A stretch of 64,000 nt of DNA. Origin: Fonticella tunisiensis. Its GTDB lineage: Bacteria > Bacillota > Clostridia > Clostridiales > Caloramatoraceae. Shown here one piece after another: positions 1 to 64,000 of the stretch. Position 1 is the first letter of the stretch. The number at the start of each line of letters is the position of its first letter. The notes beneath the pieces are model-generated. The model saw only the letters and a list, made by a program, of their open reading frames with translations, had not been told where the DNA came from and made no database searches. The stretch spans positions 1-64,000 of the forward strand of contig NZ_SOAZ01000003.1 in NCBI RefSeq assembly GCF_004364155.1. The letters are read 5' to 3'. Made by a program: the position numbers and the translations under genes.

Positions 1-107
1 TCAATTTGAGGATTTATTCTTCCATCTTTTAACCCCTTGATTTTTTCTCCAAGATGGTATACCTTAGAGAAGTAGGTGAGCATTTGTTTTAAATAACGCT
101 TGTTCAT
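1..107 (-). CDS. Partial CDS cut by the window edge, possibly a transposase N-terminus
   Basis: Reading leftwards from ATG at 107, an open frame starts MNKRYLKQMLTYFSKVYHLG and runs off the window, giving about 35 residues. An AAGGATG-like ribosome-binding site precedes it. The basic, aromatic-rich start and the long inverted repeat just upstream (111-164) resemble the end of an insertion sequence, so a transposase is my best guess. No catalytic motif is inside the window and the family cannot be named. It could equally be an ordinary hypothetical protein. Confidence 0.4.
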   Translation of the reverse strand, partial: MNKRYLKQMLTYFSKVYHLGEKIKGLKDGRINPQI

Positions 108-110
108 CTC

Positions 111-164
111 AAAACATCCTTTCTATTGGGTTTGTAGCAAAATTCATTATAGAAAGGATGTTTT
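111..164. repeat. 16-bp perfect inverted repeat upstream of the edge CDS
   Basis: The arms AAAACATCCTTTCTAT (111-126) and its exact reverse complement (149-164) are separated by 22 bp. The left arm overlaps the ribosome-binding site of the edge CDS. It could be the terminal region of an insertion sequence or an attenuator hairpin that hides the ribosome-binding site. Confidence 0.6.
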
Positions 165-262
165 CATTTTTAAACCCTAAATTTTTTCCAGTAAAAATCG
201 GAATTTACATATTTCAATTATTATTCATCTAAACCATTACATATCAAGGGGCTACGCCCTAT

Positions 263-467
263 TTATTTTTTTAGCTGCGAAATTTCTGTCAATGATTTAA
301 TTTGTCTTATTTTATCTATGACTTGGAGAGCATCCATAGATTTGTATAAATCACATCTATGAATGCTCTTTATTTCGCCATCCGGATGATTATTTATCGC
401 TCTGAATACAGTACTTAATACCTACCCCGCATAATTTCACAATATCTTTAATTGTAATTGTTTCTAC
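263..467 (-). pseudogene. LacI-family regulator remnant (DNA-binding domain only)
   Basis: On the minus strand, one frame encodes ETITIKDIVKLCGVGI and, after a frameshift near 425, another continues STVFRAINNHPDGEIK. Joined, they match the helix-turn-helix of LacI-family repressors (TIKDIAKLAGVSxSTVSRAINN). No start codon, no hinge and no sugar-binding domain follow. The frame instead runs into a palindromic repeat (327-369) and stops at 263-265. It lies just downstream of the maltodextrin operon, where such operons often carry their LacI regulator. I infer that the local regulator has been lost and that the repeat insertion may have contributed. Confidence 0.6.
327..369. repeat. Palindromic repeat, family B copy 1
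   Basis: Imperfect palindrome with arms AGAGCATCCATAGAT and ATCTATGAATGCTCT around a 13-nt spacer. A nearly identical copy in the opposite orientation lies at 37597-37638 and shares the spacer sequence as well, so the two are copies of one element and not two unrelated terminators. This copy lies inside the LacI remnant. Confidence 0.75.
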
Positions 468-518
468 TATACTTCATCCTTCTCATCGCTTAACTATACT
501 CTGGAGTTTTTCATAAAT

Positions 519-1997
519 TTATCTTCCATATATTTTTGTAATCTTATATATTTTTTCTACTAATTCTTCGGTAATTTCATTTTTAAGCAGGCGCCACTTC
601 CAGTTATTACCGACCGTTGAAGGTTTATTAATTCTCGCTTCGTTGCCTAGTCCCAAATAATCCTGTACAGGTATAATCGCCAGATCTGCAACACTTGAAA
701 GAGCTAATCGTATAAACTTCCAATGGATGTCTTCTTCTTTCTCCGTATCAATATCCAAATAATCTATGGCCAGCTGCTTATCCTGAGCATTAAGATTTTT
801 ATACCATCCTACAATAGTTTCATTATCATGGGTACCAGTATAAACAACGCAGTTTTTATCGTAATTATGTGGTAAATAATCGCCCTGTTCCCTTGAATCG
901 AAGGCAAACTGCAGTACTTTCATTCCTGGATACCCGGTTTTTTTAACAAGCTCTAAAACACTTTCCGTTAGAAATCCCAAGTCCTCAGCAATTATATTTA
1001 AATCACCCAGCTGCTTTTTTAATTCTCTAAAAAAGTTATAGCCTGGGCCCCTTTGCCAGCTGCCATTTTCTGCTGTAGATGCACCGTAGGGTATGGAATA
1101 GTATTCATCAAATCCCCTAAAGTGATCCACACGTAAAACATCATATAGTTTAAAAGAATACGCAATTCTCTGAATCCACCAGGCATAGGAAGTCTTTTTG
1201 TGGTACTCCCAATCATAGAGTGGATTGCCCCATAATTGTCCCGTTGGTGAAAATGCATCCGGTGGACATCCTGCTACAGCAATTGGTTGCCTGTTTTCAT
1301 CAAATTGAAATAATTCCGGATAAGACCATGCATCGGCGCTGTCAAAAGCGACATAAATTGGAATATCTCCAATAATTTTAATACCATTTTCATTGGCGTA
1401 TGCTTTTAATTTTAACCATTGCTCCAAAAATATAAATTGTTGGAACTGATAAAATGTAATTTCATCTGCATATTCACTTTTATACCTTTCCATTGCAGCC
1501 GGTTCCCTCATTCTAATGTCGTCATCCCATTCACTCCAGCTCCTGCCAGAGAAATGATTCTTAACTGCCATATACAGGGCATAATCATCCAGCCAATATG
1601 CATTATCCTTGATGAACTGTTGAAATTTCTCGTTTTCACTAATGCGGCTTCTCTTATATGCAATTTTTAATATCTTAAATCTTGATAAATATATTTTCTC
1701 ATAATCTATATACCGATCATTATCCCCAAAGTCATAGGCTTCACATTCTTCCTCAGTTAAATATCCTTCATCTATTAATGTTTCTAAATCAATGAAGTAA
1801 GGATTACCGGCAAAGGTAGAAAAGGATTGATATGGCGAATCACCATATCCTGTTGGCCCTAAGGGTAATATCTGCCAATACCTTTGCCCTGCTGCTTTTA
1901 ATTGATCAATGAAGTGATAGGCACTCTTTGAAAATGCTCCTATTCCATACTTTGAAGGTAAACTTGCGATCGGTAGCAGTATCCCGCTCTCCCTCAT
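519..1997 (-). CDS. malQ: 4-alpha-glucanotransferase (amylomaltase), GH77
   Basis: Transfers alpha-1,4-glucan segments between maltodextrins, releasing glucose, in the cytoplasm. The 492-residue length is normal for GH77. Family signatures are visible: DIPIYVAFDSADAW near residue 210, RVDHFRGF near 290 containing the nucleophile Asp, EDLG near 340 containing the general acid Glu, and GTHDNET near 390. ATG at 1997 has a GGGGGAG ribosome-binding site. It is the last gene of a four-gene operon (binding protein, two permeases, MalQ), so imported maltodextrins are the likely substrate. Confidence 0.95.
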   Translation of the reverse strand: MRESGILLPIASLPSKYGIGAFSKSAYHFIDQLKAAGQRYWQILPLGPTGYGDSPYQSFSTFAGNPYFIDLETLIDEGYLTEEECEAYDFGDNDRYIDYEKIYLSRFKILKIAYKRSRISENEKFQQFIKDNAYWLDDYALYMAVKNHFSGRSWSEWDDDIRMREPAAMERYKSEYADEITFYQFQQFIFLEQWLKLKAYANENGIKIIGDIPIYVAFDSADAWSYPELFQFDENRQPIAVAGCPPDAFSPTGQLWGNPLYDWEYHKKTSYAWWIQRIAYSFKLYDVLRVDHFRGFDEYYSIPYGASTAENGSWQRGPGYNFFRELKKQLGDLNIIAEDLGFLTESVLELVKKTGYPGMKVLQFAFDSREQGDYLPHNYDKNCVVYTGTHDNETIVGWYKNLNAQDKQLAIDYLDIDTEKEEDIHWKFIRLALSSVADLAIIPVQDYLGLGNEARINKPSTVGNNWKWRLLKNEITEELVEKIYKITKIYGR

Positions 1998-2035
1998 TTT
2001 CTCTCCCCCTTACAGTATCAGTATTATCGCAAATT

Positions 2036-2869
2036 TTATCCCTTAATGGCTCCTGCTATAACACCTTTTATGATATATTTTTGACACGTAAAATAGAATA
2101 CTATAATAGGAATAATCGCTAATACCAGCATTGCCATCATTGCCCCCATATCAATTGAGCCATATCCGCCTCTTAGATATTGGATAGCAATTGGAATTGT
2201 CTTATATTCATTGCCAATAAGCAGGTATGGCAGCAAATAGTCATTCCATATCCACATAGTATTTAGTATTGCAACTGTTATTGCCGTAGGCTTTAAGATG
2301 GGAAACACCACCATAAAAAATGTCTGTATTGGACTACATCCATCAATTACTGCTGCTTCCTCTATCTCAAGTGGAATAGATTTTACAAAGCCAGCGAACA
2401 TAAATACCGACAATCCCGCAGCAAAACCCAGATATATTATAATAATTCCAAATGGATTATCCAGGTGCAAAACGTTAGCTACCTTGGTCATAGTGAACAT
2501 AACCATTTGAAAGGGAACTATCATTGAAAATGCAAATAGATAATATATGGATTTGGTAAGCTTGCTCTTAACCCTTGTAATATACCAGGCTGTCATAGAG
2601 GTAAATAAAACAATAACTACAACTGAAGATACAGTAATAAACAATGACCAGCCAAATGCTTGTATAAAACCTGTTTTAATTAAACCATTAACATAGTTGC
2701 TTAAACCAGCAAAGGTTTTGCTGTTAGGCAATAGGAAGGGAGTATCGCTAATGAAGAACTTACCTTTGAAGGAATTCATAAGAACTATTAAAATAGGTGC
2801 TAAAAACGCAATGGCTAATATTAACAATACCATTAATATTAAATTAACTTTTAACTTTGAACCTTTCAT
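2036..2869 (-). CDS. Sugar ABC transporter permease, MalG-like
   Basis: Inner-membrane permease of a carbohydrate ABC importer. About six hydrophobic segments are evident, and the EAA loop (EEAAVIDGCSPIQTF) that contacts the ATPase lies in the second half. I take ATG at 2869 (MKGSKLKVNL) and not the longer frame to 2974, because it gives normal length (277 residues) and forms a TAATG overlap with the upstream permease stop, implying translational coupling. It ends with the GAIKG tail typical of MalG-like proteins. No dedicated ATPase is encoded in the operon, so a shared MsmX-type ATPase elsewhere is likely. Confidence 0.9.
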   Translation of the reverse strand: MKGSKLKVNLILMVLLILAIAFLAPILIVLMNSFKGKFFISDTPFLLPNSKTFAGLSNYVNGLIKTGFIQAFGWSLFITVSSVVVIVLFTSMTAWYITRVKSKLTKSIYYLFAFSMIVPFQMVMFTMTKVANVLHLDNPFGIIIIYLGFAAGLSVFMFAGFVKSIPLEIEEAAVIDGCSPIQTFFMVVFPILKPTAITVAILNTMWIWNDYLLPYLLIGNEYKTIPIAIQYLRGGYGSIDMGAMMAMLVLAIIPIIVFYFTCQKYIIKGVIAGAIKG

Positions 2870-3711
2870 TAGCTTTCTACCTCCTTGCTTCTTGTGAAAA
2901 TAAGCTGCGCAAACGCCATGATTGCTACCAAAATGAAAAATATTACTGCCTTTGCTTGTCCTACACCTTCCCAACCTACTCTACCATAGAAGGTATTGTA
3001 AATGTCAAGTGCAAGCATGGCTGTCTTTTTAGACGGCGCGCCTGCCGTTAAGGCCAGGTTTTGATCAAACAATTTAAAGGAATTGGATATTGTTAAAAAC
3101 AGGCATATTGTAATAGCCGGCATAACCATTGGTATTGTAACGTTTCGTAATATTTTTAATGGACTGGCTCCATCTATTTTTGCTGCTTCAATTAAATCTG
3201 TTGGTACATTTTGAATTCCTGCAATATAAATAATCATCATATATCCTATTAATTGCCAATTCATTAGTATAACAAGTCCCCAGAAGCCGTATTTGGCATC
3301 GTAGGTCAAAGTTACACCGAATTTATATAGAATCCCATTAATAATTAACTGCCATATATATCCCAATACAATACCACCTATTAAATTAGGCATAAAAAAT
3401 ACTGTCCTAAATAAATTTGTGCCTTTTATACCCCTGGTTAATAGAAAAGCTAATGTAAAAGCACATACATTTATTGTTATAACAGATACCACAGCAAACC
3501 TTGCAGTAAACCATAGGGCATTTAAAAATTCTTTATTTTCAAAGGCTTTAATATAGTTGCTTAAACCTACCCACTTAGCATTTAACACTGTGGTAAACTC
3601 CGTAAAAGATAAATATAAACCTAAAAGAAAGGGTATTAAAAAGGCTATCAAAAATGCTAATAACGTGGGGAGGGTAAAAATAGGAAAATATTTTATTAAT
3701 TTCTTTTCCAT
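2869..3711 (-). CDS. Sugar ABC transporter permease, MalF-like
   Basis: Partner permease of the MalG-like protein. The 280 residues include an N-terminal hydrophobic helix after KKLIKYFPIF, further membrane segments, and the EAA loop EAAKIDGASPLKILR near residue 190. The start has a GGAGATGG-type ribosome-binding site. It lies 90 bp downstream of the binding-protein gene and overlaps the MalG-like start by one base. The length fits the short CUT1 permeases of Firmicutes, without the large periplasmic loop of enterobacterial MalF. Confidence 0.9.
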   Translation of the reverse strand: MEKKLIKYFPIFTLPTLLAFLIAFLIPFLLGLYLSFTEFTTVLNAKWVGLSNYIKAFENKEFLNALWFTARFAVVSVITINVCAFTLAFLLTRGIKGTNLFRTVFFMPNLIGGIVLGYIWQLIINGILYKFGVTLTYDAKYGFWGLVILMNWQLIGYMMIIYIAGIQNVPTDLIEAAKIDGASPLKILRNVTIPMVMPAITICLFLTISNSFKLFDQNLALTAGAPSKKTAMLALDIYNTFYGRVGWEGVGQAKAVIFFILVAIMAFAQLIFTRSKEVES

Positions 3712-3801
3712 ACCATCTCCTCCTATCTCTAATTTTAAAATGGTGAGTCAGAGTTAACCCTCCAGACCCACCATTAATATCTTTAGTTTCCTGGTAATTA
3801 A

Positions 3802-5160
3802 CTATTTCGCTTTCTTTGCTTTCTCAGATGCCCAGGAATCTTTAACTACTTTAACAACATCGTCCCAGGATTTATTGCCTTGAGCATATTCTAATAACGC
3901 ATCGCCGAAGTAATTTTTAAAATCTTCACTTGGAAATGCTGCAAATGTCCATGCTACGGAATTAACACCCTTTTCCATCCAGGCTAAAACTTCCTTTGCT
4001 AATGGATCCGATGGTTTTTCATTATCCTTAAATGTATTGAAAGGGGCGATAAAACCTAAGTCCTTAGTTACATACTTCTTGCCTGTTTCACTTGAGAATA
4101 ACCACTCCAAAAACTCAATAGATGCCTCTTGTTTTTCCTTTGAAACCTTGCTGTTGATTGCGAAGTAGTTCTCTGTACCAATAGCTAAGCCTTGATTTTC
4201 TTCACCTTTTACACCTGTGTAGATTGGTAAAAACTTGATATCAGATTCTTTTACAGTATTGCCACTAACACCTTTGATTTGTGCCCAAGCCCAGTTACCA
4301 TTTTGAACCATAGCTACATTTCCAAGAGCAAATTCAGCCATAGAATCATCTACAGACTTGCTGCCCAAAAGTTTTTTATCTGTAATAGAATTGTTGATGT
4401 ATAAATCGAAAATGTTCTTAAAGTTATCTGCATATTTGAATTCAATCTGATCTGCTGCTAAGCCGGCTAAAACTGTGTTGTCATATTTGGTATTATCCTT
4501 GAATTCATAATAGAATGGAATATTTGCCAGGTGGGTCTGCCATCTCCACTGTTCCCCTGCCTTTAAGGATGTAGATGCAAAAACACCCTTAATGCCTAGC
4601 TGATCTTTATGTTTTGTCATATCCTCAACAACTTTCTTTAATAGATCAAAGTTATTGATTTCAGCTGCTGAGTTTACGGAAACAGCTTTATCGCTTAATG
4701 CGAAATATTTTCTCATAATAGCGTCATTATAGATAATTCCATAACCTTCTACAACGTATGGAATTCCATAAACTCCATCACCATCTTTTATTGCCAGGCT
4801 TTTATCTGATAAATAACTGTAAAGTTTTGTATCTTTTAAATCTGCACAATAATCCTTCCAGGATTGATAACCGACGGGACCATTAATCTGAAAGATTGTT
4901 GGTGCATCAGATTTAGCTATTTCTGATTTTAAAGTTGTTTCATATGTACCACTGGCCGCCGTAACAACCTTTACTTTAACACCTGTTTCCTTTTCATAAT
5001 CCTTAGCAATTGAGTCATATACCTGTGCAATTTCGGGTTTAAAGTTTAAGAAATAAATTTCCTTGGCTCCTGAAGCTTTTTCCTTGCTGCCGCTACATCC
5101 AGCAAGCAAAGTTAAAAGCATTGCTGCACTCAGTACTAGACTTAGTAGCTTCTTTCCCAC
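3802..5160 (-). CDS. Carbohydrate ABC transporter solute-binding lipoprotein
   Basis: Extracellular maltodextrin-type binding protein, 452 residues. The signal peptide ends in a lipobox (LLAGC), with Cys about residue 22 as the lipidated N-terminus. The body matches the SBP_bac_1 fold: KEIYFLNFKPEIAQVYDSIA at the start, GIPYVVEGYGIIYN in the hinge region, and FALGNVAMVQNGNWAW near residue 285. It is first in the operon with the two permeases and malQ, which supports maltodextrin as ligand; the exact sugar cannot be read from the sequence. Confidence 0.92.
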   Translation of the reverse strand: MGKKLLSLVLSAAMLLTLLAGCSGSKEKASGAKEIYFLNFKPEIAQVYDSIAKDYEKETGVKVKVVTAASGTYETTLKSEIAKSDAPTIFQINGPVGYQSWKDYCADLKDTKLYSYLSDKSLAIKDGDGVYGIPYVVEGYGIIYNDAIMRKYFALSDKAVSVNSAAEINNFDLLKKVVEDMTKHKDQLGIKGVFASTSLKAGEQWRWQTHLANIPFYYEFKDNTKYDNTVLAGLAADQIEFKYADNFKNIFDLYINNSITDKKLLGSKSVDDSMAEFALGNVAMVQNGNWAWAQIKGVSGNTVKESDIKFLPIYTGVKGEENQGLAIGTENYFAINSKVSKEKQEASIEFLEWLFSSETGKKYVTKDLGFIAPFNTFKDNEKPSDPLAKEVLAWMEKGVNSVAWTFAAFPSEDFKNYFGDALLEYAQGNKSWDDVVKVVKDSWASEKAKKAK

Positions 5161-5513
5161 AAAAATCCCCCTCTTTACTTATAAATTTGTTTAGGATTTA
5201 CATCACTCCCCCAGTGATAACTAAATCCCTGTTGATTAGGTAACGTTATCGGCGCTGTTTTAATGCCATAATTTTACAATATAATATATTCCATAAATGA
5301 TAATATATTCCTATAATTTTTACAATAAAAATTTAGCAGCAGTAAAAGGTTATACATATCACCACCATGCTTAGCAAAGAAGTTTTGAGGCTGAGGATCT
5401 GACAATTAGTAAATTCCTTTCATATAAATAATTTTACTTTTGGCTTTACTCCCATAAACATTTTTTCAACTTGATGCATAATGTAAAATAAACATTCTTT
5501 AAAAGGTGGTTTT
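5161..5513. promoter_or_regulatory. Divergent intergenic region with a candidate LacI-type operator
   Basis: This A+T-rich region separates the leftward maltodextrin operon from a rightward transporter gene. It contains GGTAACGTTATC (5239-5250), whose core TAACGTTA is a palindrome with a central CG, as in many LacI-family operators. It sits about 80 bp upstream of the binding-protein start. The assignment is weak because the only LacI-like gene nearby is a remnant. No other gene or clear RNA was seen here. Confidence 0.3.
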
Positions 5514-6908
5514 ATGGGCATTGAGCTAATGGGAATCCATTATGTCTATCTCATTTTCATCCTTCTTATACTGGGAGTAATGATCTTCAAAAAAGACACT
5601 ACTCTTGTCTGCATAGCAGGCATCTTTGTGCTGGGGCTTATGGTTACAAAATCCCTTTCTGCATCGGTCTCCGGCGTATTTAACAGCTTCATATATGCCA
5701 TAAAGGAGCTGTTAGGTACAATACTCATCATCTCCATAATCGTTGGTATGAGTAAGGCATTAACTGAGACGGGAGTTAGCGACTCCATGATTCGTCCATT
5801 TACAAAACTAATGAAAAACAAAGTTTTAGCCTACTGGATAGTTGGTATTTTGATGATGATAATATCCTGGTTTTTCTGGCCCTCACCGGCGGTTGCCCTA
5901 ATCGGTGTAGTTCTTTTACCTGCTGCAGTTAGGGCTGGCCTACCTGCCCTTGGAGTTGCTGTTGTTATGAACCTTTTTGGACATGGAATTGCCCTCTCAA
6001 GCGATTTTGTCATACAGGGCGCGCCAAAACTTACTGCCGATGGAGCTGGTATACCCGTCGATAGCGTAATATCGGCAAGCGTTCCCCTGGTTATCATAAT
6101 GGGAGCTGTGACAACAATTGCTGCCTTCTATTTCCTTATGAAGGACATAAAAAAGGGAGAGCTTAAGGTTGAGGAAAAGATTTATTCCTTTGAAGCTTTT
6201 GACACTCTTGCAACAAGCACTCTGAGCCCAATTCTTAAAAACATCTTTGCTTTTACAATCCCAATATTGTTTGCACTTGATGTTGCAGCTATGTATGCTA
6301 AAAACTTAAGGGGAGGAGATGCAACTGCCCTTGTTGGAGGTACTTCAGCCTTTATACTAATAGCTCTTACCCTTTTAAACGATCGTGAAAACGGCCTTAG
6401 TAAAATAACCTCTCATCTTATAGAAGGTCTTCAATTTGGATTTAAGGTGTTCGGCCCTGTTATTCCAATCGCAGCCTTTTTCTATCTTGGCGATTCAGGA
6501 ATAACTGCAGTTTTCGGAGAAGTACTTCCAAAGGCATCCCACGGAATAGTTAATGACCTCGGAATCGCCCTTGCAAACACCGTTCCCCTAAACGCCACTT
6601 TAGGGGCTGGAACACTTACTGTTGTTGGAGCTATAACTGGCCTCGATGGCTCTGGATTTTCGGGAATATCCCTTGCAGGTTCCGTAGCAAAACTGTTTGG
6701 AACTGCAATTGGAAGCGGAACAGCCACCTTAACAGCCCTCGGGCAGATAGCTGCAATATGGGTAGGCGGAGGAACATTAATCCCCTGGGCAGTAATTCCC
6801 GTTGCTGCAATATGTGACATAGACCCCTTTGAGCTTGTAAGGAGAAACCTAAAGCCAGTAGTAATTGGGCTTGTGGTAACAACCATTGCAGCCATATTCT
6901 TTATTTAA
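5514..6908 (+). CDS. Polytopic membrane transporter, probably for an organic anion
   Basis: 464 residues with roughly eleven to twelve hydrophobic helices, and little soluble sequence apart from a charged stretch near residue 215 (KDIKKGELKVEEK). The architecture, with re-entrant-like Gly/Pro/Ser-rich segments (WPSPAVALIGVVLLP; VPLNATLGAGTLTVVG), resembles the ion-transporter superfamily that includes GntP and CitMHS carriers. I cannot name a substrate. ATG at 5514 has an AAGGTGG ribosome-binding site. It is a single-gene unit, convergent with the P-loop gene at 6979-8727. Confidence 0.65.
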   Translation: MGIELMGIHYVYLIFILLILGVMIFKKDTTLVCIAGIFVLGLMVTKSLSASVSGVFNSFIYAIKELLGTILIISIIVGMSKALTETGVSDSMIRPFTKLMKNKVLAYWIVGILMMIISWFFWPSPAVALIGVVLLPAAVRAGLPALGVAVVMNLFGHGIALSSDFVIQGAPKLTADGAGIPVDSVISASVPLVIIMGAVTTIAAFYFLMKDIKKGELKVEEKIYSFEAFDTLATSTLSPILKNIFAFTIPILFALDVAAMYAKNLRGGDATALVGGTSAFILIALTLLNDRENGLSKITSHLIEGLQFGFKVFGPVIPIAAFFYLGDSGITAVFGEVLPKASHGIVNDLGIALANTVPLNATLGAGTLTVVGAITGLDGSGFSGISLAGSVAKLFGTAIGSGTATLTALGQIAAIWVGGGTLIPWAVIPVAAICDIDPFELVRRNLKPVVIGLVVTTIAAIFFI

Positions 6909-6911
6909 TAG

Positions 6912-6963
6912 AAAGTGCCAGACACCGGAAAGGGATTTTCTCCTCTCCAGCGCCTGGCGCCTT
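6912..6963. repeat. GTGCCAG palindrome, family A copy 1 (possible terminator)
   Basis: Arms AAAGTGCCAG (6912-6921) and CTGGCGCCTT (6954-6963) lie in the 70-bp gap between two convergent genes. Related elements with the same outer arms occur at 33527-33580 and 34629-34692. In this position the hairpin could stop transcription from both sides, but the internal sequence differs between copies, so it looks like a dispersed repeat used as a terminator. Confidence 0.65.
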
Positions 6964-6978
6964 CATTTGGTGTATTTA

Positions 6979-8727
6979 TTATAACTGATTTATAGCCTTG
7001 AACAGTTTGATGGCAGCATTTTTCGGGCCATCCTTTTCCTTGCCGGATATTCCAAGTCCGGTTCTTATCTGTCCAACCTTTACACCTGTACTATAAAACT
7101 TATTAAAATATCTGCTAAGAAGCACATCCGTTTCCTCCTGCTTCTGCAATGGTCCAAATGGGTTGGCAAAATATGATTTTACAATCCCCTTTTCTGTTGT
7201 AGTTCCCTTGGCCATTCTCGCCCCATCTTTAAATACTTTTATGGCTTCATTTATATCAGTAAAATACTCAAGCTCTCCTAACTCCTCTGGATCTTCATAG
7301 TTATTGGCATATAAAAACATATCAACAGGATATCCCCTTAGTATATCCTTATAGGTGGACACAGGTATTACAAGCCTTGCATTTATTTTATCCGGATTCA
7401 TAAATATACTTCTGTCGATTTCCCTGAATGCATAACCTGGATCTAAGTCATCAAGCCTTACAAATGCTCCAATTTCCGTTCCATATGCAAGTGGTTTTCC
7501 ATCTCCGTTTAGTTTGACAACACCCATGTCATCGAACACAATTGTCATATCGCTTATATATTCTTCACTCAAGCTCCTAAAGGCCTCAAGGGTTTCTGAT
7601 TTTCCAGCCCCGCTATCTCCTACAAGTACAACATTTGCGCTCTTACCGCTTTTGAGCTTCACATTCACCATTGCTCCATGAATTGGAAGATGTCCTTGCT
7701 TTATCATTATCAGGTTATGAAGGGTTAAGGTCATCTTTTTCATATAGCCAAAATAATCTATTGCATCGCTATAACTCACATAACCAAGCATTATATCATT
7801 TGTAGCATCATCATAAAATACGGTTTTAACCTCCTTGGAATTATCCCTGCAGCCGAAAACATATATAATATCGGGTTTTTTATTGAGGTATTCCTCCTTC
7901 TTTGCCATTTCAAAGAGGTTGCAGAGTGCTATTCCGTGGGCCATAAAATCCCTGTGGAAATATATATAGCTTAATAGGCTTCCAACCTTTGCAGGATAGC
8001 AGAACCAATGATCGGGGTTTATGCCGCTGCAGCCCTTTAGAGGGTTTTCAAAAACCTCTGAAAATACTCCACCCCGCGTGTTTTTCTTTGGGTAAGATAT
8101 AAAGGGCAGGTCTAAAAGTATGGACTCGATAAATGGAATACCTTTTAAAAGTTCATATTCCTCAGGGCAAGGCCACTGAATATTGTTTAAAATAAGCCCC
8201 GCATTTCCTCCTGCAGGTAGTTGTCTATATACATTTGGAGGATATCCAAGAACATTTTCTTCAATTTTTCTGTACAAATTTAATACAAGATTTGAAAAAT
8301 TTGTGTTGGCTTCAATAAAACTCACCTTTTCAAGGCCTTCACTTATCCTTCTGTTTTGGACAATAGTATACCTTTCCAGTCTTCTCCAGAAATTATATAG
8401 ATCCTCAATAAAATCAATAAAATTGTCCTTGCTGCTTAAGATGGAACTATACTCTGGATTCAGAACTGCTATTTCATCGGCTTTGAATATTATGAGCATT
8501 TTAAACAGTGATGCAATGGACTTTGCAACTGCTTCCTTGTCTCCTGCTTTAAGCTTTTCTGACAGAAATCTATAAACTCCTGAATATTTCCTCTGAATCT
8601 TATCTAAATAAGCATCCAGTATCCTCCTAAAACCTTCACTATTTAGCACAGCTTCTGCAGTATCGCAATATTTTGCAGTGAAGTTAATCATAACTTTTTC
8701 ATTACTAAGAGAAAATTCCTTTTGCAT
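6979..8727 (-). CDS. P-loop protein with PEP carboxykinase/HPr kinase-type C-terminal domain
   Basis: 582 residues from ATG at 8727, which follows a GGAGG site; the longer frame to 8766 has none. The C-terminal half carries a Walker A motif GDSGAGKSE near residue 370, followed by ISDMTIVFDDMG, YGTEIGAFVRLDDLDP and MAKGTTTEKGIVKSYFANPFGP. This pattern resembles the fold shared by HPr kinase (GVSGVGKSE) and PEP carboxykinases. Related clostridial proteins are, as I recall, often labelled PEP carboxykinase. The N-terminal half is helical and unrecognised. Canonical ATP-PEPCK (GLSGTGKTT) is not matched, so I do not assign the reaction. It is monocistronic and convergent with an orphan transporter. 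Confidence 0.6.
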   Translation of the reverse strand: MQKEFSLSNEKVMINFTAKYCDTAEAVLNSEGFRRILDAYLDKIQRKYSGVYRFLSEKLKAGDKEAVAKSIASLFKMLIIFKADEIAVLNPEYSSILSSKDNFIDFIEDLYNFWRRLERYTIVQNRRISEGLEKVSFIEANTNFSNLVLNLYRKIEENVLGYPPNVYRQLPAGGNAGLILNNIQWPCPEEYELLKGIPFIESILLDLPFISYPKKNTRGGVFSEVFENPLKGCSGINPDHWFCYPAKVGSLLSYIYFHRDFMAHGIALCNLFEMAKKEEYLNKKPDIIYVFGCRDNSKEVKTVFYDDATNDIMLGYVSYSDAIDYFGYMKKMTLTLHNLIMIKQGHLPIHGAMVNVKLKSGKSANVVLVGDSGAGKSETLEAFRSLSEEYISDMTIVFDDMGVVKLNGDGKPLAYGTEIGAFVRLDDLDPGYAFREIDRSIFMNPDKINARLVIPVSTYKDILRGYPVDMFLYANNYEDPEELGELEYFTDINEAIKVFKDGARMAKGTTTEKGIVKSYFANPFGPLQKQEETDVLLSRYFNKFYSTGVKVGQIRTGLGISGKEKDGPKNAAIKLFKAINQL

Positions 8728-9113
8728 AGTATACCTCCAAAGTTTATCATTTACTATTTTTAACAATTCTTACTAAAAATTAAAATGAAATTTAGTACCC
8801 CGCTTTTTTGCAAATTTTATTTAAATAAGAAAGATTTATAATACAGGTATTACCTATAAAATACTATTATTTCATTATTTTTATGAATATCCTTTTTAAG
8901 GTTTATAAATAAAAATGAATTTTAAATCAATCAAATCCTTCATTTTCATAGATATATTATATTGTATCAAGACATTTTTTTAAACACTTAATTTAAATTT
9001 TTAATCAAAATCACTGTTAATGTTGAATATTTTATAGGATATATAAAAATACAGAATTATATCAAAGCCTTTTTAAGGGCCTTAAGAAAATCAGGGTGAT
9101 AAATTTGTATAAA
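8728..9113. other. A+T-rich intergenic region
   Basis: About 390 bp separate the P-loop gene start from the amino-acid transporter terminator. The sequence is very A+T-rich with T-runs. It presumably holds the promoter of the P-loop gene, but I see no convincing -35/-10 pair, small ORF or stable hairpin. A short inverted stretch AAGCCTTTTTAAGGGCCTT lies near 9065-9083. Confidence 0.4.
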
Positions 9114-9168
9114 AAAACACCCCACTTCAAACTTTTGTAAAAATATCGCCTGAAGTGAGGTGTTTTTT
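9114..9168 (-). terminator. Hairpin terminator of the amino-acid ABC operon
   Basis: Arms AACACCCCACTTCA (9116-9129) and TGAAGTGAGGTGTT (9151-9164) pair across a loop of about 21 nt and are flanked by A-runs on the left and T-runs on the right. It can therefore work in both directions. It lies about 50 bp downstream of the last permease gene. Confidence 0.8.
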
Positions 9169-9216
9169 AATATGAAAGTTATCTGCTTCAATAACCTACA
9201 ATGCATATACTTACAT

Positions 9217-9864
9217 TTACTTTAACTTTACTGCCTTAAGCTGCTGCCTGTATCCAAAAATGGACAGAGTATAATTAATTATAAAGTACATAAGCGCCAG
9301 CATACCAAATATAGTAAACACCTGAGCCGTGGCAGCATACTGTCCCATTATAATCATTCCCTTACCTGTAAGTTCCTCAATTCCTACTACCCAGACAAAG
9401 GATGTATCCTTAATTACAGTAATACATGTTGAAAACAGGGGAGGTATTACATTTCTAATAGCCTGTGGTAAAATAATGTGGCGCATTGTTTCTATATAGC
9501 TAAACCCCTGGGACATGGCTGCTTCCCACTGTCCTGCTGGAATGGAATCAATTCCCGCCCTTACAATTTCCGCAATAATGGCGCTTGTGAATATAGTCAT
9601 TGCAACAATACCTGCGTTGATTGGCTTTAAATTCGTCATAAATCTGAAAGCCAATATAAACAAAAGAAGGGGGGTGTTTCGAACGGCCTCAATATATATC
9701 ACCGCAATCGGGCTAATATATTTATTATTTATATAGCGTACAATGCCTAATAGACTTCCAAATATCAAGCTGAATATAATGGTCATAACCGCTATATATA
9801 AAGTGGTCAACAACCCTTTAGACAGGAATAGAAATACTTCTGGTTTAAAAAGTTCATAAATCAT
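9217..9864 (-). CDS. Polar amino-acid ABC transporter permease (second)
   Basis: 215-residue permease of the HisM/GlnP family, with membrane segments and the conserved EAA region [20 protein letters not shown]. The start at 9864 ([14 protein letters not shown]) follows a GGGGTG site and lies 2 bp after the upstream permease stop; the longer frame would run back through that gene. It pairs with the permease at 9867-10532 to form the heterodimeric channel of an importer with the binding protein at 10532-11341. The substrate is probably glutamate, glutamine, aspartate or cystine; the sequence does not decide. Confidence 0.9.
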
Positions 9865-9866
9865 AC

Positions 9867-10532
9867 TTACACCCCAGTTCTTAGTTCTAATTTTGTTGCA
9901 AATCTTGCAAGAGGTAAACATAACAGCAGATAAAGCATTCCTGTAATTACATAAGCTGGTCCATAATAAAGGTTGTAACTCGACCATGAATCAGCCTGAT
10001 ACATTAAATCCCCTCCTGCAATCATAGCCATTACTGAAGTGTTTTTAATTAAGCTTACAGCCTGATTAGTAAGGGGCGGCAGCATAAGCTTAACTGCCTG
10101 GGGAAGTATAATATGCTTCATTGCCTCGGTATAGGTAAATCCCTGTGAAATTGCAGCTTCCATTTGCCCCCTTGGAACTGCTTCAATCCCCCCTCTAACT
10201 ACCTCTGCAATATATGCACCATGATAAATTCCAACTCCAATGGCGCCTACAGTAAATACCGGCAGCATTATACCAAGATGTGGAAGCATGTTATACAGGA
10301 AAAACACTTGAATTACCAGGGGAGTATTTTGTATTACTGAAACATAGACTCTATTTATTTTTTTAAGAATTTTATTGTGGGATGTACCAAACACCCCCAA
10401 AATCACTCCGATTATCAAAGCTATAGCAAGAGCAACCATAGATACAGCAATCGTTGTCTTTAGCCCATCTGCAAATATTACCCAATCTCTAAGCGCAGCT
10501 TTCCATTTAAATGCTGCAAAGGGACCATTCAC
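9867..10532 (-). CDS. Polar amino-acid ABC transporter permease (first)
   Basis: About 221 residues, HisQ/GltJ-like. The EAA loop is [21 protein letters not shown] choose the GTG at 10532, which overlaps the upstream TAG stop by one base (TAGTG) and has a GGGGGA site seven bases before it; a GTG at 10547 would lie on that site. It starts [20 protein letters not shown], with the first helix following. It is translationally coupled to the binding-protein gene. Confidence 0.88.
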
Positions 10533-11341
10533 TATTTTATCCCCCACTTCTTAATAAGATTGTCAATCTCACCAGAGTCTTTCATTTCCTTAATAGTATC
10601 GTTCACAAGCTTAGCTAAAGCATCGTTTCCTTTTTTCGATGCTATACCGTAATTTTGTGGGCTAAAGCGCTCATCTAAAATTACTGTTGAACCGTCTAAA
10701 TATCCGTTAAGAATTGCTCCATCAACGGAGAAACAATCTATACGACCTGAATCCAGTGCAGCTTTGATTTCCGGATAGGTGCTAAATTCCAGGAAGCTAA
10801 CCTTAATTCCAAGCTTATCCGCTTCTTCCTGTATTGCCTTCTTGCTTGTAGCACTTTGAGCAACTCCTATTTTCTTGCCATTTAATCCCTTTAAATCTTT
10901 AATTCCCGAATCCTTCTTAACCAACAATCCTACGCCATCTGTAAAATATGGATCGGAGAAATTGTAGCTTTGCTTTCTTTCCTCAGTTATTGTAAATGTA
11001 GCTGCAACAATATCCACCTGTCCACTATCCAGAAGGGGACCCCTTGTTTTTGCATTTACTGCTTGAAACTCAATCTTATTCTCATCACCTAAAATCTTTT
11101 TAGCTATTGCCCTGGCAATATCTATTTCAAAGCCATCTATTTTGTTGGTTTTAGGATCCCTATAACCAAATTTAGGTACATCCACCTTTACTCCAACCCT
11201 CAGAACCCCTCTGTCTTTTATAGCTTTTATGTCCTGTGCCTCACCGCTGGAACTTGCTTTTTGTGATGATGAAGAACATCCAATAAGCGATAATCCAAAT
11301 ACCATTAAAAGCCCTAAAATAAGTACTTTTACACCTTTCAT
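10532..11341 (-). CDS. Amino-acid ABC transporter binding lipoprotein
   Basis: 269-residue family 3 extracellular binding protein. It has a lipoprotein signal peptide with lipobox LIGC (Cys about residue 22) and the family motifs VLRVGVKVDVPKFGYRDP, GFEIDIARAIAKKIL and a VAATFTITEERKQSYNFSDP stretch that marks amino-acid receptors. The mature protein is anchored to the outer face of the membrane and delivers ligand to the two permeases encoded next. The GVKVDVPKFGYRD pattern is most like glutamate/aspartate-type receptors, but specificity is not proven. Confidence 0.92.
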   Translation of the reverse strand: MKGVKVLILGLLMVFGLSLIGCSSSSQKASSSGEAQDIKAIKDRGVLRVGVKVDVPKFGYRDPKTNKIDGFEIDIARAIAKKILGDENKIEFQAVNAKTRGPLLDSGQVDIVAATFTITEERKQSYNFSDPYFTDGVGLLVKKDSGIKDLKGLNGKKIGVAQSATSKKAIQEEADKLGIKVSFLEFSTYPEIKAALDSGRIDCFSVDGAILNGYLDGSTVILDERFSPQNYGIASKKGNDALAKLVNDTIKEMKDSGEIDNLIKKWGIK

Positions 11342-11426
11342 ATTTTAACCTCCCCATCTATTTGCTTCTTAATAAATTTTAATAAATATTTTTGACATTA
11401 AACTTGGATAAACCAAATTTTAAACA

Positions 11427-12152
11427 TTAATGCATTATACGGCTTAAAAACATTTTAGTTCTTTCGTGATTTGGGTTCTTAAAGAAATGTTCCGGCGGAC
11501 CCTCCTCTATAATTTCGCCTCCGTCTACAAAAATCACCCTATCAGCCACCTTACGTGCAAATCCCATTTCATGGGTTACAACCACCATTGTAATGCCCTC
11601 ATTAGCAAGGCTAACCATGACATCCAATACCTCCTGAATCATCTCAGGATCCAGCGCCGACGTGGGTTCGTCGAACAGTATTATCTTCGGTCTCATATTA
11701 AGTGCTCTGGCAATGGCAACACGCTGCTGTTGTCCACCTGACAATTGTGAGGGATATGCAAAAGCCTTATCCTTAAGGCCAACCCGTTCCAAAAATGCCA
11801 TCCCTGATTCCTCAGCCTCCTTCCTTGGTACCTTTTTAACAAGTATAGGAGCTAATGTTACATTCTCAAGAACAGTCTTGTGTGGATATAGATTAAATTG
11901 TTGAAAAACCATTGCAACTGATTGTCTCACATTAGTAATTGGAGCTTTAGGAGCTGTAATATCGATACCATCAACTATTATCTTACCCTCAGATGGCCTC
12001 TCCAAAAGATTCATGCTTCTAATAAGAGTGCTTTTTCCTGAACCGCTTGGACCAATTATAACAAGCTTTTCACCACTTGCAACCGTTAAATCAATTCCCT
12101 TTAGTACATGCAAATTTCCATAATACTTATGAACCCCTTCCAGTCTAATCAT
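11427..12152 (-). CDS. Amino-acid ABC transporter ATPase, GlnQ-type
   Basis: 241-residue cytoplasmic ATPase that powers the importer encoded downstream. It shows Walker [10 protein letters not shown] near residue 37, the Q-loop [13 protein letters not shown], signature [15 protein letters not shown], Walker [15 protein letters not shown] and the switch histidine in [13 protein letters not shown] at 12152 has an AAGGAAGGTG site; the in-frame ATG nine codons upstream has none. It is the first gene of the four-gene operon. Confidence 0.93.
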
Positions 12153-12390
12153 GTTTTTTTCACCTTCCTTATTTATCATAATCTATGAATTCTTAATTGT
12201 CAGAATAAATTTGCATAACACACAATATAATATTGCATATTTTTCTTTTTTCCCCTATATAATATGGTTTTATTACGGTTAATTTGAAATTTTATATTGC
12301 TCATATTTCAATTTATTTAATATTCATTATGAAGTAGAATGGCTGATTTGTCAATAAAAAATTTATCTTATATCATTGACTGTCCTTTTT

Positions 12391-12446
12391 AAAAGTAAGC
12401 AGGCAATGGATAAGCCATATGGCTTATCCATTGCCTGCTTACTTTT
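12391..12446 (-). terminator. 56-bp perfect palindrome, terminator of the MocR-type gene
   Basis: The sequence is fully self-complementary from 12391 to 12446, centred on CCATATGG, with no loop or mismatch. It begins directly after the TAG stop of the MocR-type gene. In RNA it would form a hairpin of up to about 26 pairs ending in U4. A terminator is the simplest role, but the length and perfection are unusual. Confidence 0.75.
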
Positions 12447-13790
12447 CTACATGTAATTTTTAATGTCATTTAATATAATTTCCAGGCCCTTCTTTATTTC
12501 TTCCTCATCAGTTCTTGCTATACTCAGCCTTATTCCCTTTTTATAGGTCTCATCTGATAAAAAATACTGTCTTCCTCCTGAAACCAGTACTCCCTTCTTC
12601 TTTAAACCTTCAACTATTATTTTTTCGTTTACCCTATCGGGAAGCTCGATATAGGAATAGAATCCCGATCGGCCGCCTATACACTTGATTCCATACTTTT
12701 TAAATTCCTCAAAGCCTTCCCTTAAGGTTTCAATTCTGCTTAAGTGGTGCTTTTTTATTATATTCACATGTTTGTTTAGGATTTTGCTCCTTATATAAAT
12801 CTCCAGCGTAGCCTGAGAAACCAGCGAAGGAGAAAAGTAGGAATAATAATAGGAATACCCAACATGCTCTCTAAAAAGATTAAGAAGGTGTGTTGGAATT
12901 ACGGATATACCTATTCTTATCCATGGAATGATCTTCGAAAAGCTTTTTAAATATATATGATGGTAATGATCACCAAAGGAATAAATGGGATCTTCGCTCA
13001 CCTGAACATCAAGATCACCAAAATAATCATCCTCAACTATATATACATCATACTTGCTTGCAAGCCTCGCAATTGCTTTCTTTTGGGTTTTATCGTAGGA
13101 AGTTCCCAAGGGGTTGTGATTCCTTGGCACCGTGTAGAAAAATTTAATATCGTTGTTCTTGAAAATATCTTCCAGCCTGTTTAAATCAATCCCCTTTTCA
13201 TCCCTTTCGATTCCAATGACATTAACTTTAGAAAACTCTAAGAAGCCTATAAAAAACCTATAGGTAGGCTCCTCTACAAGTATGGTCTTCTTTCCATTTG
13301 GAAAAGGCATCTGTGTAAGAACGCTTAAAGCCTGCTGTATGCCTAAATTTATAAATACGTTGTCTATGGAAGTAAAAACTTGGAAATTTGTAAGATAGCT
13401 TGGAATAAGCTCCCTTAGGGAGTTTATTCCCATTAAGCTGTTGCCCAATGGGGCATCCTTGTGTATATCTACCGCCCTATCAAGACAATGTTTTAAATCA
13501 GGAGTCGGAAGATTATTTACAGTTGGGTTTCCTGTGGAAAAGTTAATAATGGAGCTTGAAACCTCGTCATAGCTGTTTATCCCTTCAACTATATAATATC
13601 CGCTCTGGGGAACAGAATATATTATATGATTGCTCTTAAGAACCTCAAAGGCCTTCACCACCGTACTCTTGCTGCATTTATACCTTTCACACAGTTCCCT
13701 TACCGAAGGCAGCTTTTTTCCAGGCTTTATATTCTTTTCCCTTATGTCTCTTTCTATATCTTGGATTATTGTTTCATATAATTTTTTCAT
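12447..13790 (-). CDS. MocR-type GntR regulator with aminotransferase-like domain
   Basis: 447 residues. The N-terminus is a GntR winged helix (MKKLYETIIQDIERDIREK, then RELCERYKCSKSTVVKAFEVL, about residues 1-70). The remainder is a fold-type I aminotransferase domain with VEDDYFGD and the predicted PLP lysine in KSFSKIIPWIRIG near residue 280. Such proteins use PLP or an amino compound as effector. An AAGGAGG site precedes ATG at 13790. It is transcribed divergently from a GH4 glycosidase gene, and an 18-bp palindrome overlaps its own promoter, suggesting autoregulation. The true effector and target are unknown. Confidence 0.88.
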   Translation of the reverse strand: MKKLYETIIQDIERDIREKNIKPGKKLPSVRELCERYKCSKSTVVKAFEVLKSNHIIYSVPQSGYYIVEGINSYDEVSSSIINFSTGNPTVNNLPTPDLKHCLDRAVDIHKDAPLGNSLMGINSLRELIPSYLTNFQVFTSIDNVFINLGIQQALSVLTQMPFPNGKKTILVEEPTYRFFIGFLEFSKVNVIGIERDEKGIDLNRLEDIFKNNDIKFFYTVPRNHNPLGTSYDKTQKKAIARLASKYDVYIVEDDYFGDLDVQVSEDPIYSFGDHYHHIYLKSFSKIIPWIRIGISVIPTHLLNLFREHVGYSYYYSYFSPSLVSQATLEIYIRSKILNKHVNIIKKHHLSRIETLREGFEEFKKYGIKCIGGRSGFYSYIELPDRVNEKIIVEGLKKKGVLVSGGRQYFLSDETYKKGIRLSIARTDEEEIKKGLEIILNDIKNYM

Positions 13791-13802
13791 ATAGTCCTCC
13801 TT

Positions 13803-13828
13803 AACTGTACTGGTACAGTTTCATTATA
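13803..13828 (-). promoter_or_regulatory. MocR gene promoter -10 box with overlapping palindromic operator
   Basis: AACTGTAC-TG-GTACAGTT (13803-13820) has perfect 8-bp arms around a 2-bp centre. A TATAAT -10 box on the minus strand (13823-13828) abuts it, placing the expected start of transcription inside the palindrome. This is a natural arrangement for repression by the adjacent regulator. It may also affect the divergent GH4 gene about 90 bp away. Confidence 0.6.
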
Positions 13829-13909
13829 TCATAATTGAGATGAGAATGGCATAAGAATATAATTATTATTGTAAAAAATTAAAATAATTTGTCAAAAGGG
13901 GGTTTAATA

Positions 13910-15259
13910 ATGAAAAAGGATAGACTTAAAATAGTTACTATCGGCGGTGGTTCCAGCTACACACCTGAATTAATTGAAGGGTATATAAAGAGAAAAGACG
14001 AGCTTCCAATAAAGGAAATCTGGCTTGTAGACATTGAAGAAGGAAAAGAAAAACTTGAAATAGTTGGAAATCTCGCAAAGAGAATGGTCGAAAATGCAGG
14101 CCTTGACTGGGAAATTCATCTTACCTTAGATAGAAGAGAAGCACTTAAAGATGCTGATTTCGTATCAACTCAGTTTAGAGTAGGTTTACTTGATGCCAGA
14201 ATAAAGGATGAACGTATTCCTCTAAGCCATGGATTAATAGGACAGGAAACCAACGGTGCAGGTGGAATGTTTAAAGCCTTTAGAACGGTTCCTGTTATTC
14301 TTGATATAGTTAAGGACATGAAGGAACTTTGTCCCGATGCATGGCTCGTAAACTTTACAAACCCATCAGGAATGATAACAGAAGCTGTTCTTAAGTATGG
14401 CAATTTTGAAAAGGTTGTAGGATTATGCAACGTTCCAATAAATCATATAATGCATGAATCAAAACTCATTGAGAAGAACCCTGACGATTTATTCTTCCAT
14501 TTTGCAGGTCTTAACCATCATCACTGGCATAAGGTATATGACAAGGAAGGAAATGACCTTACTGAATTGGTAATTGAAAAGATGTTCAACAGCAACGAGC
14601 CTATTGTAAAAAATATCAGATATATACCATTCTTTAAGGAACAAATTCGTGATTTAGGAATGCTTCCATGCAGCTATCACCAATACTACTATCTGCAGGA
14701 TGACATGCTCAAGAAGGAGCTGGAAGAATATGCTAAGAACGAAACCCGTGCAGAAAAAGTAAAGAAAGTTGAAGCTGAATTGTTTGAACTCTACAAGGAT
14801 CCAAACCTTAAGGAAAAGCCAGCCCAATTAAGCCAGCGTGGAGGTACTTACTATTCAGACGCTGCATGCGAACTTATAAGCTCAATTTACAACGACAAGA
14901 GAAGCACTATGGTTGTAAGTACCAGAAACAACGGAGCGTTAGCCGATCTTCCATATGACTGCGCAGTTGAAGTAAGCAGCATTATAACTGCTTCAGGTCC
15001 AAAGCCAATCAACTTTGGAAAGCTCCCAACAGCTGCACGTGGACTTGTACAGGTTATGAAGGCGATGGAGGAACTCACAATTGAAGCTGCTGTAACTGGA
15101 AACTACGGAACTGCACTTCAAGCATTCATACTCAACCCATTAGTTCCTGGTGGACAGATTGCAAGAACAGTATTAAACGAAATGTTGGTTGCTCATAAGA
15201 AGCACTTGCCTCAGTTTGCAGAAGCAATTGAAAAGATTGAAAAGGGTGAACTAAAGTAA
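13910..15259 (+). CDS. GH4 6-phospho-glycosidase (6-phospho-beta-glucosidase type)
   Basis: 449 residues from ATG at 13910, seven bases after a GGGGG ribosome-binding site. Glycoside hydrolase family 4 enzymes cleave 6-phospho-glycosides with NAD+ and a divalent metal by a redox-elimination mechanism. Visible features are the nucleotide-binding GGGSSYTPEL at the N-terminus, NFTNPSGMITEAV, the predicted metal ligands Cys in GLCNVP and His in GLNHHHW, and QRGGTYYSDAACELI. The sequence is closest in pattern to LicH/CelF 6-phospho-beta-glucosidases. No PTS gene is adjacent, so the sugar source is unclear. Confidence 0.88.
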   Translation: MKKDRLKIVTIGGGSSYTPELIEGYIKRKDELPIKEIWLVDIEEGKEKLEIVGNLAKRMVENAGLDWEIHLTLDRREALKDADFVSTQFRVGLLDARIKDERIPLSHGLIGQETNGAGGMFKAFRTVPVILDIVKDMKELCPDAWLVNFTNPSGMITEAVLKYGNFEKVVGLCNVPINHIMHESKLIEKNPDDLFFHFAGLNHHHWHKVYDKEGNDLTELVIEKMFNSNEPIVKNIRYIPFFKEQIRDLGMLPCSYHQYYYLQDDMLKKELEEYAKNETRAEKVKKVEAELFELYKDPNLKEKPAQLSQRGGTYYSDAACELISSIYNDKRSTMVVSTRNNGALADLPYDCAVEVSSIITASGPKPINFGKLPTAARGLVQVMKAMEELTIEAAVTGNYGTALQAFILNPLVPGGQIARTVLNEMLVAHKKHLPQFAEAIEKIEKGELK

Positions 15260-15270
15260 GGTTTTAATAT

Positions 15271-15296
15271 AAGGCGGTCAGATATATGACCGCCTT
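15271..15296. terminator. Bidirectional terminator between convergent genes
   Basis: AAGGCGGTCA (15271-15280) pairs perfectly with TGACCGCCTT (15287-15296) around loop GATATA, followed by TTTTC. It separates the GH4 gene from the convergent selenocysteine glutaredoxin-like gene. Confidence 0.88.
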
Positions 15297-15341
15297 TTCA
15301 ATTCTCTGATACCAGTCACTTATAAATAACAGAAGAAAATC

Positions 15342-15605
15342 CTATCTAAGCTCATCCAGGTCAGGCCTATCGAAAAACAGCTTCTCCCCATCGTTTACTA
15401 CGATTAGAGGTATTCCTATCCTACCTGCTTTTTTTATCTCGTCAAACTCAGGCCTGAAGTCCCTGTATTTAAGGTACATCTTTAAATTAAACAAGCTTTC
15501 CGAAATATCAAGGAAAGCAAATTTTATGTTGTTCTGTGAAAGAAACTCTTTCACCGGTTCACAGTCCTTTCAGTATTTACTTCCAAATACAACAACCTTT
15601 TTCAT
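15342..15605 (-). CDS. Glutaredoxin-like selenoprotein (UGA-encoded Sec in a UxxC motif)
   Basis: Read with UGA as selenocysteine, the frame encodes 87 residues: it starts MKKVVVFGSKY-U-KDCEPVKE, continues into SQNNIKFAFLDISESL, and ends in RPDLDELR. The start ATG at 15605 follows GGAGG at the right distance. UGA (15572-15570) falls exactly where glutaredoxins have the first Cys of CxxC; Cys remains at the second position. The thioredoxin-fold cis-proline segment is RIGIPLIVVND. A SECIS-like hairpin follows the UGA. Ordinary annotation would begin at codon 18 and lose the active site. It is probably a thiol-disulfide or reductant-linked oxidoreductase; substrates are unknown. The alternative is a nonsense mutation in a Cys gene. 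Confidence 0.85.
15534..15564 (-). promoter_or_regulatory. Candidate bacterial SECIS element
   Basis: Just 3' of the UGA, GTGAAAGA (15554-15547) pairs perfectly with TCTTTCAC (15543-15536) around loop GTT. An alternative outer pairing joins CTGTGAA (15564-15558) with TTCACAG (15540-15534). The apical loop starts 24 nt after the UGA and begins with G. Both fit the described bacterial SECIS pattern of a hairpin inside the coding region with a small G-containing apical loop. Confidence 0.7.
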
Positions 15606-15791
15606 CTTCATTCCTCCTAATGTTTCCATGTATATTTATGTATATTCTTATTATAAATAATCTTGTAAAGGGAGGAAAGGAAATATCATTACAGACATTA
15701 ATAACTTTTCTAAATTACAGTCAAATTAATTTATTTTTAGCAGGTAAATTCAATAAAATGAAGAATTAATATAATAAAGGAGGGAACATAT

Positions 15792-16655
15792 ATGTTAAAA
15801 ACTAATAAAGACAGGCTTATTATCCAGTCTGTACAAGGAAAAATTCATCATCCTGTGTCTGCTCCATCGCCATATAGAATTAGTCATGAGGGCATTCCCC
15901 ATGTACTTCCTGCCACAGGTGGAATTACATACAATGTTAAGGTTGGTGATCCCGCTATGGGGTGGGTTGGTGACCACATAGAACCGGGGGTTACAATAAG
16001 AAATGAAAACACAGCTGAAAATGCTGCACTTAATACCCTCTCATGTATAGGTAATGAAGCAAGGGTTGTAAGCGGAGACGCAAAGGGAGCAAAGGGATTT
16101 GTGACAGGAACCCATGGAGGGGTTGAACATGTTATCATCTACTTCAGTGAAGAGGATATGGAAAAGATGGCCGTTGATGACAAAATCCTTGTTAAAGCAT
16201 GGGGGCAGGGACTTCAAATTGAGGGTCATCCTGAAATTAAAATTATGAACATCGATCCTGAGCTGTTCTTAAAACTTGGCATAACCGAGGAAGGCGGGAT
16301 TATAAAGGTTCCGGTTGCTGCAGTTGTTCCACCATACCTGATGGGCTCAGGCATCGGCTCATCCTCAGCCTTCAGCGGCGATTACGACATTATGACGGCA
16401 GACTGGGATGAGGTTGTAAAAAATGGCCTCGATAAGCTAAGGTTTGGAGACATCGTCCTCATAAAGGACGCTGACAACACCTTTGGAAGAGGCTATCTAA
16501 AGGGAGCCGTAAGTATAGGCGTTGTTATTCACAGCGACTGCATAAAAATGGGCCACGGTCCTGGAATAACAACCATAATGACCTGTAAGGAAAGCAAAAT
16601 ACATGGAGTAATAGACAGGAATGCAAATATAGCAAATTATCTTGGGATAAAGTAA
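15792..16655 (+). CDS. DUF4438 family protein
   Basis: 287 residues with an AAAGGAGGG site before ATG. The sequence matches my memory of the DUF4438 family, known structurally from a Thermotoga protein without an assigned function. It is soluble, Gly-rich and probably compact, with segments GITYNVKVGDPAMGWVGDH, VTGTHGGVEHVIIYF, GSGIGSSSAFSGDYDIMT and AVSIGVVIHSDCIKMGHGPG. The repeated Gly-Asp and His-Gly patterns suggest metal or ligand binding, but this is a guess. It stands alone, followed by its own terminator. Confidence 0.75.
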   Translation: MLKTNKDRLIIQSVQGKIHHPVSAPSPYRISHEGIPHVLPATGGITYNVKVGDPAMGWVGDHIEPGVTIRNENTAENAALNTLSCIGNEARVVSGDAKGAKGFVTGTHGGVEHVIIYFSEEDMEKMAVDDKILVKAWGQGLQIEGHPEIKIMNIDPELFLKLGITEEGGIIKVPVAAVVPPYLMGSGIGSSSAFSGDYDIMTADWDEVVKNGLDKLRFGDIVLIKDADNTFGRGYLKGAVSIGVVIHSDCIKMGHGPGITTIMTCKESKIHGVIDRNANIANYLGIK

Positions 16656-16669
16656 ACTCCAATGTGATA

Positions 16670-16700
16670 GGGGCTTTGAAAAATAAAAAAAGCCCCTTTT
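16670..16700 (+). terminator. Terminator after the DUF4438 gene
   Basis: GGGGCTTT pairs with AAAGCCCC across an A-rich loop and is followed by TTTTCT, about 15 bp after the stop codon. The A-rich loop also gives a U-run on the minus strand, so it could also serve the small leftward ORF. Confidence 0.8.
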
Positions 16701-16713
16701 CTGGGGCCTATTA

Positions 16714-16839
16714 TTAAAACGCAAAGTAGTCGTTCATCTTAATACAACCTTGCTTATTACCAGTGGATTTCTTATCCTTTTTGCTGGTCTTCTTAAGCTC
16801 AGTCATGTTTTCCTTTATTAATTTATTGCCGATATCCAT
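16714..16839 (-). CDS. Small ORF, 41 residues, behind a structured leader
   Basis: ATG at 16839 follows a very strong GGAGGGGAGG site. The peptide starts MDIGNKLIKENMTELKKTSK, is highly basic and polar in the middle, and ends GCIKMNDYFAF with a single Cys. There is no signal peptide or membrane helix. I do not recognise the family. A precursor peptide, a leader peptide or a small regulator are all possible; no maturation enzyme is adjacent. The strong ribosome-binding site and the structured upstream RNA argue that it is expressed. Confidence 0.5.
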   Translation of the reverse strand: MDIGNKLIKENMTELKKTSKKDKKSTGNKQGCIKMNDYFAF

Positions 16840-16866
16840 GATATCCTCCCCTCCTATTTTAAAAAT

Positions 16867-16977
16867 TCCGGTTTGGTCTCACTAATCGGCGCTAAGTAAA
16901 AGATTCATCATATTTGTGGAGTAACCCTTCCTTGAAGGTTACTACAACACCGGAGAACATTTTATAACCTCCTAACG
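16867..16977 (-). ncRNA. Candidate structured leader RNA (unrecognised cis-regulatory element)
   Basis: On the minus strand, CGTTAGG (16977-16971) can pair with CTTAGCG (16896-16890), enclosing a clear hairpin AGTAACC/GGTTACT (16943-16937 with 16926-16920). A third pairing, TCCGGT (16954-16949) with ACCGGA (16872-16867), crosses the first, so the two are either a pseudoknot or alternative states. The 3' strand of the crossing helix lies about 20 nt before the ribosome-binding site of the 41-residue ORF. I compared it from memory with M-box, ydaO, THF, lysine, glycine and c-di-GMP classes and found no match. Confidence 0.4.
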
Positions 16978-17094
16978 AGCTTCGTCTCTGTGTTATTTTT
17001 ATTTTATCATTCTGGAAAAGTTTTAACAAATCCGGTTAATCCGTATAAAGTTTCTCAATATTTGATACGTCTAGATTAATGTTAATAAAAATAG

Positions 17095-17322
17095 CTTTCC
17101 TCAAAAGTCCTCAAATCTCCTCCATATTCCTCTGCAGTTCCGTGAACTTACCCAGCCATAGGAGCAATTTCATCAGTGGGAGTACAGGCTGTTGAGATCG
17201 AATTTGATACAGATGATATGGTGATTAAAGAATGTCTTCAATCGAACATCTGCAGGTTTATCTCCTGCGAAGAAATAGAAAGGGCCGTAAAGGCAGTATT
17301 AAGGAACTGCCAGCCTCTTTAA
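17095..17322 (+). pseudogene. Gene remnant, family not recognised
   Basis: An open frame with no start runs from 17146 to TAA at 17320-17322. It encodes a protein-like C-terminus that starts YPAIGAISSVGVQAVEIEFD and continues to IERAVKAVLRNCQPL. Upstream in the same frame, after TGA (17143-17145), the sequence KSPPYSSAVP also looks coding back to TAG at 17092. This appears to be the tail of a gene whose 5' part is lost. I cannot name the family. Confidence 0.4.
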
Positions 17323-17338
17323 AGCAGGAGGCTGGCAG
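17307..17338. terminator. Strong GC hairpin between a remnant and the MFS gene
   Basis: CTGCCAGCCTC (17307-17317) pairs perfectly with GAGGCTGGCAG (17328-17338). It overlaps the end of the remnant and adjoins the stop codon of the leftward MFS gene. Flanking T-runs are short in both directions, so termination is plausible but not certain. Confidence 0.55.
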
Positions 17339-17339
17339 C

Positions 17340-18584
17340 TTAACAAGTCTTCACTTTAATAAGCTTTTGTTTTTTAACTTCATTCAAATTTAGAGTATAC
17401 ATTGATATTGCAGAGAATATTGTAATAGCAAACACCAGGGGCCAAACCAATCTTACTCCAAACCTTTGAATATATCCTCCCATGATATATGGTCCAACGG
17501 CTGATCCTGCACCAGTTATTATAGTTAAAATGGAATTGAATCTTCCTCTGTGGGAACTTGGAGCATGATCTGCAATGTAAACTCCTGAGTTAGTCGCATT
17601 TAGAATCTCACCAATCGTCCAAACTACAGTTGAAAATATATATAACGGATATGCACTTATAAAATAAAGCATCCCAAAGCCGCAGGCAAAGAAAATCCCT
17701 GCAAGGGCAATGTTAAAAAGGGGTTTGTTCTTCTTCGTTAAGTAAACTATAATGGCCGTCATAGTCACAACAACAATTCCATTGGTAAAGAAAATCCCCC
17801 CCATAAGGGTTGATGCATTATCACCGTAAAGCTGTTTCAGTTGAAGGGTTGTACTGAAATTTCCCTGGGAATATGCAAAGGAGTATAACGATGATAAAAG
17901 TGCATAGATTAAAACCGAAGGCCTTTTAAGCAGCACTGAAAACACGCTTCCCTCCTGTGCCTTTTCCTCCTCGGGTATTTCATCGCTGATATTCCTATAA
18001 CTTGGCTTTGTTTCCTCAACAAACAGCATTAAAAGAGTTATTGCAATAAAAATTGCAGCGGCATTTCCAAGGAAGGTAAAGGGAAGATACTTTTTGTACA
18101 GAAATCCTGCAATCAGCGGCCCAACTGAAAAGCCTATATTTATGCCCATGTATAATAATGAAAAGGCTGCTTTTCTATTTTTCGAATTTGTTAAATCGGC
18201 GACCATGGCGCTGTTTGCAGGCTGTGCAGCACCGTTTAGAACTCCTGCCAAAATTAAGAGCCATGGAATAACCATTGACTTTCCTAAAAAAGCACAGGGT
18301 ATAAAGGAAAGCGCCGCGAGTCCTTGAGAAATAACCATAACCTTTTTCCTTCCGAAAATGTCTGAGAGCTTTCCTCCCAAAAGACCTCCAGGCACATAGG
18401 ACATGGTTGAAAGGGACACAAATGCACCAGCCTCCTTTGCCCCAAGTCCCAGCCTGTCAGTTAAAAACAAAGTTAAAAGTGGGAAAACGAAGCTTCCCAT
18501 GCTATTTATAACCCTCACCAGAAATAGTATGTATATGCTCCTGGGAAGATTTGAATAGGGTTCAAGAAATTTAGGTAGTTTCAT
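17340..18584 (-). CDS. MFS transporter (drug/metabolite exporter type)
   Basis: 414 residues with about twelve hydrophobic helices. The MFS loop 2-3 signature is GGKLSDIFGRKKVMV near residue 75, and SHRGRFNSI lies in the equivalent second-half loop. The sequence begins MKLPKFLEPYSNLPRSIYIL and has a GGAAGG site. The family exports drugs or small metabolites by proton antiport; the substrate is not deducible. It is a single gene, with no regulator next to it. Confidence 0.85.
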   Translation of the reverse strand: MKLPKFLEPYSNLPRSIYILFLVRVINSMGSFVFPLLTLFLTDRLGLGAKEAGAFVSLSTMSYVPGGLLGGKLSDIFGRKKVMVISQGLAALSFIPCAFLGKSMVIPWLLILAGVLNGAAQPANSAMVADLTNSKNRKAAFSLLYMGINIGFSVGPLIAGFLYKKYLPFTFLGNAAAIFIAITLLMLFVEETKPSYRNISDEIPEEEKAQEGSVFSVLLKRPSVLIYALLSSLYSFAYSQGNFSTTLQLKQLYGDNASTLMGGIFFTNGIVVVTMTAIIVYLTKKNKPLFNIALAGIFFACGFGMLYFISAYPLYIFSTVVWTIGEILNATNSGVYIADHAPSSHRGRFNSILTIITGAGSAVGPYIMGGYIQRFGVRLVWPLVFAITIFSAISMYTLNLNEVKKQKLIKVKTC

Positions 18585-19078
18585 ATAGCTATCTTCCTTC
18601 CAAATATAGTGGAGGTCCTATAAAATTAGTTAAGAAATCATTTTCAAGGTTAATATTTCGATGGAAGTGTAAAAAATCCTGCATTAGGACCTTTTGATAA
18701 TTGAATCAAAATTTGTGTAAAATAAAAGACTTCTTAAAAAGTAGAAGCCTTAAGATAATTCATTATGTTAACACGTTATGCTAGTTTTATTTTCAAAAGA
18801 CGCTGTGATAAAAAATATATTGCTCTCACAACTACGCTTGCGCACAGGGGTTCTAAAATTTCCATTGAACGTTTTCTGGCAGCTAAAGCTGGGTACGAAG
18901 GATTAATGCCTTTGCTACCTTGTGGTAAAACAGAATGGAACAGGGAGTATTGCATCGTATCCACCCAGGCAGAAAATTTCAAACAAAGCCAGCATTACAG
19001 ATTCTTGATAAGTGGTTACGGTTAAAGCAATATCCCTGCTGGAATGTTGAATGGAGATAAACTTCCATCGGGTATATA
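18585..19078. other. Intergenic region with a repeat arm and no convincing gene
   Basis: Nearly 500 bp. AGGTCCT (from about 18613) and AGGACCT (about 18687) form distant arms upstream of the MFS gene. A MITE-like arm lies at 18768-18820. The rest (18821-19070) has a more balanced base composition and open frames on both strands (18765-19025 plus, 18776-18982 minus), but neither has a recognisable protein signature or clear ribosome-binding site. Confidence 0.4.
18768..18820 (+). repeat. MITE-like arm, family D
   Basis: TTAACACGTTATGCTAG followed by GACGCTGTGATAAAAAATAT matches, allowing for mismatches, the reverse complement of the right arm of the inverted repeat at 56366-56632 and the arm at 58245-58305. 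It appears to be one end of a decayed non-autonomous element. Confidence 0.5.
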
Positions 19079-20035
19079 TTACATAAACCCTTTAAACGCA
19101 ACAACTATAGCAATTAATATTATCTGTGACAGATTCATCATTATAAAATTCTTAACCGATAAAACAAAGGTTTCACTTTTTACTGGGTTTGAATGAAACA
19201 GCCCTATGTTCTTCCTTACAGGAATGAATGTTAAAAGCACAATCAGCAATGCAGTCGGTACAAGTTTTAAAGCAAGAAGTATAGCTATATCTATGTACCC
19301 AATATAGTAGAGAATTTTAAAAAGAACCAGTGCTCTTTCCTTACCTATATAGTATACAAGTGTATGGCGCCCATTTACTATATCATCCTCAACATCACAA
19401 ATATTGTTGGCAAGCATTATGTTAGCTATGCCAACTACGGCAGGTATGGATATTAGGAAAATATTAAACACTTCAACAATGTTTATGCTCAAATTAATTA
19501 TGCCGCTTTGAAATGTTAGCGTAATTAAGTTTTGGTCGTACACATGAATGTATATCGACAAAAACATAATTATAAATCCCATAAATACTCCGGAAAACAG
19601 CTCTCCAAGGGGCATGCGCGAAATAGGAATAGGGCCAAAGGAATAGAAAATTCCAACCATAAAGGAAATAACTCCTATTAAAAGAACCACCAGGTTAGTC
19701 CTTAAAGTAAGTATTATTCCGAATACTATTGCTATAGAAAGCAGTATATATATTGTGGTTAAAACCGTAGATTCCCTAAGGTTGTCCCTAACAATTGCAT
19801 TATGCTTTTCATAACCATACCCCTCCTTTTTCCTGGCCTTCTTAAAATCTATATAGTTATTGATTGCCGTTGTTGTCATATCAAAGGCCAACAGGGATAT
19901 GAACATTATTATAAAGTTTTCGAATCTAAACTTTCCGTAGCGATACAAAGAATAAAATGTGCCAAGCAAAAACGGTATAACGCTTGCAATCTTCGTTTGA
20001 ATTTCAACAAGCTTAAGAAAACTTCTAAATGACAA
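19079..20035 (-). CDS. UbiA-family prenyltransferase (MenA-like)
   Basis: 318 residues with about eight to nine hydrophobic helices. The family transfers a polyprenyl chain to an aromatic acceptor in the membrane. Two polar motifs that bind Mg-diphosphate are present in diverged form: NNYIDFKKARKKEG near residue 60 and NNICDVEDDIVNGRHTL near 210. The start is TTG at 20035, supported by GGAGG eight bases upstream; the ATG inside that gap is out of frame. The order of motifs resembles 1,4-dihydroxy-2-naphthoate prenyltransferase, but no menaquinone gene is nearby, so the acceptor is uncertain. Confidence 0.8.
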   Translation of the reverse strand: MSFRSFLKLVEIQTKIASVIPFLLGTFYSLYRYGKFRFENFIIMFISLLAFDMTTTAINNYIDFKKARKKEGYGYEKHNAIVRDNLRESTVLTTIYILLSIAIVFGIILTLRTNLVVLLIGVISFMVGIFYSFGPIPISRMPLGELFSGVFMGFIIMFLSIYIHVYDQNLITLTFQSGIINLSINIVEVFNIFLISIPAVVGIANIMLANNICDVEDDIVNGRHTLVYYIGKERALVLFKILYYIGYIDIAILLALKLVPTALLIVLLTFIPVRKNIGLFHSNPVKSETFVLSVKNFIMMNLSQIILIAIVVAFKGFM

Positions 20036-20091
20036 CTTCCATTCCTCCTAAAGTGATAAATTTATGACGAATCAGCGCGTAAATTATGACT

Positions 20092-21348
20092 TTATCCTCT
20101 AATCTGCCCTTCACCATAGATTATATATTTTGTCGTTGTGAGCTCCTTAAGCCCCATAGGCCCCCGGGCATGAAGTTTTTGAGTGCTTATTCCAATCTCT
20201 GCACCAAATCCAAACTCAAATCCATCTGTAAACCTTGTCGAGGCATTAACATATACAGCGGCTGCATCCACTTCCTTGAGAAATCTTCTGCTGTTTACAT
20301 AGCTGTTTGTTATAATAGCCTCTGAATGTTTAGTTCCATATATATAAATGTGTTCCAGTGCCTCATCCAGCGTTTTAACTACCTTAATGGCTAAAACAAG
20401 GTCGAGGTACTCCCTTTCCCAGTCTTCCTCTAAAGCAGGCTTGATTCCCGGGAGAATTTCACATGTCCTTGGGCAGCCTCGAAGCTCAACCCCTAATGCC
20501 GTGAGTTTTTCACCAATGGTTGGAAGAAATTTGTCTGCAATATCTTCATGAACAAGCAGTTTTTCCATGGCATTGCAAACCGCAGGCCTTTGAGTTTTTG
20601 CATTTATAACGATATTTTCAGCCATAGTCAGGTCTGCATCTGAGTCAACATAAACATGGCAGTTTCCAACTCCCGTTTCTATTACAGGAACTGTTGCATT
20701 TTCAACTACCGAACGTATCAGCCCTGCTCCTCCTCTCGGGATCAATACATCGAGATAGCCATTTAAGCGCATCATAATATTCGCTGCTTCTCTATCGGTT
20801 ATTTCAATAAGCTGAATGCATCCATCAGGAAGCCCCTTACCTATTGCCGCCTCCGTAATTATATTCACTATTTCAATGTTTGAGTGGATGGCTTCTGAAC
20901 CTCCCCTGAGAAGTACTGTGTTTCCCGCCTTAAGGCAAAGGCCGGCAGCATCAACTGTTACATTTGGCCTTGCTTCATAAATTATACCAACAACGCCTAA
21001 GGGTACCCGGATCTGTCCTATTTGGAGTCCATTCGGTCTTGTCCACATCCTTACTATTTCGCCTACAGGATCAGCCAAAGAGGCAACCTGCCTGAGTCCT
21101 TCAGCCATATCTTTAATTCGTCCTTCATTAAGAAGCAGTCTATCCAGCAGAGCCTTTGACAGTCCTGCCTTTTTTCCGATTTCAATATCTTTTTCATTGG
21201 CAAATAAAATTTTATCCGCATTAGCTTCAAGTGCATCCGCCATTGCATAAAGGGCTGAATTTTTCACTGCAGTACTTATGCCGGCCATTTGTCTTCCTGC
21301 CGTCTTTGCCTTTTTTGCTTTATCTACAACATATTGCCTTATATCCAT
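20092..21348 (-). CDS. proA: Gamma-glutamyl phosphate reductase
   Basis: Second step of proline synthesis: reduces gamma-glutamyl phosphate to glutamate semialdehyde with NADPH. 418 residues, normal length. Family signatures include GQIRVPLGVVGIIYEARPNV, LRGGSEAIHSN, DVLIPRGGAGLI and the catalytic Cys in RPAVCNAMEKLLVH near residue 255. The C-terminus has TDGFEFGFGAEIGISTQKLH. It begins 3 bp after proB, so the two are co-transcribed. Confidence 0.96.
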   Translation of the reverse strand: MDIRQYVVDKAKKAKTAGRQMAGISTAVKNSALYAMADALEANADKILFANEKDIEIGKKAGLSKALLDRLLLNEGRIKDMAEGLRQVASLADPVGEIVRMWTRPNGLQIGQIRVPLGVVGIIYEARPNVTVDAAGLCLKAGNTVLLRGGSEAIHSNIEIVNIITEAAIGKGLPDGCIQLIEITDREAANIMMRLNGYLDVLIPRGGAGLIRSVVENATVPVIETGVGNCHVYVDSDADLTMAENIVINAKTQRPAVCNAMEKLLVHEDIADKFLPTIGEKLTALGVELRGCPRTCEILPGIKPALEEDWEREYLDLVLAIKVVKTLDEALEHIYIYGTKHSEAIITNSYVNSRRFLKEVDAAAVYVNASTRFTDGFEFGFGAEIGISTQKLHARGPMGLKELTTTKYIIYGEGQIRG

Positions 21349-21351
21349 AAA

Positions 21352-22500
21352 TTATTCCTCCCCGGAAATAAAACTATAGGTTATAACCATGTTATCCCTG
21401 TGAACTATCTCGTCATAATTTTTATGTCCCAACCTTTCCTCAATTTCTATAGACTGTAATCCCTTTATCTTTTCAATTTCTTCCGAGCTGTAGTTTACAA
21501 TACCCTTTGCAATCTCATTATAGCTTTCATCCACTATTGATACAGCCGAACCCTCGCTAAAATCTCCCTCAACTGCTACTACTCCGCTTGGCAAAAGGCT
21601 TTTATTTTCCCTGTATAATGCTGCGGCTGCACCACCGTCAATAACTAACCTTCCCATTACTTTCGTTCCAAAGGCAATCCATCTCTTCCTGAACTGAAGT
21701 GGTCTGTCTTCTGGTTTAAACCATGTTCCATGTTCCTCTCCATTTAAAATATCGTTTATAATACCTTGTTTTGAGCCATTGGCAATTACCATTGCTGTCC
21801 CTGAGGACACTGCAATTCTTGCAGCGCTAATCTTTGTTGCCATTCCACCGGTTCCAAGGCTGCTGCCTGCTCCACCCGCCATATTTTCTATTTCAGCGGT
21901 GATCTCATTAACCCAGGGAATGATTTTTGCCTCTGGATTTAACCTTGGATTGGCATCGTATAAGCCATCGATATCAGAAAGCAGTATAAGTAAATCCGCT
22001 TCTACAAGGCTTGCTACTAAAGCAGACAGGGTATCATTATCACCAAACTTTATTTCATCAACAACTACAGCATCATTTTCATTGATTATGGGTATTATAC
22101 CTTGCTCAAGTAATTTAAAAAGCGTATTTCGTGCATTTATGAAGCGGGTTCTCTGTATCATATCTTCACGGGTTAAAAGAATTTGAGCCACAGTCTGGCC
22201 ATACTCCCCAAAAAGTTTTTCATACATATGAAGGAGAATTCCCTGGCCCACCGCTGCCGCAGCCTGTTTTTCCGGAATTGTTTTAGGCCTCGACTTAAGC
22301 CCCAACTTGCCCATACCAGCACCTATGGCCCCTGAAGTTACGAGTATAACTTCATATCCCCTGTTGTGTATATCGGCAAGCTGCCTTACGAGGCCTTCAA
22401 TGCGGCTTAAGTTTAATCTCCCGTTTTCATAGGTTAAAGTAGATGAACCTACCTTAATAACCACCCTCCGTACCTTGCTTAAATATTCCTTCCTATTCAA
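21352..22500 (-). CDS. proB: Glutamate 5-kinase with C-terminal PUA domain
   Basis: First step of proline synthesis: ATP-dependent phosphorylation of glutamate. 382 residues. The kinase domain shows [50 protein letters not shown] and the Gly-rich [15 protein letters not shown]. The PUA domain occupies about residues 280-370. The enzyme is normally inhibited by proline through the kinase domain. No T-box or other leader motif was seen upstream. Confidence 0.95.
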
Positions 22501-22700
22501 AGCAGTATGTCACTCCCTTTTAATTTTAAATCCTATTATAAAATAGTTCCATATATTTTTCATCTCAATCGCTAGTGTATTAGTTAAATGCTGATCATTT
22601 ATATTATATATTTTATCAAATCGAAGGCCTTCAAGTATACAGGATATCAAACTTATCTAAACAATAAATTATCTATTTTATCTTTTAAAATTTCCATAAA

Positions 22701-22745
22701 AAAATAGGAAGGTTAGGATAAAACACCCCTAAACCATCCTATTTT
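22701..22745 (-). terminator. Terminator of the alpha-mannosidase/PTS operon
   Basis: AAAATAGGAAGGTTAGG (from 22701) pairs with the CCTAAACC/TCCTATTTT stretch ending at 22745. On the minus strand the hairpin is followed by a run of seven T. It lies about 25 bp after the glycosidase stop codon. Confidence 0.85.
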
Positions 22746-22770
22746 ACGTTTAGCTTCATTTATCGATATA

Positions 22771-25458
22771 TTACTTAAATCTCACTTTCAAAGTTAAAGC
22801 ACAGTATGGCTTTACTACTGGTAAAATAAAGGATCCTTCATCATCAATAGAAAGCTTATCTCCTTCCAGATCCTCATTAAAGTTTGTAAGGACTACTTCA
22901 CTTATATTTTCAAGATTTATGGAGATAGTTTCATTCTTTACAGTAGAACTTCCCGCATTATATAATCTAATTATTAGTGCTTCCTCATCTTCAGCTTTCT
23001 TTAACGCACTTATAATTAGATTTCTGCTGCTTAGCTTAATGATGTCTTCATCTCCCTGCTTAACCCCTTGAAGCTGGCTTTGTATATGCTTTGTAAGGGT
23101 TTCAACCTCAAAGAGCTTAACTTCATCTCCAACATTATTGAGTTTTATCATGTTCTGAACTGCAAGTGCAGGAGCGTCAAATTCTGCTGCAGCTGCTGGT
23201 ATCCCTGCCTCATCCCAGTTTCCTGCATGTGGCACAAGTGCATATTCAAATACATGTATACCAAGGCAAAGTGCGTCAGGGGTCGGTACTTCTATTCCAG
23301 ATGGTCTTCCGGGCCTTATAAGAAGTTCTCTCTTACCCATCATACCAACACCTCTGAGAAGTGTTAGAGCGATAGTTGTGTCGTCATATATTTCATACTC
23401 AGTTAGTCCCCTGTTTAATACAGCAATTCCATATTCTCCATCATTGAAGTCCACAAACTTCTGCTGTGAATAAATTGGGAGAGGCTTTTCTGCCCATTTT
23501 CCTGTTTCCCACTTGCTGTCATCCATCTTATTTGGTCTCTTAAGTGTACCAAATTGTATTTCAGCAAAGGAATGGTCTGACTTAACTCCTGATGGGAATA
23601 AAACTCTAAGCCTGTGATCGAAGGCGTTGTTTTCAACTACAGTTTTAAAGTCTATCCTTTTTATCTTGGAATATAAAGTTAAATAGGTCGTTATAGGGAG
23701 TAATACCCTTTCATCGCTTCTTCTTTCATCGTTATCTACTAGTTTTTTGGGAACCTCCATGTTTAGTTTTATAGCAATAGTTGTTTTAATATCTCCACTT
23801 TCAACTATTTCAAATTCAGCTTTTGAAGTTTCAGAGGTTACTACTGTATCATTTTTAACAGGTGAAAAGTTATAAGTATCGCCTGCATCTCCGCAGTCTT
23901 CAAACACATGTAGCTTATCATATCTTCTACCGGTCTGTTTATCAGTTACATTGATACTTCCATTTTCATTTATTTCTACAGTAAAGAAATCATTTTCAAA
24001 CCTGCTGGATCCCTTTTCTGTCTCCTGTTTGATTTCAGCTTCCCCTTCTTCTTCTTCAATGAAGTATGTCTTATATCCTACGTTTGAATTAAAATCAACA
24101 TAGAATGAGAACTCTACCTTCTTTTTAGTTTCCTTTAGATTTATACCAGCTGACCATATACTTAAGGAGGCTGCATTTATTTCAGTAACCTTATCTATTT
24201 GGTGGGGTATTACATTACCATCTGCATCCTTGAGAATAAAGCGTTCATCATCAACATATATTACGGCATTTACGAGCTGTTTACCCTTTGTCATAGAGCT
24301 GTTAAATATTACAATAGCCAATCTGTCAATTCCAGTCTGTCTTACTATTGCTCTTGAATAGCTCTTTAACAATGTTTGCCCAATATTCTCTACATCAGTA
24401 AATCTTTGATCTATTTCCCTGTGTGCTTCATCTGTGCAGCATCCCCCAATGCTATCATGGGCCTGGTTTTGAATTAAATACTTCCATCCCTGATTGATAA
24501 GCTCTCCAGGATATTTAGCATTTTTAAGCCAACTTATTGAACATATCGGTTCTACATACTTTTCAAGAAGAGCCTCTGCCTTTCTGTTTGCCTGTTTTTG
24601 ATATATTCTCGAAGATACTATGCTTGTATGAACCCTGCTTCTCTCAGGAATTATAAGTTCTCCAGCAAGCTTCTTTAAATTAGGTTTAGCATTTACTACC
24701 GAATCAATATAATCCTCAAGGGTATCCTGAACGTATTCAGTCTCTGAATCCGTTTCATTTAAATGTTTGATATAGTTAGTTATATGCGGCTCAGGCCATT
24801 CATGATCAACTCCGTTCATAATTAAAATATTATCAGTTGTAGCCCACTTCTTTAATTCACTTACAGTTTTCTTCATTCTAATATCCGCTTTTTCAAAATC
24901 CTTTGGCAGAAACATTGCGTTGCTGTATCCTAATGGAAGATATACTGCTACTACGTCATCCCCGCTTATTGCTTCCCAAGCAAATTCAGAGGCCTGAAGT
25001 TCATGCAGTGGAACTCCTCTCATCATAACCGCAGAATTTATTCCAAAGCCCTTAAGTATCTGCGGCATTTGACCTGACTGTCCAAAGGAGTCTGGAAGAT
25101 ATCCAACCTTCATTTGTTTTCCAAAATCCCTTGCTATTCTATCACTTATCAACAGGTTTCTTAAAAGTGATTCTCCATCGGGCACGAATTCATCGGGCTG
25201 AATATACCATGGCCCTATAATTATTTTTCCTTCCTGAATTAACCTTTTAAGCCTTTCATGGCTCTTAGGCTTTATCTGAAGATAATCCTCAAGCACTACG
25301 GTTTGTCCATCAAGCATAAAGCATTTGTAGTCCTTGTCTTTTTCTATCATATCCATTAATTTATCTATTAAGTGTACGAGCCTTACTCTGAAATGCTGGA
25401 AAGTCTTATACCATTCCCTATCCCAGTGTGTATGTGAAATAACGTGTGCTCTATGCAT
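22771..25458 (-). CDS. GH38 alpha-mannosidase (MngB-like)
   Basis: 895 residues, the usual size of bacterial class II alpha-mannosidases. The N-terminus has the zinc-site motif HVISHTHWDREWY and, near residue 135, KVGYLPDSFGQSGQMPQI containing the nucleophile Asp. NQAHDSIGGCCTDEAH near residue 350 gives another zinc ligand. A beta-rich C-terminal part follows. The GAGGTGATAAT site precedes ATG. In E. coli MngB cleaves 6-phospho-mannosyl-glycerate imported by a PTS; the PTS genes directly upstream here suggest the same logic, with a phosphorylated mannoside as substrate. Confidence 0.93.
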   Translation of the reverse strand: MHRAHVISHTHWDREWYKTFQHFRVRLVHLIDKLMDMIEKDKDYKCFMLDGQTVVLEDYLQIKPKSHERLKRLIQEGKIIIGPWYIQPDEFVPDGESLLRNLLISDRIARDFGKQMKVGYLPDSFGQSGQMPQILKGFGINSAVMMRGVPLHELQASEFAWEAISGDDVVAVYLPLGYSNAMFLPKDFEKADIRMKKTVSELKKWATTDNILIMNGVDHEWPEPHITNYIKHLNETDSETEYVQDTLEDYIDSVVNAKPNLKKLAGELIIPERSRVHTSIVSSRIYQKQANRKAEALLEKYVEPICSISWLKNAKYPGELINQGWKYLIQNQAHDSIGGCCTDEAHREIDQRFTDVENIGQTLLKSYSRAIVRQTGIDRLAIVIFNSSMTKGKQLVNAVIYVDDERFILKDADGNVIPHQIDKVTEINAASLSIWSAGINLKETKKKVEFSFYVDFNSNVGYKTYFIEEEEGEAEIKQETEKGSSRFENDFFTVEINENGSINVTDKQTGRRYDKLHVFEDCGDAGDTYNFSPVKNDTVVTSETSKAEFEIVESGDIKTTIAIKLNMEVPKKLVDNDERRSDERVLLPITTYLTLYSKIKRIDFKTVVENNAFDHRLRVLFPSGVKSDHSFAEIQFGTLKRPNKMDDSKWETGKWAEKPLPIYSQQKFVDFNDGEYGIAVLNRGLTEYEIYDDTTIALTLLRGVGMMGKRELLIRPGRPSGIEVPTPDALCLGIHVFEYALVPHAGNWDEAGIPAAAAEFDAPALAVQNMIKLNNVGDEVKLFEVETLTKHIQSQLQGVKQGDEDIIKLSSRNLIISALKKAEDEEALIIRLYNAGSSTVKNETISINLENISEVVLTNFNEDLEGDKLSIDDEGSFILPVVKPYCALTLKVRFK

Positions 25459-25520
25459 ATTATCACCTCTTTTAAAAATTTCTCCAGAGAATTATAAAGT
25501 TAATTCTCTGGAGTTTGTAA

Positions 25521-26564
25521 TTATGCTACTACTTCAGTTTCTGAATTATTTTTTTTAGCTCCTATTGATTTGAAAACATTTACTAAAACAGCTGTTGTTA
25601 CAACACCCGCAAGTACCGCAACTACATGGAGAAGTGGCTTATTTACAAAGGGTGTTGCGAAAACTGTCGCCATTAAAACAGGATTTACAACTCCAAGGGC
25701 TGCTGATAATCCGGAAGATACGGCTGAACCTATCATAATGGCAGGTATTACTCTGACAGGGTCAGCCAGAGCAAATGGTATAGCACCTTCTGTAATTCCT
25801 ACTATTCCCATAACAAGGGCTGATTTTGCTGCTTCTTTTTCTTCATTTGAATATCTCTTTGATGCAAGGAAAGCAGCCAATGCCAGTCCAAGTGGTGGAA
25901 TAGCTATTGCAATATGTATTGCTGTAGCAGGTCCGTAAATCTTTTCAGCATATAATCCATATGCAAAGGTTAAAGCAGTCTTGTTTACTGGACCTCCCAT
26001 ATCAAATGCCATCATAGCTCCCAATATTGCAGCAAGAATAATCTGGTTACCAGCCTGCATTCCACCAAGCCATGCTGTAATACCCTTTGTAGCCGCTATA
26101 ATTGGCCCACCTATTATATACTTAAGTGTCACTCCTACAACAAATGTAGATGCAACTGGTATTAAAAGAATCGATATTACAGGCATAATTGCTGCTGGTG
26201 CCTGAATCTTCTTAAGCAATTCAACAAAGTAACCAACCATCAGACCTACTATGATTCCACCCAGGAATCCAGTACCCATATCTTTCGCCAGCATACCAAC
26301 GATGAATCCAGGTGCAATTCCAGGCTTATCCGCTATTGAATATGCGATATATGCTGCAATTACTGGAACAATAAGACCAAGACCGTAGAGACCAATATCC
26401 TTTATTGTTGCTGCAAATCCTTCCTTGGCTTCCCATACCCCTGTTCCACCAATCATTATTGCTATAGATACCATAAGTCCGCCAGCAACGACAACTGGAA
26501 TCATGTATGATACACCAGTCATCAAATGTCTGCTAAGGTTGTCCAATCTTTCTTTAAAACTCAT
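25521..26564 (-). CDS. PTS fructose-family IIC membrane component
   Basis: 347 residues, highly hydrophobic, forming the sugar channel. Family patterns: LSRHLMTGVSYMIPVVVAGG near the start, PGIAPGFIVGMLA, GPVNKTALTFAYGLY, and GITEGAIPFALADP near residue 255, which resembles the conserved substrate-binding GITEGAIPF of fructose-type IIC domains. A GGGGG site precedes ATG. It is encoded between the IIB gene and the GH38 gene, so a mannoside such as mannosylglycerate is a better guess than fructose. Confidence 0.92.
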   Translation of the reverse strand: MSFKERLDNLSRHLMTGVSYMIPVVVAGGLMVSIAIMIGGTGVWEAKEGFAATIKDIGLYGLGLIVPVIAAYIAYSIADKPGIAPGFIVGMLAKDMGTGFLGGIIVGLMVGYFVELLKKIQAPAAIMPVISILLIPVASTFVVGVTLKYIIGGPIIAATKGITAWLGGMQAGNQIILAAILGAMMAFDMGGPVNKTALTFAYGLYAEKIYGPATAIHIAIAIPPLGLALAAFLASKRYSNEEKEAAKSALVMGIVGITEGAIPFALADPVRVIPAIMIGSAVSSGLSAALGVVNPVLMATVFATPFVNKPLLHVVAVLAGVVTTAVLVNVFKSIGAKKNNSETEVVA

Positions 26565-26590
26565 AATAATCCCCCTTTTTTAATATATTT

Positions 26591-26902
26591 TTATTTTTTT
26601 ATAAGCTCCAGGGCTTTATTTATAACATTATCAGCATTTTTAACTGCCTCTGCTACCTTTACTGTCAGAATTGGCTTCTTTTCAAATCTGTCTCTATGAG
26701 CAACATTTGTGTCTACTGCAAATATAACAACATCTGCTGTATCAATATCTGACTGCTTTATCTTGTTTTGAATTCCCATACTTCCCTGGGTCTCAACATG
26801 TATTTCTATATTTCTTGCCTTTGCTGCCTTTTTTAGCCCTGTTGCTGCCATATAGGTATGCGCTAAACCCGCTACACATGCTGTTACTGCTACAATTTTC
26901 AT
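26591..26902 (-). CDS. PTS fructose-family IIB component
   Basis: 103 residues, cytoplasmic. It accepts phosphate from IIA on the Cys in the P-loop AVTACVAGLAHTYMAA near residue 10 and passes it to the sugar entering through IIC. GSMGIQNKI and DVVIFAVDTNVAHRDRF are typical of the family. It is a separate gene here, unlike the fused IIABC of E. coli MngA. Confidence 0.93.
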   Translation of the reverse strand: MKIVAVTACVAGLAHTYMAATGLKKAAKARNIEIHVETQGSMGIQNKIKQSDIDTADVVIFAVDTNVAHRDRFEKKPILTVKVAEAVKNADNVINKALELIKK

Positions 26903-26944
26903 TTATAATTCCCCCTTAACTTTATATATTATTCAGAATAATTA

Positions 26945-27409
26945 TTAACTAGCTAATTCTTCCTGACCTGTTAAAAGCCTGTATATATCTTCTGGGTTTT
27001 TAGAATTTACAAGGTTTTGTGTAAATTCTTCATCCATAAGAAGCTCAGCAAGCTTTGCGAGAATCATTAAATGTTCATTCTGAGCACCTGATAAAGGAAC
27101 TGCTATAAGAATTACAATCTTCACAGGATTCCCATCCATTGAATCCCACTCAACATCATTACATTTTCCTATAGCAATACATGATTCCTTTACTCCCTCT
27201 GATTTACCATGTGGAATCGCTATTCCTCTGCCTATTCCTGTAGTATATTCTTCTTCCCTTTTAAATACATCATGAAGATAGACTTCCAGGGAATTTAACT
27301 TGTTATTTTGATCAAGCAATTCCGCAAGTTCCTTTATAACCTCCTCCTTTCTTGTAGCTTTAATTTCTGCTTTAATAAGATTTATATTGATTAAATTTTT
27401 GATGTCCAC
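26945..27409 (-). CDS. PTS fructose-family IIA component
   Basis: 154 residues. The phosphorylated His lies in GIGRGIAIPHGKSEGVKES near residue 65. It carries phosphate from HPr to the IIB protein. The start is GTG at 27409 after a GGGAGTGG site. It follows the regulator gene by about 40 bp, and the regulator ends in a related IIA domain. Confidence 0.92.
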   Translation of the reverse strand: MDIKNLININLIKAEIKATRKEEVIKELAELLDQNNKLNSLEVYLHDVFKREEEYTTGIGRGIAIPHGKSEGVKESCIAIGKCNDVEWDSMDGNPVKIVILIAVPLSGAQNEHLMILAKLAELLMDEEFTQNLVNSKNPEDIYRLLTGQEELAS

Positions 27410-27452
27410 GCTACCACTCCCACATGTACTTTAAATATTTGCTGTCATATCA

Positions 27453-29483
27453 CTATGCCCAACCAAGGATCTCCATAAATTCTGCTTTATTGCTGATTTG
27501 TTTGAGCTTTTTTAAATACTCTTTATTGTTAACTATCTCGTATATATCTTCAAACAATTTTTCAGCATCCTTATTAAGGGATAAATCCATCGCACACAGG
27601 AACACGATGTTTACTTTTTTACCTTCCCAATCTATAGGTTCCTTAAGCTGAACAATGCTTATGATTGGTTTATTTACATATTGTGAATATCCATGAGGCA
27701 TTGCTGCACCGTTTCCAATATAGGTTGTTGAAAGTTTCTCTCTCTCCAGTACAGATTCTGCAAATTCACGGGTCACAAATCCAGCATCGAAAAGTTTGCT
27801 GCTTACAAATTCCACAAGCTCAATCTTATTTTTAAAATTCATTTCCAGGAAAATTAAATCTTCCCTTGTATAGGCCCTTAGGCTTAAAAACCTTTTCAGC
27901 CTGTTCTTATATTCTCTAAGTTTAGTCAGTCGTGTTATCTCTCTTTCGATATTTTTTATGTCCTGTGGTGATATAACTGGATTAACATGTATGATTGGCA
28001 CATCTATCTCTTTAATTGGTATTGTAGATATAACAAGCTGGATCTTGCCCTTATATTCAGTAGTTTTAATTTCACTAATAAGATCTGAAATAGATACTAT
28101 TTTGCTTATTTCAATCTGTGGAAAGTTTTTCTTCAACTGTATTGATAAAAGCTGAGCAACACCTATACCAGAATTACATACTACATATGTCCTAATTCTT
28201 TGATTTTTTATTTCCTCATTTCTTTCAATTGCAGCCTGAAGATGAAGAGCAATAAATCCAATCTCATCCTCTATAATATCTATCTGGAAACTATCCTTTA
28301 AGATATTGCTTATCTCAACTGCAATATTGAATGCATAAGGATAATTTCTTTTAATTTCATCTATCATTGGGTTATGGATGCTTGTACCATATTTCAATCT
28401 ATTTATTGCAGATACAAAGTGAAGGCTTAATCCCAGTATCAATTTTTTATCCATTGTTAGATCAAGATTGAAACGGTCTTTAATATATTTAATAAGCCTG
28501 TTTATTACAACTTCAATTTCCTCATTAAACCTGAAGTTTACAGTCTCATCATCAGAAACAGAATATACATTTACCTTTATTCCAAGAAGGTGCATTGTTA
28601 TATAACATATCTCATCCTGATTAATATTTAGATGTAAAAGCTTCATTATTTTATCAGCTACAGTTAATGCCATGGAATATTCTCTTGTTTTCATTATTCG
28701 TACAGCATCTGCATTGAGAAATCTAACATGTTTCCCCTTTCTTATTCTATCAACCATTATAAGGAAATATATGGTTAATTCCCAATAGCTATCATCTGTC
28801 AAACTTATATTATTTTCCCTCTGGATATCATATATAATCTTATTTACATATATTAACTCCATTTCACCAACATGGGTTAATATGTCCTTCAAACCTTCCA
28901 CATCAGGCATAAGTGTATTTTGGAACATCTGGTTAATGCTATCTATGTTTATTGACTTATTTGTATTTTCCCTGATATAGGAAGCTATAGCAAACCTGAA
29001 ATCCTTTTCATTGCCAACTACTTTAATACCATGATAGGTCTTTTTATGAAGCCCTAAATTGTGTTTTTTAATCCATTCCTCAACAAGCTTCATATCAAGG
29101 TTTACAGTTGCTTTACTAATAAAAAGTTCATCAGCAAGCTCCTGCATAGTAATATTTCTATCGCTATTTAAAAGTTTTTTTATAATGTAACGGCATCTAC
29201 TCTGCTGCTCAAAAGCGACTTCTGCATTGCCATTTTGTACGTCCAGTTTATCCCACAAAGCTTTTTTATTATTTTCATCTGCTTCAACCCATACCCCAAT
29301 TCTTGGCTTTGACTTTATAAATATGTTGGACTTTTCAAGATAGGATTTTAAGTAGTTTATATCATTTCTTATTGTTCTTATCGAAACATCAAGCTTTTCA
29401 GCAAGCTCATGCTCTTTTAAAACCCCATCAGATTCTAGAAGCGCTTCAACTATATATCTCTTTCTTGAATCAAGAAGCAACAT
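27453..29483 (-). CDS. PRD-containing transcriptional activator (MtlR/BglG-type, with IIB and IIA domains)
   Basis: 676 residues. Domain order: helix-turn-helix (KRYIVEALLESDGVLKEHEL, then VSIRTIRNDINYL) in the first 65 residues, a second HTH near 80-150, two PRD domains about 185-400 with conserved His (YITMHLLG, IGFIALHLQAA), a IIB-like domain near 410-500 with Cys in VVCNSGIGVAQLL, and a C-terminal IIA domain with His in NGAAMPHGYSQ. Such proteins are phosphorylated by HPr and by the cognate PTS, linking expression to substrate uptake. It is first in the operon it probably activates. Confidence 0.92.
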   Translation of the reverse strand: MLLLDSRKRYIVEALLESDGVLKEHELAEKLDVSIRTIRNDINYLKSYLEKSNIFIKSKPRIGVWVEADENNKKALWDKLDVQNGNAEVAFEQQSRCRYIIKKLLNSDRNITMQELADELFISKATVNLDMKLVEEWIKKHNLGLHKKTYHGIKVVGNEKDFRFAIASYIRENTNKSINIDSINQMFQNTLMPDVEGLKDILTHVGEMELIYVNKIIYDIQRENNISLTDDSYWELTIYFLIMVDRIRKGKHVRFLNADAVRIMKTREYSMALTVADKIMKLLHLNINQDEICYITMHLLGIKVNVYSVSDDETVNFRFNEEIEVVINRLIKYIKDRFNLDLTMDKKLILGLSLHFVSAINRLKYGTSIHNPMIDEIKRNYPYAFNIAVEISNILKDSFQIDIIEDEIGFIALHLQAAIERNEEIKNQRIRTYVVCNSGIGVAQLLSIQLKKNFPQIEISKIVSISDLISEIKTTEYKGKIQLVISTIPIKEIDVPIIHVNPVISPQDIKNIEREITRLTKLREYKNRLKRFLSLRAYTREDLIFLEMNFKNKIELVEFVSSKLFDAGFVTREFAESVLEREKLSTTYIGNGAAMPHGYSQYVNKPIISIVQLKEPIDWEGKKVNIVFLCAMDLSLNKDAEKLFEDIYEIVNNKEYLKKLKQISNKAEFMEILGWA

Positions 29484-29672
29484 GTGCAATCACCAACCAT
29501 CGCTTTTATTTCCTTTCCGTTACAGCATTATTATATAGTTTTGGGCTATGAAAGAAAATTTAGATATTTTCCTGAATAAAAAGCTCTATTATTAGACAAT
29601 TATGACATGTGTGATTAGCGATAAAATTATAGTTTCAAGGAAATGATAGGAAGCTGCCTGCAAATAAAAAAT

Positions 29673-29724
29673 CCGCTATAGGCAGAAGGAAAAGCACATG
29701 ACACCTTTCCTTCCATCATAGCGG
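29673..29724 (-). terminator. Terminator of the ferredoxin gene
   Basis: The outer pairs CCGCTAT (from 29673) and ATAGCGG, with inner AGAAGGAAA and TTTCCTTC, form a long interrupted hairpin about 20-70 bp after the ferredoxin stop. The following minus-strand sequence is only moderately T-rich. Confidence 0.6.
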
Positions 29725-29742
29725 GCTTAATTGGTTTTAATT

Positions 29743-29931
29743 TTACTTTATAGTGATTGCACTTACAGGACAGCTGGATTCGGCTTCCTTAGCGGTATCC
29801 TGCAGGGAGTCGGTTAAATCTATATCCTTTGCTTTAGCAAGTCCATCAACGTCCATTTCGAACACCTCAGGGCATATTGAAGAACATAAGCCGCAGCCTA
29901 TACAGATATTTTTATCAACAAATCCCTTCAT
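29743..29931 (-). CDS. Small ferredoxin, single [4Fe-4S] cluster
   Basis: 62 residues from ATG at 29931, which has GGAGG eight bases upstream; the longer frame to 29955 has none. The cluster motif is CIGCGLCSSICP near residues 10-20, with the fourth-ligand segment AESSCPVSAITIK at the C-terminus. The spacing is that of monocluster ferredoxins of Clostridia and Thermotoga, and not of the 2[4Fe-4S] type. It is a cytoplasmic one-electron carrier; no redox partner is adjacent. Confidence 0.92.
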   Translation of the reverse strand: MKGFVDKNICIGCGLCSSICPEVFEMDVDGLAKAKDIDLTDSLQDTAKEAESSCPVSAITIK

Positions 29932-30184
29932 AGCTAATACCTCCTGAATAAACATTTATCACATTACTTTATCAATAATACAATTTAAAGCTCAAAAAAT
30001 CTGTAATTCAAATCACAATTCTACAAAATCTAAAATGCCTGTCTAAAAAGGTACTAATATTGCATAAATTAAAATAATTACTTGCACAACAAGTGAGTGG
30101 CTAGCCCAGAGGCTTGCCCCTACAGTTTAATTTTTGCAAGGCCACAAATATTCTTTCAATCTAAAAGGCCTATTTAACACTCTT

Positions 30185-33100
30185 CTATATGGCAAAAAGC
30201 TCCTTTATTTCCTCCTCAGTCATCTTTGATATAAAGTTCTCTCCTGACTGAAGTACAGAGTTTATAAGCTCCTTTTTCTTCTGCTGAAGGTTGTATATTT
30301 TTTCTTCTATGGTACCCTTTGTAATAAGCTTCATAACCTGAACTGAGTTTTTCTGCCCTATTCTGTAGGCCCTGTCCGAAGCCTGTTCCTCAACTGCCGG
30401 ATTCCACCACGGGTCAAAATGTATTACTGTGTCCGCTCCCGTCAGGTTAAGACCTGTACCCCCGGCCTTCAGTGATATAAGAAATACATCCCTGAAGCCC
30501 TGGTTAAAGGCCCTGACCATCTCTTCCCTATCCTCTGCCTTTGTGCTTCCATCAAGATAAAAATATGAAATTTTTTCCCTTTCAAGCTGCTCCTTTATAA
30601 GCTTTAAAGCACCTGTGAACTGTGAGAACAACAAAACCCTGTGTCCACCTTCCCTGAGCTCCTCCAAAAGCTCCATAAGCATATCCATCTTACCGCTGCC
30701 CTCATTATAATTTTCAATGAAGAGGGATGGATGGCAGCATATTTGCCTTAATCTTGTGAGTCCTGCAAGTATTTGAATATAACTCTTTTCAAGCCCATCC
30801 TCCCGTATTTTGTTTTCAATCTGGCCTTTAATCTGTTCAAGGTATGCAAGATATATCTTCTTCTGCCCTTCTGTAAGCTCTGCAGAAAGAAGGCTTTCAA
30901 TTTTAGGAGGCAGTTCCTTTAAGACATCCTTTTTAAGCCTTCTAAGGATAAATGGTTTTACATGCTTGTTTAAATCCTCCAGGGCGTTTTTATCCCCCGA
31001 TGCAATGGGCCTTTCAAATCTCTCAAGGAATTTTTGATGGCTGAGTAAATACCCCGGCATCAGAAAATCGAAAATAGACCATAGCTCAGTCAAATTATTT
31101 TCAATGGGGGTACCTGTAAGGGCAAAATAGCCCTTAGCCCTGATTTCCTTTACAGATTTTGCATTTATGGAATTAGGGTTTTTTATGTGCTGCGCCTCAT
31201 CAAGTATACAGTAGCCAAATTCCATCTTTCTGTAATGCTCAATATCCCTTCGTATTAGAGGATATGAAGTTATAACCACGTCTACACCAGGTATTTCCTT
31301 TATTTGCTCCTCTCTCTGCCTTTTTCCTCCTGAAATAACCAGCGCCTTCAAAGAAGGAGCGAATTTTTGTATTTCACTTTCCCAGTTGTATACAAGTGAT
31401 GTTGGACATACTACTAATGAAGGCAGCTTAACACTTTCCACCTCCGATTGTATAAAAGCAATGGTCTGGAGAGTTTTCCCAAGCCCCATATCATCTGCAA
31501 GTATTCCTCCAAGTCCATAGGAGGCCAGGGTTTTGAGCCACTTAAATCCTGTTATCTGATAGCTTCTCATAATATTTTTTAAACTATCTGGAACTTTAAA
31601 ATCAGTATCCCTTGGCTCCTTTATGCTTTCAACAAGACGCTTAAATGCAATATTTCTTTCTATATATCCGCTCTCAAACTCCCTGAGCTTCTCATCCATA
31701 TACATGGCCTTAAACTTCGGCAGATCGATAATTTCTTTTTCAAGGTCACTTTCCTTTAGTCCCAGGCTCTCCATCATATCCGACACCTTACCCAGTCCCT
31801 CAGAATCCAGTGGTATAAAGGAACCATCTTCAAGATGATAGAACTTCTTTTTCTGCTTGAGTGAATTAAATATATCGGGTAAGCTTTTCCTGTCTATGCC
31901 CTCAATAGAAAAACTAAATTCTAAAAGATCCGTTTCCTCATTAAGTCGTATGGAGCTTCTGTAATATGATGAATCATATATCTTAATCTTTTTAAATTCA
32001 TCGGAGTAGTAAACCTCACACATCTCCTGAAGGATAGGGACATAATGGGTAATAAAATCATATATTCTCTCATCATCCTCAATGTATAACGTGTCTCTGC
32101 CAACCTTAAACCCGGAATCCTCAAGGAGGTCCATTATCCTTTTCTCGCCTTCCCTGTCCCTTACAACAATTCTACTGCTATTTAATTCATTTTTACCATA
32201 GAATGGATCAATATTATATTCACCATATATAAAATTAACAGAAACCGTAACCCTTTTACCAGCTTTATCGATATATACCCTTGCTTCCAGAGGCTTTTCA
32301 TAAAACATACCCTCAGCGCTTTTGTCAATTGAAAACTCTCCAGCCCTTTTGATGTTCGGCATTATGAGGGAAACAAATTTCTCCCTCTGATCTTCACTAA
32401 ATCTTATATTGCTTGACCCATACCTTGCAAGCATACTATAAAATGGTGCAAGATTTTTGCGCTGTGATTTTGATATATTGTATATAACACCATTCAAAAA
32501 CATATACTTTCCATCGACAGTTAAGGGAATAATACCGGCAGGAATATCTGCATTAAGCAGAAGATCGCTATTATCCTTTTTCAGTGAAAATTTGACGGGC
32601 AAATCCTCTTTTATAATTTTTACATTATCATATTTATCACCAAAGGCAATAACCTTTAAAGGCCTGTTTTCTACAAGCCTTAAAAAACGCTCAGCAGTCC
32701 TGTCAGGAAGAAGAACATATTTCCCCTTGAACAGCCTTTTGCCTATATATCCAAAGCCATAATCCCCGGCCATCATTTTATCCATTTCATATAGTTCTTC
32801 TAAAAATTCTATAATGGCCTCATCCTCATCTTTAAAGGAATGCCGCTCCGGGTTAAATGTGAAGTTCTTTCCAAATTCAATGGTTTCATAATTTTCCATG
32901 GCCTTAAGGAGACCCTTAATGCTTTTTACAGAGTAAAGCTTTTGAGTGCCCAGCTTCATGGAAAGGGCCGGCGTAATCTCCCTTTCATTATATCCTTCAG
33001 AAAGCAGCTCAAGGGTAAGCTCCATTTCAAGCCTTTCATTATGAGCTCTATTTAAGTTATAATCAAAGAAGTCTATTATTTCATCTGCCAGCTGATTTCG

Positions 33101-33436
33101 TGAATCATCAACTTTTATCTGATTTTTCCTTTGATAAGGAATATCCTCCATCTCCATTAATTGAAAAAGCACAGCAGCTATATGTTTGCAGTACCCGGGG
33201 TATTCTGCATATGCCGGACATTCACATTGTGCATATTCTACTTCATCATCATTATATGAGAGCTCGAGGATAACCTCATATTCCTGTCCCCCGGAAACTA
33301 CAGCACTAATAAGCCCATCCCTAATGTCAATATCAACAATTTTCACACGGCCCTCCAAATAATATTCATAGCCTTTAAAAAATGTGTTTGAATTTGTGCA
33401 AAGTTTTTTAATCTTGCTTTTTGTAATATTAAACAT
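30185..33436 (-). CDS. SNF2-family helicase with N-terminal SWIM zinc finger
   Basis: 1083 residues. The N-terminus holds a SWIM-type finger (CECPAYAEYPGYCKHIAA, about residues 75-95: CxCx(n)CxH). A central bacterial SNF2-associated region is followed by the helicase core near 630-1080: GGILADDMGLGKTLQTIAF (Walker A), LDEAQHIKN (DExx), ALTGTPIENNLTELW, SLKAGGTGLNLTGADTVIHF and AYRIGQ. These proteins translocate on DNA and affect DNA-protein complexes; the bacterial members' role is not well defined. It is divergent from the coat-protein genes. Confidence 0.93.
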   Translation of the reverse strand: MFNITKSKIKKLCTNSNTFFKGYEYYLEGRVKIVDIDIRDGLISAVVSGGQEYEVILELSYNDDEVEYAQCECPAYAEYPGYCKHIAAVLFQLMEMEDIPYQRKNQIKVDDSRNQLADEIIDFFDYNLNRAHNERLEMELTLELLSEGYNEREITPALSMKLGTQKLYSVKSIKGLLKAMENYETIEFGKNFTFNPERHSFKDEDEAIIEFLEELYEMDKMMAGDYGFGYIGKRLFKGKYVLLPDRTAERFLRLVENRPLKVIAFGDKYDNVKIIKEDLPVKFSLKKDNSDLLLNADIPAGIIPLTVDGKYMFLNGVIYNISKSQRKNLAPFYSMLARYGSSNIRFSEDQREKFVSLIMPNIKRAGEFSIDKSAEGMFYEKPLEARVYIDKAGKRVTVSVNFIYGEYNIDPFYGKNELNSSRIVVRDREGEKRIMDLLEDSGFKVGRDTLYIEDDERIYDFITHYVPILQEMCEVYYSDEFKKIKIYDSSYYRSSIRLNEETDLLEFSFSIEGIDRKSLPDIFNSLKQKKKFYHLEDGSFIPLDSEGLGKVSDMMESLGLKESDLEKEIIDLPKFKAMYMDEKLREFESGYIERNIAFKRLVESIKEPRDTDFKVPDSLKNIMRSYQITGFKWLKTLASYGLGGILADDMGLGKTLQTIAFIQSEVESVKLPSLVVCPTSLVYNWESEIQKFAPSLKALVISGGKRQREEQIKEIPGVDVVITSYPLIRRDIEHYRKMEFGYCILDEAQHIKNPNSINAKSVKEIRAKGYFALTGTPIENNLTELWSIFDFLMPGYLLSHQKFLERFERPIASGDKNALEDLNKHVKPFILRRLKKDVLKELPPKIESLLSAELTEGQKKIYLAYLEQIKGQIENKIREDGLEKSYIQILAGLTRLRQICCHPSLFIENYNEGSGKMDMLMELLEELREGGHRVLLFSQFTGALKLIKEQLEREKISYFYLDGSTKAEDREEMVRAFNQGFRDVFLISLKAGGTGLNLTGADTVIHFDPWWNPAVEEQASDRAYRIGQKNSVQVMKLITKGTIEEKIYNLQQKKKELINSVLQSGENFISKMTEEEIKELFAI

Positions 33437-33526
33437 AGCATCATTTCCTTTGAATAATATATTTTATCTATAGTATCAACTAATTATAGAGTTTAAAACA
33501 GTTTTTCAAAAATTTCAATCATAATA

Positions 33527-33631
33527 AAGGTGCCAGCATCCTTAAAAAGAAATTCTCAATTCTCAAGAGCCTGGCACCTTAATATGGTCAATGACACCGA
33601 ATTGAGAAACTATATGCAGGATTCGGTGTCA
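33527..33631. repeat. GTGCCAG palindrome, family A copy 2, plus adjoining palindrome
   Basis: AAGGTGCCAG (33527-33536) and CTGGCACCTT (33571-33580) are perfectly complementary. A second palindrome follows 11 bp later: TGACACCGAAT (33592-33602) with ATTCGGTGTCA (33621-33631). Both lie between the divergent helicase and coat genes. The second overlaps the start of a short coding remnant. Confidence 0.75.
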
Positions 33632-33694
33632 TCTAAAAAAACCGCACTTCAAAATATACAATCAGCATTAGGAGCTGTTACTCAAATGAAATAG
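33614..33694 (+). pseudogene. Short coding remnant upstream of the coat genes
   Basis: An ATG at 33614 opens a 26-codon frame with tail KKTALQNIQSALGAVTQMK, ending 16 bp before the coat gene's ATG. The amphipathic tail looks like real protein, but the first codons lie inside a palindromic repeat and there is no ribosome-binding site. I read it as the end of a small gene whose 5' part was replaced by the repeat. Confidence 0.35.
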
Positions 33695-33710
33695 AAAGGG
33701 GAGAAGCTTA

Positions 33711-33980
33711 ATGGCAAATAACACTTCACTAACGGATAAAGATATTGCTCTTGATTTATTAAGTAGTTCCAAAGGAACAATAGCAACTTTAGCAAAGGTG
33801 CTTACAGAAACAACAAACCCAAAGTTGAGAGATGCCCTGAAGAATGAACTAACTGCCTGTATTAATTCTCACTACAGACTGTCTGATATTGCAATAAGCA
33901 AGGGCTGGTATAATGCATATGCAAGCCCACAGCAGCAGCTTCAGCAGGATTTATCTGCAATAAATACAATAACTCAGTAA
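33711..33980 (+). CDS. CotF-like spore coat protein (first)
   Basis: 89 residues with a GGGGAG site. The pattern TDKDIALDLLSSSKGTIATL, then LRDALKNELTACINSHYRL, SDIAISKGWYNAYASPQQQL is that of the coat F domain, a four-helix ferritin-like bundle without metal ligands. It is probably deposited in the spore coat in the mother cell. It shares the 'SD..I.KGWY.AY..P..QL' ending with the third gene of the cluster, indicating duplication. Confidence 0.85.
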   Translation: MANNTSLTDKDIALDLLSSSKGTIATLAKVLTETTNPKLRDALKNELTACINSHYRLSDIAISKGWYNAYASPQQQLQQDLSAINTITQ

Positions 33981-34045
33981 ACCTGCTTCAATATTTCTCC
34001 ATACTTATATTAACTCAAAACATAGCAAAACCCGGAGGTGAAATT

Positions 34046-34255
34046 ATGAACAATAAAAATAGCTTGGCACCACATGAAATTCTTGAACTTAGAGAATTAA
34101 TGGATACTAACCTTATTGGAGCAAAAAAAATACAGGCCAGCATGCCTATGGTAGATGATGGTGAACTTAAATCATTTATGGAAAGGTGCTTAAACACTAA
34201 AAAAGAAAATATAAACTCAATGCAGACTTTTGCCCAAAATAATCTTAATATGTAA
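34046..34255 (+). CDS. Small coat-associated protein (second of the cluster)
   Basis: 69 residues from ATG after a GGAGGTGAAATT site. The sequence LAPHEILELRELMDTNLIGA and SFMERCLNTKKENINSMQTF corresponds to the N-terminal helical half of CotF-type proteins, which in other species is fused to or partnered with a KGWYxAY-type half. I infer that it acts with its neighbours in the spore coat. Confidence 0.75.
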   Translation: MNNKNSLAPHEILELRELMDTNLIGAKKIQASMPMVDDGELKSFMERCLNTKKENINSMQTFAQNNLNM

Positions 34256-34270
34256 TCGGAGGTGAAGGCA

Positions 34271-34558
34271 ATGTCCTTTTTAGAAACGTTATTGGGAACT
34301 GATAATAAATTAGCATCTAGAGATATTGCACAGGATATGACTAAGGATTCAAAGTTTGCAGTAACCTCTTTAGCTGCTGCAACAGCAGAAGCTGTTAATC
34401 CAGAGCTAAGGGAAATGCTGAAACATCAGTTAAATAAAGCTATAAACGAACATTTCGAATTATCTGATATGCTTATAAATAAAGGCTGGTATCCAGCATA
34501 TGATGAACCAATGGAACAGCTAAGAAAGGATTATGCAAAATCTCAAAATTTAACTTGA
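34271..34558 (+). CDS. CotF-like spore coat protein (third)
   Basis: 95 residues from ATG at 34271, eight bases after GGAGG; a GTG nine bases earlier overlaps that site and is less likely. Motifs SRDIAQDMTKDSKFAVTSLA, LREMLKHQLNKAINEHFEL and SDMLINKGWYPAYDEPMEQL match the first gene closely. The three genes form a tight operon, presumably switched on by a sporulation sigma factor; I did not find a clear SigK or SigE promoter. Confidence 0.85.
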   Translation: MSFLETLLGTDNKLASRDIAQDMTKDSKFAVTSLAAATAEAVNPELREMLKHQLNKAINEHFELSDMLINKGWYPAYDEPMEQLRKDYAKSQNLT

Positions 34559-34628
34559 TAAGGATATTTTTAAAAAATATTAAAAACCATGTCCATTCAC
34601 ATGAAATTTTTTACGTAAAATATAAACA

Positions 34629-34692
34629 AAAGGTTCCAGACACAGTCGATTAGGGATTTGTCTTTCCTCCCTTCGATTGTGTCCGGCACCTT
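34629..34692. repeat. GTGCCAG palindrome, family A copy 3 (possible terminator)
   Basis: AAGGTTCCAG (34630-34639) and CCGGCACCTT (34683-34692) are the outer arms, with a further paired stretch GACACA-TCGA and TCGA-TGTGTC inside. It lies between convergent genes (coat operon and chemoreceptor), the same setting as copy 1. Confidence 0.7.
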
Positions 34693-34728
34693 ATATTCGT
34701 TTTGGCCTTTAGGAAGCTAAGGGTACTG

Positions 34729-36927
34729 CTATTTTATTTTAAACTGTTCTATAAGCCTTTTTAGGTTTAGGGCTATTTCCTTTAAATCCTCTGTAGCCTT
34801 AGAAACATCGTTAATAGTAATGCTTTGACTTTCAATGGTATTTGAAACCTCTTCGGTCGCGGCAACCGACTCTTCGGTTATTGAGTATATCTCCTCTATA
34901 GAGGTGACAACGTCTTTTTTGGCGTTATCCATTTTTTCTACGCTCTCTACAAGACTGTTAATTCTCTCAAACATGTTTTTCACTGCCTTATCTATTACCC
35001 TGAAGGATTCACTTGTATCACCAAGTGCCCTATTGGACTCATCTACGATTTTATTTGCAATATCCATCTTGTTTCTAGTCTTTGCAATATCCTGCTTAAT
35101 TCCTTCAATAATATTCTCTATATCTGTAGTTGAAATGGATGTTTGCTCTGAAAGCTTCCTTATCTCATCGGCAACAACAGCAAAGCCCCGGCCCGTTTCT
35201 CCTGCCCTGGCTGCCTCTATTGCAGCATTTAATGCTAAAAGCTTTGTTTGCTCTGCAACATATTTGATGGCGGTTAATATATCGCTTATTGATTCTGACC
35301 TGCTTGCAAGTAAATCTATGCTCTTGCTTATTTCCCGGGTAATATCATTGTTGTTATTAAATTGCTTTTGCAGATTTTCAACTGCTAAAATGGCTTTCTT
35401 ATTGAACTTATCTGTTTCATCAATATGTTCCTTAACAATGCTTGAATTAGTGGTGACATTCTGTATCTCACGTGCAAGGTACATTAATTTGCTTAAGCCT
35501 TCCTGTGCCACAGCTGCCTGATGGGAAGCGCCTGAAGCTAGTTCACTCGTTGTCATGGATATTTCATTTATGGACATTGTAGTTTCATTCATTGCATTGG
35601 CGAGGCTGTTGGAGTGATTGGCTATCTTTTCAGCCCCATTCATTATCTCTTCGACGGTGCTTCTAAAATATCCTCTCATATTTTCAACCGACTTTGTTAT
35701 TAATCCAACCTCATCCCGACGTTTAAGCAGAACCTCAAAGGAGTTGTCATCGGTTAAATCCAGCTTTGCGATTTTATCTACAAGCTGAGCAACTTTAACA
35801 ATTGGGCTGCCTATTGCCCCGCCTATGAACCATCCTACTATCAAGGATAAAATTATCCCTATAAGCATCATGAAAGCAACCCTGACAACAACGCTATTCA
35901 TTTGTCTCAGCACTTCTACTTGTGGAACATCAATTAGCATTATATAGCCATTGGAAAGATGTGAATAGGCCAGTATCTTGTCCAAGTTTTCATATTTATA
36001 GTTAATCGTTCCCGACTGCTTTTTATCTATTTCTTCAGTTAAAAACTTCAAACTCCCGTTATTCATTTCAGCAAAGTTTCCATTTCCCCCCTGTTGAGAA
36101 GCCTGGGCTACGCTATCAACCTTTTCTACTTTTTTATCAAAATACTTGGCCTTTATTCTTTCAAAGAAACCTGTGTTTCCCTTGTGCTTAATGCTTGGAG
36201 GAACCAGAAAATCATATTTCTGATTTACAAGGGCTACGTTACCCGTATCATATATATCCGTTGATTTTACTATCCTACGAAAATTGTCAAAATTGATATC
36301 CATTCCAACAACGCCTGCCAAAATTTCATTCTTATATATTGGTACAACGTATGAAATCATGTAAACATTAAACTGAGAATCAACATAGGGATCCAGCCAG
36401 AGGGCTTTTTTAGCCTTAACAGTAGCATAATACCAATACATATCCTTGTTTTCAGGGGTAAACTCATCAATCGTTTCAAGGGGCTGGGCTACAAACTTCC
36501 CATCATTCTTTTCATCTACAAACCTGACTCCATATACCCCCTTTGTAAGCTCCGGATTTATGTAAAAATAAGCGCCAATAGCTCCATCGGTAGTTTCCGC
36601 AAACCCCTTTACAATTTTCTCAATACTTCTCTCATAATCCTCAATGTAGCTTTCTCCCCGATCAAACTTTTCTATATCAATTGACGAGTTAATGGTGGCA
36701 GCCAGGGTCTGAACGGAATTTTCCACCCTTGAGATCATTGCATTGAACTCATTTGCCTTATTTTCAGCTATCAAAGAAAGGTTTTTCTCTGCCTGCAGCT
36801 TTATAATCCTGCTGCTGCTTGCGAGGCTGACTCCCCCTACCAGCAGAGTGGAAATAATGGAACAGGCAACAATAGCTGAGGTAATTTTGTTTTTTACTTT
36901 ACCATTAATAAATTTTTTCTTTCGCAT
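34729..36927 (-). CDS. Methyl-accepting chemotaxis protein with dCache sensor
   Basis: 732 residues from ATG at 36927 with a GGGGG site; the longer frame to 36975 has none. N-terminal helix ([19 protein letters not shown]), extracellular double Cache region about residues 45-330 with [20 protein letters not shown] and [16 protein letters not shown], second membrane helix near 355, a HAMP segment, and a cytoplasmic signalling domain with hairpin tip [20 protein letters not shown] preceded by [23 protein letters not shown]. Cache domains of this type usually bind amino acids or carboxylates; the ligand is unknown. Confidence 0.92.
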
Positions 36928-37134
36928 TTTTAACCCCCAATTAATTATTATATGATTATGATATTTTCTTAACATTCTATTATATTCTTTATCATTCTAT
37001 ATTTTCCTTCATGTTAAAACAAAAATTTTTACACATAGTAAACAAGCCAAAGGATAACACCCTTAATGATCCTGGGATTTGGCGATATACCACTTGGTGG
37101 CTTAGCTTAAATAAGATACATTTTATTTAATTGA

Positions 37135-37534
37135 TATAAATTATTAGAGGAGGAACTTGGCATCAAGGCCAGATTTGAGGACCTGATTCCCCTGGGCATC
37201 GTTAAGCAGCAAAACGAAGAGCCTGAATACAGGGACTATCAATTCTCCCATCTATTTTTATACGAAAACAATATGCCCCTTGAGAATTGAGAAGTATAAA
37301 ATTTCTGGTGAAGAGATAGAGGCCCTAGTTAAGATGGAGCTTAGGGAGCTTCAAAGGCTTATTGAAGAAAAGGTATCTGAGGTTGAAGTTTCTGGAGTTA
37401 GTGTAAACATATATAATGGGAAGCATCCAATAAAAATTAAGGTTAAAAAGAAAGATTTAGTCCCCCATGCTCCTGCATTTTTTCAATTCAGAATTAAGGT
37501 CAATATCATGTATGTTCAATTTAAGAATAATTGA
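37135..37534 (+). pseudogene. Nudix hydrolase pseudogene (N-truncated, frameshifted)
   Basis: The frame from 37135 to TGA at 37288-37290 encodes EELGIKARFEDLIPLGIVKQ and continues to SHLFLYENNMPLEN. An overlapping frame from 37280 continues with KYKISGEEIEALVKMELREL and ends at 37534. Together they match the middle and C-terminal part of IPP-isomerase-like Nudix hydrolases. The N-terminal half of the Nudix box is missing and there is a frameshift near 37285. A GGAGG-like sequence here is part of the Glu codons. Confidence 0.7.
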
Positions 37535-37596
37535 TTACTCCTTTCAAAATGTTTGTAGTTATTATTTCCATGTTTACCAGTTACACATGCATAAAA

Positions 37597-37638
37597 AGAG
37601 CATACATAGATGTGATTTAAACAAATCTATGTATGCTC
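37597..37638. repeat. Palindromic repeat, family B copy 2
   Basis: Arms AGAGCATACATAGAT and ATCTATGTATGCTC around GTGATTTAAACAA. It matches the reverse complement of 327-369 at nearly every position, including the spacer. Here it lies between the Nudix pseudogene and the convergent aldo/keto reductase gene, where it might also terminate transcription. Confidence 0.75.
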
Positions 37639-37697
37639 CGTTTTCCTTTTACCTGCAACATATCAAAGTGCATTTCTCATTTAACATTCTGCGTATC

Positions 37698-38615
37698 CTA
37701 TGGCAGCTGATTTCCTGCTGCTCTATATAATTCGTACCATTCCTGCCTTGTTAACTCAACCTGGGAAGCCTTGCAGATGTCCTTAAGGCGTTTGATGTTA
37801 GTTGTACCAACTATTGTTTGAATTTTAGCGGGATGCCTTAATATCCAGGCAATGGCGATGGCTACGTTTTGTACACCCTTAGCCTCTGCTATTTCGTTTA
37901 TTTTTCTGTTCAGCTCTGGGAATTTATCGTTATTCAGGAACACACCTTCAAAGAAACCATATTGAAGTGGCGACCAAGCCTGAATTGTTATGTCCTTCAA
38001 ACGGCAGTATTCCAAAACGCTTCCATCCCTGTCAATAGAGGCGTCTTTTTTCATGTTGACATTAAGCCCGAAATCAATCATGCCGGTGTTGGTTATGCTT
38101 AACTGGAGCTGATTTATTATTATCTTCTGGTTTAAATATTTGTTAAGCAGTTCAATCTGCATGGGATTATGGTTGCTTACTCCAAAGTACCTAACCTTGC
38201 CGCTGCTGTGCAGTATATCAAAGGCTTCGGCAACCTCCTCAGGCTCCATTAATGTGTCAGGACGATGGAGAAGCAATATATCTATATAGTCGGTTCTCAG
38301 CCTCTTTAAGCTGCCCTCAACAGAGTTTAAAATATGTTCCTTTGAAAAATCATAAAATCCCTTTCGGATACCACATTTAGTCTGAATAATAAATTTTTCC
38401 CTAACGCTGGGCTTCATATCAACAGCCTCTGCAAAAACTTCCTCAGATTTTCCTCCCCCATATATATCAGCATGGTCAAAAAAGTTGATTCCTTCCTCCA
38501 TGGCAGTATTAATAAGCTTGGTTACCTCGCTAACTTCAAGGTTTGCAATTCTCATACAGCCAAGGGAAATCTCAGAGGCGCTGATTTTACCATTTCCAAT
38601 ATCGATATATTTCAT
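37698..38615 (-). CDS. Aldo/keto reductase
   Basis: 305 residues, a TIM-barrel NAD(P)H-dependent oxidoreductase. The catalytic tetrad is recognisable: Asp and Tyr in NFFDHADIYGGGKSEE near residues 46-51, Lys in FIIQTKCGIRKG, and His in DILLLHRPD. The cofactor segment near the C-terminus is IQTIVGTTNIKRLKDI. It resembles the YdhF branch of the family. The substrate is unknown and no neighbour suggests one. A GGGGGTTTTTTT-type leader precedes ATG. Confidence 0.9.
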   Translation of the reverse strand: MKYIDIGNGKISASEISLGCMRIANLEVSEVTKLINTAMEEGINFFDHADIYGGGKSEEVFAEAVDMKPSVREKFIIQTKCGIRKGFYDFSKEHILNSVEGSLKRLRTDYIDILLLHRPDTLMEPEEVAEAFDILHSSGKVRYFGVSNHNPMQIELLNKYLNQKIIINQLQLSITNTGMIDFGLNVNMKKDASIDRDGSVLEYCRLKDITIQAWSPLQYGFFEGVFLNNDKFPELNRKINEIAEAKGVQNVAIAIAWILRHPAKIQTIVGTTNIKRLKDICKASQVELTRQEWYELYRAAGNQLP

Positions 38616-38828
38616 AAAAAAACCCCCTTTTCTATTTAATGATAAAGAATCTATGGAACAACGTTACGATAAAAAATATCATCGCTTATAATTACTTTAT
38701 ACCATGGTATTTACTCGTGTCTACAGCTCTAATATAGATTATAATAAAAAAGCGTATAACTCTAATATTTTCCTGCAACCGTTTTCTTAGAGAGTAAGCG
38801 GCTCAATGAGTATAAAAGTGATTTCTTC

Positions 38829-38876
38829 AAAATAGAAATTACTATAGGAAACAACTCCTATAGCAATTTCTATTTT
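38829..38876 (-). terminator. Hairpin terminator, family C repeat copy 1
   Basis: AAAATAGAAATT-A-CTATAGGA pairs with TCCTATAG-C-AATTTCTATTTT around AACAAC. It ends 25 bp beyond the YmaF-like gene's stop. The core GAAATTACTAYAGG with loop CAACT recurs at 58145-58178, so it is also a dispersed repeat. Confidence 0.75.
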
Positions 38877-38900
38877 TTCTACATTCCATACTCTGTATTT

Positions 38901-39395
38901 TTATAAAGTTCCAGGCGCCGGCATATCCACTCCCTTGATGCGGTGCCTGTGGCCGTCATTCACCGTCGTATAGAAATCATAATAATGAACATGCATGCCA
39001 TTGCCAACCGGAATTCCCGGCCCTGACCAGGCCTTATAGTAATGATGGTGACCATCTTCAAAAAGGACATACCCCTCTACATAGTGAATATGTGTACCAT
39101 CTTTTAAGAGTTTTGGGGGAAAAGTTATATCGAGACATTGATGTACATGGCCATCTTCAATTGATGTATAATCTACAGTGCCATGATTGTGATCGGGAAC
39201 AAATCCAGTAACAAAATCATCCTTATAGACTTCCTTGCCTTTTTCTTCTCCATTTTTTGCATCGGCTTGGGGTTGATTGAATCCTTCTCCCTCCGATCTG
39301 TAACCGTATCCATCACTATATCTATTGCCAGGCAGCATATAATAAGGTATATTAAATTGATAATAGTTAGGAACCGGGTTAAAAGACGAATTCAT
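38901..39395 (-). CDS. YmaF family protein
   Basis: 164 residues. A Tyr/Pro/Asn-rich N-terminus (NPVPNYYQFNIPYYMLPGNR) is followed by four His-rich repeats: DHNHGTVDYTSIEDGHVHQC, DGTHIHYVEGYVLFEDGHHH, NGMHVHYYDFYTTVNDGHRH, with alternating H-x-H pairs suited to metal binding. This is the pattern of the YmaF family found in spore-forming Firmicutes; its function is not established. A coat or surface location is possible given the Tyr-rich start, but this is inference. Confidence 0.8.
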   Translation of the reverse strand: MNSSFNPVPNYYQFNIPYYMLPGNRYSDGYGYRSEGEGFNQPQADAKNGEEKGKEVYKDDFVTGFVPDHNHGTVDYTSIEDGHVHQCLDITFPPKLLKDGTHIHYVEGYVLFEDGHHHYYKAWSGPGIPVGNGMHVHYYDFYTTVNDGHRHRIKGVDMPAPGTL

Positions 39396-39456
39396 AAAAG
39401 CCTCCCAAAAATCAAAATCACATTATCATCATATTCAGCATACCAGGATCTGCTAT

Positions 39457-40062
39457 TTAAATATTAATTAAACCCAGTGTGGTGTTTTTATCCTCATCTA
39501 TCCATTTTGTAAACTTAGAAAAATGAGTTCTGCTTCTTTCGGTCTTGCTGCGTGCAGGGTATCCAATATAAATTACACCTATAACCCTGTCCTTTTCTTT
39601 AAGACCAAGGAATTCCTTAAAGAGGGGATGATATACATAATTACCTGTTCCCCAAAAACCTGCAAGGCCCTCAGCGTGGGCGGCAAGGAGCATATTTTGA
39701 ACACAGGCATTAACTGCAGCAACCTCTTCTATTGGATTTACTCTATCCTTTTCAGAAACTTCACATCCAACTATTATTGCTGCCGGAGCATTGAAGGGCT
39801 GCTGTGCTCTTTTAGCAATGCGTTTTCTGTTTTCTTCACTATCAGGGTTTTCCATCCCATCCTTTTCAATCTCAACAAGAATCCTGGAAAGAAGGCTTCT
39901 TCCCTCACCAGTAAAGACCCAGAATCTCCAAGGCTCCGTTAAAAACCTATTAGGAGCCCAGGTACCTGCTTCAAGTATCCTTTCGAGTTTTTCCTTTGGG
40001 ACTTCAGTTGGCTTAAATTTATATATTGTGCTTCTGCCCTTTATAGCTTCATATACATCCAT
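39457..40062 (-). CDS. Nitroreductase family protein
   Basis: 201 residues, one flavodoxin-like nitroreductase domain that binds FMN as a dimer. Signatures: AIKGRSTIYKFKPTEVPKE at the start with the FMN-contacting Arg-Ser, AGTWAPNRFLTEPWRFWVF, and a C-terminal GVIYIGYPARSKTERSR. It resembles the YfkO/YdjA-like group. It may reduce nitro compounds, quinones or other acceptors with NAD(P)H. A GGAGATAATACT site precedes ATG. Confidence 0.9.
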   Translation of the reverse strand: MDVYEAIKGRSTIYKFKPTEVPKEKLERILEAGTWAPNRFLTEPWRFWVFTGEGRSLLSRILVEIEKDGMENPDSEENRKRIAKRAQQPFNAPAAIIVGCEVSEKDRVNPIEEVAAVNACVQNMLLAAHAEGLAGFWGTGNYVYHPLFKEFLGLKEKDRVIGVIYIGYPARSKTERSRTHFSKFTKWIDEDKNTTLGLINI

Positions 40063-40374
40063 AGTATTATCTCCTTATCATAAATTGTTTTAAAATACAT
40101 TATACATATTTTGTGAAAATAATTATCAGATATACTTTGATTATATTTCAATCTCTAACTTCAGTCAAACAACATGATGAGTTCAAAATTATTAATAAAA
40201 ATTGTGTGGAGTGGAAATGGACAAAATCATAGCTCTCAATCAAAAATGCATAATAGAAAAAAATTATAATTTTTCTGTCCTTTAAGTTGTAGGGAAAACT
40301 TACAAAGATATAAAATAATAATATGGATTTAATGTTTATTATAAAAATGAATAAATATAGGGTGACATAGAAAT
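40063..40374. other. Divergent A+T-rich promoter region
   Basis: About 310 bp between the leftward nitroreductase gene and the leader of the rightward LarA-like gene. It presumably contains both promoters. I see no strong palindrome, ORF or clear -35/-10 pair. Confidence 0.35.
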
Positions 40375-40450
40375 TACATAAGAACCTGCGTTGACCACAA
40401 GTGAGGAGAGCACGATTGAGGCATAAAGCCTGCTGAAAGATTAATGTAAA
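40375..40450 (+). ncRNA. Possible structured leader upstream of the LarA-like gene
   Basis: TTACAT (about 40375) can pair with ATGTAA (about 40445), enclosing two small hairpins, GTG-AGGAGA-GCAC and GAGGC-ATAAA-GCCT, in a region less A+T-rich than its flanks. The arrangement resembles a small multi-way junction 40 nt before the start codon. No known riboswitch class was recognised, and the helices are short, so this is a weak candidate. Confidence 0.25.
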
Positions 40451-40488
40451 GACTTTATAAATAAGAAAATTTTATTGGAGGGATGTCC

Positions 40489-41730
40489 ATGGAACTACCA
40501 AAGATGATAAAGATAAGGCAGCACTTTAACAGGGAACATATTGAGGATATCGAGGGTACAGTAAAGGAACAAATAAAAAGCTCAGGAATTAAAATTGAAA
40601 GGGGAAGCCGTATTGCAATTGCTGTAGGCAGCAGAGGTGTTGCAAATATACACAGGATTGTTAAGGCAACTGTAGAATGGATAAAGGAAGCAGGTGGAGA
40701 GCCATTTATTGTTCCTGCGATGGGAAGCCATGGCGGTGCAACTGCCGATGGACAAAGAGCAGTACTTGAGGGCTATGGTGTTACAGAGGAGTACACGGGA
40801 GCACCTATAAAATCCTCCATGGAAACTGTGGAACTTCCACAGGGGAATTTAATAAACAAGGTATATATGGACAAGTATGCCTATGAAGCAGATGGAACAA
40901 TAATAATTAATAGAATAAAGGTTCACACTGATTTTCATGGCCCAACGGAAAGCGGGCTTATGAAGATGTGTGTTATTGGCCTTGGAAAGCATAAGCAGGC
41001 ACTTGAAATACACAGGTATGGAGTATATGGGCTAAAGGAGTTAATTCCTAAAACAGCCAGGCAGGTTTTAAAGCATGGAAATATTATACTAGGTATTGCT
41101 GTAGTAGAAAATGCCTATGATGAGACGGCTATAATAAGGGCCCTTAGACCTTCAGAGATTGAGGTGGAGGAAATAAAGCTTCTATCCTACAGCAGGAAGA
41201 ACATGCCTAGAATACCCTTTGATAAGTTAGATGTTCTCATAGTTGATGAAATGGGTAAAAATATAAGCGGAACAGGAATGGATACAAACATAATAAATAG
41301 AATTAAGATTAAAAATGAGCCAGAACCAGAGGGAATTAAAATTACAAATATTGTTGTTTCAGACCTTACAGAGGAGTCACATGGTAATGCCCTCGGTATG
41401 GGGCTTGCAGATTTTATTACAAGAAAATTCGCAGATAAAATAGATTTTAAGGCGACCTATGAAAATACAATTACAAGTACCTTTATAGAAAGGGCAAAGA
41501 TGCCTATTGTAGGGGAAACCGACAGGGATGCAATTCAATATGCACTAAGGACTTGTGGGCCAATAGATATAAAAAACGCAAGGATTGTACGCATAAAAAA
41601 TACCTTAAAGCTTGATGAAATATATGTGTCAAGTTCCCTTCTTCAGGAAATTCAAGACAAACCAGGTATAGATATCGTGGGAGAATTTGTAGATATTCTC
41701 AATGAGAAGGGTGAACTAACGGAGTTTTAA
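40489..41730 (+). CDS. LarA/DUF2088-like protein (lactate racemase N-domain family)
   Basis: 413 residues. I choose ATG at 40489, seven bases after GGAGG; an ATG two codons earlier is too close to that site. The sequence RIAIAVGSRGVANIHRIVKA and EPFIVPAMGSHGGATADGQ, then IIINRIKVHTDFHGP, resembles the N-terminal domain of nickel-dependent lactate racemases. The LarA C-terminal part is not obvious, so a different reaction, or none, is possible. No larBCE maturation genes are nearby. It may form an operon with the DmpA-type gene, separated by an msrA remnant. Confidence 0.65.
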   Translation: MELPKMIKIRQHFNREHIEDIEGTVKEQIKSSGIKIERGSRIAIAVGSRGVANIHRIVKATVEWIKEAGGEPFIVPAMGSHGGATADGQRAVLEGYGVTEEYTGAPIKSSMETVELPQGNLINKVYMDKYAYEADGTIIINRIKVHTDFHGPTESGLMKMCVIGLGKHKQALEIHRYGVYGLKELIPKTARQVLKHGNIILGIAVVENAYDETAIIRALRPSEIEVEEIKLLSYSRKNMPRIPFDKLDVLIVDEMGKNISGTGMDTNIINRIKIKNEPEPEGIKITNIVVSDLTEESHGNALGMGLADFITRKFADKIDFKATYENTITSTFIERAKMPIVGETDRDAIQYALRTCGPIDIKNARIVRIKNTLKLDEIYVSSSLLQEIQDKPGIDIVGEFVDILNEKGELTEF

Positions 41731-41739
41731 ATAAACCCC

Positions 41740-41899
41740 TTGAGCAATAATACAAATAAAAGGCAGAGATACTATGATAATGATGTGCCAGTTATAGATT
41801 TAAATGCCCCTAAAAGTTTTGAAACCGCAACCTTTGCCCTGGGGTGATTTTGGGGACCTGACGCCCAGTTTTGGGATACTTGATGGTGTTATTACTTAG
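41740..41899 (+). pseudogene. msrA: msrA remnant with in-frame UGA at the catalytic Cys position
   Basis: From TTG at 41740 the frame reads VPVIDLNAPKSFETATFALG, then TGA (41845-41847), then FWGPDAQF. A one-base insertion shifts the frame, which continues GILDGVIT to TAG at 41897-41899. This is the N-terminus of peptide methionine sulfoxide reductase A, whose active site is GCFWG; UGA occupies that Cys. Selenocysteine MsrA is known from some Clostridia. Everything after the active site is missing, so the gene is dead here. Confidence 0.75.
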
Positions 41900-41912
41900 T
41901 GAGGTGATTATT

Positions 41913-42965
41913 ATGAAGGAACAAAGGCGAATTAGAGATTATGGCATTACCATCGGCAGAATGAAGCCTGGAAGGCTAAATTCCATTACGGATGTTGAAG
42001 GTATAAGGGTTGGACACGTAACTCTTAATGATGGCGAGGTTAAAACAGGTGTTACTGCCATACTTCCCCATGGCGGAAACCTTTTTAAGGAGAAGGTTAT
42101 GGCCGCCAGCTATGTTATAAACGGTTTTGGGAAGTCCATTGGAACCATTCAGATAGATGAATTGGGAACCATTGAAACACCTATAATTTTAACCAATACC
42201 CTAAGCGTTGGCACTGCCTGTGACGGAATTGTAGAATATATGCTGAGTCAAAATGATGACATAGGTAGAACAACGGGCACTGTAAATCCTATAGTATGTG
42301 AATGTAACGATGGATATTTAAACGATATAAGAAAGCGAAGGGTAGAAAAGTCCCATGTGATAGCTGCCATACGAAGTGCCGAAGTCGAATTTGAGGAGGG
42401 CTCTGTAGGCGCCGGTACAGGTATGTCCTGCCTTGGCCTTAAGGGCGGAGTAGGCACCGCTTCCAGGGTTATAGAGCTGGATGATAGGAACTATACCCTT
42501 GGGAGCCTTGTTTTATCAAACTTTGGAGTAGGAGAGGAACTTTTAATAGATGGAATTAAAGCCGGAGAGAAAATAAAGGAGCTACTTTCCAGAAGCTATG
42601 ATGAACCAGATAGGGGCTCTATTATTATGATAATAGCCACCGACATCCCCTTGAGTGAAAGACAGCTCAAAAGGGTATGTAAACGTGCAGTGGTGGGCCT
42701 TTCAAGGACAGGCTCCTTCATAGGAAATGGAAGTGGCGATATTGTCATTGCCTTTACAACTGCAAATAAAGTCAAGCATTATGAAGAAAAGGACCTACGA
42801 GAGATAAAAATGCTAAAGGAAGATAAAATGGACCTCGTCTTTAAAGCAGCAGCTGAGACCATAGAGGAGGCAATACTAAACTCACTTGTCTGCGCCGAAA
42901 CAACCGTTGGGAGAGATGGACATACAAGACATTCCCTGAAGGAGTTCATTGAGGATATCCTTTAA
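41913..42965 (+). CDS. P1 family aminopeptidase (DmpA/BapA type)
   Basis: 350 residues from ATG at 41913 with a GAGGTG site. DmpA-type enzymes are Ntn-hydrolases that self-cleave to expose a nucleophilic Ser/Thr and hydrolyse N-terminal or beta-amino-acyl peptides. Visible are ITDVEGIRVGHVTL near residue 25, VCECNDGYLNDIR, GSVGAGTGMSCLGLKGGVGT, and DRGSIIMIIATDIPLS near residue 235, where cleavage before the Ser is expected. Length is normal. It is cytoplasmic, with no signal peptide. Confidence 0.88.
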   Translation: MKEQRRIRDYGITIGRMKPGRLNSITDVEGIRVGHVTLNDGEVKTGVTAILPHGGNLFKEKVMAASYVINGFGKSIGTIQIDELGTIETPIILTNTLSVGTACDGIVEYMLSQNDDIGRTTGTVNPIVCECNDGYLNDIRKRRVEKSHVIAAIRSAEVEFEEGSVGAGTGMSCLGLKGGVGTASRVIELDDRNYTLGSLVLSNFGVGEELLIDGIKAGEKIKELLSRSYDEPDRGSIIMIIATDIPLSERQLKRVCKRAVVGLSRTGSFIGNGSGDIVIAFTTANKVKHYEEKDLREIKMLKEDKMDLVFKAAAETIEEAILNSLVCAETTVGRDGHTRHSLKEFIEDIL

Positions 42966-42969
42966 AAGG

Positions 42970-42990
42970 CTCAGGAGGCTGCCTCCTGAG
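42970..42990. terminator. Bidirectional terminator between convergent units
   Basis: CTCAGGAGG (42970-42978) pairs perfectly with CCTCCTGAG (42982-42990) around CTG, followed by TCTTTT on the plus strand and CCTTTT on the minus strand. Confidence 0.88.
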
Positions 42991-42994
42991 TCTT

Positions 42995-43222
42995 TTACCC
43001 AAGCTCCCTGTCAATTACATCCCTCAGCATTTCCTCACTGTATAGTCCCTGCAGCACGCTCTCTCCTATTATAAAGGTAGGAACTGCATTTATACCCACC
43101 TCGTTATAGGCATGGTGAAGCATCCTCTGATGTACCTCCCTATATCTTCTATGCTCAAGTGCTTCTTTAAAGTCCTTCTCATCAAGTCCCATTTATATTA
43201 TACGCTTGCCGAGGATTTCCCT
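42995..43222 (-). pseudogene. DsbA/FrnE-family C-terminal remnant
   Basis: A 65-codon frame from ATG 43192 encodes LDEKDFKEALEHRRYREVHQ and VGINAVPTFIIGESVLQGLY, the C-terminal part of FrnE-like DsbA-family oxidoreductases, with the cis-Pro segment VPTF. The frame continues upstream past a TAA (43195-43193) with REILGKRII. There is no ribosome-binding site at the ATG, and the CxxC-containing N-terminal half is absent. Confidence 0.6.
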
Positions 43223-43269
43223 TATTTTTATTATAACACGCTAACCATCTCCTGGTTCTGTAACTAAAA

Positions 43270-43305
43270 AGCAACTCCGATATGCTTTATCATATTGGTG
43301 TTGCT
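43270..43305 (-). terminator. Terminator of the citrate/decarboxylase operon
   Basis: AGCAACTCCGATATG (43270-43284) pairs, with two mismatches, with CATATTGGTGTTGCT (43291-43305). On the minus strand it is followed by TTTTTAG. It lies 25 bp after the last small gene of the leftward operon. Confidence 0.85.
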
Positions 43306-43330
43306 CTTCTTATCAAATTTATAAATCCTG

Positions 43331-43486
43331 TTACTGCGTTTTTGGTGGAAATAGCTTAATTAGAACCTTCACTAAGGCAAATAATAATAGCAGAACTAAG
43401 AATATTCCTGTCATTCCAAATCCCATGAGCTTAAGACCCTGGAAAAAGGTAGGGAGATTATTACTTAAACTTGCTATAGTATTCAC
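43331..43486 (-). CDS. OadG-like membrane peptide of the Na+-pumping decarboxylase
   Basis: 51 residues starting at GTG 43486 behind GGAGAGG. It begins MNTIASLSNNLPTFFQGLKL, then has a single membrane helix (GMTGIFLVLLLLFALVKVLI) and a short KLFPPKTQ tail. This is the membrane-anchor half of decarboxylase gamma subunits (OadG), which normally continue into a soluble tail that binds the alpha subunit. Here the tail is absent, but a matching soluble piece is encoded at 45067-45267. It follows the beta-subunit gene by about 60 bp. Confidence 0.7.
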   Translation of the reverse strand: MNTIASLSNNLPTFFQGLKLMGFGMTGIFLVLLLLFALVKVLIKLFPPKTQ

Positions 43487-43546
43487 ATTAACACATCCTC
43501 TCCACAGTTGATTTAGTTAAATAACCCCGATTCTATTACCTAATCC

Positions 43547-44671
43547 TTATGCAAAGAATGCCAGGAGAAGGCCACCCGCTATAACCGAAGCTATCTGTCC
43601 AGCTACGTTGGCTCCGACAGCATACATAAGTACAAAGTTTTGGCTGTCTTCCTTCTGAGCCATTTTCTGTATCACCCTTGCAGACATTGGAAAGGCTGAT
43701 ATTCCCGCTGCACCTATCATTGGGTTTATCTTTTCCTTTCTAAAGAGGTTAATAAACTTGGCAAACATTACGCCCCCTATAGTGTCGAATATGAAGGCTA
43801 ATAATCCGAATCCAATTATAAGCAGAGTCTTAAACTGTATAAATTCCTCAGCAGTCATATTTGCAGCTATTGTTATTCCAAGTAAAATTGTAACTATATT
43901 AACAAGTTCATTCGAAGCAGCATTTGAAAGCCTGTCAAGAACTCCACACTCCCTCAGCAGGTTTCCAAACATGAGGAAGCCTATAAGCGGAAGTGAAACC
44001 GGAGCTATTAATCCTGCTATCATGGTTATTGTTATCGGGAAAAGTATCCTTGTAGTCTTTGAAACATTTTCCGCCTTGTATGGCATTCTTATCATACGTT
44101 CTTTTTTTGTTGTAACAAGCTTTATGGCAAAGGGTTGTATTATTGGCACAAGGGCCATGTAGGAATATGCCGCTATAGTTACCGGCCCTAAGAGATTATA
44201 GGCAAGCTGGCTTGTTACAAATATTGAAGTGGGGCCGTCAGCAGCACCTATTATACCTATCGATGCAGCCTCCTTTATATTAAATCCACCAAAGAGGGCA
44301 GCAGCGCATATTGTAAAGAATATGCCAAACTGCGCAGCGGCTCCAAACAAGAGCATGAAGGGGTTTTGAAGCAGTGGGCCAAAGTCAATCATAGCTCCGA
44401 TTCCTATGAATATCAAAAGTGGGAAAAGCTCCGTAGCAATACCTCCCTCAAATAGGAAATTCAATATACCCTCAACTTCAGTTCCTCCTATTACCTGGTT
44501 CAAAACGCCTGTCATAGGAAAGTTAACAAGGATAGAACCAAACCCCATTGGAAGAAGAAGAGCAGGCTCATATTCCTTCACTATGGCAAGATATATAAGA
44601 ATTCCACCCACAGCCCACATGATTATCTGCTTAAGGGTAATAGACATAATTCCACCTAATAAGATTTCCAT
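43547..44671 (-). CDS. oadB: Na+-translocating decarboxylase beta subunit
   Basis: 374 residues, nine or more hydrophobic helices. It decarboxylates carboxybiotin and couples this to Na+ export. Typical conserved segments are GFGSILVNFP, IGAMIDFGPLLQNP containing the key Asp, IIGAADGPTSIFVTS, the MLLGITIAANMTAEEF-like region and GAAGISAFPMSARVIQKMAQ. ATG at 44671 has AGGAGG seven bases before it. The same subunit serves oxaloacetate, methylmalonyl-CoA and glutaconyl-CoA decarboxylases; the citrate genes upstream favour oxaloacetate. Confidence 0.93.
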   Translation of the reverse strand: MEILLGGIMSITLKQIIMWAVGGILIYLAIVKEYEPALLLPMGFGSILVNFPMTGVLNQVIGGTEVEGILNFLFEGGIATELFPLLIFIGIGAMIDFGPLLQNPFMLLFGAAAQFGIFFTICAAALFGGFNIKEAASIGIIGAADGPTSIFVTSQLAYNLLGPVTIAAYSYMALVPIIQPFAIKLVTTKKERMIRMPYKAENVSKTTRILFPITITMIAGLIAPVSLPLIGFLMFGNLLRECGVLDRLSNAASNELVNIVTILLGITIAANMTAEEFIQFKTLLIIGFGLLAFIFDTIGGVMFAKFINLFRKEKINPMIGAAGISAFPMSARVIQKMAQKEDSQNFVLMYAVGANVAGQIASVIAGGLLLAFFA

Positions 44672-44689
44672 TTATTTTCCTCCTAGCGT

Positions 44690-45046
44690 TTAAATTATTG
44701 TACCAATTTGTACAAGGACCTCTCCCGGGTTTACAGCTTGTCCCTTTGAAACGCCTACTGAAAGGACTTTTCCATCCACCGGAGACACTATTTCATTTTC
44801 CATTTTCATTGCCTCAAGTATCATTAAAACCTGTCCCCTTTTCACATGATCACCGACTTTTACATAAACATCAAGTATATTTCCAGGCATTGGCGCCTTT
44901 ACAGTTTCTCCACCTGAGCCTGGCGCTGAACTATTCCCTGGAACAGGTTTTACACTTTCAGATGTAGAAGAGGCAACCTCTCCAGTTACTTCCTCAATTT
45001 CCACCTCATAAACCTTGCCATTTAGCTTTATAACATACTTTTTCAT
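44690..45046 (-). CDS. Biotin carboxyl carrier protein of the decarboxylase
   Basis: 118 residues. Biotin attaches to Lys in LEAMKMENEI near residue 84. The N-terminus (MKKYVIKLNGKVYEVEIEEV) is followed by a Ser/Pro/Gly-rich linker and the lipoyl-like biotin domain starting VKAPMPGNILDVYVKVGDHV. It shuttles CO2 from the alpha subunit to the membrane beta subunit. In enterobacterial OadA this domain is fused to the alpha subunit; here it is a separate gene between the beta and soluble-gamma genes. Confidence 0.92.
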   Translation of the reverse strand: MKKYVIKLNGKVYEVEIEEVTGEVASSTSESVKPVPGNSSAPGSGGETVKAPMPGNILDVYVKVGDHVKRGQVLMILEAMKMENEIVSPVDGKVLSVGVSKGQAVNPGEVLVQIGTII

Positions 45047-45066
45047 TCTCACTTACTCCTTCCTTA

Positions 45067-45267
45067 CTATTTAACCCTGGTAATTCTTGAAATATGGAAG
45101 TGGGAATTTGGTTTATCCTTCCCAGCCATAATCGATGCCACCAGGGCTACTACTATTTTATCCTCTTCATCTATTTCATATGTCACTTTCTCTACCGTTT
45201 GTTCCTTAAGATTATCTGAACTCTCTTCTTTATTAAAAAGTCTTTTTAAAAAATCCGATAATGCCAT
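45067..45267 (-). CDS. Soluble OadG-like C-terminal domain protein
   Basis: 66 residues from ATG at 45267 behind AAGGTGG. It starts MALSDFLKRLFNKEESSDNL and ends in DEEDKIVVALVASIMAGKDK and FHISRITRVK. The last 35 residues resemble the C-terminal tail of decarboxylase gamma subunits (ELVAVIxAAIAA...VRSIRRI), which binds the alpha subunit. There is no membrane helix. With the membrane peptide at 43331-43486 it appears to make a split gamma subunit. The match is by eye and moderately secure. Confidence 0.6.
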   Translation of the reverse strand: MALSDFLKRLFNKEESSDNLKEQTVEKVTYEIDEEDKIVVALVASIMAGKDKPNSHFHISRITRVK

Positions 45268-45290
45268 TTTCTTCACCACCTTTATATATA

Positions 45291-46694
45291 CTACATGGTT
45301 ACAGTAATATAATGCACCGTTTCACCACTGTCCTCGTTCTCGTTTTCTGCTTTACCATTCAATCTGTTTTCAAAGAACTTCTTTGCAACCTGAGGGAATA
45401 AAATATAGGACAATACATCCTCCATAGAGGTGGCTAAATCTCCGATTTCCTTACTGTGTTTTCCTATTTCAGGTTCTAACAGATCAGCCGGTCTCTGGGT
45501 TATTACCTTCTCATCACCGATAATCTTTTGCTTAATATCGTCGCTAATTGGCGCAGGTGGCATTCCGTAAAGTCCCTTAACGTATTCTTTAATTTCCTTT
45601 GGAACTATCCTGTATCTTTCACCTGTCAAAACATTGAATACCGCCTGTGTTCCAACCATCTGACTAAGTGGAGTAACAAGCGGCGGGAATCCTAAATCTT
45701 CTCTAACCCTTGGTATTTCACTGAGTACCTCTTCATATTTATCCAAGGCACCCTGTCCCTTTAATTGGGATAATAGGTTAGACAGCATTCCTCCCGGAAC
45801 CTGATATGTTAGGGTATTTGGCTCTACATCCATTACCTTTGGATTTAATATTCCGCTTTCTCTGTATTTTTCTTTTATTGGTTTAAAATAGTCTGATATT
45901 TCGTTGAGTAAGCTTATGTTTAACTCTGGAGCTCTCTCACCTTCACTTAATGTAACAACCATGGATTCTGTTGCAGGCTGTGAAGTTCCTTCAGCAAAGG
46001 GGGAGATAGCGGTGTCTATTATATCAACTCCAGCCTCTACTGCCTTTAGATATGTCATTGAAGCAATTCCACTGGTTGAATGTGTATGGAGTTCTATAGG
46101 TACGCTTACTGCTTCCTTTAGCCTCTTAACAAGTTTGTAGGCTGAGTAGGGCGTTAATATACCAGCCATATCCTTAATGCAAATAGAGTCCGCTCCTAAT
46201 TCCTCCATTTTCTTTGACAGCTTAACATAGTATTCTATGGTGTGAACCTTGCTTGTTGTATAACTTATAGCGCACTGGCAGTGAGCCCCGGATTCCTTTA
46301 TGGCTTTAATTGAAGTTTCGAGGTTTCTTGTATCGTTTAAAGCATCAAAAACCCTGATTATATCTATTCCATTTTCAACGGACTTCTTTATGAAGGTATC
46401 CACCACATCATCGGCATAGTGCTTGTATCCCAGGAGATTTTGTCCCCTTAAAAGCATTTGAAGTTTAGTATTCTTAACCTTCCTACGAATTTTCCTTAAC
46501 CTTTCCCAAGGGTCTTCATTAAGAAAGCGAAGGCATGCATCGAAGGTTGCTCCTCCCCAAACCTCAAGAGCATGATATCCAACCCTGTCCATCTTCTCCA
46601 GGATAGGAAGTATTTCTTCAGTTCTTAATCTAGTGGCAATAAGAGATTGATGCCCGTCTCTAAGCGATGTCTCTGTTATTTTAATTGGATTCAC
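45291..46694 (-). CDS. oadA: Oxaloacetate decarboxylase alpha subunit (carboxyltransferase)
   Basis: 467 residues from GTG at 46694 (MNPIKITETSLRDGHQSLIA) with a GGGAG site; the open frame reaches 46784 but would overlap citX and add an atypical leader. It transfers the carboxyl group of oxaloacetate to biotin. Motifs: TETSLRDGHQS with metal and catalytic Asp, DSICIKDMAGILTPY with the key Lys, IELHTHSTSGIA with metal His residues, and PGGMLSNLLSQLKGQ in the conserved C-terminal carboxyltransferase domain. It lacks the fused biotin domain. Pyruvate carboxylase subunit B is an alternative name, but the beta and citrate genes favour the decarboxylase. Confidence 0.9.
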   Translation of the reverse strand: MNPIKITETSLRDGHQSLIATRLRTEEILPILEKMDRVGYHALEVWGGATFDACLRFLNEDPWERLRKIRRKVKNTKLQMLLRGQNLLGYKHYADDVVDTFIKKSVENGIDIIRVFDALNDTRNLETSIKAIKESGAHCQCAISYTTSKVHTIEYYVKLSKKMEELGADSICIKDMAGILTPYSAYKLVKRLKEAVSVPIELHTHSTSGIASMTYLKAVEAGVDIIDTAISPFAEGTSQPATESMVVTLSEGERAPELNISLLNEISDYFKPIKEKYRESGILNPKVMDVEPNTLTYQVPGGMLSNLLSQLKGQGALDKYEEVLSEIPRVREDLGFPPLVTPLSQMVGTQAVFNVLTGERYRIVPKEIKEYVKGLYGMPPAPISDDIKQKIIGDEKVITQRPADLLEPEIGKHSKEIGDLATSMEDVLSYILFPQVAKKFFENRLNGKAENENEDSGETVHYITVTM

Positions 46695-46752
46695 TGTTTT
46701 ATCACTCCCTAAAAATATCACTAAATACGCTGGGTTTACTTTAATTAATCTA

Positions 46753-47298
46753 TTATCCTTTATCATAGGAATTAAAATACTCAAGTGCCATGTTTTCTAT
46801 CTTAGAAATCAAATCCCTTATATCATGCTTTCTTGACCTCCCGCACTCAAAGGCATTGCTATCACAAAGCAGGCATTTTCTTGGTCCTATTCCAAGCTCC
46901 TCCCTTGATATCTGTCTACCCTGGGGGGCAAATACATCGAAGTCGTACAGCCTTCCTAAAGGATGCATTTCCTCGATATTGGCTGCCATTCCCTTGATTA
47001 TATATGGTGATATATCAAAAACAGCCAAATACTCCGGTCCACTATTTTTATAGATAACCTTTTCAAACAGGCTCACAATTGAAGATTCACCTATTTTTTT
47101 AGTAAAGACCGCCAGCCCTTCATCAAATATTTTCCTAATAAAGGGGCTATACTTTACAGGACCAGGTATGTTGAGTTTATAGGACACAACTGTATTCCTG
47201 TAATTATCCAATAAATACTGTTGATACTCGGCCCTTGTTTCCCTTGCCTTTAAAATATCACTTAAAGACTGTTCTACTCCCATAAAGTATAGACTCAC
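46753..47298 (-). CDS. citX: Holo-ACP synthase CitX for citrate lyase
   Basis: 181 residues. CitX attaches the phosphoribosyl-dephospho-CoA prosthetic group to the citrate lyase acyl carrier protein CitD. Signature segments are ILKARETRAEYQQYLLDNY near the start, GRLYDFDVFAPQGRQISREE and PRKCLLCDSNAFECGRSRKH near residue 145. GTG at 47298 has a GAGGTG site; an ATG five codons later is an alternative. The protein is not fused to CitG, which has its own gene at 50390. Confidence 0.92.
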   Translation of the reverse strand: MSLYFMGVEQSLSDILKARETRAEYQQYLLDNYRNTVVSYKLNIPGPVKYSPFIRKIFDEGLAVFTKKIGESSIVSLFEKVIYKNSGPEYLAVFDISPYIIKGMAANIEEMHPLGRLYDFDVFAPQGRQISREELGIGPRKCLLCDSNAFECGRSRKHDIRDLISKIENMALEYFNSYDKG

Positions 47299-47312
47299 CT
47301 TAAAACACCTCT

Positions 47313-48845
47313 TTATTTTACTTTTCTCACAACGTCTATTATTGTTCCATCCCTGTACTCAACTATACCAACTACCTGATCCTCGTACTCTATTGGATCA
47401 GGCTTTCCAACAATACTTTCTGCCCTTTCCTTCAGCTGTTCTATTGTGTATACAGGAATACTGACATTCATAAATCTTTCTATTAAATCAGTCCTTCTTG
47501 GATTAACTGCAATTCCATGGTCTGTTACAAGCACGTCTATGGTTTCCCCTGGAGTAATAACAGTGTTTACTGAATCTACTACAGTGGGTATTCTTCCACG
47601 AATCAACGGTGCAACAATTACAGTTAACTTTGCTCCTGCTGCTGTATCGCAGTGTCCACCAGAGGCTCCCCTCATTACTCCATCTGAACCTGTCATTACA
47701 TTTATGTTAAAGTCCGTATCTATTTCAAGTGCAGATAGTATTACAACGTCAAGATTATTTGCAATGCAGCCCCTGTTGTGAGGGTTTGCATAGAAAGATG
47801 CATCTATTTCATGGTGTCTTTCATTCCTGCTTATTGAGTCTGCGGCCACAAGATCAAAGCTTTGAACGTCAAAAAGGTTTTTTATTAATCCTTCCTCAAG
47901 CATTTCAACCATTGGCTTTGTTATTCCACCCAGTGCAAAGCTTGCTGTAATACCCTGCTTAATCATTTCATTTCTTAAGAATCTACTTACAGCCAGGGCA
48001 GAACCACCTGATCCTGTCTGGAAGGAAAAGCCATCCTTAAAGTAACCTGACTCAATTATTACTCGGCTTGCATATTCTGCTATAAGTAATTCCTTTGGAT
48101 TTTTTGTAAACCTTGTAGCACCTGATGCTATTCCTGAAGGGTTTCCTATTTCGTCAACCCTTACAACATAGTCTACCTTTGTCTGTGGAATGCTTGCAGG
48201 AACATTTGGAAAGTCTACCAGTGTGTCAGTAATAATTACTACCTTGTCTGCATAATCAGCATCAACCCTTGCATATCCCAAGGAGCCACAAATCGCCTTT
48301 CCCCTTGCTCCACTTGCGTTTCCATATTCATCTGAGGAGGATGCTCCTAAAAACGCCAGGTCTATCTTGATATCCCCAGCCTCTATTGCCCTTGCTCTTC
48401 CACCATGGGATCTTATTATTACCGGTTCATTCATGAGTCCCCTTGATATTTCCTCTGCCAGTGCTCCTCTAAGACCGCTTGTTGTAATTTTAGTAATTAC
48501 ACCATTTTTAATGTGTTTTACAAGTGGTGAGTGTACGCTTCCAAGGGAGCTTGATGCCAGGGTAAGGTTTTTAATACCCAGTTTTGCAATGGCATCAACT
48601 ACCATATTAAGTATGTAGTCGCCTTCTCTAAAGTGATGATGGAAGGATATTGTCATTCCATCCCTGAGTCCACATTTAACAATTGCTTCTTCAATGCTGG
48701 ATACGAGTTTGCTTTCACCAGGCTTTGCAGGTTTAACTTTTGGTGCAGCCTTTTTCACCTCACCATTTTTTGCAAAGGGACCCTGATAAAGTTCCAAACC
48801 ATTTATAACGGATTCTGGAATTTCCCTTCCGATACTATTTTTCAT
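47313..48845 (-). CDS. citF: Citrate lyase alpha subunit (citrate CoA/ACP transferase)
   Basis: 510 residues from ATG at 48845, nine bases after GGAGG and overlapping citE by 11 bp. It exchanges acetyl for citryl on the carrier CitD. Visible are GREIPESVINGLELYQGPFA at the start, GLRDGMTISFHHHFREGDY, GGRARAIEAGDIKIDLAFLG, SGGSALAVSRFLRNE, TGSDGVMRGASGGHCDTAAG and DHGIAVNPRRTDL near residue 460. It belongs to the CoA transferase family I-like group. Length is normal. Confidence 0.95.
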   Translation of the reverse strand: MKNSIGREIPESVINGLELYQGPFAKNGEVKKAAPKVKPAKPGESKLVSSIEEAIVKCGLRDGMTISFHHHFREGDYILNMVVDAIAKLGIKNLTLASSSLGSVHSPLVKHIKNGVITKITTSGLRGALAEEISRGLMNEPVIIRSHGGRARAIEAGDIKIDLAFLGASSSDEYGNASGARGKAICGSLGYARVDADYADKVVIITDTLVDFPNVPASIPQTKVDYVVRVDEIGNPSGIASGATRFTKNPKELLIAEYASRVIIESGYFKDGFSFQTGSGGSALAVSRFLRNEMIKQGITASFALGGITKPMVEMLEEGLIKNLFDVQSFDLVAADSISRNERHHEIDASFYANPHNRGCIANNLDVVILSALEIDTDFNINVMTGSDGVMRGASGGHCDTAAGAKLTVIVAPLIRGRIPTVVDSVNTVITPGETIDVLVTDHGIAVNPRRTDLIERFMNVSIPVYTIEQLKERAESIVGKPDPIEYEDQVVGIVEYRDGTIIDVVRKVK

Positions 48846-49734
48846 TTTCCATTCCCTCCTTATACACACCTGAAGCAACTGCTAGTTGAAGTATTCTTTC
48901 TGCCCTCTCTACAATCGGCTTGTCTATCATTTTTCCATTCAGGGATATAACACCTAGTCCTTTTTCTTCAGCTTCCCTTGCTGCCCTAACTACTTTTATT
49001 GCCTTTTGGATTTCATCCTGTGTAGGGGTGTAGATCTCATGTACTAATGGAATCTGTCTTGGATTTATTACGGATTTACCGTCAAATCCTAATTGCTTAA
49101 TAAGTTCTACTTCTTTTCTAAAGCCTTCCTCATTATCTACGTCTGTATATACAGTATCTATAGCGTATATACCTGCGGCCCTTGCAGCCATAACAATCTG
49201 GCTTCTTGCCCCTAAAAGCTCAAGTCCATCGGGATATCTTTTAGTTTTCATATTTGTTACATAGTCCTCTGCACCGAGGGCTATACCTATTAATCTTTTA
49301 CTTGCTGTAGCAATTGAATAGGCATTTAAAACTCCAAGAGGACTTTCAATTGCTGCCATCATTTTTGTTGATCCTATTTCTCTTCCAATCTTTCTTTCGA
49401 CTTCTTCTATGACTTCATCTACAGCTATAACATCTTCTCTGGCTTCTGTTTTTGGAAGCCTTATAACATCTACTCCTGCCCTTACAACAGCCTCAATGTC
49501 ATCCCTCCCATAGGGAGTATCAAGTCCATTTATTCTTACAACTATTTCCTTATCACCGTAGTCTAATGTCTTTATTGCATTATATACAAGAAATCTTGCT
49601 GAATCCTTTTCTGTTAATGCAACAGCATCCTCCAGGTCAAACATTATGGAATCGGATCCATATATATATGCATCCTTAACCATACCAGGGTTGCTTCCTG
49701 GAACAAACATCATAGTTCTTCTTAAGCGTTCCAT
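48835..49734 (-). CDS. citE: Citrate lyase beta subunit (citryl-ACP lyase)
   Basis: 299 residues. It cleaves citryl-ACP to acetyl-ACP and oxaloacetate using Mg2+. Family motifs: RRTMMFVPGSNPGMVKDA, DSIMFDLEDAVALTEKDSAR with metal Glu and Asp, VVRINGLDTPYGRDD with the catalytic Arg, AAIESPLGVLNAYSIA, GIALGAEDYVTNM and FDGKSVINPRQIPLVHEIY. It overlaps citD by 13 bp and citF by 11 bp, so translation is tightly coupled. Confidence 0.96.
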   Translation of the reverse strand: MERLRRTMMFVPGSNPGMVKDAYIYGSDSIMFDLEDAVALTEKDSARFLVYNAIKTLDYGDKEIVVRINGLDTPYGRDDIEAVVRAGVDVIRLPKTEAREDVIAVDEVIEEVERKIGREIGSTKMMAAIESPLGVLNAYSIATASKRLIGIALGAEDYVTNMKTKRYPDGLELLGARSQIVMAARAAGIYAIDTVYTDVDNEEGFRKEVELIKQLGFDGKSVINPRQIPLVHEIYTPTQDEIQKAIKVVRAAREAEEKGLGVISLNGKMIDKPIVERAERILQLAVASGVYKEGMENEK

Positions 49735-50033
49735 TTATCAATTACCTCCCAATCATACTTTCCCTTAATACCTGATGCCCTATAGGCTGCACACAGAACC
49801 CTCGCTCTTATAGTGCAGTCAAGGGCTCCCCTGTCAGTTGCAATTACTCTTGCGTTTTCTACTCCTAATGCTTCTAAAGTTTCTCTTATAACTCTTCTTA
49901 TCTGTCTTCCAAATTGCTTTTCCACACTGCTTTTAAGTTCAATCTCTATGCACGCCTCTTCCCTGGGTTCAATTATGACTTGAATATCGCTTGACTCTAA
50001 GGTTCCAGCTACTGCACGTTTTATAAGTTTCAT
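49722..50033 (-). CDS. citD: Citrate lyase acyl carrier protein (gamma subunit)
   Basis: 103 residues from ATG at 50033, eight bases after GGAGG; an ATG five codons earlier overlaps that site. CitD carries the CoA-derived prosthetic group on a Ser near the N-terminus, here within VAGTLESSDIQVIIEP. Later segments IRRVIRETLEALGVENARVI and DRGALDCTIRARVLCAAYRA are typical. It is first in the cit operon, followed by citE, citF and citX. Confidence 0.93.
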   Translation of the reverse strand: MKLIKRAVAGTLESSDIQVIIEPREEACIEIELKSSVEKQFGRQIRRVIRETLEALGVENARVIATDRGALDCTIRARVLCAAYRASGIKGKYDWEVIDKWNA

Positions 50034-50360
50034 TGTATACACCTCCATTAATTTATTCTCCTAAATTTATTAAAAATTGGGATAAAAGCTATTTATTCCT
50101 TGGACCTGGGTTAATGATATGCTATGTAGGGAGCTGACCCTTTAAATATCTTTATTTAAATCTATATTCTCAAAACCTTTATTTTATTTGTAAATCCAAT
50201 ATGGATTGTATTATTTCCAATCATGTAAAGTTTAGCGCCGTCCTTTTTCAACTTAATTATAAGTCACTCAATGGTACGCCCCAAGTTTTTTCAGTGTTTT
50301 TTTGTGTATTTTTGGTGTTTTTTTGGAATAACCACCTGAGACTCTAAATCCATAAACTAA
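50034..50360. other. Promoter region of the cit operon
   Basis: About 330 bp between citD and the citG terminator, presumably holding the cit promoter. A T-rich stretch on the plus strand near 50287-50325 repeats GTGTTTTTTTG-like units, giving a run of poly-A tracts in the minus-strand direction. No clear operator palindrome or -35/-10 pair could be fixed. Confidence 0.35.
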
Positions 50361-50391
50361 AAAAGGAACAGCCCAATTATGGTTGTTCCTT
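50361..50391 (-). terminator. Terminator overlapping the citG stop
   Basis: AAGGAACA (50363-50370) and TGTTCCTT (50384-50391) pair, with GCC/GGT extending the stem. The minus strand continues TTTTTTAG. It overlaps the TAA of citG and separates the citG unit from the citDEFX-oad operon. Confidence 0.85.
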
Positions 50392-51268
50392 AATTTATGA
50401 TTCCTTCCATCATTCCAAGAAAAATGCTAACCGCCAGAAGATCAGCTGATCCACCAGGACTTATATTTCTTCGAATAAACTCCAAATTTATACTCTCCAG
50501 TTTTTCCTTTGCCTTAGGCTGATACATTCCTCCCGTTTCGATAAATTCCTTTGATATGGCCTTGACGTATTCAAGACTTTCTATTCCACCCCTTATAATC
50601 ACATTCGTATCTTCGCTCTCCGCCATAAGGTTTAATAGGATTTCCAAAAACAGATCATTTATGGAAAGCCGCCTGCTTTTTCCCCAATCCCTCATTATCC
50701 TAACTGCCCTTTTCTGTACTGTATCAAAACCGCTTTCAACCTCTCCCCGTATACCCCTAAAGCCGTACTCTATAAATAATCTTTCTCCATGGGTTAAAAC
50801 TTTCTTACTCCAAACTGCTTTGAAGTCTTTTTTAGTTAAGTCCTTTGCAACCTTTTTTACCTCCTCACAGATCTCCTCGATGATAAAGTTTGTGGTTTCA
50901 TATTTTCTATACAGCTTTCCAACCACTGCACAGAGAATACCAAGTGAAAAGATAATACCCCTATGAGTATTCACTCCATTTGTAGCCTCAAACATATCCC
51001 TTTCACATTGGATACCTGGAATTCTTATTCTATCAAGAAGCTTTGTGCTATCATCATCTTCAAAGGACAATCCCTCTATGACAAACTCATACAACCACCT
51101 ATATAAGGCAGTACTGCTTGCCATAAAAGTAAAAAAATCCATGTCCCTATGGGCACCTGAGTTATGGCGATCAACCAGACCGGGCTTTGGTGTAGTGCTT
51201 ACCTCATACAATATAGCCCTCTGTGCTAAAGAGGCAGCATAATGTGCAAACTCTTCCTTGCCTTTCAA
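50390..51268 (-). CDS. citG: Triphosphoribosyl-dephospho-CoA synthase
   Basis: 292 residues. CitG makes the precursor of the citrate lyase prosthetic group from ATP and dephospho-CoA. Motifs: AILYEVSTTPKPGLVDRHNS, GAHRDMDFFTFMASS, NTHRGIIFSLGILCA near residue 100 and NISPGGSADLLAVSIFL at the C-terminus. The start is TTG at 51268, six bases after GGAGG. It lies 10 bp after the FCD-type regulator gene and is transcribed with it. Confidence 0.93.
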   Translation of the reverse strand: MKGKEEFAHYAASLAQRAILYEVSTTPKPGLVDRHNSGAHRDMDFFTFMASSTALYRWLYEFVIEGLSFEDDDSTKLLDRIRIPGIQCERDMFEATNGVNTHRGIIFSLGILCAVVGKLYRKYETTNFIIEEICEEVKKVAKDLTKKDFKAVWSKKVLTHGERLFIEYGFRGIRGEVESGFDTVQKRAVRIMRDWGKSRRLSINDLFLEILLNLMAESEDTNVIIRGGIESLEYVKAISKEFIETGGMYQPKAKEKLESINLEFIRRNISPGGSADLLAVSIFLGMMEGIIN

Positions 51269-51278
51269 GTTTTCCCTC

Positions 51279-51962
51279 CTAATCCCTGATTTCTGCCATT
51301 ACAATCTCAAGGGAGTAATCTAGATGCTTTTTAATAATTTTATCAATATCTTCCTTATTTTTTTCAACTATAGCCTTTAAAATATCCCTGTGCTCCTTTA
51401 TCGCCTTTTCCCTTCTCTCCTTATCAGAGATAGAAATGTTTCTAAACCTTTGCAGATACTCATTGAGCCTGCTAATCATCCCCGTAAGCCTTTTCATTCT
51501 GCTGGCCTTATATATCATTAAATTGAATTCACCAAATAATCTTATAACCTCTTCAACATTGTCCTTTCTATTTTCTTCCTCAGTTAAATCAAGCAATTCT
51601 TCAATTTTCTTTATTTCCTCTTGGGTTATATTCTCCATTGCATCAACTGCAGCTAAAACTTCCAAATTATGCCTGATTTTGTAAATCTCAATTACATCTT
51701 CAATAGTAATCTTCTTAACTATAACTCCTATTCTCGGTTGATACTCTACTAATTCCTCCATTTCAAGCCTTCTTAAGGCCTCTCTAACAGGTGTTCTGCT
51801 TATGTTTAATCTTTCCGCATACTCCTTTTCAACAATTCTCTCTCCAACAGGAATCACTCCACTAATTATGGTTTTTCTTAAACCCTCATATACTATTTCT
51901 CTTATAGGCTTGTTCTGATTAAAGTTTGTATTTTTGACAAACTCATCAATATAGTTTATCAT
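51279..51962 (-). CDS. GntR-family regulator, FadR/FCD type
   Basis: 227 residues. The winged helix occupies about residues 18-85 (REIVYEGLRKTIISGVIPVG; LNISRTPVREALRRLEMEEL). The all-helical FCD ligand domain follows, with metal/ligand-binding positions in YKIRHNLEVLAAVDAM, the LFGEFNLMIYKAS region and KEHRDILKAIVEKN. FCD domains bind carboxylates such as citrate. The gene leads into citG and neighbours the whole citrate block, so a citrate-responsive regulator is the likely role. Confidence 0.9.
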   Translation of the reverse strand: MINYIDEFVKNTNFNQNKPIREIVYEGLRKTIISGVIPVGERIVEKEYAERLNISRTPVREALRRLEMEELVEYQPRIGVIVKKITIEDVIEIYKIRHNLEVLAAVDAMENITQEEIKKIEELLDLTEEENRKDNVEEVIRLFGEFNLMIYKASRMKRLTGMISRLNEYLQRFRNISISDKERREKAIKEHRDILKAIVEKNKEDIDKIIKKHLDYSLEIVMAEIRD

Positions 51963-52161
51963 GAAAAACTTCCTTTCTATGTAAATGGTTAATATTTGAT
52001 ACTATATAAATTTTAACCAAAAACATAAAAGATTTCGAGTACTTTATTGTATTAGTAGCTTTCAAATATAATAAATAGTATTTAATAAAAAACAGAAGTT
52101 GATAATTATATTTTCAACTTCTATTTTTATCTTATAACCACTTAACTTCACATGTCAGCAT

Positions 52162-52193
52162 AATAAAAAAGTTCCCTGGGGAACTTTTTTATT
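52162..52193 (-). terminator. Terminator of the citrate transporter gene
   Basis: AATAAAAAAGTTCCC (52162-52176) pairs perfectly with GGGAACTTTTTTATT (52179-52193) around a 2-base loop. It lies about 35 bp after the CitMHS stop. A second, weaker hairpin (GAAGTTGA/TCAACTTC, 52095-52121) follows. Confidence 0.88.
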
Positions 52194-52228
52194 ATACTTT
52201 GGAAAAGCATGAAGGATTTAGGAAATTA

Positions 52229-53527
52229 CTATAGAGGCATAGCACCTGTAAGTGCTGCAGCTAAAACAAAGATTATGAAAGTGCCGATTGACCATTTAGC
52301 GGCATACCTTTGCCATTCTCCCATATCTACTTCTGTTATTTGTAGAAGCAGATATATGAATGCAACTAATGGGCTTAAAAGGTGGAACGCTTGTCCCATT
52401 GTAGATGCAATGCCAATCTGTAGAGGGGTAAATCCATATGCTGCACCCGTTTGTGCAAGTATAGGAAGTACACCGAAGTAGAATGCATCGTTTGATAGGA
52501 GGAAGGTACCTGGGATACTAATAATAGCTGTAACTAAAGCCCAGTGTGATCCGAAGGATTTTGGTACCAGGGAAGCTAGATTTAGAGCGATAGCCTCTGC
52601 CATTTTGCTTTCTGTTAGTATTCCCATGAACACTCCTGCTGCAAGTACCATAGCTATGACTTGTATAGCATTTCCAGCATGATTTTCTATAAGTTGTCTT
52701 TGTGTCTTAAGTGAAGGATAGTTGATGATAAGAGCTAACGCCACAGCTATTTCAAAAATTACAGCAGATGGAAGTTTTCCGCTGATTAATGCATACATGA
52801 CAAGTATTGTTAAAATAAAATTTACCCATATAAGCTTTGGTCTCTTAAGAGCTAATTCTTCTGAATCTGCTGTAGCAGACATTTCTTCCAATGTTTTATC
52901 ATCAAAAGCCACAATACCTAATCTCTTACGTTCCTTCAACCCGATAATGTATGCCACAATTATAACCCAAATTACAGCAATTACCATCCCTGGAACTAAA
53001 GGACGCAGAATATCTGATCCTTCAATTTTTAAAGCCGACATTATACGGGCAGTTGGACCTCCCCAGGGCAAGAGGTTCATAATTGAGTTTTGTAATATTA
53101 TTATTGTTGCTAAATAAAGCGGTTTAATTTTAAGTCTTTTATATACAGGTAATAAGGCAGAAGTAACAATCATGGTAGTTGTTGTTCCATCTCCATCTAC
53201 GGATACCACAGCTGCTAAAATTGCTGTTCCAACAAGTACCTTTAATGGATCGCCCTTAACACACTTAATAATCACATTGACAAGCGGATCAAACAATCCA
53301 ACATTTATCATTATTCCGAAGAAAATTATTGCAAAAAGCAACATTACAGAAGTTGTTGATACACCCTTAATACCTTCAAGGGCAAATTTTCCAACATTCG
53401 GACCAAACCCACCTATAATTGCAAAAATAATAGGCACTACTATAAGAGAAGTAAACGCAGTCATACGCTTAGTCATGATCAAAATCATGAAAGTAATGAC
53501 AATACCATAACCCAATAAAGCTAACAT
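52229..53527 (-). CDS. CitMHS-family citrate transporter
   Basis: 432 residues from ATG at 53527, about twelve hydrophobic helices. CitMHS carriers import metal-complexed citrate with protons. The conserved TTSVMLLFAIIFFGIMINVG, VDGDGTTTTMIVTSALLPVY and QNSIMNLLPWGGPTARIMSA segments are characteristic. The GGGGGG sequence 12 or more bases upstream is a distant ribosome-binding site, so the exact start is uncertain; a TTG at 53548 is the longest option. It is a separate unit upstream of the citG-cit-oad genes. Confidence 0.9.
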   Translation of the reverse strand: MLALLGYGIVITFMILIMTKRMTAFTSLIVVPIIFAIIGGFGPNVGKFALEGIKGVSTTSVMLLFAIIFFGIMINVGLFDPLVNVIIKCVKGDPLKVLVGTAILAAVVSVDGDGTTTTMIVTSALLPVYKRLKIKPLYLATIIILQNSIMNLLPWGGPTARIMSALKIEGSDILRPLVPGMVIAVIWVIIVAYIIGLKERKRLGIVAFDDKTLEEMSATADSEELALKRPKLIWVNFILTILVMYALISGKLPSAVIFEIAVALALIINYPSLKTQRQLIENHAGNAIQVIAMVLAAGVFMGILTESKMAEAIALNLASLVPKSFGSHWALVTAIISIPGTFLLSNDAFYFGVLPILAQTGAAYGFTPLQIGIASTMGQAFHLLSPLVAFIYLLLQITEVDMGEWQRYAAKWSIGTFIIFVLAAALTGAMPL

Positions 53528-53677
53528 AATATAAATTACACCCCCCAATAATTTTTAATAATATAAATATTTAAAATATTCGGCCAGCCTACTATCATTC
53601 ATTATATAGGGGTGCAAAACACAGTTCAATAAAATCCATACACTTTTCCTATTAAAAATTTAAAATTTTCTGAAAAC

Positions 53678-53716
53678 CTTAAAATAATATTAAAAAAATC
53701 TTAAAATAATATTAAA
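53678..53716 (-). promoter_or_regulatory. Direct repeat upstream of the citrate transporter
   Basis: CTTAAAATAATATTAAA occurs at 53678-53694 and again at 53700-53716, a 22-bp period equal to about two helical turns. It lies 150-190 bp upstream of the CitMHS start and downstream of the histidine-kinase gene. Tandem sites with this spacing are typical of response-regulator dimers. The sequence is simple A+T, so chance is possible. Confidence 0.4.
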
Positions 53717-53780
53717 GGGATGATTGGAGTTAGAAGGGCTTAGTATTTTTTACACCAATTTTTGTCAATAAACTTAATAT

Positions 53781-56048
53781 TTACTTTAAGCTCATACCAA
53801 CTAATACTCTTTCTATAACTTTAGAAAGCTTTATAAGCTCTATGGGTTTTGAAATGTATGCATCTATAAGATTATTGCTGCTTACCACCTTTTCACTTTC
53901 ATCTATATAGCCGGACATTAATATTACTCCTGTATTTTTCTTAATCTTTTTTATATCAGCTGCCAGTTCACTTCCCTTAAGCCCCGGCATCATATAATCA
54001 GTTATAACAATGTCGAATTTATTATAATCTGACCAAAACTTCTCCAGTGCCCTCTGGCTGTTTGTTTCAGCAACCACTTCATAACCAAGGTGCTCCAGGC
54101 CTTTTTTCAATACTTTAATAATTTTCTCATTATCATCAACTAATAGTATTTTTTTATTATTCTTTATAGTTACTTCAGGACCATTATCATTCTCTAAATC
54201 TGCTTGTCCATCAATCAAAGGTAAATATACCCTAAAGCAGCTTCCTCTGCCCTTCTCACTTTCAACAGTAATGGCCCCCTCATGTTTGTCTATGATGCTT
54301 TGAACTACAAAAAGGCCTAATCCTGTTCCTTCTCCTATCGTTTTTGTTGTAAAGAAGGGCTCAAATATTCTTACTTTTGTTTCTTCATCCATACCGCATC
54401 CTGTATCCTTAACTGTAAGTTCCACATAATTTCTTTCACTAGATAGTGATACATTATTTTCGTTAATTTCTGCACCCTGAACAGTGCGCAGGGATATTTC
54501 AATGATTCCCTCATTATCTTTTATAGCTTGATAGGCATTGGTGCAGAGGTTGAAAATAACCTGATGAATTTGTGCATAATTGCCCCTTATATATCCACAG
54601 TCCTCTTTAATATTTTCCTTTAGAACCACATTCTTCGGCAAAACTGTCTTTAAGAGCTTTAACGTTTCCTTTGTAATCCTGCTAATGCTAAATGATTCCA
54701 TTTTAACCGCTCCAGTATCGTTTCTACTGAAGGATAAAATCTGTTCAACCAATTCCTTACCCCTTTGAGCTGCCTTAAAGATTTCATCAATATCATCATA
54801 ATATTCACTGCCTTCAGGCAGGCTTTCAAGTAATAATTCTGAATAGCCGAGTATTGGGGTTAGCAGATTATTAATATCATGGGCTATTCCTCCTGCAAGG
54901 GTACCAATCATCTTTAGCTTGTGTGAGTGATAAAGTTCCGCCTCCTTCTTTCTTAGCTTCTCTGAGGATTCATTTAACATCTTTAGATATATTGTTTCTT
55001 TTTCAAGTTCCTCCTTGCTTTTTCTCATCATAATTAATTCAGAAATAAGAATATATATTAAAGAAGCAATCAAGCTTACTATTCCGGCAATTTTAATCAA
55101 AAACTTGTTTATTGGTTCCTGAATCTCATCATAGGACATTACTAATGCAATTACCCAAAATTGCTCACCAAGTCGAACAGGCGTGTAGGCATTTAGCTTT
55201 TTTATTTTTCTAAGGACGTTGTCCCCCCACCAATAAGAATAATAGATTGCCGTACCTTCATTTCCTTTTAGCTGGTTCTTTATTAGATCTTCAAGCTCAC
55301 TATAATCCAGATCTGGGTACTTTTTCTTTCTGCTGTCAATAACATTCATCCCAACCTGTTCCTTTACAGGGTGCATTATGATTGTACCGTACTGATCCTT
55401 TACCATTGCATACCCTTTTTCTCCTACTTTCACGGGTGCAATTAATCTGTTATATATATCATAGAGGCTTATCTCTACCGAAACCACCCCCTTAAAGTTA
55501 TCTCCATCAAAAACAGGTTCGCTTACACTCAATATGAAGGTGTTTTTAGCTTCATCCAAATATACCTTTCCAATATGAGTCTTTTTTCCGATTACAACAT
55601 AATCAATATCAGCCTTTAGAATACTGTTAATTTGGGTTTTCCCCTGTGGATATTGCGTCAAAAGCTTACCATTTTCATCAAAAAGATAAACTGCATTTAA
55701 CGCTTTACCCTCGGCTTCATAGTATGATTTAAGCTTATCATTATAAACGTCTAACACTTTACCCTGCTCAATATCTGAAATATTTTTAGCAAAATCTTTA
55801 TCGAGGGTAAGAATCCTTATACTATCCACAACTTCCCTGGTAAACAATTCTATACTTCTAGATATAGATCTGGCTGTTCTCAGCATGTTCTGCTGCTGTT
55901 GTACTATTATTGCTTTTTTATACTCATCGTATGTAAGATAAATAAGAGTACTCAAAATTAATACTAAAGTAATATATACTATTATTTTTGCCCTACCCTT
56001 TTTAAATGTTGCCCTTTCAAACCATCTATTGATTAATGTGCCAATCAT
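53781..56048 (-). CDS. Cache-domain hybrid histidine kinase with C-terminal receiver
   Basis: About 755 residues from ATG at 56048 (MIGTLINRWFERATFKKGRA); the frame extends to 56186 without support. Order: membrane helix (IIVYITLVLILSTLIYL), extracellular Cache region about residues 55-320 including YVVIGKKTHIGKVYLDEAKN and KGVVSVEISLYDIYNRLI, second helix near 335, H-box GGIAHDINNLLTPILGYSEL near 400, HATPase with TDTGCGMDEETKVRIFEPFF and GEGTGLGLFVVQSI, then receiver with ILLVDDNEK and DIVITDYMMPG. It is next to the citrate transporter, so carboxylate sensing is likely but unproved. No DNA-binding output is present. Confidence 0.9.
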   Translation of the reverse strand: MIGTLINRWFERATFKKGRAKIIVYITLVLILSTLIYLTYDEYKKAIIVQQQQNMLRTARSISRSIELFTREVVDSIRILTLDKDFAKNISDIEQGKVLDVYNDKLKSYYEAEGKALNAVYLFDENGKLLTQYPQGKTQINSILKADIDYVVIGKKTHIGKVYLDEAKNTFILSVSEPVFDGDNFKGVVSVEISLYDIYNRLIAPVKVGEKGYAMVKDQYGTIIMHPVKEQVGMNVIDSRKKKYPDLDYSELEDLIKNQLKGNEGTAIYYSYWWGDNVLRKIKKLNAYTPVRLGEQFWVIALVMSYDEIQEPINKFLIKIAGIVSLIASLIYILISELIMMRKSKEELEKETIYLKMLNESSEKLRKKEAELYHSHKLKMIGTLAGGIAHDINNLLTPILGYSELLLESLPEGSEYYDDIDEIFKAAQRGKELVEQILSFSRNDTGAVKMESFSISRITKETLKLLKTVLPKNVVLKENIKEDCGYIRGNYAQIHQVIFNLCTNAYQAIKDNEGIIEISLRTVQGAEINENNVSLSSERNYVELTVKDTGCGMDEETKVRIFEPFFTTKTIGEGTGLGLFVVQSIIDKHEGAITVESEKGRGSCFRVYLPLIDGQADLENDNGPEVTIKNNKKILLVDDNEKIIKVLKKGLEHLGYEVVAETNSQRALEKFWSDYNKFDIVITDYMMPGLKGSELAADIKKIKKNTGVILMSGYIDESEKVVSSNNLIDAYISKPIELIKLSKVIERVLVGMSLK

Positions 56049-56365
56049 ACCTATCATCTCCCATTTTTTCCTTGTGTTATAACGCAAAGCCCTGTGGTAA
56101 ATAATTGCAAATATATAAACTTTGCCTACCCAAAAGAAGATAGGCCTTCCCGCAACAATGACCTGTGTCTGTATTCTCGTATCCACAATTAGATCATGAC
56201 TAACTTCAGGGTAGAATTTATCTACTTTATGTATTGTTCTACCATATCATTGCCCTTTGCAACCACGTAAATTCATACCGACTTACATCACTAATGGATT
56301 GTGCTAACTTTGGATTTTTAACTGGGAAATCCACTTTCCATTAATAAATTCTTATATGCTTTATC

Positions 56366-56632
56366 TAAATCAATCCGTTGTGCTAGTTCAGAGGCTAAGC
56401 GGAGATAAAAAATATATGAAATTCACATAAAGCGTGTAACTAGAAGTTCTAGGCAAAGGGATGCAGAAAAATCCTAGAACTTTCGTGACTTAAGCAAGGC
56501 GAGTTTAACGAAAGTTCTTGATTTTTCAAATCCCGAGCCTTAGAACTTCTTTGCCTAGCGTACTGGTGAATGAAATATATTTTTTATCGCAGCGCCGATC
56601 TGTAAATTTATCTGGCACAACGAATTAAATCA
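56366..56632. mobile_element. MITE-like inverted-repeat element, family D
   Basis: The ends CGTTGTGCTAG (56376-56386) and CTGGCACAACG (56612-56622) are near-perfect inverted copies. Similarity continues inward: GATAAAAAATATAT on the left versus ATATATTTTTTATC on the right, and CTAGGCAAAG versus CTTTGCCTAG further in, and AGAACTTTCGT versus ACGAAAGTTCT at the centre. The whole 270 bp can fold into one long hairpin and encodes nothing. Partial copies occur at 18768, 57117 and 58245. Confidence 0.65.
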
Positions 56633-57116
56633 GTAAACTCTGTTAAAGTGATACTGCCTCTTTTTTAACCATTCTTATTGGTTTTTAAGATTTTTCATAT
56701 CATTGGCACATTCTACATAAGAATTAGTTTTACCTTTGTTTTGTATAGCTCTACCCTTTTCGCAAGATAGCAATTATATACAAACCTACAATGATCAAAG
56801 GTCATATTTAACATTAATTCTTGCTCTTTATTACAATGTCACTTCATTTCACATCACTATTTATGTATATTATACTTTAATGCTAAAACAATTTAAAGTT
56901 ACATCCAAAATTAGAAATTAGTGTAATGTGAATTAGGGAATCATCGAACTTCCCTAATCCAATCCCCTTACATCCTCGACCACATGGGTACGAGGTTTAT
57001 GGGTTATTTCTATTAAAGTCATATAGGCTAACTTCCAAGGCTAACGCAGATAATATAAATACCTGCTATATTTCCCAAAACTTTTTTGTTCGGTGGAAAA
57101 AATAAATGCAATAATT

Positions 57117-57160
57117 TAAATTTTTATCGCAGCATCGGTCTGTATATTTTTTCTGCTTTT
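57117..57160 (-). repeat. MITE-like arm, family D
   Basis: TATCGCAGCATCGGTCTGTA (from 57126) matches TATCGCAGCGCCGATCTGTA in the right arm of the inverted repeat at 56366-56632, followed by a similar T-rich stretch ending in TCTG. A further CACGTTAAAT near 57190 may be the element end. Confidence 0.5.
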
Positions 57161-57383
57161 ATTCCAATGGGCTTTTCAGAGTAACATAACACGTTAAATT
57201 ATAAAAAGTTGCTGAAAATTAAAGATTTTTCAGGTTAAATTTCGTTTAATAATGGCTACAAAACATAATGAATTATTGATTTCTCCAGGATATATTTAAT
57301 ATAATTATTTTGATTTTAATAATAATCCAATAATTCTGTATTGTCTTTTGAATCTATTACTTTGTATATTGAGGGTGGTACAT

Positions 57384-58079
57384 ATGAAACAGCCAAAAAT
57401 TCTTATTGTTGAAGATGATGAGTCTATAAGAAAATTAATTTCCAGAATACTTACAAAGGAAGGCATGCTTACTTATCAGGCTGAAAATGGCAAACAGGCT
57501 CTTCAAAAGATAGATAAATACGACTTTGATTTGATAATTCTAGATATTTTAATGGACGATATCTCCGGTTATGATGTGGCTAGAGCTATAAGGGAGCACG
57601 ACTTAAAATTACCAATTATATTTCTTAGTGGAAAAAAAGAAAATGAAGATATCATTCGTGGCCTGGATATTGGAGCAGATAGTTATATAACAAAGCCATT
57701 TAGTCCTCCTGTTCTTTGTGCACAAGTAAGATCACAAATCAAAAGGCGAAGAGAAATATTGCTTGATAATACCCCCTCAGACTTTATAATTCATGGACCT
57801 TTTAAATTTGATTTGAAGAACTATAAGTTCTATAAGAATGACATAGAAATTAAACTAACCTCAAAGGAAATAAAACTCATAAAATTCTTTATGGAACATC
57901 CAAATCGCGTATTTTCCAAAGAGGAACTGTATCAGAATGTTTGGCATGAAAACTCAGTAGATTACAATAGCATCATGGTTTATATAAAATACCTTAGAAA
58001 CAAAATCGAAGAAGTCCCAGGCAATCCTAAATATCTTAAAACTGTATGGGGAATCGGTTATCAGTTTTCCGTTTATTAA
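57384..58079 (+). CDS. OmpR/PhoB-family response regulator
   Basis: 231 residues from ATG at 57384 with a GAGGGTGG site; the frame extends to 57348 without one. Receiver domain about residues 1-115: acidic pocket ILIVEDDES, phospho-acceptor Asp in FDLIILDILMDDISG, switch Ser in IIFLSGKKE and Lys in SYITKPFSP. A winged-helix output follows from about 140 with KEIKLIKFFMEHPNRVFSKE, VDYNSIMVYIKYLRNKIEE and the terminal KTVWGIGYQF. No kinase gene is in the same operon; the nearest is the hybrid kinase on the other strand at 53781. Confidence 0.93.
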   Translation: MKQPKILIVEDDESIRKLISRILTKEGMLTYQAENGKQALQKIDKYDFDLIILDILMDDISGYDVARAIREHDLKLPIIFLSGKKENEDIIRGLDIGADSYITKPFSPPVLCAQVRSQIKRRREILLDNTPSDFIIHGPFKFDLKNYKFYKNDIEIKLTSKEIKLIKFFMEHPNRVFSKEELYQNVWHENSVDYNSIMVYIKYLRNKIEEVPGNPKYLKTVWGIGYQFSVY

Positions 58080-58144
58080 AAGCACGCTCCGAGAGCTCTC
58101 GCAGATATGAGTAAATTTATATGGAAGAGATTAATTCAAACTGG

Positions 58145-58178
58145 AAATTACTACAGGAGGCAACTTCTGTAGTAATTT
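58145..58178 (+). terminator. Terminator of the response-regulator gene, family C repeat copy 2
   Basis: AAATTACTACAG (58145-58156) pairs perfectly with CTGTAGTAATTT (58167-58178), followed by TTAATTTTTG. Stem and loop resemble the hairpin at 38829-38876, including the loop AGGxxxCAACT. Confidence 0.8.
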
Positions 58179-58244
58179 TTAATTTTTGCAGATTGCCAAA
58201 TTATGTGATAGTATGACTGTTCTTAATTATTATTTTTTATCTAA

Positions 58245-58305
58245 TTTTCTTGTTGTTCTGGTTTTGGCTCCATGAGACGCTGCAATAAAAAATATATTTC
58301 ATTCA
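58245..58305 (+). repeat. MITE-like arm, family D
   Basis: GACGCTGCAATAAAAAATAT followed by ATTTCATTCAT matches the reverse complement of the right arm at 56570-56622 (GGCGCTGCGATAAAAAATAT, ATTTCATTCAC), and the flank GTTGTTCTGG corresponds to the terminal GTTGTGCCAG. Confidence 0.55.
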
Positions 58306-58669
58306 TTAATCATGACAATTGCCACGAAAAGTTATTCCTGTAATCACTATTTTTACAGATAATGGAAGGATATTATTGTATTAGGAAAAATTAAGGACAT
58401 TCCTTTAATTTAACGTATTATGCTAGTGCTAAAACTAAAAAGTAATACAAATAATTAGGTGTATAGCTTCCTACTAACGTCAAACAATTTTTTAAACATA
58501 ATGTTTTAGATGCGCATTGCTATAAAATATATCTTAGTATAATGCAATTATTAACTCTTGACGCGTTTGATAATTTGAGTTATTTAGTACAAGCCTATTA
58601 ATTATACCAAACCAAGGCTCTATTAGATTGAGCTATGCTGCATTACTTGATGTATTGTAAAATTTAAAT

Positions 58670-59017
58670 TTATTGGTTAGGATTATGCGTATTCCAGACT
58701 CTTTCTGCTGTTTTATATACAGAAAGATTATCTAAAATAATATGAACTTCTTTGTTTGGATACTTTTTTAAATCTCGGTAAAAAAGTCTAAAAAATTTCA
58801 TAATTTTCAACATCATAACACTTGGCAAAATCTTTACCATTATGGGGATTAAAAGCTGCAACTATTTGCACTGCAGGCTCTGTCCGCCTATATGTTGCAG
58901 GTAATCTTTTGGAATATCCTGATTTTGTTCAAGAACTACCTAAATATGGCCTTACGGAAAGCGGTCCATTTTTATTAGAACAAAGTGCGACTGCATGTTT
59001 GGGAGGATCGATATAAA
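58670..59017 (-). pseudogene. IS630-type transposase remnant
   Basis: Minus-strand fragments include DPPKHAVALCSNKNGPLSV (near 59010-58950) and, after several frameshifts and deletions, FFRLFYRDLKKYPNKEVHII and LDNLSVYKTAERVWNTHNPN (58670-58800). These correspond to the DDE core of IS630-family transposases: the first Asp region is altered and the second is HIILDN-SVYKT. No intact frame or clear terminal repeat remains. Confidence 0.65.
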
Positions 59018-59803
59018 GATCTATAATATCTTTTTTTAACCTCATAATCAGGATCATTGCTTTGTTATTACACAGCACAATAAAATATGCTGATAAAATC
59101 ACAATATAATAACATTAAAATAATAAAAAATGATTCTAAAAACAGAAGATTAAATAAAATGCTTCTAGTAAAATTAGCCTAAAATGCAAATTATATAAAT
59201 TTAGTACATTTGGTTCTTCAAAGATAAATGAAAAAAGATAATTTTCATACTATCCTTTCTCAATTTATCTTATATAGAATTCTACTGGGCGCTCAGGTGG
59301 TATCCCCACATCACCCTATACTCTCAACAGACACCAAAATATTCAAAGGGAATTTCACCAAATAACACTAAATATGACACATAATAGGAGTATATCCAAA
59401 CCGTCACAAATGTAAATCAAGGAACTATCTTGAAATCGCTCTAGTCTGTTTTCTCTGTCATCTCTATTGGCTCTACATTAACATGATATTTGGTAATTGA
59501 GGTATTCTCTTATGTATACCTCCTTTTAGCTTATCTTTCTCAAAATTTTAATGTATTAATAGTTAAGAGAAAAGGACATAAGAATAAAATTTGAATTAAT
59601 AAAAATATAAATCAATTGACTTTACCAATAAAAAATTTAAAAAAAAGGAAAAATAACTATGAGCTATGCGAATAATCTTCTTAGATTGGATTTAAACAAT
59701 ATAAAAATTCAAAATCAACAATTTTAACAAACTTTTGTTTAAATGTAATGCATAATATGATAAGTATCTGTAAATCCAATTGACCATTAAAGGAGGATAT
59801 ATA

Positions 59804-59902
59804 ATGTTTGACCTAATATTTATAGCTATTCTACTAGTATGCTTCGGATTTATGATAATTTTCACATACTGGTGCGATAAGCAAATTGATGGAATTCAAT
59901 AA
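59804..59902 (+). CDS. 32-residue membrane peptide upstream of kdpF
   Basis: ATG at 59804 is preceded by AGGAGG at good distance. The peptide starts MFDLIFIAILLVCFGFMIIF and ends TYWCDKQIDGIQ: one membrane helix and a short polar tail. Similar tiny peptides precede kdp operons in some Clostridia, as I recall. It may be a small accessory subunit of the K+ pump; this is inferred only from position and size. Confidence 0.6.
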   Translation: MFDLIFIAILLVCFGFMIIFTYWCDKQIDGIQ

Positions 59903-59920
59903 TAGATGGAGGTTATGAAA

Positions 59921-59998
59921 ATGGTAGTACTTCTGATAATAGTCTTTCTTTTATTTATTTATCTTGGTTATGTACTGTTTAATCCTGAGAAATTTTAA
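59921..59998 (+). CDS. kdpF: KdpF, small K+-ATPase subunit
   Basis: 25 residues from ATG at 59921, eight bases after GGAGG; an ATG two codons earlier is too close to that site. It is one membrane helix ending in the KdpF hallmark YLGYVLFNPEKF. KdpF stabilises the KdpABC complex in other bacteria. It lies 17 bp before kdpA. Confidence 0.85.
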   Translation: MVVLLIIVFLLFIYLGYVLFNPEKF

Positions 59999-60015
59999 CT
60001 TGGAGGTTGGTTTAA

Positions 60016-61692
60016 GTGGATTTTTTACAAATAGCAATTACTTTGGCCATATTTGTTCTTCTTTCAATTTTTATTTGAAAATATGTTTATAAGGTCATAA
60101 ATTTTGAGAAAACCTTTGGCAGCAGGTTCTTTGATGTAGTTGATAACTTTATCTATAAAATAACAGGAATAAAAAAGCATGCTATGAATTGGAAGCAATA
60201 TACTGTTGCATTACTATTAACAAATGGAGTAATGGCATTGCTCGTATATATTATATTTAGATTTCAAAGCCTTTTAGGGTTTAACCCCAATTCAAATAAG
60301 GCAATGGAACCCTCACTTGCTTTTAATGCAGCAATAAGCTTCATAACAAATACAAATTTACAGCATTACTCAGGAGAATGGGGGCTATCATATTTAAGTC
60401 AGATGGCTGCTATTACGTTTTTAATGTTTACATCAGCAGCCACAGGCTTTGCAGCAGCTACTGCCTTTATTAGAGGCATTGCAGGCAAGAAAATCCCTGG
60501 AAACTTTTTTGTAGATTTAGTAAGAACAATAACAAGAATTCTAATTCCATTTTCAGTTGTTGTTACACTGCTTTTAGTTTCTCAAGGAGTTCCTCAAACA
60601 TTAACTCCTAATCAAACAGTAACAACAATACAAGGAAATCTGCAGGATATTCCTTTAGGGCCTGTTGCATCCCTTGAGTCAATTAAACATTTAGGAACAA
60701 ATGGAGGAGGATTCTTTGGCTCAAACTCTTCTCATCCATTTGAAAACCCCACTCCGCTGAGCAACTTAATTGAAATGCTTTCTATGATGGCAATACCAGG
60801 AGCCCTGGTGTATGCCTTTGGTCTAACACTTAAAAACAGAAAGCAGGGGTGGGCTATATTTGCTTCTATGGCAATGCTGTTTTTAATGTCCCTGTCACTT
60901 GCCTACTATGCTGAAAAATCCGGAAACCCAGCACTTACAAACATTGGATTAAATCAATCAATGGGTAACATGGAGGGTAAGGAAGTAAGATTCGGTATTG
61001 CGAACTCAGCATTATTTACAACAATAACGACAGCCTTTACAACAGGATCTGTAAACAACATGCACGACTCCCTAACACCACTTGGAGGGCTTGTGCCGCT
61101 ATGGCAGATGATGCTTAATGTCATATTCGGTGGAGAAGGCGTTGGGCTTATGAATATGCTTATGTATGCAATTCTGGCAGTTTTCCTTTGTGGGCTTATG
61201 GTTGGTAGAACCCCTGAGTTTTTAGGTAAAAAGATCGAAGGAAAAGAAATAAAATTGATTGCACTGGTAATATTAATTCATCCATTTATTATACTTGTTC
61301 CTTCTGCAATATCACTGCTTACAAAGCAAGGACTTGCAGGAATAACTAACCCGGGATTTCACGGACTTTCACAGGTTCTTTATGAGTTTACTTCATCAGC
61401 AGCAAATAATGGTTCAGGCTTTGAAGGGCTTATAGATAACACGCTATTCTGGAATATTTCTACAGGCCTTGTAATGTTCCTTGGACGTTATATATCAATT
61501 ATTGCACTCCTTGCAGTTGCAGCATCCCTTGCTTCAAAAAAACCCATACCAGTTGGGCCTGGAACCTTTAGAACTGACAATGCACTATTTACTGTTATTC
61601 TTGTTGTAGTTGTTTTAATTGTAGGTGCATTAACATTCTTTCCTGCACTTGCACTGGGACCTATCGCTGAACATTTAACATTAGGACATTGA
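60016..61692 (+). CDS. kdpA: K+-transporting ATPase channel subunit KdpA, interrupted by an in-frame TGA
   Basis: The full frame from GTG at 60016 (GGAGG nine bases upstream) is 558 codons with TGA at codon 21 (60076-60078). Around it the sequence reads LQIAITLAIFVLLSIFI, stop, KYVYKVINFEKTF, where homologues have Gly-Lys-Tyr. GGA to TGA by one base explains it. The rest is intact, with MNWKQYTVALLL, KHLGTNGGGFFGSNSSHPFE, TTAFTTGSVNNMHDSLTPLG and FTSSAANNGSGFEG filter regions. From the internal ATG at 60184 the product would lack the first helix. It is either a real nonsense allele or a sequencing error. Confidence 0.85.
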
Positions 61693-61706
61693 TGAGGTGA
61701 AAATAA

Positions 61707-63767
61707 ATGAGTAATGATAGAAGAAAAGGCTTTATAACAAAGGAGATTTTAAGGGATTCCATTAAAGAATCCTTTGTAAAGCTTAACCCTAAATATATGA
61801 TAAAAAATCCTGTTATGTTTATTGTTGAAGTTGGAACTTTTATTACGCTTTTCCTTACTATTTTCCCTAATGCTTTTGGGGAGACAGGTTCTAATCTTCA
61901 TTTATATAACGGAATAGTTTTCTTTATACTCTTTGTTACTGTTTTATTTGCTAACTTTGCAGAAGCTGTAGCAGAGGGAAGAGGAAAAGCACAGGCAGAA
62001 AGTTTAAAAAAGACACGTAAGGACACTAAAGCAAAGCTTATAGATAAAAACGGAAATATTAAGATTATAAATGCAAGTGAAACTAAAAAGGGAGATATCG
62101 TTCTTGTTGAGGCAGGAGATTTAATCCCAAACGATGGTGAGGTAATCGAGGGTCTTGCATCGGTTGATGAATCTGCAATTACAGGTGAGTCTGCACCTGT
62201 TTTGAAGGAAGCAGGCGGGGATTTTAGCTCTGTTACAGGTGGAACAAAAGTTGTTAGCGACTGGTTAAAAATAAGGATAACGGCAACACCTGGAGAATCT
62301 TTCCTTGATAAAATGATTAATCTTGTTGAAGGTGCTTCAAGACTGAAGACTCCTAATGAAATTGCCTTAACAATGATACTTGTTAGCTTAACTATGATAT
62401 TTTTAATCGTTGTTGTAACCTTATATCCATTAGCAAAATACGTTGGGATTACTATACCTGTATCAACATTGATTGCCCTGCTTGTTTGCTTAATACCAAC
62501 AACTATAGGTGGTCTATTATCTGCTATAGGGATTGCAGGCATGGATAGAGTTACAAGGTTTAACGTTATTGCTATGTCAGGTAAGGCTGTTGAGGCCTGT
62601 GGTGACGTTAATACATTGATTCTTGATAAAACAGGCACAATAACATATGGAAATAGACTTGCAGCAGAGTTTATACCTGTTGGAAAGCATACAGAGAAAG
62701 AAATCACAAGGTTTGCTCTGATATCTTCCCTAAAGGACGAAACACCTGAAGGAAGATCAACTATAGAACTTGCGAATAAGTTAGGTGTTCAGGTAAATGC
62801 AGATGAATATAAAGATGCCGAATTTATTGAGTTTACAGCTCAATCAAGGATGAGTGGAGTAGATTTGAAAAACGGTACTAAGATTAGAAAAGGTGCTGCA
62901 GACGCTATAAAAAAATTCGTAATGGATTTAGGCGGTAAGATTCCAGATGATCTTGACAAAGTTACAACAAAAATAGCAGGTATCGGTGGTACACCCCTTG
63001 CAGTGTCAGTCGATAAGGACATAATAGGTGTTATATATCTTAAGGATACTGTAAAACCTGGTCTTGTTGAGAGATTTGAAAGACTTAGAGAGATGGGAAT
63101 TAAAACTATTATGTGTACAGGTGATAACCCTCTTACTGCAGCAACAATAGCAAAGGAAGCAGGGGTTGATGAATTCATCGCAGAGGCAAAGCCTGAGGAT
63201 AAAATAGAGGCTATTAAAAGAGAGCAGGCAGAAGGAAAGCTTGTTGCCATGACTGGTGACGGTACAAATGATGCTCCTGCATTGGCACAGGCTGACGTAG
63301 GGCTTGCAATGAATAGCGGTACTACAGCTGCTAAGGAAGCTGCAAACATGATTGACCTTGACTCAGATCCAACAAAGATTCTTGAAGTCGTAGAAATTGG
63401 AAAGCAGCTTCTTATAACTAGAGGAGCCCTAACAACATTTAGTATAGCAAATGACGTTGCAAAATATTTTGCTATTATTCCTGCTATATTTTCAATTGCT
63501 ATTCCTCAAATGAATGTAATGAATATAATGAGACTTGCTACTCCACAAAGTGCAATACTATCAGCATTAATATTTAATGCAATAATAATTCCAGCATTAA
63601 TTCCAATTGCAATGAGAGGAGTAAAATATAGACCTATGAAGGCTGAAGCTCTTTTTACAAGAAATATTTTAATTTATGGATTAGGTGGAATGATTGTTCC
63701 TTTCATAGGCATTAAAGTAATAGATATGTTGATAAACCCTATTTTAAAAGTTCTAAACTTGGGGTAG
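61707..63767 (+). CDS. kdpB: K+-transporting P-type ATPase subunit KdpB
   Basis: 686 residues, normal length. It hydrolyses ATP to drive K+ uptake through KdpA. Visible are the actuator motif [14 protein letters not shown], the P-type phosphorylation site [13 protein letters not shown] near residue 307, the nucleotide-domain [15 protein letters not shown] and the hinge [20 protein letters not shown] near 515. About seven membrane helices. A GAGGTG site precedes ATG, 14 bp after kdpA. Confidence 0.97.
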
Positions 63768-63779
63768 GAGGTAGAAATA

Positions 63780-64000
63780 ATGAAAACTCTCATAAGGGCA
63801 ATACTTGTTAGTTTAGTTTTAATGGTCATATGCGGTCTTGCTTATCCCCTTGCAATGACAAGAATAAGCCAGGTAATCTTTCCAAGGAAAGCTAACGGAA
63901 GCATAGTAGAGTTTAACGGCACAAAAGTAGGGTTTGAGCTTATAGGACAGCAGTTTGGTGATCCAAGATTCTTTCATGGAAGGATTTCTTCTGTAAACTA
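63780..64000 (+). CDS. kdpC: KdpC, cut by the window edge
   Basis: ATG at 63780 follows a GGAGG site 12 bp after kdpB. The visible 73 residues start MKTLIRAILVSLVLMVICGL, a single membrane helix, then AYPLAMTRISQVIFPRKANG and FELIGQQFGDPRFFHGR, which match the KdpC N-terminus (GQxFxxPxYFxxR). The C-terminal half lies outside the window. Confidence 0.95.
   Translation, partial: MKTLIRAILVSLVLMVICGLAYPLAMTRISQVIFPRKANGSIVEFNGTKVGFELIGQQFGDPRFFHGRISSVN

Follow-up and report, generated by a model that had tools for sequence, protein, structure and literature searches.

A glutaredoxin-like gene of Fonticella tunisiensis with an in-frame UGA codon almost certainly read as selenocysteine

The minus strand of the analysed DNA stretch of 64,000 nucleotides (here called the window) carries a short glutaredoxin-like reading frame in which UGA replaces the first active-site cysteine, and the question is whether this codon ends translation or specifies selenocysteine (Sec). 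Sequence comparison indicates that the apparent stop is almost certainly read as selenocysteine, and we are highly confident that the product of the gene is a functional glutaredoxin-type selenoprotein with a UxxC motif. The features of the locus are compiled in Table 1.

Table 1. Features of the putative selenoprotein gene (positions in the window)
Feature	Position	Strand	Basis
Sec glutaredoxin-like CDS, 87 residues, UGA taken as Sec, TAG included	15342..15605	-	Reading frame, Pfam, AlphaFold2
UGA codon, position 1 of the UxxC redox motif	15570..15572	-	TGA in 23/23 Sec-type sequences, Cys (TGC/TGT) in others
Ribosome-binding site AGGAGG, ATG 7 nt further on	15613..15618	-	Read from sequence
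Predicted SECIS element: stem 15554-15547 with 15543-15536, 8 bp; apical loop GUU 15546-15544	15536..15554	-	bSECIS fit, covariation, near-frozen codons

From the ATG at position 15605 the frame runs through 11 codons, the TGA as codon 12 and 75 further codons to the TAG at 15344-15342, which confirms the frame and ribosome-binding site described in a sequence-only reading of this DNA. With TGA translated as U the product is MKKVVVFGSKYUKDCEPVKEFLSQNNIKFAFLDISESLFNLKMYLKYRDFRPEFDEIKKAGRIGIPLIVVNDGEKLFFDRPDLDELR. Its active site reads Y-U-K-D-C (U12, C15), and the cis-proline of the thioredoxin-fold signature, which had likewise been recognised from the letters, is Pro66 of the GIP motif and is invariant in the homologue alignment A1. 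Homologous genes have G-rich ribosome-binding sites at the same place.

With C written for U the protein matches the Pfam family Glutaredoxin (PF00462) with 33.6 bits (gathering score 22.9, E=4.6e-8). The AlphaFold2 model (pLDDT 91.9, pTM 0.81) has a glutaredoxin/thioredoxin fold whose helical stretch at residues 38-59 is extended, and it combines this thioredoxin-type fold with the UxxC motif and the cis-proline. The best match among solved structures is cGrx1 of C. oremlandii (7c10), both by sequence (E 8e-7) and by fold (TMq 0.63). Since this is the best match and the UxxC motif is present, the protein is presumed to be a thiol-disulfide oxidoreductase of the Sec/Cys type, a function assigned from its family. 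PHROGs returned the general thioredoxin domain only, and no curated NCBIfam model was passed by the window protein, the YruB-type glutaredoxin model TIGR02196 reaching 37.1 bits against a cut-off of 88.55. The subfamily characterised by the inserted helix and an L-x-x-R-D motif may therefore be uncurated.

The sequence-only reading had named the selenocysteine machinery as a check on its proposal, and selA, selB, selD and tRNA-Sec are all present in the same genome (assembly of 3.1 Mb, 99.5% complete). The genes selD, selA and selB adjoin on one contig (C8) with 396, 634 and 402 bits, each above the curated cut-off, and a tRNA-Sec with the anticodon UCA was detected on another (C21). Moreover, selD itself (L019, about 1501-1620) contains one in-frame TGA and, about 33 nt beyond it, a hairpin of 8 bp with the loop GUG that is built like the one in the window gene. 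At least one selenoprotein besides the glutaredoxin, SelD, is thus probably made by this genome. At least one other glutaredoxin, of the Cys type (L042), is encoded in the genome. In a search restricted to GshF no full-length GshF was found in the genome, the one partial match (142 bits) lying below the cut-off.

Seven close relatives of the gene (L023-L029, 52-69% identity) were retrieved from 84,980 species genomes, and all seven have TGA at the same codon. A further search, covering 391 genomes of the class as well as 60 relatives, yielded 15 more TGA homologues (L033, L034, L037, L046-L053, L057, L058, L060, L062) along with many Cys-type homologues. The UGA is thus found at the identical codon in 22 other homologues, down to about 40% identity, with the frame otherwise intact in nearly all of them, and it aligns with the active-site cysteine of the Cys-type proteins, so that its assignment to the first Cys of the CxxC motif (YUKDC) proved correct. 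All Sec-type sequences have the motif UxxC, mostly as U-P-x-C; UKDC is common to the window protein and L058 only. As a side observation, the otherwise intact homologue L029 has an in-frame stop other than TGA near its C-terminus (about 3230, KILFG*PDLAELE), which is possibly an assembly error.

The distribution of the elongation factor follows that of the codon: of the 16 UGA genomes 15 encode SelB, versus 8 of 32 Cys genomes (Fisher p=6e-6, a test that ignores relatedness), and the sole UGA genome in which no selB was seen (G004) is only 82% complete. The gene tree needs about six changes between Sec and Cys, at least three of which are forced by well-supported branches, which fits the interchange of Cys and Sec reported in bacteria (PMC1794560).

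The hairpin downstream of the UGA consists of 8 perfect pairs and a loop of 3 nt (-10.1 kcal/mol). Its stem starts after 15 nt, and 23 nt lie between the UGA and the apical loop; the perfect 8-bp hairpin with loop GTT previously reported thus stood, while its distance of "24 nt downstream" has to be specified as the loop beginning at nucleotide 24. The published bSECIS model allows a loop of 3-9 nt with G in the first two positions, a stem of 4-16 bp, a distance between UGA and loop of 16-37 nt and a minimum free energy of at most -7.5 kcal/mol (PMC13188914), and the window hairpin falls within all of these limits. No Rfam match was found in positions 15200-15800. Compared with shuffled sequences the fold has a z-score of -1.0, hairpins of at least the same length in bSECIS geometry follow 57 of the 2198 TGAs of the 64-kb window (2.6%), and synonymous recoding of the same peptide with local codon usage reached 8 bp in 0.7% of the trials (P=0.007). 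The hairpin by itself is weak evidence, being mildly unusual for a single sequence, and the case for selenocysteine therefore rests on the comparative evidence.

Pairing and covariation were analysed in a gap-free alignment of 23 Sec sequences, comprising that of the window and the 22 homologues. In this alignment 95.1% of the stem cells are paired, versus 42-69% with slid partners. The outermost stem pair occurs as GC, UA, CG and AU, with both sides changed in 11 of the 23 sequences, and the covariation of 0.156 lies above all slid registers and above the shuffled mean of 0.059, none of 500 shuffles reaching it. With so little variation in the inner pairs, the strongest covariation comes from this one pair. 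The loop is GTT in 18 sequences, GTA in two, GGT in two and GGA in one, its first base always being G. The covariation adds to the fit of the hairpin to the bSECIS model, which had been suggested earlier as a further check.

Codon usage over the stem is similarly constrained. Among the ten closest Sec sequences GAG, TTT and CTT never change and GTG, AAA and TC(A/C) scarcely do; conserved residues outside the stem (Gly8, Leu41, Leu45, Arg48) are each encoded by three to five different codons. Synonymous differences at the six stem codons amount to 12.6% of the comparisons between ten close homologues versus 51.1% gene-wide. At the place of the hairpin, Cys-type homologues (n=12) form at most five of the eight pairs. 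Two individual loci may be mentioned here. The Cys homologue L054 (1534-1596), in a genome without SelB (G301), still has ATGAAAGAGTTGCTTACT at the hairpin place, which looks like a decaying SECIS and would then be a relic. A Grx1-like selenoprotein of another subfamily (L031, about 3028-3065; TUPYC) has the near-identical hairpin GTGAAAGAGTTTCTTTCCC over VKEFLS, which reflects either a SECIS of common descent or convergent evolution of both peptide and RNA.

Alternatively, the locus might be a Cys-type glutaredoxin gene whose UGA truly ends translation or stems from a sequencing error, and thus a pseudogene or an assembly artefact. The codon in the window is indeed known from the assembly alone. 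However, the recurrence of the same UGA at the active-site codon in 22 homologues of other genomes, with frames intact in nearly all, already refutes this reading as a general explanation, and SelB tracks the presence of the UGA; we therefore regard it as very unlikely. Translation might also start at the GTG at 15554, leaving the upstream codons untranslated and giving a 70-residue protein without the redox centre. Mechanical ORF calling returns exactly this frame (15342-15554) alone, with the active site left out. Yet the AGGAGG motif precedes the upstream ATG. Residues 1-11 and Cys15 are shared between species, and the codons upstream of the hairpin vary synonymously, as is typical of coding sequence. 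The shorter product would be devoid of both the active site and the first beta strand seen in the model, so that a start at the GTG appears extremely improbable.

A further scenario accepts that the UGA is decoded and assumes insertion of cysteine or tryptophan by near-cognate readthrough instead of selenocysteine. In homologues the position is naturally occupied by cysteine, and some organisms are known to misincorporate this residue at UGA codons meant for Sec. The genome nevertheless encodes a full Sec system, the SECIS-type hairpin is under selection, and the Cys homologues do not have it, which leaves very little probability for this scenario.

Translation of the UGA as selenocysteine, and with it the proposal of an active selenoprotein made in the sequence-only reading, is supported by the machinery, the conserved UGA and the covarying SECIS, from which we infer activity. 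In the proposed mechanism SelB with Sec-tRNA(Sec) would bind the stem-loop after codon 12, and insertion of Sec at this codon would create the active site U12-K-D-C15. By analogy with related enzymes, the low-pKa selenolate of Sec12 may attack a substrate disulfide or sulfenic acid, and Cys15 may resolve the mixed selenenylsulfide.

The gene is flanked in the window by a convergent GH4 glycosidase gene and a divergent DUF4438 gene. A conserved neighbourhood that could give a clue to function was not found in L023, L024, L027, L028, L033 and L034; as these neighbours are not common to the relatives examined, the gene appears to stand alone. Promoter matches do not exceed those in shuffled sequences. 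A ten-pair inverted repeat (15271-15296, AAGGCGGTCA/TGACCGCCTT) lies between the selenoprotein gene and the convergent GH4 gene; it was not called by the scan and is probably a terminator shared by both. Near L027 (599-2072) two membrane genes and one further gene were noticed, which we take from their families to be YeeE/YedE-like and SirA/TusA-like, respectively, and which could be a set for sulfur or selenium uptake.

The analysis adds a well-supported selenoprotein gene and 22 relatives, the gene being one that mechanical ORF calling truncates, and the Sec- and Cys-type relatives form a small natural series for the gain and loss of selenocysteine. General ideas on selenoproteins are unchanged by it. 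Only tentatively, and with more doubt than confidence, do we propose a separate uncurated Sec-glutaredoxin subfamily, marked by the inserted helix and L-x-x-R-D, with its own substrate or a non-glutathione donor, in which the peptide V/L-K-E-F-L-S is held under constraint by the SECIS and several exchanges between Sec and Cys have taken place.

Zhang et al. (2006, PMC1794560) name Geobacter sulfurreducens, Moorella thermoacetica and Alkaliphilus metalliredigens as organisms with Sec glutaredoxins, and PF00462 as "Grx, UxxC" is a standard entry of selenoprotein catalogues including one of 2026 (PMC13188914), so that the occurrence of Sec glutaredoxins in Clostridia, stated in the sequence-only reading, is borne out. 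The latter source cites one Sec-glutaredoxin as studied biochemically (Kim et al. 2011, Mol Microbiol 79:1194). The proteins of Geobacter, Moorella and Alkaliphilus have the Pfam family, the motif and the use of Sec in common with the window protein, a likeness taken from the catalogue listing. The biochemical work reportedly concerned the Grx1 selenoprotein of Clostridium (Alkaliphilus) oremlandii OhILAs; the structure 7c10 is the dithiol form of this Grx1, and according to the cited literature the native protein carries Sec as the first residue of UxxC. The window protein resembles it in the glutaredoxin fold, the place of the redox centre and VKEFLS after the active site. It differs by an identity of only about 31% over the fold alignment, by the extra helical stretch after strand 2 with L-x-x-R-D and by its length (87 versus about 75-84 residues), and in the tree it is separated from a Grx1-like relative. 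Furthermore, C. oremlandii Grx1 serves a Sec-type MsrA, whereas no such link was found in the genome of F. tunisiensis, where the single MsrA found has no in-frame stop. The UXX-star selenoproteins (NF041114, NF041211, NF041212) are also small and glutaredoxin-like, and their similarity is weak (E 0.02-0.05); the window protein scores 13.9 bits against a cut-off of 72 (NF041114) and 15.2 against 66 (NF041212) and, in contrast to them, retains the second cysteine of UxxC. The window gene is thus a further member of the already known bacterial Sec-glutaredoxins.
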